Assembly: GCA_019454045.1 (NCBI GenBank)
Contig: SKCR01034824.1
Location: 1-64,000, forward strand
DNA length: 64,000 nucleotides
Reading direction: 5' to 3'
Source of the DNA: Zanthoxylum bungeanum
Taxonomy: Eukaryota; Streptophyta; Magnoliopsida; Sapindales; Rutaceae
This document shows, piece by piece, positions 1-64,000 of this stretch. A model generated the notes under the pieces. That model did not search any database, was not told where the DNA came from, and saw nothing but the letters and a program-made list of their open reading frames with translations. The first letter of the stretch is position 1. Each line of letters opens with the position of its first letter. Both the position numbers and the translations under genes were made by a program.

Positions 1-325
1 ACCTTTTGTTGTTTACTATGCTAGCAAAACTTTAGATAGTGCTTAAGGGAACTATTCGACAACTGAAAAAGAACTATTAGCTGTAATGTTTGCTTTAAAT
101 AAATTTCGTGCATATCTTATTGGCTCATCTATCATTGTTTTTACTGATCATGCAGCCCTTAAGTACCTCATTTCTAAAAAGGATGTTAAGACATGGTTGA
201 TTTGGTGGATTTTGTTGTTACAGGAATTTGGTCTAACCATCAAGGATAAGAAGGGTGTTGAAAATATAGTGGCATATCACTTATCTCATCTAGAGTTTAG
301 TGACTCCATCGATGACCTACCCATT
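1..325 (+). pseudogene. Athila-like Ty3/gypsy RNase H fragment
   Basis: This is a piece of the RNase H domain of a Ty3/gypsy polyprotein, the part that degrades the RNA strand during reverse transcription. The readable frame contains TEKELLAV and the [10 protein letters not shown] segment, followed by the linker [11 protein letters not shown] and the LSHLEF block that precedes integrase. The same region recurs at about 11780-12110 with close similarity, so both come from one family. An in-frame stop lies before [10 protein letters not shown]. The fragment enters from beyond the window and stops at 325, where a minus-strand LTR is inserted after ccatt. It is not a host RNase H: the spacing and linker are typical of gypsy pol. 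Family is firm, lineage is an inference. Confidence 0.85.
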
Positions 326-2010
326 TGATCGGTGAAATCACACATGTAACGCAAGCGCACGTATCGCTCAAGTAGTATAAAAATATCAATCCCACAAGGA
401 CTTAATTTCTACTGTTGTTATTAATTATTGATTCTATTTATTTACAAGTATCTAATTAGGGTGAGAAGGGAATGATCGCTGATTGGTTGGTTGAATGTGA
501 ATTTGCTAAATAAATAAAAACACAAAAGAAAATACAAAGGAAAATAAACAAAAGACACAAACATCTAGGGTTTTGATTCCACACAATATTATTATAATGA
601 TGAATTGATTCTCTTATACATATGTAATAAATTAGTTTGTTAACTCGAAACACGAAGATATGCAAAAGCCTCCGTCGATAGTCAGATGCAAACACCCAAA
701 GTAACCCAATTAACTATATGTCTATGTTAACCAAGAAACTCCGAATTCATTAAGATCAAGTTCCATTTGTGGCTACCCATGCCCGACATGTATATGTCTT
801 TCCTGGAAGGAAATCGCTAATATGTGAGATCGTGAGCTATTAAATCTAAGGCTGAAACCTAAAATCCCTTTGTCAAGTTCATTTTAAGTTGACCACATCA
901 ATCTTATTGGTGATCAGGCAACAAGAAGCATTAATGTTAAAATTCAATAAACAAGCCAAAAAGTATCACACATAATATAATTAAATCAATTATTAAACTC
1001 GTGAATATTGTGCTTCATCACTTCCCTAGATTAAAAATAATATGCTGGGGTTAGGGTATCCACCTTTACTATTTCAAATCTAGAAATCTCTCTTATTATA
1101 ATATATAAATTTACATTATATTACTAACCGATCATATAGGTGTATTATGATTAAGTCATGTGTTTATTAATTCCAACCGACCATAAAAGCGGTATCCAAT
1201 TAAGTCAGGTTAAAATTAATTAAATTAAGTCCAACCGACCATAAAGGCGGTATCCAATTAAGTCAGGTTTTAAGATAATTTATATATTATAATTTAAGGG
1301 ATATTAATCTAAATTATCATAATAAAAGTTTCACCCTTCCCCCAGCGGAAAGTTACTACAAAACATAAAAGAAAGATAAAATAAATAAATTATTATTACT
1401 ACTACTAGAAATAAAAATACATTATTATTAATATATACAAACAAGATACAATCCTCAGTTCCTTATTAAGAACCTTAAGGAAAGTATGAATTTGGAAAAT
1501 GAAATCAACTTCAATTTATAGGCAAAATTCAGGCTTGCGCATCGTGACGCACGTTGATTGTTGACACGTGTACGGTATGCTGAGATATTGACATGTGGCA
1601 CGTGTTTGTCGGTAGACTGAATTATAGACTTGGCGTCGCGACGCGTGAAGGTTTATGCGTCGCGACACGCGCTATAGTAGATGGCGGCTGTCAGCAGATC
1701 AATAATTATGCTGACGTCATGATAACATGGTGATGACGCACGTGATGACGCGTGTCAGTAGCTGAATAATTGAGGCGCATCGCGACGCATAGATGTATGA
1801 GCATCGCGACGCGTGAACAATAAATTTCCTTTTTTGCCCTTTTTTGTACGCTTTTCGTCGTTTTAGCCCCAAGATGATTCCATTGAGTCCCAAAACTTTA
1901 TTTATCTGCAAAACAAATAAAAACAAATCAAAACGTTCATAAAACCCGAGAAATCATACGAAATATTCGGTCAAAATGGCGGTAAATATTGATATATCTT
2001 CCGCTCATCA
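326..2010 (-). mobile_element. Athila-like LTR, minus strand (3' LTR)
   Basis: A 1.7 kb LTR in reverse orientation, matching the plus-strand LTR at 3164-4989. In element sense it starts tgatgagcgg and ends caccgatca, against tgataagcgg and caccgatca in the other copy. A polypurine tract directly abuts it on the right, so it is the 3' LTR of a minus-strand element inserted into the RNase H fragment. It holds three tandem copies of a module containing ccaaccgaccataaa and, at 1632-1815, several copies of the palindrome gcgtcgcgacgc. No matching target duplication can be shown because the other end of the element is lost. Confidence 0.85.
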
Positions 2011-2022
2011 CACCCCCAAACA
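2011..2022 (-). other. polypurine tract of minus-strand Athila-like element
   Basis: In element sense the sequence is tgtttgggggtg immediately before the LTR start tgatgagcgg. This is the position and composition of the primer for plus-strand DNA synthesis in Athila/Tat-type elements. Confidence 0.8.
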
Positions 2023-2560
2023 TAACATTTTGCTAGTCCTCGAGCAAAACAAACAAAACAAAATGAAATAAATAATTAAAACTAAATTAATCTAAGCCAT
2101 TTTTGTAGGGATCACGGTTGTATTTAGCGTATGCAACAAGCCTTTAAACCCCTCAGTGTCCCTAGTGGATGAGTTGTAGTCTCGTGAGGGTTTACAGCGA
2201 CGATACCCACAAATGTCAATCATGCACATGCAATCACACATAAAAACAAAAGAAATAAATAAAATCAACGAAAATAATAGCTATATATACAATGTCCTCA
2301 GAGAATGTCTAGCAACAAAATTAAAGGAACCTTTAAAATGCATACTACAACTAAAATCCATTCCTTTGAACAAAGTATCTAAATCAGACTCTAAGTGTGT
2401 CTGTGAATAGCTCTGCAAACAGCTTCGATTCTAAGTTATTAACTAGGTGAGTTTGTCTCAATTCTCAATAGTTTATGGGTCAAACCAATCTGACTATCTA
2501 AAATTGTTTTGTCTGCTACAAAATGCATAAAGTGAGGTATATATTTTTTTTAAGTTTTTA

Positions 2561-2707
2561 CCGTTTGACGCAAATGATCACTGCTTACTGAGGCAACATA
2601 TCCGGTTACTAAGTAAAAGCTTATTTATTAACTAACTCAAGTCGTACCGTTTGACGCGAACAATCACTGCTGGCCAGGCAAGACGCTCGGTTACTAAGTA
2701 AAAGCTT
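2561..2707 (-). repeat. duplicated 62-base module in retrotransposon 3' region
   Basis: Two copies (2561-2622 and 2647-2707) run from ccgtttgacgc to ttactaagtaaaagctt, 86 bases apart. The same pair, in reverse complement, occurs at 41169-41229 and 41264-41325 in the 3' region of a different LTR family. Confidence 0.75.
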
Positions 2708-3163
2708 GGTAAGTTTTTTTATTCATCATTTTTTATATACCTCATATCATAAATAAATGTAGAGAGAAACAAATATTCAGGCAAATGGTCATTCATCATC
2801 CACCGATTATTTCAACTAGTCACTTTGTCAATTTCTTATTATCTAACTGCTACAGAACTATTTTTTAGTGCATGAGTCTGACCTAGATATTATGCTCAAA
2901 ATATAGGATAAAAGTGAAATTAGCATTTATCCTTTCCTAGAATTTTTTACTAAGACAAACAATCTCATCATTAGACTTTTTTTTTTAATTTTTTTTGTTT
3001 TTGGCATTTTTTTAATTAAGCATGTAAAATTAAAACACGCAAACATGCAAGACACGCAAGACACACGACATACAGGGAATAAAAGCAAGCAGGAAACAAA
3101 AAACAACAGAGAAGACAAATAAAAATAAACAACATCACCCAAACCTAAACCTAGCATTGTCTC

Positions 3164-4989
3164 TGATAAGCGGTAAATATATCAATATTTACCGTCCATT
3201 TGACTTAATATTTTGTAGAGTTTCTTGAGTTTTGTGAATATTTTGATGTGTTTTGTGCATTTTGTAGATAAATAAGGTTTCAGGACTCACTGGAATAAAA
3301 TCGGGGCCAAAACAGCGAAAAAATGGACAAAAATGGCAAAATTGGAATTCTGAGTCGTGACACGAAACCCTTCTGCGTCGCGACCGCTAAAATACGCCGG
3401 ACATGTGTCAATATCAGAGAAACTTGCTATCATATGTACTTGATAACCTGCGCCGGACACGTGTCAATATCACAACAATCTTGCTATTATACGCTGGGCA
3501 TGTGTCATTATCTCAATGCTACCGACACTACACGTCATTACTTACGTCAGTATCGCGACGCACAAGCCTTCACGCGTCGAGACGCCGAACCAATAATTAT
3601 ACCGACAGCCACGTATCATGATCCTGTTGAATCAACAACGCGTCGCGACGCGCAAGGGTTCTGCGTCGCGACACGTGGACTAAAAATATACTTAAAAATT
3701 GTGGTCGAATTCTTTTGAAATATTCATACTTTCTTATGGGGATTTCCTTAAGAATACTAAGAAGATTGTATCTTGTTTGTTTATTTACAGCTTTCTTGTA
3801 TTTAATTTTTATTTTTTGCAATAGTACTTTCTTTATTTTGCTTTAAAATATACGGAGGTAACTCCTATCTAATGGGGTGAAAGATTAAGCTTTTACTGCT
3901 AATAATTAGATTAATATCCCTTAATTATGATATATAAACTATTTTAAAACCTGACTTAATGAGATACCACATTTATGGTCGGTTGGACTTAATTAAATTG
4001 ATTTTAACTTGACTTAATGGGATACCGCCTTTATGGTTGGTTGGAATTAATCATAAATTTGACTTAATCAGGATACCGCCTATATGGTCGGTTGATAATG
4101 TCATGCAAAGTTTATATATTATAATTAGCGAGATATCTAAATTAGAAGTAATAAAAGTGGATCCTCTAACCCCTATCATTTTCTTTTATTATTTATTTAT
4201 CTTTTTAATTTTCAAGCTTTACTTTATGTCATTTACTTTATTTAAGATTTTACTAGTCCTAGATATGTGTTGTAACTAAATACCATATCTGGGGTTGTGA
4301 TGAATTCCAATGTCACCATTTTATAAGTGGTTATTTTGTGTCTTGGGTAATATAAATGTTTATTTATTGAGCCTTAGTCTTAATGCTTCTTATTAACTGG
4401 CCACTAATAAGATTGATTTGGTAAACTTAAAATAAACTTGACAAATGAATTTTAGGTTTCAGCCATAGACTCAATAGCTTACGATCTCACCTTGAGGCAT
4501 GGTGATCCTTAGGTAGATTTCCTTCCAGGATAGACATATACCTGTCGGGTGGGGGTAGCCACAATTGGAACTTAATTCTAATTAATTCAGGTAATTTGGT
4601 TAGCATAGACATATGATTAATTTGATTACTTTGGGTGTTTGCATCTGACCATCGACAGATGCTTTTGCATAATTTCATGTTCCAGGTTAATAAACCGATA
4701 TATTGCACAAACATAAGATAATCACTTCATCTTTAAAATATATTGGAATGATTCACAACCCTAGATAGTTTTATAATATTGAATTTTCCTTTAATTTACA
4801 TTCACACTGTTTTATTTACTTGTTTTAGTTTAAAATCATCATCCAATCAACAATCAATCTATTAGATACTTGTAAACATTTGGCTTCATGAATTAGTAGC
4901 TTAGGTATTAAGTCCTCATGGGATCGATACATTTTATACTACTTGAACGATATGTGCGCTTGTGTTACGTGTGTGTTTACCACCGATCA
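3164..4989 (+). mobile_element. Athila-like 5' LTR, plus strand
   Basis: A 1.8 kb LTR starting tgataagcgg and ending caccgatca, followed within seven bases by a primer-binding site. It corresponds to the minus-strand LTR at 326-2010. Its upstream half has several cacgtgtcaatatc-like repeats (3400-3520) and gcgtcgcgacgc palindromes (3374, 3637-3675). Its downstream half has three tandem copies of a gataccgcctttatggt module. This is the promoter-bearing 5' LTR of the element whose gag begins at 5122 and whose pol resumes at 10874. Confidence 0.9.
3951..4095 (+). repeat. triplicated taccgcc-tatggtcggtt module in LTR
   Basis: Three imperfect tandem copies of gacttaat-n-gataccgcctttatggtcggttg, about 50-70 bases apart. 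The minus-strand LTR has the matching set at about 1130-1270. Two diverged copies occur in each LTR of the 28406-43255 element. Confidence 0.75.
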
Positions 4990-4995
4990 AGTTTT

Positions 4996-5013
4996 TGGCG
5001 CCGTTTTCGGGGA
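4996..5013 (+). other. primer-binding site, Athila-like element
   Basis: The sequence tggcgccgttttcgggga lies just 3' of the LTR end. Athila and Tat elements carry tggcgccgttgccgggga here, the complement of a tRNA 3' end, used to prime minus-strand synthesis. One short stretch differs from that consensus. Confidence 0.85.
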
Positions 5014-5121
5014 CTTATTTATCTTTAAGTATTTATTTTGGGGTTAGATACATTTACTTGTGTCTAATTTGTTTTTACTTATTATTTTTGTTTTCTTGTG
5101 TTTCAGGTTCTTAGACACTAC

Positions 5122-5799
5122 ATGAGAAGGACCGGAAGCTTTGAAATCCGTTTGCTTGACCCAGAAATTGAAAGAACCATCAGACTGTTGAGAAAGGAAA
5201 GACATGAAGGCCAAGAAGCACTAATCAACATGGAACCTGAACAGTTGGAAGTTGCACCACCAATTCCCATTCGAGACAAAACTATTCCAGTTTTTGACGG
5301 CTTCATATCATGTATTGTACTTCCTCCTTTACCAGCAAAAGCATATGACATCAAAACATGCATTCAGATACAACAGTCAGTTTAGTTTAGGGGGAATGCA
5401 ACTGAAGATCCTAATACCCACATCAGCAACTTCCTGGAAGTTTACGGCACATTCAATTACAATCGAGCGGCAGAAGAAGCAATGAGATTGTGTGTGTTCC
5501 CATATTCCTTGAAAGACAGAGCTAAGGCTTGGCTACATTCACTACCAACAGGTTCCATCACAACTTGGAACACTCTAGCCACCAAATTCCTTGCAAAGTA
5601 CTTTCCCCCAACCAGAACTGTAAAGCTGAGGAATGAAATCACATCTTATATACAACATGACTCAGAATCCCTCTACGAAGCTTTGGAAAGATACAAGGAG
5701 TTACTCCGGAAATGTCCTCACCATGAGATTGTAAAGTGTCTACAAGTCCAAACCTTATATAATAAACTTTCTAGACTAATGAGAACTAAAATACATGCT
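5122..5799 (+). pseudogene. Athila-like gag, frameshifted and interrupted
   Basis: Gag forms the virus-like particle of the retrotransposon. The first part (from the ATG at 5122, MRRTGSFEIR) runs to about 5385. A stop and frame change follow, and the conserved capsid segment resumes: SLKDRAKAWLHSLP, TTWNTLATKFLAKYFPP, ESLYEALERYKELLRKCPHH. These blocks are typical of the retrotrans_gag domain of Athila/Tat elements. The reading ends at 5799, where the Tat LTR begins (tgtaggacac at 5800), so the C-terminal part with the zinc knuckle, plus protease and the start of RT, is missing. Pol of the same element resumes at 10874. It is non-functional as it stands. Confidence 0.9.
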
Positions 5800-6468
5800 T
5801 GTAGGACACAGATGTTGGACGACGCTGTTCCGGGCTCGAGGCCCGGTCGGGAGTACGGAGTAGCCCGCATGGGACTAAACCGGAGAAATAACATAGAGTC
5901 TCCACCCGGTGTGAACCGGGAAAATGATTTAAGGCCGAACTCACCCATCGCAAGGGAAGACCTCAAACCATTGGGTTCGGAATAGTCCCTTACTTATGCC
6001 ACTTGTAATGATATGATTTGTGCAATAATCTAACCAAGCCTAATCAACATATTTCCAAGAATATTCTACTTCTAAGTTCACATGCATTAAAGTAATCATC
6101 ATAACGGCAAACATACGATATCACAAAACAATCTCATAAACATATTGAATCATCAAACACGAAAAATGAATAACAACATAAACATAAACATAAAGAAACA
6201 CTTATTGCGAAAGGAGATAACAAGATTATGCATAGAGGAATAACATACTAATGGCTAAATCATGCTTGAGAAACAAGTAACATCCTAACGACCTAGTCAT
6301 GCTTGAACATAATCTTGTGAACACATCAAATAGATGAATGCGGAAATACAAATGGATGATAACAGCAAAAGTGTCAATAATGGAATGGCATGGTTAATTA
6401 CATAATACAAGAGAAATCACCCAAGAAGCAATCATGCATGAAATGTGATGAAAAGGACTCAGTTCAGT

Positions 6469-6882
6469 GTATGTGCGTTCGTGTAGCGTTTGAAAACGCA
6501 TTCGAACGGTAAACAAAAGGTTTGCGTTCATATAGCGTTTGAGAACGCGTTCGAATGAGACAAGACCTGATGAAACAAAATACATGCGCGTTCGAGTAGC
6601 GTTCGTAAACACGTTCGAATGGGAAACAGAAGGTTCGCTTTCGTATAACGTTTGAGAACGCATTCGAACGGGACAAGACTTAATGCATGATAAAACAAAG
6701 AAAACTCATGCGCGTTTGAGTAGCGTTCGTAAACACGTTCGAACGGTAAACAAAAGGTTCACGTTCGTATAGCGTTTGAGGATGCGTTCGAACGGGACAA
6801 GACCTGATGAAACAAAATGCATGTGCGTTCGAGTAGCGTTCGTAAACGCGTTCGAACGGGAAACAGAAAGTTCATATTCGTA
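6469..6882 (-). repeat. tandem array built around cgttcgaacg
   Basis: About seven units of roughly 55-65 bases, each with the pattern gcgttcg-tagcgtt-n-cgttcgaacgg. The core cgttcgaacg is a perfect palindrome. A matching eight-unit array lies in the LTR at 52252-55248, while the LTR at 47835-50188 lacks it. Confidence 0.85.
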
Positions 6883-6984
6883 TACCGTCCTGATGTATGA
6901 TAGATGACGCAACACATACATAGATAAGAAAATCCATAATGTAGGACCCCGTGTGCCCGATTGAACTCATTCCCATTCCATCAG

Positions 6985-7420
6985 GTGTACCACGTCCGGC
7001 GCGGCAAAACATCATGGTAAAGGTAGCCTTTAGGTATTTTCCCTCGAATAAAGGACCTTGAATCCACCCTAGTTAGCCCATGCGCATAAGAATGCAATGC
7101 ATGCGTAAATAAAGCAACGATATGCAAAGGGTAAATGACATAATAAAAGGCGCGGCAAAACATCATGGTAAAGGTAGCCTTCAGGCATTTCCCTCGAATA
7201 GAGGACCTTTAATCCACCCTAATTAGCCCATGCGCATTATGTTACCGTGCATATAAAATAAAGACAACAATAATATAGGACCTTGTATGCTTGATTAAAC
7301 ATATCTCACATTCAATCAAACATACTCCGTCCGGCGCAGCAAAATATTGTCGTAAATGTAGCCTTTTGGACTTTTCTTCCCTCAAATAGAGAACCTTTAG
7401 ACCAACATACTAAGCCCATG
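6985..7420 (-). repeat. higher-order repeat in Tat LTR, about 1.5 dimers
   Basis: The segment ggcgcggcaaaacatc-n-ggtagcctttagg-n-tcgaatagaggaccttt recurs at about 7000, 7152 and 7333. The alternate spacing of about 153 and 181 bases matches the roughly 333-base dimeric unit seen more often at 53325-54245. Confidence 0.8.
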
Positions 7421-8899
7421 CACACTACATCATCAATACACAAACAAATAACGTGCAGAAAGTAAAAGGCGAAATATAAAATACGGATAATAAACAATCA
7501 AGATAAAATGAAGCGAGATATGTGCCGTTTGCTCAGGTGGTACGTGGAGTTGTATCCCAAGTACAGACCGCTCTACCATCCATTCGGATTCGGCTATAAA
7601 ATTTACGACTGGGTTTCCATCATATATACCGCAAGAGACGACACATTTCTCATTCATTTAAGGGTCACAACACACATCCACAAGCGACTCTCATGTGAAG
7701 AAAATAAATAAAACAATTAAGAGATGAATAAAAATGAATAATAGAAGTTTCCTCAGCTCTAACCTTTTCAGTCGCCTCTCGGACGTACGATACACAATCA
7801 TCGGAAGGGTTAACGCTCCGTAAATCCTCAAGTTCACTGGTCCACTGCTTCCTTTCGCTATTTCATTGTTTGGACCACTATCTTTACTCCATTCCGCTGC
7901 TGTTTTTACTGTATTGGGGGGCTGTTTTGTGTAGTAATCTTAAGGGTTTTAAAGTGCAGTTTTTGTTCACTGTTTTTGGTGATTTAGGCTACTGTTTTAA
8001 GGTATTTGGGCTGCTGTTTTTCGGTGGATGTAGGGGTTATTTTAAGGGTGATATGCGGTTGTTGTTTTGCTTGTTGATGTGTGGTTGAACTGGTTTTGAT
8101 GGTGGTTTGGTTGGACGGCAATGTAAGGGATTTTTTGAATGCTTGGAGGTTTCTTGCGAATGTTATGTGTGAATGGACCAAGAGTTTTTTTTTGTGTGAA
8201 TCAGCTAGGAGAGGTGAGGGTTGGATTTGGGTTTCTTTTATAGGAAAAGGGTAGGGTGAATCCTTGCTTGAAAAGGAATGAGATTTGTGTAATAAAAGGG
8301 ATACCAATAATTAGTGTCACATAAGGAAAAAAAAATTTAATTGGGGACATGATTTGGTTTGATTGGGAAGGTGATATATTTGATTTGTTTATTTAGGTAT
8401 TTGGATTATTTAGATTGGGATGTGATTTATTTAATTTAGGAAGGATATTATTTTAATTTGTGACATGTTTTAAATGTTTTAATCATTTTTGGGTGGGTTT
8501 TGGTGGGCTAAATGGGCTTGGGCGTGAGGCTAGCAACAAAACCAAAGTACCGACACCATTCGAACGCTGCACGAACTCCCGCAATCTGCTTGACGTTCGA
8601 ACGTGTTCACGAACGTAGCACGAATGAAAGCAATGAACATGTGAATTGAATCTGATGACATACTTATTCTGAATTTCCTCTTCCGACATTCGTTTCCCGC
8701 GACTTTCGTGACTTAAAAGGTAGTGTCTCCAAATGAGACTCATCATAGGGACTTACATGCAAAATTTAGTGCCTACAGTCGCCCCCACTTTGATGGGACT
8801 TGTGCAGTATGTGACAATGAAAATCCTATCAAAGTCGTGCAATGTATTTTTACTTACCTGGCTCGCCAGCTACCACCTGACTTGTATGCTACTTCGAGC

Positions 8900-9500
8900 T
8901 GAGTTGATGACATAGTGGACCTCGATCCTGCGACGCATCCCAATAACTGCAACCGACAACGGGGACCTCGACCCTGGGACGCATCCTAATACCGCTGACA
9001 ATGTGGGTCACGACCTTGGGACGCATCCCCGAAACTGATGATGCAGTGGACCTCGATCCTAGGACGCATCCCAATACTGCAACCAACAACGGGGGCCTCG
9101 ACCCTATGACGCATCCCAATACCGCTGACAATGTGGGTCACGACCCTGGGACGCATCCCCAAAACTGCTGATGATGTGGGTCATGACCCGGGGACTCTTC
9201 CCCAAACTGTTGATGACATGGGCCTCACCCCCAACTGATGTTGATGTAGGCCTCGCCCCCAAACTGATGCGGATGTGGGCCTCGACCCTGGGACTCATCC
9301 CCCAACTGATGTTGACATGGTCCTCGCCCCAAACTGATGTTGATGTGGGCCTCGCCCCCAAACTGATGCGGATGTGGGCCTCGACCCTGGGATGCATCCC
9401 CCAACTGATGCTGACATGGGCCTCGCCCCCAAACTGATGTTGATGTGGGCCTCACCCCCAAACTGATGCGGATGTGGGCCTCGACCCTGAAACTGATGAC
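8900..9500 (-). repeat. tandem array in Tat 3' region, gggcctcgaccctggga units
   Basis: Roughly a dozen imperfect units of about 30-45 bases. They alternate between gtgggcctcgaccctgggac and gggcctcgcccccaaactga. The same core forms a longer array at 51390-52125 in the other Tat copy. Confidence 0.85.
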
Positions 9501-10208
9501 ACTGTCATGTGCTGCTCTGGTTGGCTTGCTTTTGCCGCTTTCTCTTTTTCTTCTTTGAAACCTGTTATTATACAAAATAGAACAAACACAAAAAGAATGC
9601 AAATATGTTACGTGTATGCATGCATGCATGAATGAGTTTCCTATCCCGTTGGGTTAGGTCTTCTGTTAATTCCCTTGGTGACTGCTCGGTCTTATTTCCC
9701 TAAGGCAAAATACTACTTCGATCTATCCACGTTGATCGGCTCGGTGAACTCGTTCCCTTCCAAATGTGACAGTCTCACTGCCTCATTTCCCATTACTTTC
9801 TGCACTATATAGGGTCATTCCCAGTTAGGTCTGAACTTTCCTCTTGGGTCTGTCGTCGACAGCCTCGACTGCTTAAGTACCAAATCACCCTTTCTGATCT
9901 TAGTAGGACGCACCTTCTTGTTGAATGCTCGGGCTAGTCTCTTATGATATATCTGCATGTGATGCAAGGACTTCATCTCTTTTCATCCAGTAGTGCTAAC
10001 TATTCAAATCTCTATGCGGCCCATTCTTGTTCAGGTAACTCTGTTTCTGCTAATACCCTCAAGGATTGTATCTCAACTTCCACTGGCAGTACTGCTTCCA
10101 TTCCATAGACCAAAGAGTAAGGCGTGGCTCATGTTGCTGTTCTTACTGATGTTCTGTACCCCCACTGGGCATACGGTAGCTTGTTAGCCCAATCTTTGCA
10201 GTTCTCTG

Positions 10209-10756
10209 TCATCTGGCTAATATTTTCTTTACTGTCTTATTGGCTGCCTCAACTGCCCTATTTGCCTGCGGCCGGTAAGGTGACGACTTGTGATGTCCTA
10301 TCCTATATCTCTGTAGCATTGCCTTCGTTTCCCCTTGGAACTGAACTCCGTTATCTGTCACTACATGATGCGGCATCCCATATCGACATATGATGTTCCG
10401 AGCTATGAACTTTGCCATCTGTTTTGCTGTGACGTTACAAAATGACTCAGCTTCCACCCATTTTGAGAAGTAGTCCACTGCCACAACTATGAAATGATGT
10501 ACATTCGATGCAGTCGGTCGAATCTCCCCGATCATATCAATTCCCCATGCTGAGAAAGGCCATGGCTCTGATAACCCATGCAACTCTGTGTGCTGCAGAT
10601 GATTCAAATTACCGTGTGCTTGACAATCATGACAATATTTTACCAGCTTCGCAAAGTCTGTCTCCATGGTCAACCAGTAGAAACCCTGTCTTAAAATCTT
10701 GCGAGACAAATTCAACCCATTCATATGCGGTCCACATACCTGTGGGAACACAGCTA
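10209..10756 (-). pseudogene. Tat-like integrase fragment
   Basis: Integrase inserts the retrotransposon DNA copy into the chromosome. In reading order the fragment shows an N-terminal HHCC zinc finger (HMNGLNLSRKIL to CHDCQ) and then the catalytic core. Three acidic residues are visible: Asp in WGIDMIGEI, Asp in VVTDNGVQF and Glu in AVEAANKTVK. Such DDE-intact stretches are usual in gypsy pol, and the VAVDYFSKWVEAE wording fits the Tat lineage. The C-terminal domain is not seen and the open frame ends near 10209. Upstream, the frame runs into LTR-derived codons at 10757, so the apparent N-terminus is chimeric. The preceding pol domains are deleted, so this cannot be a working polyprotein. 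Confidence 0.88.
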
Positions 10757-10873
10757 CCTGGGCGACGCATGCTGTCCCGGGCTCGCGGCCCGGTCGGGAG
10801 TACGGAGTAGCCCGCGGGGGACTAAACCGGAGAGTAATGGAGTCGCCACCCGGTGTGAACCGGGACAAAGATT
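10757..10873 (-). mobile_element. Tat-like LTR fragment (5' LTR remnant)
   Basis: This matches the plus-strand left edge of the Tat LTRs: gctgtcccgggctcgcggcc, then cggtgtgaaccggg and ttaaggccgcactc. It is cut after about 115 bases. On its right the Athila pol reading resumes directly. The deletion took the rest of this LTR, the target duplication and about 1-2 kb of the host Athila gag-pol. Confidence 0.85.
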
Positions 10874-13257
10874 TAAGGCCGCACTCTGATAGTGAATGGG
10901 TTAGCCCAACATAGGTTGTTCCTAAAAAGTCAGGTATTACTATTGTGCAAATTGAGGTGGGAGAACTTGTTCCTACTAAAGTAGTCACGGGTTGGCACAT
11001 GTGTATAGATTATAGGAAGTTGAATGCGACCACCCAAAAAGACCATTTCCTTCTTTCTTTTATTGACCAAATTCTTGAGCGGGTAGCAGGTCACCCATTC
11101 TATTGCTTTTTTATGGTTATTCTGGATATTATCAAATTGAAATATCTTTAGAAGATCAAAATAAAACCTCTTTCACATGTCTGTTTGGTACTTACGCTTT
11201 TCGTCGCATGCCATTTGGTTTATGTAATGCACCTGCTACGTCTCAAAGATGCATGTTGGGTACTTTTAGTGATATCATTGAGAAATGCATGGAAGTGTTT
11301 ATGGATGACTTAATTGTTTTGCATGTTTACTTAATCCAAAGGCGGTATTAAGTCGATGTCAAGAAAAAAGTCTTGTTTTAAATTGGGAAAAATAACATTT
11401 CATGATTTCTTCAGGTATTGTTTTGGGTCATATTATTTCTTCTAGGCGATGGAAGTAGATAAATCAAAAATTAAGTTGATATCCAAGTTACCTATACCTA
11501 AAACTGTAAAAGATGTTCGATCTTTTCTTGCTCATGCTGGTTTCTATAGAAGGTTTATAAAGAATTTTCTTCTATATCTTGACCTCTTTGTAACCTTCTT
11601 GTTAAAGATTTCTTGTTTGAATGGACATAAGAGTGTGAAGATGCCTTCAAAATATTAGTTGCTAAACTCACTTCTGCCCCAATTATGCAATCACCTGATT
11701 TGAACTTACCTTTCAAAAATATGTGTGATGCTAGTGACTATACAATTGGAGATGTGTTGGGTCAAATGAGAGAAAGGGAACCTTTTGTTGTTTATTATGC
11801 TAGCAGAACTTTAAATAGTGCTTGAGTTAACTATTCCACAACTGAAAAAGAACTGTTAGTTGTAGTGTTTGCTGTAGATAAATTTCATGTATATCTTAAT
11901 AGCTCACATATCATTATTTTTACTGATCAGCAGCCTTAAAGTGTCTCATTTCTAAGAAAGATACTAAGACAAGTTTGATTAGGTGGATTTTTTTTGCTAC
12001 AGGAATTGATCTAACCATCAAGGATAAGAAGGGTGTTGAAAATGTAGTGGCATATCACTTATCTCATCTAGAGTTTAATGACTCCGTCGATGGCCTACCC
12101 ATTCGTGATGACTTCTCTGATGAACACTTATTTGATATCACACAAGTACCATGGTATGCACTTATTGTCCATTACTTAGTTTCTGGTGAGTTTCCATCTG
12201 GTTGGACTGCACAAGACAAGCGTAAGTTCTTGGTCGAGGTACGTAATTTTTATTGGGATGATCCATATTTATTTAAATACTGTCTTGACCAAATATTGCA
12301 ACGTTGCATTCCTAAGGATGAGGTTTTAAGTGTACTTACATTCTGTCATTCCTATGCATGTGGAGGCCATTTTGCAATAAAGAAAACTGCTGTAAAGATC
12401 TTACAGTGTGGTTTTTATTGGCCTACTTTATTTAAAGACACAAATGGTTTCTGTCGTTCCTGTGAAAGTTGTCAAAAATTAGGTGCAATATCTCATCGTC
12501 ATATAATGCCTCTTAACCCTATTCTTTTCATTGAAATATTTGATTGCTGGGGTATAGATTTTATGGGACCTTTTCCACCTTCTTTTAGATATCTTTACAT
12601 TCTTCTTGTAGTAGACTATGTGTCTAAATAGGTTGATGCAGTGGCGTGCCGAGCTAACGACAACACCACTGTGGTAAAATATTTAAAGGAACATGTATTG
12701 TCACGTTTTGGTACGCCACATGTCATTATTATTGATAAAGGGAAATATTTTTGTAATCGATCTTTTGAGGCTTTGATGTGCAAGTACAATATAGTGCATA
12801 TGATTTTCACTGCTTATCATCCACAGAAAAATGGGCAGGCGGAGTTAGCAAATAGGGAGATAAAAAATATTAGAGCAAATGGTAAACTCAAACCGCAAGG
12901 ATTGGTCTTTACGACTTCCAGATGCACTTTGGGCATACCGTACAGCTTACAAATCCCCACTTGGGATGTCTCCTTATAGGCTTGTATTTAGAAAGGCGTG
13001 TCATTTACCAGTTGAGTTAGAACATAGAGCTTATTAGGCTATTAAAACTCTTAACTTTAATTTGAATACTACAGGCACACAATGAAAGCTCCAACTGATA
13101 GAACTTGAAGAACTGAGGAATGATGCTTATGACAACTCCCGCATTTATAAAGCAAAGATGAAAGCTGCCCATGATAGACAGATCATGAGGAAGAACATTG
13201 ACCCAAACTAAAAGGTCTACCTTTATGTCTTCAGACTCCATCCTCACCCAGGCAAGT
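10874..13257 (+). pseudogene. Athila-like pol: RT, RNase H, integrase
   Basis: The reading starts at SDSEWVSPT, just before the RT domain (VPKKSGITIV, CIDYRKLN, then FGTYAFRRMPFGLCNAPAT). The RT active site is FMDD at about 11300. RNase H follows at 11700-12080. Next are the integrase zinc finger (HFAIKK to CRSCESCQKLG, about 12350-12480) and the catalytic core ([24 protein letters not shown]). The wording resembles Athila integrases. Many stops and frameshifts break it, including a stop at SK*VDA near 12631. Downstream of about 12980 the integrase C-terminal region is readable in pieces up to about 13250. An LTR-like sequence begins at 13258 and interrupts the rest. It is the continuation of the gag at 5122. 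Confidence 0.9.
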
Positions 13258-15564
13258 TGTAACATCCCGAGGTATTTTATCGTGTTGTGTAAATTTTATT
13301 TTGCTCGTGAGGCCGAGTCGAACACGAGGTTTATTTTATTTCAATAAAAACGGAAATCTTTTTCCAAGAGATGAGTTATAGAATGATAAGGAATTAAATA
13401 AAAAGGGAAAAAAAATTGGAATTTGATAAATAAATTAAACCCTAGAAATTTCTACACACAAGTGTATTAAATATATAAAGTACCCACTCACATATTTAAT
13501 AGATATATTTATATATTCATACTAAGATATTTATTGCACACACAATTAATTAGAAATAACACATACACACGTGGACTACACTCACACCACACACACATAA
13601 TTTAAAGCCACACTTAACACACACAGTTCGTAAGAGAGAGGGGGACAGAAACAACAGATCAGAGGAGGCAGAGCAGGTGAGGCCGGATAAAGAAAGAAAG
13701 AAATGGGTTCAGGAGAGTGGGGAAAAAAATAAAAGGGGAAAGATCGAGAGGAAGAAGGACTGAGAGGCTGAGAAGAACCGTAAGCAGGGGATGAAATTCG
13801 AAGCTGAGAAGAATAAAAAGAGGGAGAGAAAGAATGCAAATGTGTAAGTAAACTATTGCTTTGATTTCTTGAGTGTGATGGATTTTATAATTTGGATCTT
13901 TGATAAATTTCGAAATTTGATTTGATAATGAGTTAATGGTATGTTAAATATGACCTAGACTTGGTACCTTGAATAAAATTTGAAGAAATTTTTAGGGTCT
14001 GTTTGGTTCAACGAAGGAGAGGGGAGGGAAGGAATTTTAATGGAAGGGAGGGGAGATGATAGATTTTAATTAAATATATGTTTGGTTCAAAGGAGATGAG
14101 GGGAGAGTTTTTAATTAGATATATGTTTGGTTCAAGAAGGGAGGGGATAGATTTTAAAACTAATTTACTATTTTATCCTTATATTGTTATAAATAAAATT
14201 AAAACAATATAAGTAGGGATAATTTAGTCATTGCATTTAAAATTTTAATTCATCACTTTCTCTCCCCTCCAAAACCCCCCCCCCTTTGGAGGGGGGCTAA
14301 AATTGACTTAGGAGGGATTTTGCTCCCCTCCTCTTCAAAAAATTGAACCAAACAAACATAATTTAAAAAATAATCCCCTCTCCCCTCCAAAACCCCCCCA
14401 ACCAAACACACTCTTAGGGTTGAGGAAATTACATGATTTGGGGAAAAATCGGTATCAACCCTAGAAAATTTGGGAATGTTGGAATTAAGATAATAGCTTA
14501 ATAGATAGTTAGTTAATCTGGAAATTTATAAGTAGGTAATGTTGTGCTTATGTGACTGTGAAAGTAAAATCTGAAAATTAAAGTAGCGGTAGTAATGAAA
14601 ACGTGGTGGAAATGAACTCCTTGAGTCTTTGTGTTATGATGGGTTTGGATAGAATAATTCAATAAATAAAATGTTTGGAATTATGCGTGGATAAGTTTAA
14701 CATAGTTTTAAAATTTTAGGGATTGGTAATTTAGTAAGGTATATATATATATTGTGTGTGTGAAGGAAGTTAAAATGGCGTATGGAAATTTGGGTAATGA
14801 CTTTAATGTGATAATTTTGTTGACAATGAGTTTCATTACATAAAAATGCATATACTTAGAGGAAGGCGGGTGGTAACTGTCAGGGCATGCTACTGTTATA
14901 TGTTAATCTTTATACATGTGATGGATAATTTTAGGAATTAATTTATGCACCTTTTCGCCCATTTGCTACTGGACTATGAGTATAACATTGTAATGTGTGG
15001 TATGCTGGCTTAGGTTGAGATGTGTGTTTGGGGTTTACATGATTGGGGATATAGAAACTTGACAAGTATAATATGAACATATGGAAAGATTAATAGTAAA
15101 CAGGATATGAAGCATGAAAGACCAGATTAAAAGAAATCTATAGTAGGGTTGCATATTTGATTAAAATGGTTAAGAGCAGACACTAGCCTAAGTTAATGAA
15201 GAATGTAAATAAGCAAGTATGACATATATAAAGTATGTTGAGGATAGTGTAAGCATATAAGAGCATAAGTTAACTCAAGATAAAAGTATAAAAAGAATAG
15301 ATACATACATCATTAGTTTATAGAAATGCATGAACATATGCATTTAGTCACACGACAACTTAAAGGTAAGTATATAAGAAAGCATGACAAGGGTAGTGTG
15401 AAGAAATATGCATATTGTGTATTATGATTTTCATACATTGATTTGAAATTAAAAAGGGTTTTGAAGTTCAAAGCATTTTTAAAAGAAAAAGTTTTTGATG
15501 TTTTCTTTTGAAAGAAAAGTATTTCAGGAAATATTTTCTTACAGTTTTGAGATACAAAATATGG
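13258..15564 (+). mobile_element. LTR-like insertion starting tgtaacatcccg
   Basis: The block begins tgtaacatcccgaggtattt, the usual start of chromovirus-type LTRs, directly inside the Athila pol. About 2.3 kb later Athila LTR sequence appears. No coding similarity, polypurine tract or primer-binding site is visible inside, so it may be a solo or partial LTR. The 5 bases before it are caagt; no matching copy was found on the right, so the right edge is uncertain. It carries a MITE at 13995-14413. The remainder is AT-rich with nothing else I can assign. Confidence 0.5.
13995..14413. mobile_element. Tourist-like (PIF/Harbinger) MITE
   Basis: A 419-base element bounded by the trinucleotide duplication tta (13992-13994 and 14414-14416). 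The terminal inverted repeats are gggtctgtttggtt and aaccaaacacactc, 12 of 14 paired. Subterminal sequences also pair (gaggggag against ctcccctcc). There is no coding capacity. TTA/TAA duplications with GG-GTTTGG ends are characteristic of Tourist-type MITEs mobilised by PIF/Harbinger transposases. Confidence 0.88.
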
Positions 15565-15638
15565 TTTTTATACTACTTGAACGATACTACTTGAACGATA
15601 TGTGCGTTTGCGTTATACGTGTGTGTTTACGCCGGTCA
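15565..15638 (+). mobile_element. Athila-like LTR 3' end fragment
   Basis: The last 74 bases match the LTR end at 4930-4989: tactacttgaacgatatgtg, gtgtgtttac and a final ggtca. The word actacttgaacgat is locally doubled. It probably derives from the 3' LTR of the disrupted element, but it is joined directly to copia pol at 15639. Confidence 0.75.
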
Positions 15639-16689
15639 CTTTCCTTAACGGAAACTTTTTGGAGGATGTTTATATATACATCCTGATGGTTTTGTCGGGC
15701 CAAAACATGCAAACAAAGTTTGAAAGTTAAACCGATCCATTCATGGATTGAAGCAATCATTGCGTTCTTGGAACCAGTGTTTTGATGTAATCATAATGCT
15801 ATATGATTTAATTCAAAACGAAGATAATTCTTGTGTATATAAGAAGGTTAGTGGGAGCGCACTGACAATGAATGTCCTATACATTGACGATGTATTGCTT
15901 CTTAGCAATAATATTCCCATAAAATAATCGGTGAAAGCTTGACTTTCATTAAAATTCTCCATGAAATACCTGGGAGAAGCAGACTTTATTCTAGGAATAA
16001 AGATCTACCGGGATAGATCTAGAAAGCTGCTGACACTCTCTCAGTGTTCGTACGTTTTGATATGTACGTGACCTGATGTCTCATATGCTTTGAGCATATA
16101 TAGACGCAATCAGGCCAATCCAGGTGATGATCGCTGGATTGATATAAAGAACATCCTTGAGTATTTTGGACGAACCAATGATGCTTTCTGAGAATATGGG
16201 GAAATGAGAACTTGAGGTGACTGGGTTCACCACTGCAAGTTTTCAAACCGATAAAAACGACTGTAAGTTGCAATAAGGGTACATATATAGTTTGAATAAC
16301 GTAACAGTGAGCTGGAAATCTTCCAAGCAAGATACTGTTGTCGAATAAATAACAAAAGCGGAACATTGTTGCAGATGAGGCAGCAAAATAAGCATTTTGA
16401 ATCTATAAAATTCCTAATTAGATTGGGGGTAGTTCTGTTAGCAGTTGGGCTGGGCTACATCACATGCTAAAGAACCACGGTCTCATCAATGATTCAAGTA
16501 TATACTTCAACTATTTCATCTGATACGTAAGATCATAAATCGTGGCGATATGATGATCGAATAAATCACATCAGATGATAACCTTGCAAATCCGCTGACG
16601 AAAGCTGTTTCTCAGCAGAAGTTTGAACAACCCGTACATAGTTCAGGTGTTAGACACTTGAGTGATTGGCTATAGGCCAAGTGGGAGAT
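15639..16689 (+). pseudogene. Ty1/copia pol fragment: RT and RNase H
   Basis: This is the 3' part of a copia polyprotein. It opens near the conserved LNG-LxEDVY segment and reads SIHGLKQSLRSWNQ, then the RT active site YIDD in LYIDDVLLLSNN (about 15880-15910). MKYLGEADFILGIKIYRD follows. RNase H and the C-terminal tail end in ADPLTK-like wording (NLANPLTKAVSQQKF, about 16575-16625). Stops and frameshifts are frequent. It ends at the polypurine tract aagtgggagat (16679-16689), next to the LTR at 16690. Gag, protease and integrase are missing on the left, where the fragment abuts an Athila LTR end. Confidence 0.88.
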
Positions 16690-18960
16690 TGTTGGATAAT
16701 TATGACTCATAACATCACTATTTGTACATAACACGGTGTTGTTGTACAAATTAACTATGTGACAAAGGAAATGACTCTTTTATCATTTGTAATTGGATTA
16801 CCTAAATATATAAATGATAAAAGTCCATATGATTAGTACCTGATTAATAAGATATGAGACAACATTAATCCACAAAGGTTTAATCATTAAATATCACTAG
16901 TCGTAGTATTATCGAGACTGGACATCGATAATGCGGAATATGCTAGTATTACACTTGTGTGTGTTATGGAAGCGTAACGGCATAGTTCTCATATATTTGG
17001 GTATTGGATACTCATGCAAGTGTAATAGGAGGTTCTGTTTACCGATGGTACGAAAACAGCTTCGATCTGGATAGACCTCTCGGAATCCCATTGGTAGTAT
17101 GATTATGTGTCTATGGGAGTCCGAATCAGGGTAGGTGTATTTGGTCTTAACCTGAGACTTGCATCACTAATACTTGCGACAATCAATATACTTTGATTTT
17201 AATCGTCCGGGGCTTTAACAGGTTCTGTGTACGCCTCTTCTTGGTATACTGAGAATCATAGTGTATTGGGTGTGATGTCAAGAAAGAAGTATCACTTCAG
17301 TCATATGGAGATGATGATCATACATGGATACAAAACTGGTACTCTAAGTGTTATAGCCATCGGGGAAGTATGACTAGGTCATGACTTTCCGATCATAAAG
17401 AGACTAGTTGCTAGTGATCCGATATATGCTTCGTACGGGGTAGACACAACTCCAGCCTCAGGCCTAGTATGTGATATCCGATACTAGATCGTAATGCGTA
17501 ATACTACGTATACTACGCCTGACAAAGATCATGTATTCCGTAGAAGAATATTTCTGGAGAATTGGGTAGGCACGGTGCTTTGCTAAAAACCAATCATGTC
17601 TTGTAAATAGGTAAGAACGTGGTACCGTGTACGCACGTATTCGGGTAGTCCGATAACCGTATTTGCTGCCAACATATCCATGGATCTCTTGGGTCGCATC
17701 TCAAAGATTCACCGATGATATTTGACTTGAACAATATTAATCTGGGATTAATTAAGAGAGAGAAAATTAATCTAGGATTAATTACGGTAAGAATTAATCT
17801 GGGATTAATTATCAGAGAAATAATTAAGAATTAATCTGGGATTAATTATCAGAGAAAGAATTAATTTGAGATTAATTGCGTCAAGAATTTATTTGGGATT
17901 AAATTCGTCGAGAGGAGAGAACGCGATTAATTTGGAATTAATCGGTGAAATAAATTTAATAGTTAAATTAGATTTTACTATTTAATTTATTTAATTGGGC
18001 TAAAATAATATATTTGATATATTAAATGAAATCAGATTTCAACGCGGAATTAAATTGGATCTTAATTCTAGCGAACGAATTAATTTGGAATTAATTCGCG
18101 AGCGACTTCCGTAATAATTTTACTGGGTATTATTATTTAATTAAATTAGATTTAATTACGTCGCGACGAAAAATTCGTTTAATCGGATTAAACGAACCCG
18201 GGCCCAAAAGTGTGTAGTGTAAGCCAACTAGATTTGGAATTAAATGGGTGAGACCCATGACTTATATCAATTGTCAATAATTGATAGAGTGGTTGGCAAT
18301 AAAGTAAATTAGATTTGATACACTTCATACCTACCCTGTCAAAAATATATAACATATTTTTAATAAATTTTTTGGATTATTATTCATTTCTCTCCGAAAG
18401 CAATTACTTTTTGCTTCCTTTTGATTTTGGCCGAAAGTAAAAAGAAGCAAGTGGCCATTAAATTCGTTTTTTGCTCCTTGGCCGAATTGGCTTCTTTAAA
18501 AAAGAAACAAAAGGCCACCGACAAATATACAATTTTGCTCTCTGTTTTCTTTGAAAAAGTCAAAAGATGTAAAAAGCAATTGGCCGAAAGAAAATTGCTA
18601 TTGGCCACTGATTGTTTTTTTTTTTAAAAGGGCAATTGGTTTCTCCTTTTAGAAAGGTTGAATGGCCTTTGATTCTGCTTTCATTTTTTGGCCGAATGGC
18701 CTCATTATAAGATGAGCCGATTGCTTCCCCTCTCTCCAGGCGAATTGTTGCTTCTCTTGGAAGGTAAAATTCTGCCACTTTTGTTCTTGCTAGCACATAA
18801 TGGGGTCAAGTGAAGGTGATAGAGACACTCACCCATGAGCTTGGAAGCTTCAACATCCATGGAATTTTTGAAATCCTAAATCCGATCAATGTAAGTATTT
18901 CGCAACTTTCTTGATTAATTCACACAATAATCACGCTTAGAGATCATGTGGCATGTCTAG
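16690..18960 (+). mobile_element. Ty1/copia LTR (3' LTR), right end unclear
   Basis: The start tgttggataattatgactca follows a polypurine tract and matches the LTRs at 44651, 55419 (minus) and 63313 (minus). The central part holds tandem aattaatctgggattaatta-type units (17740-17950). The expected final aacccaaca is not clearly present; similarity fades near 18920-18960, where minus-strand chromovirus LTR sequence takes over. The right edge is therefore approximate and the LTR may be truncated. Confidence 0.8.
17740..17950 (+). repeat. tandem ttaatctgggattaatta units in copia LTR
   Basis: About six units of roughly 25-40 bases, each an imperfect palindrome around aatctgggatt. All copia LTR copies in the window carry the motif, with different copy numbers. 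Confidence 0.75.
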
Positions 18961-19535
18961 GACACTTACAATGAAAACATATGAAAAACATGTAACAAGC
19001 GTCGGGACGGAAACATATAGTCAGTCAAGCATCTCAGCGGAAACATATGAGTAAAACCAAAATCATAAAATGTAAAACAAGTGCTGAGATGAAAACAAGT
19101 GATCTTTATGCGTGATCTGTTATCAAATAAGACTTAAACCCAACAAACCTTCAAACTTAAAATCTCTTAAATTATAAATCAAGAAAAACACATAGTTAGG
19201 CATCTACTCACAATTATAAATTGAGAAAATTACTGAAAGGTGGGCGGTTGATCGAGCTTTCGATCTACAATAAGATGAGAATATGTAAGATTCTTGACTT
19301 GGTCTCTTGAAGCAAAGAAGATACAACGCAAATTAAATGTAAATTAAACATGCTATTTTTTATTTCCACCCTTATATATCAATATAACAAATAAGACTCA
19401 TTACCTCAAAAGAAAATAAATGAAAGCTAAGATCCCCAACAGCGATAGACTCGGCCAGGTGGAGGGATAATTTGGGGGTTTTGATTTTCTTCGTCTCTTT
19501 TGCCAATTAAAGCACTTCACCAAGGTGTGTGTGTG

Positions 19536-19568
<33 letters not shown>

Positions 19569-19922
19569 ATGGGAGAATTTAACTGTTAAAATAGTAGGAT
19601 TAATGGCATGAATTTACGCTACAAATGCTCACAAGAGCCGTAAGGAAATGGAGAAGAAATAGTGGTGGTGATCGTATGCATGTGAGGGAGAGATTAAGAT
19701 GAGAAAAATCTAGTCTCCTCTTTCTTCTATTTTCGTATCTTTTTTTTTTCTTTTTTTAATGGGCCTCACGCCATTCTTCTCTCTTTTGTGTAAAGGGCCT
19801 TACACTCTTCTGTTTCTCTTTTTTTTTTCCTATTATTTTTCTTTTCCTTTTTATTTTACTAACCCTTTAAATTCCTTCCACCACTCCCCCTACTTCAAGT
19901 AACTACCTTAACTTGGAGAGAT
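18961..19922 (-). mobile_element. chromovirus 3' LTR, truncated at both ends
   Basis: It matches the right-hand LTR over 25042-27135 (catgaaaacatatgaaa to taactaccttaacttgg). Its element-sense start, tgtaataacccgtg, and next 50 or so bases are missing, so it joins the integrase reading directly at 19922/19923. Its other end is lost at the copia LTR. It lacks both the 732-base block and the hAT-type element present in the right-hand LTR, and so supplies empty sites for both. Confidence 0.85.
19538..19567 (+). repeat. 30-base poly-G run
   Basis: An uninterrupted run of 30 G after a short gt repeat, inside the chromovirus LTR. The other LTR copy has no such run at the corresponding place. It could be replication slippage or an assembly artefact. 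Confidence 0.95.
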
Positions 19923-22859
19923 TTTTGTCTACTTTGTGTAGTCTTTAACCTTTCTTTAATCAACTTTTCCCTTTCTATTAAATCTTAAATTAGATCTGGA
20001 CCCAATAATTTGGTTTCTCCAACCTCAAACCATCCCATGGGAGACCGACACATACGTCCATACAGGGCCTCAAAGGGTGCCATTTGAATACTAGAATGAT
20101 AGCTATTATTATAGGCAAATTCAATCAACGACGGGTACCTGTCCCAGCTTCCCTCAAAGTCTAAAGTACAAGCTCTCAACATATCTTCCAGAGTCTGAAT
20201 AGTACGTTCAGATAGTCCCTCTGTCTGAGGGTGAAAATCCGTGTTAAACCGCAACTGAGTACCTAGAGCCTCTTGGAAAGACTTCCAAAACTTTGAGGTA
20301 AATTGTGTACCTCGATTAGATATAATTCAAATGGGTACACCATGCAAGGACATAATATTTTCTAGGTAAATCTGGGCATACAAAGACACCGAATAGGTAG
20401 TTTTTACCGGAAGAAAATGCACCGATTTCGTCAGTCTATCCACAATTACCCAAATTGAGTCAAAACCCTTTTGTGTCCGTGAAAGACCTATAACAAAATC
20501 CATGGTGATTTTATCCAACTTTCATTCTGAAATTTCTAACCCTTGAAGTGTACTCGCAGATTTCTAATGCTTCGCTTTCACTTGTTGACAGGTAAGGCAC
20601 TTAGATACAAATTCTGCCACATCCCTCTTCATTCCTTCCCACTAATAGAACTGTTTTAAATCCCGATACATTTTTGTTGCACCAGGATGCATAGCATAAG
20701 AGGATGCGTGAGCCATTTCCATCCGCGTTTATAGGTATTACTATACGATTATTAAACCGCAAAACACCTCGCTCATCCACCCAGAACTCCGTTTTATCAC
20801 CTCGTAATATACTGTATTTCTTACTCTGTACATATGCATCGGTTGACTGCGCTTCCGCTATCTCTTTAAGAAAAATCGACTTAACTTGAATTTGTGCCAA
20901 CAATACTCCAGATTCAGAAACCCGAAGATCCACTCCACTTTGTAAACATTGATGTGGTTCATATACTCTCCTTTTATCCATCGACAAATAAGCTAAGCTT
21001 CCAACCGATTTTCTACTTAACGCATCGGCCACCACGTTTCCTTTTCCAGGATGATATAAAATGGAGCAATCATAATCCTTGAAGAATTCCACCCACCTTC
21101 ATTGTCTTAGGTTTAGTCTTTCTGATAAAAAATATACTTCAAACTCTTATGATTAGTGTAAACCTCAAATTGCTCATCGTACAAATAATGTCTTCAAATC
21201 TTGAGAGCAAAAACTACGTCAACCATTTCTAGATCGTGGGTAGGATAATTCTGCTCGTAATATTTTAGCTGCCTGGATGCATAAGCAATAACTCTGCCAT
21301 GCTGCATCAACACGCAGCCTAGACATATTCTGGAGGCTTCACAAAATACCATAAAATCGTCTGAGCTCGATAATAGGGCTAGTACAGGGGCTGAAGTCAA
21401 ACGCCCCTTCAACTCTTAAAAACTCTTCTCACATTCGTCAGTCCACACAAATTTTATCCATTTCCGAGTCCAGCGAGTTAAAGGCACTACTATACTAGAA
21501 AAGTTCTCCACAAATCTCCTTTAATATCCTACTAGTCCCAGAAAACTCCTAATCTCCGTAACATTTGTAGGACGTGGTCAATTTTGCACTGCTTCCACTT
21601 TCTTCATATCCACACTTATACCATAGTTAGACACCATGTGCCCCAAAAACCCCACGTCAGTCAACCAAAATTGACACTTGGAAAATTTCGCATATAACCT
21701 ATGCTCCCTTAACGTTTGTAAGGCCATATGCAAATGACGCTCATGATCTCCCGTGCTCTTAGAATAAATGAATATATCATCAATAAAAATAATCACAAAA
21801 TGGTCTGAATACCCGATTCATCAAATCCATGAAAGCTTTCGGGGCATTAGTGAGGCCGAAAGACAACCAGAAACTCATAGTGTTCGTATCAAGTCCAAAA
21901 TAGTGTCTTTGGAATATCCTCACTTCTAATATGAAGTTGGTGATAACCTGATCACAGGTCGATCTTCGAAAAGCAGTATGCCCCTTGTAGTTGATCAAAC
22001 AAATCATCAATCCGGGGTAGGGGATATTTGTTCTTAATAGTAACTTTATTCAACTGTCGATAGTCAATGCATAACCAGAGTGTACCATATTTCTTTTTAA
22101 CAAATAACACCGGTGCACTCCACAGAGAAGTACTCAGTCGAATAAAACCTTTATCCAAAAGGTCATGGAGTTGAACCTTTAGCTTCTTTAACTCGGCAAA
22201 CGCCACTCGGTAGGGGGAATAGAAATAGGCTGAGTTCTTGGAACAACATCAATGCAAAACTCAATCTCTCTTTCCGGTGGTAGCCCCGGTAACTCTTTTG
22301 GAAATACTTCCAGATACTCTCTAGCTACCGGAATCTGATGAAGTTCCACTTGGCTCCCTTCTGTATCAATCACATAAGCCAAATACCCTTCACATCCTTT
22401 CCGAAGCAATTTACGTGCACTAATTGTCGAAATCAAATTATTAGGAATCTCACTCATATCCCCCTGAAATTCCACTTCTATTTCCCCTGGAATCCGTAGA
22501 GTTACTACCTTCTTCCTACAGTTCAAAGTGGCATGATACCGGGATAACCAATCCATCCCCAGAATTACATCAAAATCAATAATTCCTAATACGATCAAAT
22601 CAATAGGATACACTCATTTCCCCATAATTATTTCGCAAGACTTTAACACATTCGATACTACAATAGAACTTCCCAAAGGCGTGGACACAACAAATGGATA
22701 TTCTAATACTGCTAATTCTCTACAAAATGAGGTGATGCAAAGGAATGGGTGTCTCCAGAATCAAATAATATTCTAGCACGAAAGAATTCAACTATCAAAA
22801 TACATGTCACTATGACGTTTGAAGCTTGAGCATCTTGAGGGGTTAAAGCAAAATCCCTC
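19923..22859 (-). pseudogene. chromovirus pol: protease, RT, RNase H, integrase
   Basis: In reading order the protease has LFDSGDTHSF (about 22760-22790) and [15 protein letters not shown] follows ([35 protein letters not shown], active site FIDD at about 21780). RNase H reads [15 protein letters not shown] and ends [18 protein letters not shown]. The integrase then shows MDFVIGLSRTQKG, a second active-site position reading ISNRGTQF, where Asp is replaced by Asn, and GLSERTIQ with the Glu kept. The stretch is split by many stops and frameshifts. Integrase breaks off into LTR sequence before any chromodomain. Family assignment is firm, and the copy is dead. Confidence 0.9.
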
Positions 22860-24179
22860 GCTTATCCCCTACCGACTGATGGATGGCCTTGTCCTCCAGA
22901 AGACTGTCCTCCTCTCAAACTGTCTCTGATCACCATGACCTCGTCTCCTAGAACCCTGCCCTTGGACATTTCCAACCGCCCCCGATAGATTCTGTGAGGA
23001 TTGACATACAATGGTGGGGCAATCTTTGACAAAGTGCCTCATTTGACCGTACTAAAAGCATGCTCCTTACACCTTCCAACACTCCCCTCGGTGAGGTCGA
23101 TCACAAATAGAGCAAAGAGGCACCCGGGTCTAGCAACTGAAGCGTGTGTCATAGATTACGAAGCAGCACCCAGAGAACGACCTATCTCAACACTTCTATA
23201 CCTAGATGTCTCATGGTGTGTCATGCCCCTAGGAGGAGTAGCCCACCCTGAGTCCTACAAGTATCACGTTGATAAGTTTTCCCTACTACCTCAGACCTTA
23301 CCTTCTTCTAAACCTCCCTATATGCGGGCCTCATTTGCGCTTTTGCTTCAAACAATAATGATGCGTTCAAGGCTTGTGTGTAATTCATCTTTGGGGTTAT
23401 CAAGATAGATCTGAATAGATAATCGCGCAGCCCATTGACAAATCTTTTTAATTTCATTTCCTCGATAGGGACGAGATGGGGAGCAAACTATGATAATCAG
23501 GTAAATACTATATCATGCTCCATCACAGTTATTCGTTCGCTCTGCACCAACTGTTCAAATTCTCTAGCTCTAGCATCCCTCACACTCTCAGGCAAAAATC
23601 GTGTTAAGAAAGCTTCACTGAATCCATCCCATTGAAGAGGTGGAGCGGTAACCGTCCTATTCTGGCCATACAACTAATACCAAGCATGAGCTAGATCTTG
23701 AAGTTGAAAACTCACCAACTAAACTGCTCTAACAGGGGTACACCCTAAAGCTTGACAAATTCGATCAGATTCTTCTATGAAACTATTGGGTTAGGGTTAG
23801 GCTCAGTCCCAAGGAAAGTGGGTGGGTGTAATTTTATGAACTCTTGTAATGTGACAACTAACTCTTGCCCTTGACCCATAGGAGCTTGGGGTTGTAATTG
23901 GATGGGTGGTGGAGGAGGTACGGCTTAAGCGTGAGCTTGCTGTTGTTGTTGGGTCATTAGATTCACTAAAGTCTGCAAGGTTTAATGGATTTGTTGCATT
24001 CCAATAGGCGCAGCTTGAGGTGCTGGTACTTTAGCTGCATGAGGTACCTTTATCATGTGCCTCCTACGAGTAGGACACCCACTACATCTGGGCGCAAGCC
24101 CATGTGGTATCGATGAGCCTTGATCTGGAGCAATCTCTTGTGGAGCTCTCCCACGTGCACCTCTCCTCCGCAGAGGCAT
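22860..24179 (-). pseudogene. chromovirus gag
   Basis: It starts at the ATG whose complement ends at 24179 (MPLRRRGARGRAPQ), the basic, arginine-rich start also seen in the plus-strand copy at 43584. A glutamine-rich and proline-rich linker follows (about 23890-23960). The capsid block is ELVVTLQEFIKLHPPTF. The nucleocapsid zinc knuckle near 23020-23080 is not intact: only part of the Cys/His set can be made out. Stops and frameshifts occur throughout. Gag and the adjacent pol lie in the same orientation, as expected for one element. Confidence 0.85.
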
Positions 24180-25458
24180 AGATCAAATCTACAATAAGAG
24201 TTCTAAGATATTAGCTGAAAAGGAAGATAATTTTATTGAAGATACAGAATATGGAAAATTTGAAGATGTGCTCGAATGATACAAATATCGGATAAACAAC
24301 ATTCTACATACGACTATCCCAAACATACTACGCATGTAAAATACCCCTTATCATTATTTTGCAAGTCACCGAACGCCAAAGACATGATGCTACCGGAAGG
24401 AGACAGGATTACCCATCTTCATAAGCCTCATAATTTACAGAAAAACGGACATGATGTAACCTAAAACTAGACATCCTGGATCAAAGTCCAGCATCAAAAT
24501 GAAATATAGCAAAACATCTAACATGCCAGGGACAGCAGGTCCACACAAATCGCATCAAAATCAAATTCAACACTCAAGGGCTCCGTGCCCACAACATCAT
24601 AACACAATCCTATAATACAAATCTTTACTATTACATTTCCCACACATAACTAACATACCCAATACCCCTAATGCCAAAAAATATTCCCTGATGACTTGCA
24701 AAATAATATCCATCATCCAACGCAGTCATCTCCATCAAAAGTAGAGGCTACGGTAAAAGATGAGAAAACCTGCAATCATCAATAAACTGGGGGGCGGGGA
24801 TGAGTCTTCTGGACTCGGTGAGTAGATACCAAAAACAAACTACAAGGAAATTCAAAACATGTCCATAAATCATTCTTTTATGCATGTATCATAAAAAATA
24901 TATCAAGCGTTCAACACCCTAGTCGCGCGCAAAGACTGAGCTAGGAGCGAATCAATCCCTTATCGACAAGGTAGCGAGCCAGTTTATTTCTGATGGACGA
25001 GACCCTAAACAAGTGCCCCGACAGAAACATAATAATGTGTCATGAAAACATATGAAAAATATGTAACAAGCACCGAGGCAGAAACATATAGTCAGTCAAG
25101 CATCTCAGTAGAAACATATGAGTAAAATCAAAATCATAAAATGTATAACAAGTGCTGAGACGGAAACAAGTGATCTTTATGCGTGATCTTTTATCAAATA
25201 AGACTTAAACCCAACAAACCTTCAAACTTAAAATCTCTTAAATTATAAATCAAGAAAAACACATAGTTAGGCATCTACTCACAGTTATAAATTGAGAAAA
25301 TTACTGAAAGGAGGGCGGTTGATCGAGCTTTCGATCTACAATAAAATGAGAATATGTAAGATTCTTGACTTGGTCTCTTGAAGCAAAGAAGATACAACGC
25401 AAATTAAATGTAAATCAAACATGCTATTTTTTATTTCCACCCTTATACATCAATATAA

Positions 25459-26190
25459 GACTATAGTAGATTTCAAGTTACCTATTGTCTTTATTATGAA
25501 ACTTTTCTCCTAAATGAGAGGTGAACAACTAACTGTCATTTTACTTATCTTTACTATCTTTAAACTTAGAGAAAATGCATTTATTTCTCACACGCTCTTC
25601 ATCCTCAACAACATCATTCATGCCGAATTAAAATCATTTCCCCAACTATTGACTTTTGCACATTAGGGCATCCCCCATTCATCAATCCAACGCTCATGAA
25701 ATTAGCTTCCTAATACCAATAAAATACTACTACCACTCCAATTTACCGAAACCAAATCAGCCCCCTTGTTCACGGTACCATCAGGCCAAATCTGCCCTCC
25801 TCTGATCACGGTATATTGGGCAAAATCTGCCCTCTTTCATTTCTTAAACTCAAATCACCACAACAATAACAACAATCTATCCTCACCTCACCTCGTCCTA
25901 TCACCAAAAAAATAAAAAATAGACCCACATTAACCTAACTAACCAGCCACAACCTCACCATTGCCGAAATCACAAACCAATTCACCACAACATCTCATCT
26001 GCCATTATCGCCACAGCCACAGAACCAGAAAAAGAAAATTAAAAAAATAGAAACATCAAAGGGTTTAGAATCCTAGCTCTTTCCACCAAATTTCTTAAAA
26101 AAATCTAAGTTATATCCATGACAAAGAATAATCCAATTAGAACTTCATTATCTTATTTGAATACCATAATCAATTGATTAGTTCAAAAAA
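25459..26190. other. 732-base block present in only one chromovirus LTR
   Basis: In the other LTR, tcaatataa runs directly into caaataagactcatt (19379-19402). Here 732 bases separate the two, bounded by ataa on both sides and ending in a short A run. There are no terminal inverted repeats. It could be an insertion such as a SINE-like piece, or sequence deleted from the other LTR through the ataa microhomology. Confidence 0.6.
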
Positions 26191-26449
26191 ATAACAAATA
26201 AGACTCATTTCCTCAAAAGAATGAGTGGTGGTGATCGTATTTCCTCAAAAAAATCTAAGTATTTCCTCAAAAAATACTCACAGGAACCGAAGGGAAAATG
26301 GAGAAGAATGAGGGGTGGTGATCGTATGTGTGTGAGGGAGGAGGTGGTATATCATGTGTCGGGTGTATATGTCATCTCTCATAGCAGGCGGTTAATTTTC
26401 GGTGAGGGAGAGAAGAGAATAAGAAAAATCTAGTCTCTTCTCTTTCTTA

Positions 26450-26914
26450 TAAGGGTGGCAGCAGGCCGGGCCCGGGCTTTGAAAAGCCTGGCCCAAGCCC
26501 GACCAAACAAAATTTGGCCTGGGCTCGGGAAAAGCCGGGCCCGGGCCAAATCTGGCCCGAATTTTTTCAAAAAAAAAAAATTATATATATATTCAAATAT
26601 AATTTATATTATATAAATACATCATCAAAATTAAAAACATACAAAAAAAAAATACATTCACACTATATGCAAAGACAATTCACAATTTAAATGCTACATA
26701 CAAATAAAAATGCTACAAACATATTAAAAAATATATATATATAATTTTTTTTTTTTTTAATTTTGGCCTGGGCCAAAATTGCAAAGCCCGGCTTGGGCCC
26801 GAACCCGAGCCGGGCTTTGATCAAAGGACCCGGCCCAGACTTTTTTTACCCCGGACCGGGCCAAAACCCGAGTGGACCAGTCCGGACCGGGCCCGAACTT
26901 TTCTACCACTCTCA
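26450..26914. mobile_element. hAT-type non-autonomous element
   Basis: A 465-base element with a perfect 8-base target duplication ctttctta (26442-26449 and 26915-26922). The ends taagggtggcag and ctaccactctca are inverted matches, and both arms carry gggcccgg-rich blocks around an AT-rich core. The other LTR has the unfilled site ctttcttc at 19720-19727. The 8-base duplication and TA-GGGTGGCA-type ends fit the hAT superfamily. There is no coding capacity. Confidence 0.92.
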
Positions 26915-26932
26915 CTTTCTTATATTTTCGTG

Positions 26933-26963
<31 letters not shown>

Positions 26964-27175
26964 TGGGCCACACACGCCCGTCTTCTCTCTGTTTTGTGTT
27001 ATGGACCTCACACCCTTCTGTTTTTTTTTTTTTTCCTATTATTTTTTTTTTCCTTTTAATTTTACAAACCCCGCCTTTAAATTCCTTCCACCACTCCCCC
27101 TATTTCAAGTAACTACCTTAACTTGGAGAGATTATACCCCAAAAAAATTCAAGCTAATATTTCACGGGTTATTAC

Positions 27176-28400
27176 ATTTTGATTCTTGAATAGTTTTAAA
27201 TATTTAATACAATTGGTATTTTTACTTTATGATTTTTAATTAATCGAGAGATTATATTTTTACTAATTTTCACATAGAAATAGTCTTGTTTTTTTTTTTT
27301 TTTTTTATGTGTGGTTAGGGAACCCAGTTGTGACTGGTATTATTATTTTGTGAGTTAATTTCCTGCTGCAATATTACCCTTGGGATATTTTCGACGTTAG
27401 ATATGTCATAATAATAATATTTTTCTTTTAATAAAGAGAAAATATTATACCAATTACCTTATGATTTAATATGTTTTAAATTGATTTATTTTCCGATTGT
27501 TGATTTGGGAAGTGAAACCTTCAATTGAGTAATAAAATGAATCAAATATTAAATATAGGGACATAATACAAGGGGAATTCCTGACGTTTTGCTGTCTTTT
27601 TCTATTGATAATCCTTACGTATTTTTCATAATGTTTATTTTAATTTGCCAATTAAATCTTTTTCGTTAATTAAATTATTGCTAACATTTTTTTTAAAAAA
27701 ATAAGTTCCTTTGCAACAATCTCTCTGAGGAATCGACACCCCAGCTACATTGCGATAACCGCAAGCATTTTTTGGCCGTAATCAGAAAAATAACAAAAAG
27801 GGGGCTTTGAATCATTGGAAATAAGTTGTCCAAATGCGAGATTGGAAATTGAATGTAACTTTTAAAAATAACAGTATCTGTGAAGATAAATTTGCTCTTT
27901 GGAAAAATAATATTAAAATATTTATCTTTTTTACTTTTGTAATCTAAAATAGTAAAATTGTCTTAAAAAAATTACATTACATTCAATTACTATTTATTTA
28001 TCAAATAATATTTTGAAATAATACATTATAAACCTCTCATTTTTTCTCAAATAAAATTATGATATGTTACTCTTTATTCTGTCTCGTTTTATTTCATTCA
28101 ACTATGTTACATTCCATTATAAATCATCCACTTACATCAAATCTTAACATTGCCTAAGAGTTCTTCAAACAAAATGATCAATTAAGATGGTAACTTTTCC
28201 CTTTATAAATTACATTTTTTTAACCAAATTTGCTTATGATGAAAATTTTTAATTTTTTTTTCATATATAGTCAGAAAGAAAAGAAACAGCTTTGGATCTG
28301 GCAAAATTTGTAGACAAATGTGTTCAAGTGAAGCTCGCTGGTGGCAAACTACGTACTCACATTTACTCCATTTTTTTTTTGTTTTTTTTTTTTTATTTGG
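27176..28400. other. AT-rich stretch without recognisable gene
   Basis: Between the chromovirus LTR and the LTR at 28406 I see no convincing coding region. Long T runs lie at 27289-27306 and 28370-28394. The phrase gaggaatcgacacc near 27730 resembles the end of a gypsy LTR, with ttttttggccg 35 bases later where a primer-binding site might sit, but it is too degraded to call. Confidence 0.4.
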
Positions 28401-28905
28401 AAGCATGATGAACGCTAAAAAGTGCACATTTATTAAAAGAAAAATTAATCATTTTACACTTGAAGTTTCAATAATCCCCTTAATTTAGCATATTTGTAAA
28501 CTAATAATTAAATTTATGCTTTATATATTTTTATTGTGATTTCTATTTCTTATGTAGGTGAAATAATACTTTGCATGCATAACTAGAAAAATTGACGTGA
28601 TATTTGGATTTTGGAGGCCAGAAATTTAAAAGAGCGTTCTAATATTGTACAATTTCGGAAATGTCAACTTTGTGCAATTTTTGTATTTTGGCCATAACTT
28701 TTTACTCTCATATCAGATTGAGGCGATTCCAGTTCCAGATAAAAGAATAATCAAATATTTACAACTTTTCTGTTGATAAGATTTTCTAGTTCGGGGATTT
28801 TCAAGACCGAAATTGATGAAAAATCCAAAGTGTGTTATATGTAATTATTAAAGCAAAAAAAATAAAAAATAAATAAATAAATTCGGAGGATTGGCCAATT
28901 AAGTT

Positions 28906-28991
28906 GAAAATTTTACATTGCATTATTAAATGCAATGCAAAATTTTCAAAGAAAGATGGTGTTGAGCCCTCTATAAATAGAGGAGCTCAAC
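28906..28991 (+). promoter_or_regulatory. two hairpins over the LTR promoter
   Basis: The first inverted repeat (28906-28947) pairs gaaaatttta-cattgcatt with aatgcaatg-caaaattttc. The second (28961-28991) pairs gttgag and cctctat with atagagg and ctcaac around the TATA box. Both are kept in the 3' LTR at 42468-42553. Confidence 0.7.
28971..28980 (+). promoter_or_regulatory. TATA box of LTR promoter
   Basis: The word ctataaatag is a canonical plant TATA box in the middle of the LTR. It is conserved in the 3' LTR at 42533-42542. Transcription would start about 30 bases downstream, near the ctcaacacc segment. Confidence 0.8.
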
Positions 28992-29700
28992 ACCTTATTT
29001 CTTCAGCATCCTTCATAGGTTTCTTTCTGAAATTTTGTGAATGATTTATGCTCTTGTGTATTTTATTTTTTATAAAAACTTTCTTGTAATTTCTTTTTTT
29101 AGAAATAAAATTATGTGTGTTTTTTATTCAAATTATGAGTAGCTAATTTCTTCTTGCTGGGGTAAATGGAGAAGCTTTTAATATGAAAATATAAATTAAT
29201 CTCACTTACATTATAATACATAAATTGTAATCTAATGATTAATATTTAATTTAAATTTGGATTAATTACTGTCAAACTTTGTTACCGCCTATATGGCTGG
29301 TTTAATTTATTTGACATAATTGATTACCTAACTGGACTTGTTATAGACAAATGTTATCACCGTCTTTATGGTTGGTTTTATATGGTTTGACATAATTAAT
29401 TCATGAATTAAATTAACTGGGTAATAATGACAATTTATATATTATAAAAAGTGAGATTTCTAAATTTGAAATATTAAAAGTGGATCCCCTAACACCAGTA
29501 TTTTATTTTATTGTTGCAGTTCAATTTAAAAATTTCCAATCCCTTTAAACAACTCAATCTTTTTATTTTCACTCAAATTATTATTTTATTTTACTAAATC
29601 TACTCCTTGTGGATCGACCCCAGACTTATCGGGTTATTTTATTACTTCGATAATCTTATACTTGGGAATAAAAAATCACTTTTTAAGCGTGTCAAGTTTT

Positions 29701-29718
29701 TGGTGCTGTTGCCGGTGA
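29701..29718 (+). other. primer-binding site of LOG-carrying element
   Basis: The word tggtgctgttgccggtga lies six bases after the LTR end. It is a slightly mutated form of the tggcgccgttgccgggga site used by Athila/Tat elements. Confidence 0.85.
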
Positions 29719-29949
29719 ATATAATTTAGTAGATAAAATAATAATTTAACATCCTTGTATTTATTATTTCATTTTATTTTATTTTTATTTTATTTTTATT
29801 TTTATTTTGTATTTCTTTTATTTGTATTTTATGTATCTCATTTTTTTAATCACTACTTTTGTATTTTTTGTCATTCATTTTAATTTTTTTCACTTGTTTA
29901 TTATTTTTCTTTATGTAAGTACTGCTTAAATTTTAGGATATAGTTTGTA

Positions 29950-31535
29950 GTTAGGTTACATGAGTTTAGGGATAAAAATCCTGAAGATACACTAGATTAC
30001 CTAGAACACATAGTAGAGAATGCTCAACAATGGGATATAGTTGGCACTTATGAGTCGCCTGTAAAACCACAGCCATCTAGTAAAGGTATGTTTAACATTA
30101 GGGAAGACCATGACCTTTCTGCTCAATGTGCATCTCTAGCTAAAAAATTGAGGCATTAGAAATGAGGAAGAGTGATCATGTCAAGTCAATTCAAGAAGTT
30201 GCATGTCAAATATGTAATTCAAATGAACATGTCATACAAGTTTGCCCAACCTTGCCAGCCCTACAAGAATGTCTCCACGACCAAGTCAGTTTCACAAACA
30301 CCTTCAAGAAACCAAACCCAAACCCATACTCCCAAACCTACAATTCTGGTTGGAGAAACCATCTGAACTTTAATTGGAGGAATGATAACAAAGCACAACC
30401 ATCGCAACAACCTCCCCATGTACACCAGAATTTTCACAACTCCCAGAATTATGCACCATATATCCCCCCGCCTAGGAAAACCCTTGAGGATGCCTTACAT
30501 GCATTCATTAAAAAATAGGAAGCCATCAATAATCAAAATATGAAAACATTGATTGATCTGAAAGATATTTTCTCCAAAATCACATCTACACTAGCCTTTA
30601 ATGAGAAATGGAAGTTTCCTGTACAACCACAACCAAACCCCAAGAGACATCAAAACCCTCACGAGGGTAGTTCAGATTGTCAACACATAAACCAAGTCAA
30701 ATCTGTTATTACTCTTCGCAGTGGTAAGGTCATCCACAGACCTATTCTTGAACCTCATGAAACTGAAAATAAATCAGATTATAGGGTAATGAAGGGTTTG
30801 ATGAACCATTACCTACCGTTGATGATAGCAATCTTTCTCATGCACCTTCATTTCCTCAAGCATTAAAAACAAAGAAATTAAACCATTCCCCATAGATTTA
30901 TGAAAAATTCAAACAGATAAAGATCAATATTCCTTTGTTAGATGTCATCCAAAAGATAGCATTTATTCCAAATTTCTGAAATACTTGTGCACCGTTAAAA
31001 GAAAATATCAGGTAAGAAAGAAATCTTTTCTAGCTGAATAGGTAAGTTTCATTCTCTCAACTAATAATGTATTAAAATACAAGGACCCTCGTTGTCCAAC
31101 TATTTCATGTATTATTGAAATCAAAAAATTGAACATGCATTGTTTGATCTTGGAGCCAATGTGAATTTTCTTCCATTTTTGGTTTACCAACAACTGAATA
31201 TTGGCGAGTTAAAACCAACATCAACTATTCTTTTACTTGTCGATAGATCAGTCAAGGCACCAAAAGGAATTGTTGAAGATGTGATATTACAAGTTGATAA
31301 ATTCATATATCTTATGGATTTTATTGTATTGGAAATATAACCTGTAACAGACAGTTATAAGCCAATTCCTGTAATACTTGGTCGCCCATTTTTAACAACT
31401 GTTAATGTTTTAATTAATTGTAGGAATGGAAACATGAATTTATCATTTGGCAATATAATGCTGGAGCTTAATATTTTAACATGTACAAACAACCATACAA
31501 TAAGAACCAATTGTGGAGGAATATATTCAGGTGAG
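29950..31535 (+). pseudogene. gag-protease of LOG-carrying element
   Basis: The gag C-terminal part shows a zinc knuckle in CQICNSNEHVIQVCP (about 30210-30255). It is followed by the proline/asparagine-rich TYNSGWRNHLNFNWRN and then VITLRSGK (about 30705-30730), a linker common before protease in Athila/Tat elements. The aspartic protease reads ALFDLGANVNFLP at about 31136-31175, in the DLGA form usual for this branch, and later VILGRPFLTT (about 31370). Stops at 30519 and frame changes separate the pieces, and the gag N-terminal capsid is mostly absent. A copia solo LTR interrupts it at 31536 and the reading continues at 33553. Confidence 0.88.
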
Positions 31536-33552
31536 TGTTGGTTTATTCTAAGGTCCCAAGATCAAATCAAGACATGAAAACATGCGTGAACACATCAACG
31601 GAGGTAGCGGAATACTCACATTGATCGGTTGAGTCGATTTGAAGACGAATGAAGCCAAAAACGCACTGCCCTTCACGCCAAACTGCTGGCAGTCCACTGC
31701 CCTGCAAACAGAAATTTGAGTGAAGAAAAAGAGCTCCTAGCTTCGTCGGATGGATCCCGTCTCATGGTCGAACCTCCCTACCACCTTCGCAAGACTTGAA
31801 AGTGTGCTAGCACTTGATTTTTCACCATGAAAATCACTCTTTGCTTCCCTAAAGTCCACGCCATTCTGGTTCCAAACCAGTCCAAGAATTTCTTCATTTG
31901 GCGTGAGAGAAGAGAGAGTTTTGAGAGAGATGAAATTGTGTTAAATTAAAAGATTTACCAAAAATCAATAATTTATGCCATAATGTTTATTAAATAAATA
32001 ATAAACTTATGACACAAAACATGCAATGGCTTAGAGTGTCAAACACTCAAACTCCATGCAAAACCATTGAGTGTATTGTACACAATCTTCATGCAATGCA
32101 TTAGATTAAATAATGCATAATATGACATGTGTCATGTGGGCCCCACAGTTTCCAAATGAAAGTGGGCCCACGTACACTCACGCTTTCGGGTTCGATATTT
32201 CCGAAATACCGAGCTTACGTCGCGACGTTAATTAAATCGAATAATTGCGGCTAGCGAAATTATTATTTACGTCGCTAACGAATTAATTCTAAATTAACTC
32301 GTTTGCCCGAATTAAAATCTAATTTTAATTCCGCGTCGAAATCTAATTTCGTTTAATATATCGAATATATTAATTTACCGATTAATTCCAAATTAATCGT
32401 TATCTCTCTCTAGACGATATTTTATCCTAGATAAAATATCTCCGTAATTAATCCTAGATAATTTTCTCTCTCTTCTATATAATCCCAGATTATTCAAGAG
32501 TGCAAGTTGTGCGTCATCGGTGGATTATCGGGAAGCGACCCATGAGATCCCCGGATAAGTTGGCAGTAAATACGGTCGTCGGAGTGCCCGAATCACGTAC
32601 GTACCAAGTACTACGTTCTACCGATTTACGAGACAAGGTCGACTCCTAGCAAAGCACCAAGTCTTCCCAAGTTCTCCGGACATATTCATCAAAGAATATC
32701 TAGATCTGTATCAAGCGTAGTATACAATTGTATTGTGCATATCGGCCCAGTATCGGATAGTCACGTGCTAGGGCTGGGGCTGGATAAGTGTCTGCCCCGT
32801 CCGAAACACATATCGGATGTCTGGTAACTAGTCTCTATAATCGGATATTCATGACCTGGTCATAATATCACGATTGGATGCGCATCACTGAAGAGCACTA
32901 ATACCGTATCCTGCGTGACATCATCTCCATTATGACTGGAGTGACACTTCCGTCTTGACATCACATCCAATACACTACGATTCTCTGATAAACCCAGAAG
33001 TGGTGTACACAGAACAGTTAAGATCCCCCACCACCAAAACCAAAGTTTACCGATTGTCGTAAGTATTAGCGATATAAGTCTCAGGTTAAGACTATACACA
33101 CCTACCTTGATTTCGGCCTCCCATAGACACCTAGTCATAATACCAATGGGATTCCGAAGGGTCTATCCAGAGCGAAGCTGTTTCCCCGTACCATCGGTGA
33201 AACACGACCTCCTATCGCACTTGCACAAGTATCCAATACTTATATATATGAGAACTATGCCGTTGTGCCCTCACAACGCGCACAAGTGCAATACTAGCCT
33301 ATTCCGCATTATCGATGTCCAGTCTCGATAATACTACGGCTAGGGATATTAATGATTAATCCTTCGTGGACTGATACTGTCTCATATCATCTCAATCCAG
33401 GAACTAATCATAGGGACCTCTCTTCATTTATATGTCTATGGTGATCTAATCACAAAATGAAGAGAGTGCAATTTCCTTGTTACATAGTTAATTTGCTACA
33501 ACAACACAATGATCTGTGCAAATAGTGACGCTATGGGTCATATTATCCAACA
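31536..33552 (-). mobile_element. Ty1/copia solo LTR, minus strand
   Basis: The plus-strand ends tgttggtttattct and gggtcatattatccaaca match the other copia LTRs in reverse. No copia coding sequence, polypurine tract or primer-binding site adjoins it, so it is a solo LTR left by LTR-LTR recombination. The flanks gtgag and tggag match at only three of five positions, so the target duplication is eroded or the edge is off by a base. Gag-pol of the host element continues on both sides. Confidence 0.85.
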
Positions 33553-33955
33553 TGGAGGTTATCTGATTCTAAGAAAATTTATACTGCTAATTTTCTTGAA
33601 TCAAGTACGTAATTAAATTCGGACACTCCTAATGTTTTTACTTGATTCTACACATGTACTGGAAAACGATGGAGAAAAATAGATTTTGGAGGAACTAGGA
33701 ACACTGGAAGAAGAAAACCATGAGGAAACATCCTATTTGGAATTAAAGACTTTGAAAAAAGGATTGAAGTATGCATTTCTTGGAGATGAACAAAATTATC
33801 TTGTGGAAATTTCTTCCTCTCTCACAAGTGATCAAGAAGGAAAAATACCTCTGGACTGGAGCCATCAAGGCATGGAAGAAACTCTCGTAAGACTCCACAA
33901 TCATTTCTTCTCTCCCCAAAAATGCTCTGATGAAAATTTACAAAGCACGCACTGA
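33553..33955 (+). pseudogene. pol linker between protease and RT, truncated
   Basis: The readable core LKYAFLGDEQNYLVEISSSL, then TSDQEGK, is the linker that in Athila/Tat polyproteins lies between protease and RT. In family members it leads into the ADIKGISP segment and RT. Here the resemblance stops after about 33870 and no RT motif (LCIDYR, FGLCNAP, FMDD) follows anywhere before the 3' LTR. This marks the point where pol was lost. Confidence 0.8.
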
Positions 33956-34711
33956 AAGAATGAGGCTTCTTATGATCCATGGTATTCGTAGTGATATTCG
34001 TTGGGTAATTGAAGCAAGGGTTCACTTGGCAGGTGAGTCGTCTGACTCTTTCATTTCTTACATGCTTGGTTTAGGGAAAATAATTAGGTGTTTGTTATAA
34101 ATGTGTATGCTGGACGTGCAACACTCGTTGTCGTTCTTTAGGAATGTTGTCTTACAATCGCGAAGATAAATTTCAATTCATTAGAGATGGCTTGAGTAAG
34201 AAGTCTTTAGATGATATATCATTAACTCTTGAGACACATCATAGTGGACATGTTCATCGAGTAATTCACAATTTGCATACATAATTTCAAAAAGAATGAC
34301 AATAATACAGTCTCGGGAATCTGACTTTAAAAGACCTTATTTTCCAATTTATAAGAAAAAAATATGGGAAGCATATCCCCAACCATAGAGGGCGTTCAAG
34401 CCGTTACTTGACGTAAAACCAGAGGAAGATGTGAGCCACAATCACAACTACCAGTATATATTTTTTAATTTATTGCTTTAATTTTCTTTACTTTAAATTA
34501 CTGTTTTGGTTTACTTTAATTTACTGTTTTGATTTCCTTTGATTTTATCGACATTATCTAAATTTTTTGACTTTCACGATCTATTTTACTGTTCATCTGA
34601 CAATTGTCATTTTGCAAGTACTAGTGCTTTTATTACTCACATTTTTCAAGATCCAAAAGTACAGCTCGCCATTTCTCTCTTCAACATATCTAGATAAGAG
34701 AGAGAGCAAAA
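33956..34711 (+). other. unassigned stretch between pol remnant and LOG-like gene
   Basis: Two short codon-like segments are visible: MRLLMIHGIRSDIRWVIEA (about 33971-34030) and FIRDGLSKKSLDDISLTLE (about 34178-34235). I do not recognise either. The last 250 bases are T-rich. It may be non-coding element sequence, or a further captured or 5' untranslated segment linked to the LOG-like copy. Confidence 0.4.
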
Positions 34712-35363
34712 ATGGAGAAAACATCAAGATGACGAGTCACTAATATTTGTGTGTTTTGTGAAACTAGCTCTAGAACTAAACCAGAATTGGTTGAAGCTGC
34801 AAAAGAATTGGGTAGAGTTATGGCAAAAAGAAATATGCACTTAGTATATGGTGGTGGCAATCTTGGATTGATGGGATATGTTTCAAATGTTGTGTAAGAA
34901 GGTGGCAGTCAAGTTTTAGGGATCATCCCAAAACCTTGGCATACGAAAACCTCATCTGAAAATCAAATGGAGAAGAATATATTGTCTTAGGTATGTCTGA
35001 AATACTTACTAAAATGATTAATCATGCTGACGCTTTTATTGCTTTACCAGGTGGGCTGGGCACGCTGGAAGAAATATTCACAGTGGCATCATGGGCAAAC
35101 TTGAACATTCACCGAATACCCATTGGACTACTTAATGTTGATCATTTTTTAATTTTCTTTTAGTATTTCTTGAGGATGCCAAAAGACTTGGGTTTATTTC
35201 GAAACTGGTAAAAGATATCGTCCTAACTACAAGAAAATCTTATGAATTAATTGACCATCTCTTAGTCTATGAACCAAAAATTGACCTCATTCTTTCCAAG
35301 ATCAACTGGTCTGATAACGATCGTGGCAAGAAGCGTAGAGTCGACTTGGATCTTAATCTATAA
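34712..35363 (+). pseudogene. LOG-like cytokinin riboside 5'-monophosphate phosphoribohydrolase
   Basis: LOG enzymes release active free-base cytokinins from their nucleoside monophosphates in the cytosol and nucleus. The copy covers the whole domain in about 217 codons, close to the usual 200-240. Visible blocks are ICVFCETSSRTKPELVEAA (family: CVFCGSS), [33 protein letters not shown] and [18 protein letters not shown] is the signature active-site motif; the conserved Arg just upstream in the family (M--RK) is replaced here. It is broken by stops near codons 7 and 62, a frameshift near 34975 and another near 35160. No introns are seen, whereas plant LOG genes normally have several, so it derives from a spliced transcript. 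The C-terminus ends DLDLNL. It sits inside a retrotransposon where RT-integrase should be. Confidence 0.88.
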
Positions 35364-35450
35364 TTTTTCTTTTAGATAGTCGTATATTCAATTGTCAATT
35401 TCACACTAACTAGGTGATGTCTTCTTAACTCTACTTATTCTTATTGAGAC

Positions 35451-35490
35451 ATTGGAGACAATGTCTCAATTTGGTTGGGGGAATGGATAG
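35451..35490 (+). other. conserved post-pol motif with internal purine tract
   Basis: The words acattggagacaatgtctca and ttggttgggggaatgg occur together. Athila/Tat elements carry a very similar acattgnggacaatgt-purine-run arrangement shortly after pol. Finding it 90 bases after the LOG-like stop shows that retroelement sequence continues on the far side of the gene copy. Confidence 0.65.
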
Positions 35491-35507
35491 TTGACTAGAT
35501 AGTTTTC

Positions 35508-37415
35508 TGTAACATCCTCAATCTGAGAGATGCTACTGGCATGGAATATGCCGTACTATCCCCATAAGGACCGAAACCCACTAGTGAGTGCCATCAGTAT
35601 CCATCCCCTCGAGCTCGTCCTCTGGAAATACCTGTAAAACAAAGAAACTAGAAGTGGGGGGAGTTAGATCGTTTAAACAATCTAAGTAAGTGGACAGTTT
35701 AAAAGTAGTACTAAAAGTGCTTTTGAAAATCCATGGTTCTAAAACCAATTTCATTTCAAATCATCTTATTATTTGAAAACAACTTTCTTACTGGAAAACT
35801 TTTTCTGAAATCTGCTTTTGAAAATCTGGTTCTGAAAACCTGTATCTGAAAGATTTGTTCTGAAAACTATTTCTGAAATATATGTTTCTAAACACTGTCT
35901 CTGAAAACTGTTTTTGAAAAACCTAATGCATGGGGGTGTTACGTATCACTGTCCCCCAATACGCCTAACTAGACCTAGGAGTGTAAATCCATGACATTGG
36001 GGCGTTACGTATCGCCGTCCCCCAAAGAATGTCACTACCTATCCCTAAACTAGTGGTTTTGGGGCATTACGTATCATTGTCCCCCAAGCCACTGAACTAG
36101 AACTGGGGGTGCAGATCTATGCTACCCTCCAAGCTCTGAATCTAGGATCTAGGGGCATCTGTCATCCCTAGTCCTGAACTAGGATCTAGGGGCTTTATGT
36201 ATTGCCGTCCTCCCAGTCCTTTATATGTGCATATATTCTCTTTGTCAATTCCATATCTGAATCAAGTTACATACTGAGGTGGGATTTTCCCCCATGCCTT
36301 GAAAACATGAAATCATACTTTGAAAACATTTTTTTTCTTAAACCATTTCTCAAAACATGTTAAACAAAATGCAACTGATAGTGAACTTGACTAACGCCCT
36401 AAATGCAAAAAGTAAGCCTGATTTGGAATAACATAATAAAAGTCAACTTAAAAGTAAAGTATCCACTCACTGATTTGGAGTCCCGCTAGCGTTACTTCAC
36501 TTAGCTGAAGAAATTTATGGTTCATGCGGTGGTCTATAATTGATAATCTCGATTAGAAGATAGCCTGATAAAAATTACAAGATTAGGCTAATTTACCTAT
36601 TCAAGTATTTTATTAACACTTCACTGCGTATTATGCGTATATCATGACATAATATATATATACGAACTATTACGAGACCCTTGGGGTGGCCTCTAACATG
36701 CTAGGGTGAATCTGGAATGAATTAAAAATATTTTGGGGAAATTATGGTCTTTGCGTCCCGAAGCAAGGCCTTGCGAGTTGCGACACTCTCAATTTCAGAA
36801 ACGAATGCCTGAAAATTTCTAGTGCGCGGCGCGACACGGACATTCCAGAAACGAATCTGCCTAAATTTTCCAGTACGCGTTGCGGCGCTAACCCCTTGGG
36901 CGTCGCGATGCGCACCTGTTTTTTAGGTTTTCCAACACTTGTTTCTACACATCTAGTTTATCCAAGAGTATTACCAACACTTCATCCGAAACCAATACAC
37001 AATCTATCTCATTAAACTTCAATTTCATATACTCTATACCAACATCTCATCATCAAACAACTTTTTAATCTAATCATTTTTGTTTTTTTAACCCAATACT
37101 TAGGGTTCCCAAATTTTGGATATTACATCATACCATATATTTCTTTATTTACTAACCACTTAAATGCATCCTCTAGCTTGCCAATTACTCTAACATGGCA
37201 TCAAACTCTTAAAATTTCACAATCCAAATTTTGGGTCAAGTTGGTCTTACCTCATTTCTTGTTATTTCCTTCATCTTCCAAGTTTTCCATGATTTCTACA
37301 CTCATTCTTTGCTTGATGTATTAGTATTATGCCTTTGTTTCTTGTTATTTCTTTCTTCTCATTCTCATTCTCCTTCTTCTTCTTCTTCCTCTCTCTTCTT
37401 ACGTTTTCTTTTTCA
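35508..37415 (+). repeat. left arm of inverted repeat
   Basis: It pairs in reverse with 37835-39690 and with 40607-40659. Relative to the right arm it lacks about 220 bases after ccgtactatccccataagg. It contains four ggggcgttacgtatcgccgtc units (35936-36210), ctgaaaa-rich simple repeats (35800-35930) and gcgtcgcgatgcgc near 36898. Confidence 0.85.
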
Positions 37416-37834
37416 CTTTTTGAGATTTGGTAATAGTACCCCTTATATATAATAAGGGGTTAAATGGCTAATTTGTGAAACTTTTAAAATAAAAAGTGTT
37501 GGAAAAATTGAGAGTATTGGAGAATTATCTAGATTCATCCTTAAGCACTATTCATACAAAATTTTGACCTGCTTTTTCAACCTATTTTGGAAAAATATTC
37601 AATGCATAAATTATAGGTCTTGATCTCAGCTTTCGACAATATAAAATTCATAAAAATCAGAGTTCATATGAGAAAGTTATGGCCTAAATACCGTGGGCTA
37701 TCCGGAGTGGAATATCGTATTATCTAGTATCAGAATCCCGAAGAATTTTCCGATCGTTCACAAAATCATTTGAATTTATATGTCTGAGCATAATTTATAT
37801 CATGTGACACTCGTCCTATAATGTAACAGTAGTC

Positions 37835-40659
37835 GAGAAAACGTAAGAAGAGAAAGGAAAAAGAAGAAGAGAGGAATAATAAGGAGAAGAAAGAAAGAAC
37901 AAGAACAAAGAAAAAATACTAATGCATCAAGCAAATAAGGAGTGTAGCAATCATGGAAAACTTGGAAGATGAAGGAAATAACAAGAAAGGAGGTAAGACC
38001 AACTTGACCCAAAACTTGGATTGTGAAATTTTAAGAGTTTGATGCCATGTTAGAATAATTGGCAAGATAGATGATGCATTTAAGTGGTTAGTAAACAAAG
38101 AAATATATGGTATGATGTAATATCCAAAATTTGGGAATCCTAAGTATTGGGTTAAAAAAACAAAAATGATTAGATTAAAAAGTTATTTGATGATGAGATT
38201 GTGGTATAGAGTATGTGAAATTGAAGTTTAATGAGATAGATTGTGTATTGGTTTTGGATGAAGTGTTGGTAATACTCTTGGATAAACTAGATGTGTAGAA
38301 GCAAGTGTTAGAAAACCGGAAAAATAGGTGTGCGTCATGATGCCTAAGAGCTTAGCGTACTGGAAAATTTAGGCAGATTCGTTACTGGAATGTCCACGTC
38401 GCGACCCGCACTGGAAATAATCAAGCATTCGTTTATGGAATTGAGAGCGTCGCGACGCGCAAGGCCTTGCATCGCGGCAAGGACCAAAATTTCCCCAAAA
38501 CAATTTTAATTCATTCCAGATTCACCCTAATATGTTAGAGGCCACCCCAAGGGTCTCGTAATAGTTCGTATATATACATTATGTCATGATATACACATGA
38601 TACGCAGTGAAGTGTTAACAAATACTTGAATAGATAAATTAGCCTAATCCCGTAATTTCTCTCAGTCCATCTTCTAATCGAGATTATCAATTATAGATCA
38701 TCGTAGGAACCACAAATTTATTCAGTGAAGTGAAGTAAGGCTAGCGGGACTACAAATTAGTAAGTGGACACTTTTCTTTTAAGTTGACTTTCATTATGTT
38801 ATTTTCATTTCAGACTTACTTTTTGCATTTAGGGCGTTAGCCAAGTTCACTATCAGTTACATTTTGTTTTGCATGTTTTGAGAAATGTTTTAAGAAAAGA
38901 AATGTTTTCAAAGCATGATTTCATGTTTTCGAGGCATGGGGGAAAAACCCACCTCAATATGTAACTTGATTCAGATATGAAATTGATGGAGAGAATATGT
39001 GCACATGTAGAGGACTGGGGGGATGGCGATACGTAAAGCCCCTAGATCCCAGTTCAGGACTATGGATGACAAATGCCCTTAGATCCTGGATTCAGAGCTT
39101 GGAGGGTAGCATAAATTCGCACTCCCAGTTCTAGTTCAGTGGCTTAGGGGACGGCGATACGTAATGCCCCAATACCACTAGTTCAGGGACGGGTAGTGGC
39201 ATGCTTTGGGGGCGGCGATACGTAATGCCCCAATGTCATGGATTTGCAATTTTGGCTCTAGTTAGGCTTATGGGGGGATGGCGATACGTATTGCCCCCAT
39301 ACTTCAGGTTTTTCAGAAATAGTTTTCAGTGACAGTTTTTAGAAACAGATATTTCAGAAATAATTTTAAGAACAGATCTTTTAGATACAGGTTTTCAGAA
39401 TCAGATTTTCAAAAGCAGATTTCAGAAAAGTTTTCAAGAAATAAATTAGTTTTCAAGTAATAGAAGAGATTTCAGGAAAGATAATTTGAAATGAAATTGG
39501 TTTTAGAACCATGAATTTTCAAAAGCACTTTTAGTACTACTTTTAAACTGTCCACTCACTTAGATCGTTTAAACAATCTAAGTCCCCCCACTCCCAGTTT
39601 CTTTATTTTGCAGGTATTTTCGGAGGACAAGCTCGAGGGGATGGATACTGATGACAATCACTAGTGGGTTTCGGTCCACCAGGCCAAGTCAGAAAAATAG
39701 TCCAGTCAAGTCAAGTATAGTCCAGTTTTAGATATTTTGTATAACAGAGTTGCGTTTGAGCATTCGTGTGTAGAGTTATATTATATATGATATTGTCTGT
39801 TCAGTCGTACATGTATTATTTTACGAACTTTGTAGTGAATTTGGGCAATGGTCCTTTATATAAAGATATATTGAGAAAAGTATCAGTATTGTTTAAAGTT
39901 AGAAAGTTAGAGGCTTAGGGGGATAATACGGCCTATTCCCTACCAGTAATTTTGAAAGGCATTATACGAAATTGGATTTAGACGCGGAATTAAAATTAGA
40001 TTTTAATTCGGGAGAACGAGTTAATTTAGAATTAATTCGTTAGCGACGTGAATAGTAATTTTGCTAGGCATAATTATTTAATTAAATTTGATTTAATTAT
40101 GTCGCAACAGAAAATTCGTTAATTCGGAATTAGCGAACCCGAGTCCGGGAGTGTTTGCGGGCCCACTCGCATTTCGAATCAAGTGGGGCCCACAAGTCAC
40201 ATCAAGCGTCAAATCACTAGTCAATCAAGTGATAGAAGTCACATCAATTTGAGTGAAGTGATGCTTGTCATTATTGATTGATGTGAATAGTGATGGTGGT
40301 GGTTGGATGGCATTAAATGCCATTTTGGCTCCAAATCTTGTTTGACTTTTGGAAAGGCTTTTACAAGTTTTTGGATAAGAATTTTGGTATTAGTTTTTTA
40401 GAAACCTAATTACACAAAACCAACACAACACACATTCTCTTCTTCTCTCCCTTCTATTCGGCCAAGGGCCAAAATGCTTCTCTCCCAATTTTCTTGGCAA
40501 GGCCGAGAATAACAAGAAGAAAGATGTAAGATTTGTGGCAAATCTTTCCAATGCTAGCACATGAAGAGTCATCCAAGGTGATAGGGAAACCTATTCATTA
40601 GCATGGGATAGTACGGCCTATTCCCTACTAGTAGCATCTCCCAGATTGGGGATGTTACA
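37835..40659 (-). repeat. right arm of inverted repeat
   Basis: Reverse copy of the left arm, from gaaaacgtaagaag at 37837 to gatgttaca at 40659. Four gcgatacgtaatgcccc units lie at 39009-39292 and gcgtcgcgacgcgcaagg at 38447. It is longer than the left arm and is interrupted by a copia LTR fragment at 39960-40606. Confidence 0.85.
39960..40606 (+). mobile_element. Ty1/copia LTR fragment
   Basis: It matches the copia solo LTR from about 45770 to 46370 (acgaaattggatttag to attcatgagcatgg) and lacks both LTR ends. The flanking host words gataatacggcctattccc (39922) and gatagtacggcctattccc (40607) are duplicated, so the piece sits between two copies of a roughly 27-base segment. Confidence 0.8.
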
Positions 40660-40764
40660 TTTTCGTTTTTATGTTTTATTGTTGTATTTTTCGAAAAAAA
40701 TGTTTTTGTTTTTTTATATTATGTAAAAAAAAAAAGTTTTTTTTTTGTTATTTTTCATTTGTTG

Positions 40765-40797
<33 letters not shown>

Positions 40798-41168
40798 GTG
40801 TGTTGATTTTCTTTTGTGCATTAAAAAAAAAACTACACACAAACCAACAACAAATTTTTGACTAACCGAGTGGAATTATTGTTCAGATATGGCTGTGTAT
40901 GGAGTTTTCGCTCTTGAGACGCATTTAAATATAATTCGTAACAAGTTATTTTTGTTCATTTCTTTTTGAATCATTTAATTTTTGAATTCTCCATAATATT
41001 GATTAAATTTGATCTTCATATGCTCTTTTGACAGGTATTATCAACATACACAGTAACATAGGATCATTGGTTATAAGTGGAAATTTTATAATATTCAGTT
41101 TTCTAGTTTTTTGGAGGTAGCACCTAAAGGAAGTGAAATTTGTGTTTTTATTTAAAAAAACTATTCAT

Positions 41169-41325
41169 GTTTTTACTTAGTAACCAGACATCTTGTCTCA
41201 GCAAGCAATGATTGTTCACGTAAAACGGTAGAGCTTGAGTTAGTTTAATAAAAAAATGATAAAGTTTTTACTTAGTAACTGAACATCTTGCCTCAGTAAG
41301 CAGTGATTGTTCGCGTAAAACGATA
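41169..41325 (+). repeat. duplicated ttacttagtaac module
   Basis: Two copies (41169-41229 and 41264-41325) read gtttttacttagtaac to gtaaaacgnta, 95 bases apart. They are the counterparts of 2561-2707 in the minus-strand Athila-like element. Confidence 0.8.
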
Positions 41326-41374
41326 GAGTTTGAGTTTGTAAAAAAAAATATGTGAATATGTTCAATTTCACAGT

Positions 41375-41630
41375 CTCTCTAACTCGAGTAACTAAGTTCG
41401 TATGGGTGTTTTAACACTTACTGCCATAAGAACAACTGGTATGGAAGTCACTGACTCAAAGCTTGTTACATTGGTTAAAGAGAAAGCTTAAGGAAATCAG
41501 ACACCTCTTCTTTTTAACATCTGAGATTCGAGCAGTTAAGTTTGTAGGGGTGTCTTAACATCTACTGCCATAAAGCCATCTGGTTTGTGAGTCACTGGCC
41601 CAAAGCTTGTTACACTGATTGAAAATGTAT
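41375..41630 (+). repeat. second duplicated module, ctgccataa-ctggt
   Basis: Two copies about 140 bases apart (41386-41480 and 41525-41620) share the order actgccataa, ctggt, gtcactg and caaagcttgttac. The function is unknown, and the modules lie between the previous repeat and the polypurine tract. Confidence 0.7.
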
Positions 41631-41925
41631 TATTATAAAAAAAAAAGACTATTTTTGTATTTACAAATAAATTCTCATTGCCAAAAAGTGTGAACTCTAA
41701 TGTAATTATTGGAAAAAAATATTACTTGTTTTTCAACAAGATATGTGAAAATTGTGGGCACAATAAATTGATTAATACCTTGTTTTTTGTGTGTATGGAA
41801 GAATGGTAAAAAGTAGAGGAGAATTTACCATTTGATTATTTAGAAAGAAAGAAAACAATTATTAATTTGGATAAGAATTTATCTTTTTAAAGTTTTTAGC
41901 TCAAATTACTAGGACTAGTAATAAG

Positions 41926-41938
41926 TTGGTTGGGGGTG
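41926..41938 (+). other. polypurine tract of the LOG-carrying element
   Basis: The sequence ttggttgggggtg immediately precedes the 3' LTR start tgttgaacac. Confidence 0.88.
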
Positions 41939-43255
41939 TGTTGAACACTAAAAATTGCATATTTAATAAAAGAAAAATTAATCATTTTACAATTGTAGTT
42001 TCATTAATCCCCTTAATTTAGCATATTTGTAAAATAATATTTAAATTTAAATTTTATATATTTTTACTGTGATTTTTATTTCTTATGTAAGTGAAATAAT
42101 ACTTTCGATGCATAACTAGAAAATAGACATGATATTTGGATTTTGGAGGCCAAAAACTTAAAATGGCGTTCTAACATTGTACAATTTCGGAAATGCGCAA
42201 TTTTTATATTTTGGCCATAACGTTTTACTCCGATATCGGATTGAGGCGATTACAGTTCCAGATAAAAGAAGAATCAAATATCTACAACTTTACTGTTGAT
42301 AAGATTTTCTAGTTCTGAAGTTTTCATGACCGAAATTAATGAAAAATCCAAAGTGTATTATATGTAATTATTAAAGTAAAAGAAAACAAAAAGAAAAAAA
42401 GAAAAAAAGAAAAAATAAATAAATAAATACGCCGAATCAACCTTTCGGTGGATTGGCCAATTAAGTTGAAAATTTTACATTGCATTATTAAATGCAATGC
42501 AAAATTTTCAAAGAAAGATGGTGCTGAGCCCTCTATAAATAGAGGAGCTCAACACCTTATTTCTTCAGCATCCTTCATAGGTTTCTTTCTGAAATTTTGT
42601 GAATGGTTTATGCTCTTGTGTATTTAATTTTTTTTAAAAAACTTTCTTGTAATTTCTTTTTTGAGTAATAAAATTATGTGTGTTTTTATTCAAATTATGA
42701 GTAGCTAATTTCTTCCTGCTTGGGTAAAGGGAGAAGTATTTAATATGAAAATATAGATTAATCTCACTTATATTATAATATATAAATTATAATCTAATGA
42801 TTAATATTTAATTTAAATTTAGATTAATTATTTACAAACTTTATTACCACCTATATGGCTAGTTTTATTTATTTGACATAATTGAGTACCTAACTAGACT
42901 TGTTATAGACAAATGTTATCACTGCCTTTATGGCTAGTTTTATATGTTTTGGCATAATTAATTCCTAAATTAAATTAACTGGTAATAATGACAATTTATA
43001 TATTATAAAAAGTGAGATTTCTAAATTTGAAATATTAAAAATGGATCCCCTAACCCCAGTATATTATTTTATTATTGCAGTCCAATTTAAAAATTATCAA
43101 TCACTTCAAACAACTTAATCTTTTTATTTTCACTCAAATTAATATTCTATTTTACGAAATCTATTCCATGTGGATCGATCCCGGACTTACCAGATTATTT
43201 TATTACTTCGACACTCTTATACTTGGGAGTAAAGAACCACTTTTTGAGCGTGTAA
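41939..43255 (+). mobile_element. 3' LTR of the LOG-carrying element
   Basis: 1317 bases against 1289 in the 5' LTR, roughly 90% alike by eye. It has the same TATA box (42533-42542), hairpins (42468-42553) and tandem modules. It ends gcgtgtaa where the 5' LTR has gcgtgtca, and is followed by aagct, matching aagca before the 5' LTR. Confidence 0.9.
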
Positions 43256-43583
43256 AAGCTAAATATCGTAAAATAATTTATTCCGATAAGAAAATTTCTG
43301 AATAAGTTCCTAGTTGAAATGTTTTTATTTTGATTATATGATTTATCTTGGATTAAGTATCCGTTTGGGAGTGTCTAAGGTTAAAATTATTTGAATTCTC
43401 TCGATAATATATCCAAAAGCCCTAGTTAAGTAGCAACTCCTAAAATGACCCTAACTTACATGTGCTATTTCAAAGTTTTTTTTTTTCCTTCCTTGTCTCG
43501 AGATATGTCTCATTTTGAATTACTTAAAATTTCTTTACATGTAATTGACCAAATTTTCTTCTTTCTTAATTTCTTAGATATCC
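43256..43583. other. flank and leader before chromovirus gag
   Basis: Apart from the target duplication (43256-43260) I see no gene here. It may be untranslated leader of the chromovirus whose gag starts at 43584. Confidence 0.4.
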
Positions 43584-44650
43584 ATGCCACCCAAGGGAAG
43601 AACCGGAGTTAGGGGTAGACCTAGGCGTGGTAGGGCGCCTCAAGGCATAAATTTGGATCAGAGATCAGCAGTAGCTCCCCCTGAGCCAAATAGGGGCAGT
43701 GAATGGAGTTTGTTCATGAGAGTGTTGTTGGGGAAGGTAGATCTGCGCCAGTGGATAAGTCCAATGACCCAGTAGTTGTGGGTTTACAGCAGATACAACA
43801 GTCAGTATCAGCTTTAGCCCAGTTGATTACCCGTCAGCCGCAGCCACCAGGCCCATAGCCAAGAGCTGCGGAACCCATCGTTCCTGTTCCACCACCATTA
43901 GTGGGAGTACCCATGGCTTACCAAACAGTACCTCCTCCAAATATACCAGACCCTATTACATACCGATCCAGACCTTCTGTTATGCCTCATGAGCCACCCC
44001 TAGTGACGGTTCAGGTCATGCAGCGGCAAAAGCTACTTATATCATTACATGACTTCCGGAAGCTTCATCCTCCCACTTTCTCAAGAGTAGAGACCTCCCC
44101 CGATCCTTGTGGCTTTATTGAGGAGTTGGATCAGATATGTACAGCTTTGAGATGTTCTTCGGAGAGAACGGTGGAATTAGTCAATTTTCATTTGAAAGAC
44201 GTCGCCAACACATGGTTTATGTCTTTTCGAGATGGTAGGTGACGAGATGCCCCTCCTATGACATTGGCTGAGTTCAGTACAACCTTTTTGTCTAGATTTT
44301 TGCCACAGAGTATCAGGGATGTCAGAGCCGTGAGTTTGAGCAGTTAGTACAGGGCGAGTAGATGACAATTTCAGAATATGACATACGGTTCACATGGTTA
44401 TCTCGCTATGCTCCACATCTGATTAGTACTGAGGAAATGAAGGTGAAGAGGTTTGTAAACGGGCTTCGAGATTACTTATTTCGCTCCATTCATTTTACGG
44501 AGACCACTACCTACACTCAGGTTTTAGATGCTGCTTTGCAGGTTTGATGCGCGGGTTAGAGAAAGACAATCAGAAAGGGAGTCTCGAAAGAGACCTAGGT
44601 CAGAGGAGAAGGTGAGGCCCCAGCAGAGTGGTCCAAGTAGACAGCAGCAT
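43584..44650 (+). pseudogene. chromovirus gag, plus strand, first part
   Basis: It starts MPPKGRTGVRGRPRRGRAPQ, the basic N-terminus also found in the minus-strand element at 24179. Downstream come LISLHDFRKLHPPTFSR, ADPxGFIEELDQICTALRC-like wording with DPCGFIEELDQI here, RTVELVNFHLKDVANTWF and TISEYDIRFTWLSRYAPHL, which together make the retrotrans_gag domain. Stops (for example near 43774 and 44242) and frame changes break it. A copia solo LTR is inserted at 44651 after agcat, and gag continues at 46607. Confidence 0.9.
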
Positions 44651-46601
44651 TGTTGGACAATTATGACCCATAGCATCACTATTTGTACAGATCATGGTGC
44701 TGTTGTACAAATTAACTATGTGACAAAGGAAATTGCCCTTTTATCATTTGTAATTGGATTACCTAGATATATAAATGATAGAAGGTCCATATGATTAGTT
44801 CCGGATTGAGATGATATGAGACAATATCAATCCACGAAGGTTTAATCATTAAATATCCCTAGTCAGAGTATTATCGAGATTGGACATCGATAATGCGTAA
44901 AAGACTAGTATTACACTTGTGCGCGTTATGGGAGCATAACATCATAGTTCTCATATATTTGGGTATAGGATACTCATGCAAGTGTAATAGGAGGTTGTGT
45001 TTACCGATGGTACGGAAACAGCTTCGCTCTAGATAGACCCCTCGGAATTCCATTGGTAGTATGACTATGTGTCTATGGAAGTCCGAATCAGGGTAGGTGT
45101 ATTTGGTCTTAACCTAAGACTTGCACCGCTAATACTTGCGACAATCAATATACTTTCGTTTTGGTCGTCCAGGACTTTAACAGGTTCTGTGTACGCCTCT
45201 TCTGGGTATTGAGAATCGTAGTGTATTGGGTGTCTTGTGCTCTTATGTACTGCAGTCATCGGGATAATATGACTAGGTCATGATTATCCGATTATAGAGA
45301 CTAGTTACTAGAGATCCGATATGTGCTTCGTACGGGGCAGACACAATTCCAGCCCCAGGCCTTGCATGTGACATCCGATGCTGGATTGTAATACGCAATA
45401 CTACGTATACTACGCCTGATATAGATCACATATTCCTTTAAGAATATTTCTGGATAATTGGGTAGGCACGGTGCTTTGCTAGAAGCCAACCATGTCTTGT
45501 AAATCGGTAAAAATGTAGTACTAGGTACGTACGTGTTCGGATAGTCCGACGACCGGATTTACTGCCAACATATCCGGGGATCTCATGGGTCGCTTCCCGA
45601 AGATTCACCGATGACGTATGACTCGCACTTAATTAATCTGGGATTAATTATAAGAGAGAAAATAATCTGGGATTAATTATGAAGATATTTTATCTGGGAT
45701 AAAATATTATTTAAAGAGAGAGAATGATTAATTTGGAATTAATCGATAAAATAATATATTCGATATATTAGACGAAATTGGATTTAGACGCGGAATTAAA
45801 ATTAGATTTTAATTCGGGCGAACGAGTTAATTTAGAATTAATTCGTTAGCGACGTGAATAGTAATTTTGCACGGAAAATTCGTTAATTCGGAATTAGCGA
45901 ACCCGAGCCCGAGAGTGTTTGCGGGCCCACTCGCATTTCGAATCAAGTGGGGCCCACAAGTCACATCAAGCGTCAAATCACTAGTCAATCAAGTGATATA
46001 AGTCACATCACTTTGAGTGAAGTGATGCTTGTCATTATTGATTGATGTGAATAGTGATGGTGGTGGTTGGATGGCATTAAATGCCATTTTGGCTCCAAAT
46101 CTTGTTTGACTTTTGGAAAGGCTTTTACAAGTTTTTGGATAAGAATTTTGGTATTAGTTTTTTAGAAATCTAATTACACAAAACCAACACAACACACATT
46201 CTTTTCTTCTCTCCCTTTTATTCGGCCAAGGGCCAAAATGCTTCTCTCCCAATTTTCTTGGCAAGGCCGAGAATAACAAGAAGAAAGATGGAAGATTTAT
46301 GGCAAATCTTTCCAATGCTAGCACATGAAGAGTCATCCAATGTGATAGGGAAACCTATTCATGAGCATGGAATCACAACACAAAGCTTGGAGCTTGGAGA
46401 TCCATCCATGGAGTTGACCGAAACTTGGAAAGCACAAAAGAATGCCATGGCCGAAAGTTTCAAGGAAGGTGCCAAGATTTTTTTGTGTTCGTCGCATCGC
46501 AAAGCCGATCGATGTAAGTATGATTCCGCCATACTTTATTTGAGTATTCACACATGTTTCATTGCTTGAATTGATCTTGGGACTAATCTAGAAACCCAAC
46601 A
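44651..46601 (+). mobile_element. Ty1/copia solo LTR with perfect target duplication
   Basis: The LTR runs from tgttggacaattatgaccca to tctagaaacccaaca. It is flanked by agcat on both sides (44646-44650 and 46602-46606), and the chromovirus gag reads on across it. No internal copia sequence adjoins it, so recombination between the two original LTRs removed the rest. Ttaatctgggattaatta units lie at 45630-45740. The open frame at 46258-46569 is inside the LTR and is not considered a gene. Confidence 0.95.
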
Positions 46602-46606
46602 AGCAT

Positions 46607-47834
46607 ATGTCAGCTCTGCCTACGGCCCAAAGAGACATTGGTTCAGTTCAAGAGGGTCAAAACCGTAGGCCGATTCAGAGTGTTGCTTTTCGTGCAGTTT
46701 TCTCCCCCTCGGTAGCCTAGTCTGGGTGAACCCTACCGCAGTGCCCAGTTTGTAGACATGCTCATACAAGGACTTGTAGATTTGGGAGCATGACTTGTTA
46801 TTGATGCGGACAGATGGGTCATTTGAAGTGAAACTGTCCGGTACCAGCAGAGCAGTTGCCATCTTTCAGTGCCGCCCCAGCCACTGCCTAACAGAAATGT
46901 AGGAGGAGGAGGGCAGATGCCCATGAGCAGAGGACAGACAATTGGTGGAAGGGGACAACCAGTTGGTGATTGGGGACATGCTTCTTCCAGTAGAGTTCAG
47001 GGCAGGGTGTATACTCTTACTCCTTAGGAGGCACAGACATCCAATGCGTGGTCACATGTACACTGTTGATTGATTATGTGCAAGCAAAAGTATTATTTGA
47101 TTCAAGAGCTACACACTCCTTTGTGGCACCGTGTTTTTTCACTCAGATAGGTAGGAACATTGAGCCTTTAGACTCCCCTATCATTATAGCTACACCAGTA
47201 GGAGACCCCATAGAAGTTACACAAGGTGTGAGGCAGTGTTCCATAGACATTGACAGATACCTTTCCTATGCCGATTTAGTAGTGTTGGGCATTTTGAGCT
47301 TCAATGTTATTTTGGGGATGGATTGGCTAGCTAAGCACCATGTGGTACTTGATTGTATGGAGAAGACCGTTACACTACATGTTCCCGGTAGACCGGTAAA
47401 AGTTTATCAGAGAGATAGGACGGTGGTGCCTCACAATTTGATATCAGCTATTCAGGTATTTAAGTTACTTCAGAAGAAGAATATGGGTTATTTGGCTTAT
47501 GTGACAGATTGCATAGCGGGGAATAAAGACCTTGAACAGATTCTGGTGGTGAATGAGTATCCTGATGTGTTTCTAGAGGAGTTTCCAGGATTACCACGGG
47601 ATAGAGAGATTGAGTTCTGTATAGATGTCATACCTAGGACGCAACCTATATCGATTCCTCCATACAGGATGGCCCCTGCAGAACTCAGAGAGCTAAATGG
47701 GCAGTTGCAAGACTTGTTGGACAATGGCTTTATTCGCCCCAGTGTGTCTCATTGGGGTGCTCCGGTGTTGTTTGTGAGAAAGAAGGATGGGACGCTGAGA
47801 TTGTGTATAGATTATCGGCAGTTGAATAAGGTGA
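46607..47834 (+). pseudogene. chromovirus gag C-terminus, protease and RT start
   Basis: The gag C-terminus has a zinc knuckle CY*CGQMGHLK*NC (about 46785-46835) with two in-frame stops. From about 47048 one long frame continues. Protease reads [14 protein letters not shown], with Arg in place of the Gly of the usual DSGA active site, and later [17 protein letters not shown]. The linker [20 protein letters not shown] and the RT N-terminus ([31 protein letters not shown]) follow. It is cut at 47834 by a Tat LTR inside the RT domain, and no continuation is found after 55248. The 263-codon frame is the longest readable stretch of this kind in the window, so this copy is younger than the minus-strand one. 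Confidence 0.92.
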
Positions 47835-50188
47835 TGTAGGACACAGAAAACGGCGATGCTGTTCCAGGCTCGCGGCCCGGTCGGGAATACGGAGTATCCC
47901 GCGGAGGACTAAACCGGAGAATAAAGGAGTCGCCACCCAGCGTGAATTGGGAAATGATTTAAGGCCGCACTCACCCCTCGCAAGGAAGACCTAAAATCGT
48001 TGGGTTCGGAATGGTCCCTTACTTATGTCACTTGTAATGAACGGATTTATGCAATAATGTAACCAAGTCTACTCAACATACGTACATAAGAATAACCTAT
48101 ATCTAAGTTTGCATATATAGGAGTAAATGAAATAAAGGCAAGCACGCAATCTCATGAACATATTAAATTGATAAATGCGGAAATATAAATAAATATTAAC
48201 TGTCTAAGCATAAACATTGAAGAGGTATAATTAAATTCCTAACGTGAAAGAAATAACTAAAGAGGGATTATGCATGGAAATAAATGTGAAGTGATGCGAC
48301 ACAAAAAGTGAATAACAAGAATAAAATGAAAGAGATGCGACCAAGGCCAACATCTATATAGGACCTCAAATTCCCGATTAAACATATCTCACGTTCAACC
48401 CAACATATTATGTCCGGCGCGACAAAAGTATCGTGGTAAAGGTAGCCCTTAGACTTTTCATCCCTCGAACGGAGGACCTTTAATCCAACGTGATTTGCCC
48501 ATGCGCATTACATTATCATTGCATAAATAAATAGCATGCAAAAAATAAATGGTGAAATAATGAATAACAGGCGAACACAAGATTAGACAAAATGAAATAT
48601 GTGCGTTTCTCAAGCAATACGGGGAGTTGTATCCCAAGTACAGACCGCACTACCGTCCATTTGGATTAGGCTCTGGAATTTACGTTTGGGTTTCCATCCG
48701 ATATACCGCGAGAGATAGCACAAAATCATTCATCCAATCAACAATCACATACATGGACCAACAATATGCATGCGAAGAAATACTAATAAATGATCGAAAA
48801 AGATAAACAAGAGTAAATTAAAGGGTGCCCTCAAGTCTTACCTTTTAAGTCGCCTCTTTGAAGTGCTTTACGCGGCCGTCGGAAGGGTTAATGCTCCGCA
48901 ACTCCTCCGATTTACTGGTTCAATGTTTTCCTTCGTCGCCTCGTTGTTTTGGGCTGCTGTTTTTTCTGTTATTCAGGGCTATTTTTGGGGTACAGTTTAC
49001 AGTTATTTGGGGTTGATTTTTTACTGGTGTTGGCGTTCGGTCAGAATCTGATTTGTTTGTTATTTGGCTGGTTGATGCCGTGAATGAAAGAAGAGAGGGC
49101 GTCTGGCTTAGGGTATATTTTGTTTGTCTTGTTATAGGCTATTTGGCTTGTGTGTTTATGTGAAAGAAGATAAGAAGAAACAAAGTTCTTGGCTTGTGTG
49201 TTTCTCCTTTCTTGTGTGATATCTGCCGAGAGTTTTTGAAAGAAAGAAAGATGAGAGTGATGATGTATAGTACGTGAGAGAAGATGGCTTTTGTTATGGT
49301 TTTGTTTTTGGCGTTCACGTTATTTGGTCCTGATGGCTTGCTGCTTCGCACGGCTTGGTGTGTTGATCTGCGTGTGTTGAGTGTGTTTTGTTGCTGTGTG
49401 GAGAGCTGGTCAGTTTATTTGTGATGGTTCGGTGGCTGATGGGTTGTTTATGGTTATTTGCTGTGTTAGTGAGAGGCGCTCACGTGGTTTTTGGTTTTGT
49501 GGCGTGTGGTGAGTTGAATGGTGCCGTGAGGGGCGTCTGCATGTATTAGGGTTTATTTGTTATTTTTTTGAGTTGGCCGAGAGAAAAGATAACCTGAAGG
49601 CTAGGTTGTTTTGTATTTGTTTATAGAGAGGGGTATGGCTTTCGATGATTTTGGTTGTGGCCGTGAGTTGTGAGCTCTAAGGTTCAAAGGTTTGGTTTGT
49701 GTGCCTTTTTATAAGAGTGGGTTAGGGTTTTCCTTGTATGGGTAGGAAATAAAGATTGTGCAATAATGGGGAATATTTAATTAGTTTGTTATAAGGAAAT
49801 GATTTGTTTAATTTAGGAAGGTGATTTATTTAGTTTAGGAAATGGATTTATTTAATTTAGGAAAGATATTTGTTTAATTTAGGAAGGAGTTTTTATTTGA
49901 TTTATTTAATTTAGACATGTGTTTAATGTGTTGAATATGTTTTGGATGGGATTTGGTGGGTTTGGGTGTGTGGCTTGGTGGTGTGTGGGCTTTTAGGCCG
50001 AGTCAAATAGTTAACATAGAGATTAATCAAGCGAACCCGAGGCTAAACAGTTGAAATAAATCTGGCACAGTGTTTAATTTTTGAATTTTCCCTTCCGATG
50101 TATGTTTCCCGCGACTTCCGCGACTTATCGGGTAGTGCCTCCATACGAGGCTCATCATCGGGCTTCATGGAAAAATACAGTGCCTACA
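47835..50188 (-). mobile_element. Tat-like LTR, minus strand, short form
   Basis: The plus-strand ends are tgtaggacacagaaa and gtgcctaca. It is 2354 bases long, against about 2980-3000 in the other two copies. It lacks the cgttcgaacg array and has a single unit of the ggcgcgacaaaa repeat (48415), but has about 700 extra bases near 49040-49740. A reverse polypurine tract follows at 50189. The 5 bases on its left, ggtga, are the candidate target duplication. Confidence 0.9.
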
Positions 50189-50769
50189 GTCGCCCCCACT
50201 TTGATGGGACTTGTGCAGTGTGTGATAGTGACAATCCTATCAAAGTCGTGCATGCATTTTTTCTTACCTGGCTCGCCAGCTGCTGCCTGACTTCCCTGTT
50301 GCTTCGAACTGAGTTGATATGGTGGCGAGGTGCTTCGACCCCAAGGTTTATCCCTGGAAGATGCTGCGATCTCTAGGAATCACTACCGGACTGAGCTGAT
50401 ATGGTGGCGAGGTGCTTCGACCCCATGGTTCATCCCTGCAAAATTATCTATCTCTAGGATTCACTACCAGACTGAGCTGATAAGAGGTGGTTCATTCTCG
50501 AACCGTTACTGTGAGGTGGTCCATTCCTGAACCATGCTCCGTTCCTGGAGTGCCATTCCCGGCATGCTAGACCTCATTCCCGAGGCATCGCTAATGTGAT
50601 AGTTGTGGTCCATTCCCGAACCATGCTCCATTCCCGGCATGCTAAACCTCATTCCCGAGGCGTCACTGATGTGATAGTTATGGTCCATTCCCGAACCATT
50701 ACTGATGAGATGGTGGTCCATTTCTGAACCGTTACTGAGTTGAGTTGATGGCGAGGCGCTTTGACTCAT

Positions 50770-51385
50770 GGGCTTTGTGGGCTTTGTTCCCGAGCTGTGT
50801 AGAGAGTGGGCTTTGTTCTCGAATTGTGCTGAATGTGATGGTGAGCTGCTTTTGACCCCTGGGCTTTGTTCCCGAACTACCTGTGGGATTTGTTCCCGAA
50901 CTGTGCAGAGAGTGGGCTTTGTTCCCTGGGTTTTGTTCCAGAACTTGTATAGAGAGTGGGCTTTGTTCCCGAACTATGTTGAATGTGATGGCGAGGTGCT
51001 TTTGACCCCTGGGCTTTGTTCCCGAACCACCTGTGGGCTTTGTTCTTGAATTGAGCTGACTGTGAGCTTTGTTCCCGAGCTGTATAGAGAGTGGGCTTTG
51101 TTCCCGAACTATGTTGAATGTGATGGCGAGGTACTTTTGACCCCTGGGCTTTGTTCCCGAACCACCTGTGGGCTTTGTTCTTGAATTGAGCTGACTGTGA
51201 GCTTTGTTCCCGAGCTGTGTAGAGAGTGGGCTTTGTTCCTTGGGCTTTGTTCTTGAACTGTGTTGACTGTGGGCTTTGTTCCTGAGCTGTACTGAATGTG
51301 GCCTTTGTTCCCAAACTGTGTTGACTGTGGGCTTTGTTCCCGAGCTGTACTGAATGTGGGCTTTGTTCTCTGTGCTTCATTTTCG
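50770..51385 (-). repeat. tandem gggctttgttcccgaa array
   Basis: About 20 units of roughly 30-35 bases, tgtgggctttgttcccgaac plus a short variable tail, with a longer higher-order unit (about 130 bases) that includes gatggcgaggtgcttttgac. Confidence 0.88.
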
Positions 51386-51389
51386 AAAC

Positions 51390-52125
51390 TGCTGATAGCG
51401 TGGGCCTCGACCTTGGGATTCATTCCCGAAACTGTTGATAGTGTGGGCCTCCACCCTGGGATTCATTCCCGAAACTGGTGATAGTGTGGGCCTCCACCCT
51501 GGGATTCATTCCCGAAACTGCTGACAGTGTGGGCCTCGACTATGGGATTCATTCCCGAAACTACTGATAGTGTGGGCCTCGACCCTGGGATTTATTCCCG
51601 AAACTGTTGATAGTGTGGGCCTCGACCCTGAGATTCATTCCCGAAACTGCTGACACTGTGGGCCTCGACCCTGGGATTCATTCCCGAAACTACTGATAGT
51701 GTGGGCCTCGACCTTGGGATTCATACTCGAAACTGTTGGTGTGGGCCTCGACCCTGGGATTCATTCCCGAAACTGCTGACTGCTGACAGTGTGGGACTAG
51801 ACCCTGGGATTCATTCCCGAAACTGCTGACAGTGTGGGCCTCGACCTTGGGATCCATTCCCAAAACTACTGATAGTGTGGGCCTCGACCCTGGGATTCAT
51901 TCCCAAAACTGCTAAAGATGTAGGCCTCGGCCCTGGGATTCATTCCCGAAACTGCTGTCAGTGTGGGCCTCGACCCTGGTATTCATTCCCGAAACTACTG
52001 ACAGTGTGGGCCTCTACCCTGGGATTCATTCCCGAAATTATTGATAGTGTGGGCCTCGACCCTGGGATTCATTCCCCAAAACTACTGATAATGTGGGCCT
52101 TGACCCTGGGATCCATTCCCGAAAC
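51390..52125 (-). repeat. 43-base tandem array, gggcctcgaccctgggattc
   Basis: About 17 head-to-tail units: gtgggcctcgaccctgggat, then tcattcccgaaactgctgac and agt. Most units differ at only a few positions. Confidence 0.92.
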
Positions 52126-52811
52126 TGCTTGTCTTTGTCGCTGTTTCATTTTCTTCAAAACCTGCGAACAAAAACAAAACAAAAAATACGTGTTGTGACG
52201 TGTAAGCATATATGCACGGATGTATTTCCTATTCCGATGGGTTAGGCCTTCTTTAGGACACAGAAATCGGTGACGCTGTTCCGGGCTCGTGGCCCGGTTG
52301 GGAGTACGGAATAGCCCACGGGGGAACTAAACCGGAGAACTAAAAATGGAGTCGCCACCCGGTGTGAACCGGGAAAATGATTTAAGGCCGCAGTCACCCC
52401 TCGCAAGGGAAGACCTCAAACCGTTGGGTTCAGAATGGTCCCTTACTTATGCCACTTATAATGAAATGATTTATGCAATAGTACGACCAAATCTCATACA
52501 ACACGTACCAGATAATTTAAGCAACATGCAAGTTTGCACACCCATAATTGTAAATGAATGAAATGAAGGCAATGTATATAATTCATGAACGTATTAAGCA
52601 GTAAAGTGCAATAATGTAACTAATAACAACTGTAAAGGCATTGATGATAAAAGCGAGCACACGATCTCATGAGCATATCGAATAAATACGGAAAATATAA
52701 ATAAACAATAACAGTAAAGGCATGAATATTGAAGAGAGCTACCTAAGCATATGATGGGGAAGGGAATGACTAAGGGAACAAACATGCATGAAACATGATG
52801 AATGAATCTGT

Positions 52812-53225
52812 CCAGTGTGTGCGCGTTCATAAACGCGTTCGAATGGTAAACAGAATGCAAGCGTTCGAGTAGCGTTTGATATCGCGTTTGAACGATAAAT
52901 AAAATGTCTGCGTTCGTATAGCGTTTGATAACGCGTTCGAACGAGATGAGACCTGATGCGTGAAACAATAAAATGCATGTGCGTTCGAGTAGCGTTCGTA
53001 AATGCGTTCGAACGTAAACAGAATGCAAGTGTTTGGGTAGCGTTCTGAGGCACGTTCGAATGGAAATAAGATAGAATGAATACGTTCGTGTAGCGTTCAT
53101 AAACACGTTCGAACGGAATAAGACAGAATGCATACGTTCGTGTAGCGTTTGGAAACGCGTTCGAACGGAATAAGACAGAATGCATACGTTCGTGTAGCGT
53201 TTGGAAATGCGTTCGAACGAGATTG
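52812..53225 (-). repeat. tandem array built around cgttcgaacg
   Basis: About eight units of roughly 45-60 bases with gcgttcg-tagcgttn and the palindrome cgttcgaacg or a one-base variant. It is the counterpart of 6469-6882. Confidence 0.88.
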
Positions 53226-53324
53226 CCAAAATGGAATCTGAAATGACACAAACACATATATGGATAAACAAATACACAATGTAGGACCTCGTGTGCCCGA
53301 TGGAACATATTTCACATTCAACCG

Positions 53325-54245
53325 GGTGCACCTCGTCCGACGCGACAAAACATCATGGAAAAGGTAGCCTTTAGTCATTTCCCTCGAATAGAGGACCTTT
53401 AATCCACCATAGTTAGCCCATGCGCACAAGAATGCAATGCATGCATAAATAAAGCAATGATATGCAAATGGTAAATGACATAGTAAGAGGCGGGGCAAAA
53501 CATCGTGGTAAAGGTAGCCTTTGGGCTTTTTCCTCGAATAGAGGACCTTTAATCCACCCTAGTTAGCCCATGCGCATTATATTAAAATGCATATAAAATA
53601 AAGACAACAATAATATAGGACCTTGTATGCTCGATTAAACATATCTCACATTCAATCAAACATACTTCGTCCGGCGCGGCAAAACATCGTGGAAAAGTAG
53701 CCTTTAGGCATTTCCCTCGAATAGAGGACCTTTAATCCACCCTAGTTAGCCCATGCACACAAGAATGTAATATATGCGTAAATAAAGCAATGATATGCAA
53801 AGGGTAAATGACATAATAAAAGGCGCGACAAAACATCGTGGTAAAGGTAGCATTTGGGCTTTTTCCTCGAATAGAGGACCTTTAATCCACCCTAGTTAGC
53901 CCATGCGCATTATATTACAATGCATATAAAATAAAGACAACAATAATATAGGACCTCGTATGCTCGATTAAACATATCTCACATTCAATCAAACATACTT
54001 CATCCGGCGCGGCAAAACATCGTGGAAAAGGTAGCCTTTAGGCATTTCCCTCGAATAGAGGACCTTTAATCCACCCTAGTTAACCCATGCGCACAAGAAT
54101 GTAATGCATGCGTAAATAAAGCAATGATATGCAAATGGTAAATGACATAATAAAAGGCACGACAAAACATCGTGGAAAAGGTAGCCTGTAGGCATTTTCC
54201 TCGAATAAAGGACCTTTAATCCACCCTAGTTAGCCCATGCGCACT
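53325..54245 (-). repeat. 333-base higher-order repeat, three dimers
   Basis: The word caaaacatcgtggaaaaggt recurs with alternate spacing of about 150 and 184 bases (near 53345, 53496, 53680, 53829, 54013 and 54164). Each pair makes one dimeric unit. The other Tat LTRs have three and one such monomers. Confidence 0.88.
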
Positions 54246-55248
54246 ATATCATCATGCATAAATCAGTAACATGCAGAAAGTAATAACACACTAACGACTA
54301 AATCATGCTTAAATGCTTAAAAATAACATATTAACGACTAAATCATGCTTAAAACGCAAGGTTTGATGAAACGAAACATGTGAATCTCTCAAGTGGTACG
54401 TGACATTGTATCCCGAGTGCAAATCGCAATACCGTCCATTCGGATTCAGCTACAGAATTTACGTTCGGATTTCCATCCAATATACCACAAGAGAGAACAT
54501 ATATTCCGTTCATCCGGAAATCACATCATGCACCAATCCACAATACTCATATGAAATAAAGTACTAAAATAAATGAAAATAAAGGATAATAAATAAAGAA
54601 GGTGCCCTCAGGTCTAACCTCTTAAATCATCTCTCGAAAGTGCGGTATGCGGTTTTAAGAAGGGTTGATGCTCCGTAACTCTTCCGATTCACTGGTTCAA
54701 CATTTTCTCCGCTGTTTCGCTGTATGGGATGCTGTTTTCACTTTGTTTCGCTGCTGTTTTCGTACTGTTTTGCTGTTGTTCTGGGGTCGATTTTTGGGAC
54801 TGTTTTGGGGTGTATTGGGTCACGGTTTTGGGGTATTTTTGGGACTGTTTTTGGTAATTAAGAAGGTGATTTATTTAATTTTGGAATGAGATTTTTTTTA
54901 ATTTAATTTGATTTAATTTAGTTTTATTTAATTTAATTTAATTTAATTGGATTTAATTTAATTTAATTTGTGACATGTGTTTTAAATATTTTTAATTATT
55001 TTTGGATGTGATTTAATGGGCTTGGGCTAGGTGGGCGTGTGGCTTTGGTTTTGGGCTAGGGATGTGTTTTAAAACAGAAGTCCAACAAGCAAACCCGAAG
55101 CTAAACAAGCGAATTAAATCCAATAAGATGTCAATTCCTGATTCTTCCCTTCCGACGTCCGTTTCCCGCGACTTCCACAATTTAAAGAGGTAGTGTCTCC
55201 ATGTGAGACTCATCATCGGAACTTACATGTAAAAATGTAGTGCCTACA

Positions 55249-55418
55249 CCTTCCGTGTGCTCCTTGGTGCAATTTGCCTATAAATGTCTCTGGTCGCCCC
55301 TTGGGTATGCTTATAATTTCCATCTACCGGTTCTTTTCTGGTGATTGTTTAGTTCTTTTTTGTCTCATGGCTTAAGTTCTCGGTATATCCCTTATTCGCG
55401 GGGTGGTAGACTGGTCGC
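55249..55418. other. 170 unassigned bases between Tat and copia LTRs
   Basis: No motif is recognised. It does not continue the chromovirus RT interrupted at 47834. Confidence 0.5.
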
Positions 55419-57436
55419 TGTTGGGTTTCTACGGTCCCTAGGATCGATTAAAGCAATGAAACATAAGTGCGAATACATCGAAGAAGTTACGGAATACTTA
55501 CATCGAGCGGTTGAGCGATACGACGAAGAACAAAACTTTTTCTGCCCTTTGAGATGGCTCTCGGCATTCTGCAGTTTTTGGCTCCTCCAATTTGCGGTCA
55601 TCACCTCCAAGTGTGCTCCATTGATGCTCCAAGCTCCAAGCTTCTCAAATGGTGATTCCAAGCTCACAAGTGGGTTTCCCTATCACCTTGTATGGACTCT
55701 AATGTGTGCTAGCACTCATGATTTTGTAACAAAATCATCACAATACTTCTTCCTTGCTCACGGTTTTTGAAGAACCAAAGAAGAGAAGAAAATGGCCTCT
55801 AAGGCCGAGAATGAGAGAGGGAGAGAGAGAGAGAATGGTGTTACTTGTTACAAAAATTGGTAATAGATTTTCTAAAAATCAAATACATATTTTGCCACCA
55901 AAAAAGTCAAAGCAATAAAGCCTTCACCACTTCCATCAATCAATCAATCAAGTGACAAGTTGTCACATCACTCAAAGTGACTAATGATTTGAAACTTGAT
56001 GCGACTAGTGATTTGATGCTTGATGTGACTTGCGAGCCGCACTTGAATTCGAAATGCGAGTGCGCTTGAAAACACTCCCGGGCTCGGGTTCGCTAATTCT
56101 AAATTAACGAATTTTCCGTTGCGTCGTAATTAAATAATTATGCATAGCAAAATTACTATTCACATCGCTAACGAATTAATTCTAAATTAACTCGTTTGCC
56201 CGAATTAAAATCTAATTTTAATTCCGCGTCGAAATCCAATTTCGTATAATATATCGGATATATTATTTTATCGATTAATTCCAAATTAATCGTTTTCTCT
56301 ATTTTATTAATATTTTATCCCAGATAAAATATCTCTGTAGTTAATCCCAAATTAATTTTCTCCCTCATCTAATTAATCCCAGATTAATAAAGTACGAGTC
56401 ATACGTCATCGATGAATCTTCGGGAAACGACCCATGAGATCCCCGGATATGTTGGCAGTAAATACGGTCGTAGGACTATCCGAACATGTACGTACCTAGT
56501 ACTACGTTTATACCGATTTACAAGACAAGGTTGGCTTCTAGCAAAGCGCCATGCCTACCCAATTCTCCAGAAATATCCTTACAGGAATATGTGATCTATA
56601 TCAGGCGTAGTATACGTAGTATTACGTATTTCGATCCAGCATCAGATGTCACGTGCTAGGCCTGAGGCTGGAATTGTGTCTGCCCCGTACGAAGCACATA
56701 TCGGATCTCTGGTAACTAGTCTCTATAATCGGATAAACATGACCTAGTCATAATATCCCGATAGCTGCAGCATATAAGAGAACGAGTTCCGTATCCTACG
56801 TGATCATCATCTCCACTATTACTGGAATGATACTTCCATCTCGACATCACACCCAACACACTACGATTCTCAATATACCCAGAAGAGGCATACACAGAAC
56901 CTGTTAAAGCCCTGGACGACCAAAACCAAAGTACATTGATTGTCGCAAGTATTAGCGGTGCAAGTCTCCGGTTAAGACCAAATACATGGACCCTGATTCG
57001 GACTTCCATAGACATACAATAATACTACCAATGGAATTCCGAAGGGTCTATCCAGAGCGAAGCTGTTTTCCGTACTATCGGTAAAACACAACCTCCTACT
57101 ACACTTGCATGAGTATCTCATACCCAAATATATGAGAACTATACTGTTATGCCCTCACAACGCGCAAAAGTGTAATACTAGTCTTTTACGCATTATCGAT
57201 GTCCAATCTCGATAATACTCTGACTAGGGATATTTAATGATTAAACCTTCGTGGATTGATACTGTCTCATATCATCTCAATCCAGGAACTAATCATAAGG
57301 ACCTTTCATCATTTATACATCTTGGTGATCTAATCACAAATGATAAAAGAGCAATTTCCTTTGTCACAAAGTTAATTTGTACAACAACACCATGATCTGT
57401 AAAAATAGTAACACTATGGGTCATAACTGTCCAACA
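55419..57436 (-). mobile_element. Ty1/copia 3' LTR, minus strand
   Basis: The plus-strand ends are tgttgggtttctacgg and tgtccaaca, 2018 bases. The first 210 or so bases differ from the 5' LTR (63313) at only a handful of positions. A polypurine tract adjoins it at 57437. The outside bases are gtcgc; the partner lies beyond the window. Confidence 0.93.
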
Positions 57437-57447
57437 ATCTCCCACTT
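57437..57447 (-). other. polypurine tract of the copia element
   Basis: In element sense aagtgggagat sits immediately before the LTR start tgttggacag. The same word precedes the LTR at 16690. Confidence 0.88.
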
Positions 57448-60350
57448 GGCCTATAGCCAGTCACTCATGTGTCCTACACTCGAACTATGTATGGTTCGCT
57501 CAAATTTCTGCTGAGGAAAGGCTTTTGTCAGTGGATTTGCATGATTATCATCTGATGCGATTTATACGATCATCACATCGCCATGATGTATGATCCGAAC
57601 AGATCAGATGAATAATCGAAGTATATATCTGGATCATTGATGAGACCATTAATTATTTAGCCTGTGCTGTAGCCTAGCTCAGCTGCTAACAAAACTATAT
57701 ATAATCTAATTAGATTTATTATCAATCCAGAAGGCTTCTATTGCTGCCTCAGCTGCAACAATAATCCACTTTTGTTGTTTATGCGGTAACAGTATCTTGC
57801 TTGGAAGATTTCCAGCTCACTGTTCCGTTATTCAAAATGTATAGTACCTTTGTTACGACTTATAGTCGTTTATATCGATTAGGAAACTTGCAGAAGTGAT
57901 CCCAGTCACTTCAAGTTCTCATTCTCCATAGCTTAAGACAACATCCTTAGATCCTCTAAGATACTTAAGGATGTTCTTAACATCAATCCAATGACTATTA
58001 CTTGGATTGGCTCGATTGTGACTCCATATGCTTAAAGCGTATGAGACACCAGGTCGCGTACATTTATTTCAATGTACGGGTTCTCGGAGAGTACTAACAA
58101 CTTTAAATCTATCCCAGTAGATATTTATTCCTAGAATAAAGGTTGTTTCTCCTAAGAATTCTAAGAAGATTTTTCTCGAAAGCCAAGCTTTCACCGATTG
58201 TTTTATGGGAATATCATTTCCAAGAAATGACATGTCATCATTTTATAGGACATCACTGTCAGTGCGCTCCCACTACCCTCTTTATATATACAAGAATCAT
58301 TTTCATTTTGAATTAAATCATATACCATTATGATTACATCAAAACGATAATTCCAAGAATGCAATGCTTGCTTCAATCCATCCATAGATCGAATAACCTG
58401 CAAACCTTGTTTGCTAGTTATAGTACGACAAAACCGTCAGGATGTTGTAAACATCCTCAAAAAGGTTTCCGTTAAGGAAAGCGGTGTTGACGTTCAGCTG
58501 TCATATTTCATGAATGAAACATGCAGCATTAGCAAGCATTACCCAATGGATTTACCAATGGCTACAGGTAAAAGGTTTTGTCGTAATCGACACAATGTTG
58601 ATGACGATACCCTTTTCGATACAAGCACAGCTTAGTACGTTGGTATGTCGCCTTCCATGTATGTCTTCCTAGAAGACTCATATAGTACCAATAGGTACAA
58701 TGCCTTGCGGTACATCAACTAGTATCTAAACATAGTTGGTATACATGGAATCCATTTCGGATTTCATGGCACTTTGCCATAATCGGGAGTCGATACCTTG
58801 TATCACTTCCTCATACGTAGTCAGTTTGTATTCCTCAATAAGATTGACATCTTTATGAGGTGAGATCAGAAACCCATACCCCAAGTTGTTTTCTGAATCT
58901 CTCCGACTTACGCGGTTCTTGTGTATTCGAAGATTATTGGTATAGTTTCATCATTGATGAACTATTTGTGTTCCATTAAGGAATCAATGCCTGGAATAGT
59001 ATTACTCCGATTTTCATCGAGTTTTACTATCCTCCCACTTACCACTGCATATCGGTATTCCTCTTAGGAAAAACCACATGGTGAGCAACAATTACATTGT
59101 TCTCTTGTGAGTTGTATAAGTACTATACTTTGATTTCCCTAGGATAACCTACAACTTGGTACTTATCCGATTTGGGTTCTAGTTTGGTATCATCCAAACA
59201 TATGCCTAGCAATCCAAATCTTCAGGAATGAGAAAACCCAGTTTCTTTCCTGTTCATATCTAATATGAAATTCTGTCTAACAGATTTTTATGGAACCTTA
59301 ATCTAAATAAGTTCTGCACTGTTTATGCGTATCCATTGAAGGAAATGGTAGCTCAGAGCGACTCATGATTAACCTTATCATGTCCAACAAAATTCGGTCT
59401 CTCTATTCGGACACACCGTCAGGATGACGTGTTCCGGGAGGAGTCTTCATTGAAAGAATACTATACTCTTTCAAGTATACGAGAAACTTATTGCTTAAGT
59501 ATTTTCATCAAGGTCCAATCATGGTGTTTAATACTTTTGCCGATCTGTCTGACTATTTCGTGTCGAAACTATAAGAGTTTATGATTCGTGTTTCAAAAGA
59601 GACACATAACCATAATGCGATGCCACATCCGTAAAGGTCACGAAACATTCATATCCACCTCTAGCCTAGCTTGATATGGGCCCACTTATGTCACTATGAA
59701 CTAGGGCTAACAGATCGGTGGCACTTGCACTTTTACCAAGTAAAGGTGTTTTAGGCACTTTGCCCAATAAACTGGATTCGTAGACATTATTTGAATGGAA
59801 TCAAATTTGTCCTAGTATCCACTCTTCGAAAGTGTGGATATACGAGTCTTGTTAATTGTGTCCCAGACAATAATGCCACATACAAGTCTCTTCTAATCAA
59901 ATCAGTTTGAGCTATTTGTTTGTCATGTCATATGTTTGAGATTTATTTATATTCAAAATATAAATACTGTTATTCACATCTAATATGTTTATCTCAATAT
60001 CATCTTTATATAATGAAACACTTTAGTGTTTTAGAATATAAAGGTATATCCGCAATGGATTAAACCCTGATATAGAGATCATGTATCTAGTCAAACTAGT
60101 TACATTTTAACAGTTTCGTAATTTAAGTACACACCCGAAGGGTTGTTCCTAAACTTAGGTATCTACGGTTAAAACAGCGACTCACGTCCCGTTTCCTATT
60201 CGTAGATTAATCTCAACTGAAGTCAGTATCCTGATCATAGCAGATTCTGCACACCAGTACATATTTATGTTCCACATCCAGTATCTAAAATCCAATTGTA
60301 ATACTAGCAGTGAACATATTTTATGAAAAATTTATTTGAACTCAGAGCCT
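57448..60350 (-). pseudogene. Ty1/copia pol: protease, integrase, RT, RNase H
   Basis: In element order the protease has ILDTGCGT near 60273-60300. The integrase region follows with GGYECFVTFTD and YGYVSLLKHES (about 59560-59670). RT has SMDGLKQALHSWNYRFD (about 58350-58400). At the catalytic position the YVDD box is damaged by a frameshift, leaving NDD (about 58235). RNase H ends with NHANPLTKAFPQQKF (about 57500-57545). Integrase before RT is the copia order. Stops and frameshifts are many throughout, although the LTRs are near-identical, which suggests the element was already defective when it moved and was mobilised in trans. Confidence 0.87.
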
Positions 60351-61230
60351 TGCCCGTTCTTCAATTCCTTCATGTCTGCCTTGTCCATACGGCAGTCACG
60401 CTTCCGTGTCCCCGTTTGCCATAATTAGGCAGACATTTTGGGATATGTCATTTATCTTCATAGAAGATTATAATGAATTTGCCTTTGCCCATTTCCACAC
60501 TCCAGAAGCCTTTGGCCAAGCCTTGGCCTTCCGGAATGTCGAAATAAGATGCGCTTTGTGCTTCTTGCCTTATTGCAAACTTTGGCTTTGACTCATTGAG
60601 TATAGCCATTAACTCTCCAAGAGTTTACTATTGCAATTTATAGTACTTCTAAGATCTAAGAATAGATCTATGAAGATCCTTCAATTTCTTTATCATACTT
60701 TAAGGATCTAATCCTTAGTTCTGATTAAGAATTAAAGAGTCTATTTGGCAAGCATATTTGATTAAGCACTAAAGTTATCATCACATGAATCTTCCAAAGA
60801 TTATGTTCTACTATTTGCTTAACTCCGGGCTTAGGCCTAAGATGTTATTTTATCCAATAAAGTAACTTCTTAGTTTTCAAGACTACCCTGAAATTTTATT
60901 CCCAATTTGAAAATTAAAGTCGTTTAAATACATTTTCACCTAGGATTATGTTTTAAACACTAATCTTTCAATTTATCTTGATTCTAATAGTCCAACTATT
61001 TAATCAACGATTTTAGGTACTATATTATAATGATTACTATAGTCTAACTATATAATCAACTATAATTTAATAGGTTAATTCAATCATATTGATTACTATA
61101 ATCCAATTATAAAATCAACTATTAATTGAAATAGTTTGAATACAGTCCAACTGTTCAATTAAAACAACTATTAAATATTAGTCCAACTAATAAATAATTT
61201 ATTTGACGTAATATTTGAAATGGGGGCGTA
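60351..61230 (-). pseudogene. Ty1/copia gag remnant
   Basis: Just upstream of protease a decayed zinc knuckle can be made out (WQTGTRKRDC, about 60395-60425, with the first Cys pair mutated). Before it comes TLGELMAILNESKPKF (about 60580-60630), the end of the copia gag helical region. The N-terminal half is not recognisable. Confidence 0.65.
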
Positions 61231-63299
61231 TGGCAAGTTACTAAACGAATATTGCAAATTTAATACTTGTCTCCCACTATTTTTCGGCGAGCCTATAACC
61301 CTCTGTCGAGTACTCGGGAAACCTTGTTTCTTAGTGGGCTAGTATCCCGTTAAATAACACACAATCTTGACTTTGGCCAACAAATTGTATGATAATTAAC
61401 TAGGTAGATCTCTAAGATCAATTGGATCCCATCCAATTCCTAGATCCAGTAGGTGGACATCCAAGTCCGAAACATATATCTCATATATGCCAATATATCC
61501 AATATATTGCCTAACCTTTTTCCTCTAAATCAACTAAGCCTTGGATTTGGCACAACAAACTTAGTGATCCCAGTTAAGCGTGACCCATTAACCTTGGAAA
61601 ACTTCGTAATCAATGTCGATGGATAAGAAGTGATCTTGAATTTGGCCAACAAATCACAACTTGGACAAGACACCAATATGGAACAAAGCCTTCGTGATTC
61701 AAACACATCCTCGACGGACAAAGGTCTTGACTTTGGCAAACAAACCAATGCCAGTCTTGGATCTTGAGTAAGAATCACTCAATGGAAGGAAAAATGCTTA
61801 ATATTTTGTGAGGGTTTTTCGCGTGCAAATTGGCAACCAATTTATTATCTTTGTTAAGGTCTCATCATAATACACCCTTAAACATGCATTCTAAACACAT
61901 AATAAGGCGCGTAAAATAAATAATAATGATATGCGGATGGATACTTAACACATTATTCCTAGAACAAATCTCTCTCTTTCCTCTCTCCCGCTAGCACAAG
62001 TATTACTTCTACCCGTTACATAACACTTCTAAAGAAACCTCATTTACATTGAGGGGAATAGGTGAGAAGAGAAATACATAGAGTAAAGAGGTAATAGGCT
62101 GGACACGCAGGTCCAATTAATAAATTCTAAATTTATTACAACAATTTCCAAAATTGCCCCACCCGTCTAATATCCATCTGATATACATTATTCATGCATC
62201 GCAACCATGTATTCACACAAGCATGTTATCAATTAATCTAATCCAATTAATTAATCTGATAATTAATGACCATCCAATGTTCAAACAACGATTTGATTTT
62301 GCGCGAGTCCAACTCGTTTTTCGAATAAGTACTCAAAGTACGAATTCTTGAATTAAATTAAACTACAACATTAAATCCAATTTAATTTGCATTTAATACT
62401 AATTCATTTATTTAATTCCAAATTAAATATTACACGTTATTAACGAACCTCTACGACTTAGATTCCAAATCTAATCGTTACGGGTCTCAAAGCCCGATTA
62501 ACATCCAATGTTAATTTAATTAAAGTCCAATGGGCTTTCATTACTTTCATAAGGCATGGACTTTTGGTCAACTTGGGTCAAACCCAAAGACTAAAGCCCA
62601 TTTAAAGGAATCACCCTTATGTGTCTAGAAACCAATTTAGGCCCATTAGACCCAATTAAAATTAAAGGTCTATTAGTCATAATTGGACTTTATGGATATG
62701 GTTTTGGGCCCAACTGGGTCCAACCAATTTTCCTAAACCAATCTTGGTACAACCAAGCCCATTAAAGCCCAATTACAACTTTCCAAGCCCAAATCCAATT
62801 TAAGCCCAACATAATTAAATTCCAAAATTCCAATTTCACAATTTAATTATTCAAAGTGTAATGCCATAATTAATCACCCAATTAACATTTCCAAAACATC
62901 AATTAGCCTAATTAATTATGCTCATTAACATCAAAACATGTCCAACACATTTTAAACAAAAATCAAACCCAATTTCATGCTTAATACTCACGGCATTTTG
63001 GGTATTTTTGTTCGATTCCGAATTCAATCCAATTAAATCCTAATCAACATTACCCAATTGTTTTCAAACTCATCCAATGATCAAAAACATAAAATACCAT
63101 GAGTTTAGGGTATCATGAAGATTCGACCAAGCCACAAAAAATTGGGGAAAATTGTTCCAAATCAAATTTCATGAAATTGATCCAATCCAACTTCAATAAA
63201 ACATCATTTAAGCATACTCAATCAATTAATTATATCAAATCATACTCAAAATGAATTTACCCAATTTTAACCCTAAGTTCAAGTTTCATGCTTCAACTC
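61231..63299 (-). other. long non-coding leader of the copia element
   Basis: About 2 kb between gag remnant and primer-binding site in which I recognise no domain. It includes an 82-codon open frame (61530-61778) with no similarity I know and a zone rich in ggcccaatt-type words (62500-62820). It may be 5' untranslated sequence or an unrecognised insertion. Confidence 0.45.
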
Positions 63300-63311
63300 G
63301 CTCTGATAACA
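63300..63311 (-). other. primer-binding site, initiator-Met tRNA type
   Basis: In element sense tgttatcagagc follows the 5' LTR. Copia elements use tggtatcagagc, the complement of the initiator-Met tRNA 3' end; one base differs. Confidence 0.88.
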
Positions 63312-63312
63312 T

Positions 63313-64000
63313 TGTTGGGTTTCTATGGTCCCGAGGATCGATTAAAGCAATGAAACATAAGTGCGAATACATCGAAGAAGTTGCGGAATACTTACATCGA
63401 GCGGTTGACCGATACGACGAAGAACAAAACTTTTTCTGCCCTTTGAGATGACTCTCGGCATTCTACAGTTTTTGGCTCCTCCAATTTGCGGTCATCACCT
63501 CCAAGTGTGCTCCATTGATGCTCCAAGCTCCAAGCTTCTCAAATGGTGATTCCAAGCTCACAAGTGGGTTTCCCTATCACCTTGTATGGACTCTAATGTG
63601 TGCTAGCACTCATGATTTTGTAACAAAATCATCACAATACTTCTTCCTTGCTCACGGTTTTTGAAGAACCAGAGAAGAGAAGAAAATGGCCTCTAAGGCC
63701 GAGAATGAGAGAGAGAGAGAGAGAGAATGGTGTTACTTGTTATAAAAAATTGGTAATAGATTTTCTAAAAATCAAATACATATTTTGCCACCAAAAAAGT
63801 CAAAGCAATAAAGCCTTCAACCATTTCCATAAATCAATCAATCAAGTGACAAGTTGTCACATCACTCAAAGTGACTAATGATTTGATGCTTGATGCAATT
63901 AGTGATTTGACGCTTGATGTGACTTGCGAGCCGCACTTGAATTCGAAATGCGAGTGCGCTCGCAAACACTCCCGGGCTCGGGTTCACTAATTCTAAATTA
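63313..64000 (-). mobile_element. Ty1/copia 5' LTR, minus strand, cut by window end
   Basis: It begins tgttgggtttctatgg and follows the 3' LTR (55419) almost base for base. The window ends after 688 of about 2018 bases, so the TATA box, outer end and target duplication are out of view. Confidence 0.93.

What the first reader, a model, noticed from the sequence alone, without database searches (positions are those of the whole stretch)
28401..43260. LTR retrotransposon that swapped RT-integrase for a captured LOG gene
Seen: paired LTRs with near-identical target duplications, a primer-binding site, gag-protease, a pol linker that stops abruptly, a full-length intronless LOG-like sequence, an acattggagacaatgt motif plus purine tract, duplicated 3' modules, polypurine tract and 3' LTR. 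No RT, RNase H or integrase motif appears between the LTRs. Known: plant LTR elements can transduce host genes (maize Bs1 is the classic case), but I know of no described element carrying a cytokinin-activating enzyme. Inference: template switching onto a LOG mRNA produced a non-autonomous element able to spread a hormone-activating gene.
Basis: partly seen in the sequence, partly recalled or inferred. Interest (0 to 1): 0.88.

Follow-up and report, generated by a model that had tools for sequence, protein, structure and literature searches.

The report
Plant retrotransposon family carrying hormone-activating gene
The stretch is a worn-out, shortened copy of a large family of plant jumping genes that carries a cytokinin-activating (LOG) gene in addition to its copying machinery; selection seems to have kept that gene working in the lineage that still moved, and next to it lies a second gene resembling a plant-virus silencing-suppressor protein.

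Summary
The LTRs, target duplication, gag-protease, LOG and 3' LTR are real. The main interpretation is wrong: LOG did not replace RT-integrase. Relatives in this genome have RNase H, integrase and LOG together (L050, L081; RT by eye), in the order pol, extra ORF, LOG, purine motif, 3' LTR. The window copy lost RT-IN by a separate deletion. LOG has the same place in 30 of 30 fetched loci, window included. A protein search listed 150 near-full-length LOG copies, 47 without stops. Between two subfamilies LOG looks under purifying selection (net dN/dS 0.24; shifted frames 1.19, 1.57). LOG-less copies are best read as losses (not forced). Citrus gene models show the same arrangement; Acer and Xanthoceras models join gag-region text to LOG. 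LOG (YgdH) domains in gypsy elements of Citrus and Populus are already in print, so the capture is not new. Apparently new: position, selection and losses, a shared LxLxL-like tail (83 of 98), and an ORF between integrase and LOG related to the carlavirus cysteine-rich protein, for which I found no report.

The parts
28401..28405 (.). left target-site duplication AAGCA (AAGCT in the homologous locus)
28406..29694 (+). 5' LTR (TG...CA)
29701..29717 (+). primer-binding-site-like stretch TGGTGCTGTTGCCGG...; tRNA-Asp/Athila type from recall
   Evidence: sequence; tRNA assignment recalled
29960..31535 (+). gag (CCHC-like knuckle about 30200) and protease region, broken
   Evidence: (zf-CCHC_2 0.012, below cut-off)
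31536..33552 (-). later insertion 1, TG...CA LTR-like piece; empty site in homologous locus L016
33558..33843 (+). pol linker up to the RT-integrase deletion junction (about 33843-33866)
33869..34383 (+). [quoted passage not shown]
   Evidence: family call in relatives
34555..34711 (+). 5' leader of the LOG segment (left edge approximate, from LOG-less copies)
34712..35363 (+). LOG (cytokinin riboside 5'-monophosphate phosphoribohydrolase) pseudogene, intronless, with stops and frame breaks
35449..35485 (+). conserved ACATTGGAGACAATGT motif and purine tract
   Evidence: flank piece found in 30 of 30 LOG loci, in some only in part
35508..40659 (.). later insertion 2, long inverted-repeat element with TGTAACAT ends and TTTTC on both sides
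41140..41623 (+). duplicated 3' modules (41140/41235 and 41384/41528)
41928..41938 (+). polypurine tract next to the 3' LTR
41939..43255 (+). 3' LTR (ends AA instead of CA)
43256..43260 (.). right target-site duplication AAGCT

Best explanation
The window holds an old, dead, non-autonomous copy of an Athila-type Ty3/gypsy family whose fuller members read 5'LTR - gag - protease - RT - RNase H - integrase - cysteine-rich ORF - LOG - purine motif - 3'LTR (order put together from several copies and from Citrus gene models; no single copy was read end to end). Shown here: position and linkage of LOG, copies with and without RT-IN, constraint on LOG between two subfamilies, copies without LOG. Inferred: LOG entered once, long ago, downstream of integrase, and was inherited by elements of several plant genera; the window copy lost RT-IN later and then decayed; LOG-less copies are losses; the product is a working LOG enzyme made from the element's transcript that releases active cytokinin where the element is expressed. 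That would favour dividing or meristematic cells, from which new copies can be inherited, possibly together with silencing suppression by the neighbouring ORF. I put the architecture and history at about 0.9, an active LOG enzyme in the mobile lineage at about 0.6, and benefit to the element through cytokinin at about 0.35.
For: LOG followed by the motif piece in 30 of 30 fetched loci (window included) and preceded by the same linker in 27 of 30. RNase H, integrase and LOG pieces in L050; RNase H, integrase, the ORF and an uninterrupted 217-residue LOG in L081. Own-genome protein search: 150 listed copies cover nearly all of P0001 at 87-98%, 47 without a stop (my count of the table). Net between-subfamily dN/dS 0.244 (bootstrap 0.135-0.426) against 1.19 and 1.57 in shifted frames. 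Citrus P0122 has RVT_1 + H2C2 + rve + LOG in one gene model; Citrus P0124 has the ORF start + LOG (by eye); Acer P0134 has gag (PF03732 E 4e-4, below cut-off) + LOG. LOG tree: 38 homologues on one side and two Arabidopsis plus one bacterial LOG on the other, support 94/90. Arg98 kept in 20 of 20 sampled copies, PGGxGTxxE in 13 of 20.
Against: No transcript, protein or enzyme evidence. Variants shared by 2-3 copies show no constraint (N/S 4.32, against 3.36 for singletons and 1.78 for those in 4 or more). Seven of 20 sampled copies lack PGGxGTxxE. A LOG-less subfamily also spread (40 of 40 scored), so LOG is not needed for spread in trans. The 20 younger copies were drawn from hits ranked by protein similarity, which leans towards conserved protein. 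Only three LOGs stand against the rest in the tree, the bacterial one on a long branch. The LOG-loss reading is not forced by well-supported branches.
Confidence: 0.8

Rival explanations
1. RT-integrase was replaced by LOG in one event: a non-autonomous transducer born by template switching.
For: The window copy and some relatives join gag-protease to the ORF/LOG part without RT-IN (protease piece close upstream in 6 of 30 LOG loci).
Against: 9 of 30 LOG loci have integrase upstream, L050 and L081 have RNase H and integrase, and Citrus P0122 has RT and integrase. The RT-IN deletion lies upstream of the ORF, not at LOG.
Confidence: 0.03
2. LOG is inert hitch-hiking cargo, copied with the element without use.
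For: LOG-less and broken-LOG copies are abundant; variants shared by 2-3 copies look neutral.
Against: Net dN/dS 0.24 with shifted-frame values above 1; 47 of 150 listed copies without stops; 83 of 98 full-length homologues keep an LxLxL-like tail.
Confidence: 0.12
3. Two or more separate captures of host LOG at a favoured site, so that the low dN/dS reflects host-gene evolution.
For: LOGs of the other named plants are about 50-58% identical to P0001, not far above P0001's match to plant host LOG (alignment).
Against: Linker text shared by Citrus and the window genome (by eye); shared tail; L081 and window-type copies group together by the neighbouring ORF.
Confidence: 0.13
4. A LOG processed pseudogene inserted into this one element after it landed.
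For: Intronless, with a 5' leader.
Against: 29 of 29 other fetched LOG loci have the motif flank, and 26 of 29 the linker.
Confidence: 0.01

Closest known systems
YgdH/LOG-domain gypsy elements of Citrus and Populus (PMC9289625: abstract, section 12 and passages seen; Steinbauerova et al. 2011, nothing read)
   Same: LOG-family domain inside gypsy-type LTR elements; Citrus protein P0122 has RT, integrase and LOG in one gene model.
   Different: The section seen gives domain occurrence only. Here: a further genome with many copies, position, selection test, LOG-less copies, tail, and the neighbouring ORF.
Athila lineage (passages of PMC7264820 and PMC6317226 seen)
   Same: Gag, PBS and motif features recalled as Athila type; extra gene between pol and 3' LTR.
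   Different: The extra genes are LOG and a carlavirus-CRP-like ORF. Membership by RT/RNase H/integrase tree not tested.
AlkB-bearing gypsy elements of Phalaenopsis (PMC9289625, abstract and section 12)
   Same: A host-type enzyme fixed in an LTR lineage and present in many consensuses; there shown active in vitro.
   Different: RNA demethylase, not hormone activation; reported only from Phalaenopsis there.
Maize Bs1 (recalled; named in a PMC7264820 passage)
   Same: LTR element with transduced host sequence.
   Different: From recall, few copies and gene pieces; here a whole gene in a large family.
Carlavirus cysteine-rich protein / NABP (PF01623, PF05515)
   Same: 50 of 52 aligned proteins match PF01623 and 49 match PF05515 at E 0.01 or better; C86, C89, C94, C98 invariant or nearly so.
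   Different: Partial match (31 residues of PF01623 in the L081 ORF); carried by an LTR element here; silencing suppression not tested.

Membership tests
LTR retrotransposon | Paired LTRs, 5-bp target duplication, PBS, PPT | tested here: met
   (duplication 4 of 5 bases in the window, restored by the homologous locus; PBS tRNA match recalled)
Athila (Ty3/gypsy) | Domain order gag-PR-RT-RH-IN, extra ORF between pol and 3' LTR | tested here: inconclusive
   RNase H and IN before LOG in L050, L081; RT-IN-LOG in Citrus P0122. Absent in the window copy. Gag-PR and RT-IN were not read in one and the same copy.
Athila (Ty3/gypsy) | RT/RH/INT phylogeny within Athila | not tested
   no reference domain set was used; the label rests on recalled gag, PBS and motif features
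Athila (Ty3/gypsy) | PBS complementary to tRNA-Asp | tested here: inconclusive
   sequence present, tRNA match recalled; no tRNA found in the window to compare
LOG (cytokinin riboside 5'-monophosphate phosphoribohydrolase) | Lysine_decarbox/LOG sequence family | tested here: met
   PF03641 1.5e-36 for L081 LOG; 2a33 E 1e-58 for P0001
LOG (cytokinin riboside 5'-monophosphate phosphoribohydrolase) | Catalytic Arg98 and PGGxGTxxE with Glu121 (recalled as catalytic) | tested here: inconclusive
   20 of 20 keep Arg, 13 of 20 keep the motif; in the window copy the Arg position reads Ile, the motif is kept
LOG (cytokinin riboside 5'-monophosphate phosphoribohydrolase) | Enzyme activity | not testable with these tools
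   needs protein
Carlavirus CRP/NABP (PF01623/PF05515) | Profile match above curated cut-off | tested here: met
   PF01623 24.9 bits, cut-off 20.9; PF05515 22.5 bits, cut-off 23.0, not reached by the L081 ORF
Carlavirus CRP/NABP (PF01623/PF05515) | RNA silencing suppression | not testable with these tools
   needs an assay

The most novel reading that the evidence does not exclude
A lineage of plant LTR retrotransposons carries a two-gene host-steering cassette between integrase and the 3' LTR: a cysteine-rich protein of the carlavirus silencing-suppressor kind and a cytokinin-activating LOG whose conserved basic-LxLxL tail could take it to the nucleus and bind TOPLESS-type repressors. The element would both blunt silencing and push its host cell towards division. 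The retrotransposon ORF, whose relatives are conserved in several eudicots, may even be the source from which betaflexi-/alphaflexiviruses took their cysteine-rich protein.
Probability: 0.2. Interest if true: 0.92.

Novelty: new variant of a known kind. Interest (0 to 1): 0.65.

Why it matters
It turns a short mention of a domain in the literature into a testable system: a mobile element that seems to have carried a hormone-activating gene through several plant genera under selection. It makes two questions directly testable: whether retrotransposons change hormone state to reach the germline, and whether some plant-virus silencing suppressors and retrotransposon ORFs share an origin. It is also a practical warning: some annotated 'LOGL10' or LOG genes in plant genomes may be transposon genes.

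Tried and rejected
Rejected: the LOG-for-RT swap (L050, L081, P0122); a late pseudogene insertion (29 of 29 other loci keep the motif flank). LOG-less copies as the ancestral empty site was my first reading; speaks against it (they group with three LOG-bearing rows, and 0 of 10 show integrase), but the tree has no outgroup, its well-supported branches force only one change, and the ten LOG-less rows come from one query and one subfamily. Rows dropped: 5 near-identical LOG copies of 30 before the dN/dS counts; 8 of 43 loci without a left-flank match of 250 bp before the tree; L050 and L031 in that tree are one locus. Led nowhere: viral-contig scan with P0001 (no relative); structure of the cysteine-rich ORF (mean pLDDT 61), too weak for a fold search, so none was run; PDB profile search for it (nothing credible); tRNA scan. 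A search for host LOG exons in the window's genome was sent 15 times and never answered, so the intron contrast with host LOG and the parent gene are untested. dN/dS on the cysteine-rich ORF is only suggestive: LOG-bearing copies to L081 0.44 (shifted frames 0.95, 0.77), LOG-less 0.47 (1.16, 0.55). Literature: ten searches listed PMC9289625 for YgdH and, among the titles and abstracts listed, nothing joining a carlavirus CRP to a retrotransposon; most subscription papers, including Steinbauerova 2011, are not held.
Full report
What is there. The element runs from 28406 to 43255 with 5-bp near-identical duplications at both sides. The LTRs are 91.8% identical, K2P 0.087; with a recalled rate of 1.3e-8 per site per year that is roughly 3 million years. 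A homologous locus on contig C16958 shares flanks at about 97% and shows the left duplication as AAGCT, equal to the right one. The 15 kb length comes from two later insertions: about 31536-33552, absent from the homologous locus, and about 35508-40659, whose TGTAACAT ends and TTTTC at both sides are read. Without them the element is about 7.7 kb: LTR, gag-protease, pol linker, ORF remains, LOG, motif, duplicated 3' modules, PPT, LTR.

LOG is real and belongs to a family. Stop-free pieces match Pfam LOG families and plant LOG structures. A DNA search of the 3.96 Gb genome returned 40 scored copies, the window included, all 88% or more over full or nearly full length (8798 first-look candidates, which is not a copy count). 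In 30 of 30 fetched loci (the window, its homologous locus and 28 more, some near-identical) LOG is followed by the same motif piece, and in 27 of 30 it is preceded by the same linker.

RT-integrase was not exchanged for LOG. L050 has RNase H, integrase zinc-binding and integrase core pieces upstream of LOG. L081, 4.4 kb, has pol in three overlapping frames (an RT end, recognised by eye; RNase H plus integrase; the integrase end), a 183-residue ORF, and a 217-residue LOG without interruption, and matches L050 at 81.7% over 4442 bp. Of the 30 LOG loci, 9 show the integrase end within the short flank held, 6 show a protease piece close upstream instead (RT-IN deleted), and the rest cannot be judged by that test. 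Of ten LOG-less loci, 0 show integrase and 7 show the protease piece.

LOG-less copies. The LOG-less query returned 40 of 40 scored copies at 89% or more. In a tree of the flank left of LOG (35 of 43 loci; 25 rows with LOG, 10 without), the LOG-less rows sit with three LOG-bearing rows in one group (100/98), eleven of these in an inner group (95/95). With the RT-less state of these copies and LOG at the same place in Citrus, I read this as loss of LOG from an already RT-less subfamily. The tree is rooted at its midpoint only, and its well-supported branches do not force this.

Selection. P0001, from the protein search, is 75% identical to the typed window LOG; it finds 150 listed copies at 87-98% in this genome, 47 without a stop (counted by me). 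Between 20 of these and 25 window-type copies, net dN is 0.064 and net dS 0.264, omega 0.244 (0.135-0.426); the same letters read in the other frames give 1.19 (0.71-2.36) and 1.57 (0.87-3.60). Within-group ratios are higher (0.43 and 0.69), as expected from decay after insertion. Allele classes are mixed: N/S 3.36 for singletons, 4.32 for variants in 2-3 copies, 1.78 for those in 4 or more; singletons against 4+ Fisher p 0.009.

Other plants. A padded search for longer proteins gave 17 hits. Citrus P0122 has RT, integrase zinc-binding, integrase core and LOG, with a linker like that of the window family. Citrus P0124 has the start of the 183-residue ORF fused to LOG. Acer P0134 has a weak gag match and LOG; Acer P0125 has gag-linker text and LOG. 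Xanthoceras P0012 and P0018 have gag-linker text between LOG parts. The linker, ORF-start and gag-text resemblances are by eye. Other hits (P0123, algae, bacteria) are not of this kind. In a 41-row tree 38 homologues are apart from two Arabidopsis LOGs and one bacterial LOG at 94/90; I labelled six of the 38 as element-borne, and whether the others (Populus and Diplodiscus among them) lie in elements was not seen here. Of 98 full-length proteins among the best 120, 83 end in an LxLxL-like tail (4.7 expected from shuffles) and 82 of these also have a basic pair or cluster before it (loose pattern). The last ten or so residues of the two Arabidopsis LOGs were not printed, so absence of the tail from host LOG is not shown. 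LxLxL as the EAR repressor motif is from recall.

The neighbouring ORF. The L081 ORF matches PF01623 (E 2e-5, above cut-off) and PF05515 (1e-4, just below cut-off). 383 database proteins match it, with names from Xanthoceras, Populus, Acer, Rhamnella and Orobanche among the best 120. Of 52 aligned members, 50 match PF01623 and 49 match PF05515 at E 0.01 or better. Cysteines 86, 89, 94 and 98 are invariant or nearly so. Viral CRPs are described as silencing suppressors, and that of chrysanthemum virus B as a transcription factor inducing hyperplasia (PMC12172455, passages). In the window this ORF is broken (33869-34383). Whether the other plant proteins lie in LTR elements was not checked, apart from this genome and the Citrus fusion.

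Prior art. PMC9289625, section 12 (read), states that the YgdH domain was found in LTR-element consensuses of two Citrus species and, without its filter, P. trichocarpa, in line with Steinbauerova 2011. So LOG in gypsy elements is known. I found no report of the CRP-like ORF in LTR elements (listings), within a library that lacks most subscription papers.

Mechanism. The likeliest reading is that LOG is a working accessory gene of the autonomous lineage, expressed from the element, possibly through a spliced message (pyrimidine-rich AG sites precede LOG; inference). It would raise active cytokinin where the element is active. No transcript or activity data were available. The window copy itself is dead: broken LOG, Arg98 position changed, no RT-IN found.

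Noticed in passing
window 33869-34383; [quoted passage not shown] 57-96% identity between the L081 ORF and the 51 database proteins aligned to it.
   Followed up: partly
L011, L014, L051-L060: LOG-less, apparently RT-less derivative subfamily with a truncated cysteine-rich ORF; also multicopy (40 of 40 scored at 89% or more).
   Followed up: partly
window 35508-40659: Long inverted-repeat (foldback-like) element with TGTAACAT ends, TTTTC on both sides and arms 86-93% complementary, itself holding a piece repeated at 45767-45998.
   Followed up: no
window 43582-46500: What looks by eye like remains of another LTR element's gag frame, and a reverse-oriented relative of insertion 1 at about 44650-46400.
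   Followed up: no
L002, L009, L010, L016 (contig C16958): Homologous locus (allele or duplicate) of the window with about 97% flanks, lacking insertion 1, with about 14 kb of other DNA shortly after the 5' LTR, and with the 3' LTR missing.
   Followed up: partly
C-terminus of P0001, P0039, P0080, P0122 and others: Shared basic cluster plus LxLxL-like tail; not seen in the printed parts of two Arabidopsis LOGs, whose last residues were not printed.
   Followed up: partly
L046, reverse strand 230-1396: 389-residue open frame, copia-like pol by eye, beside a LOG-bearing copy.
   Followed up: no
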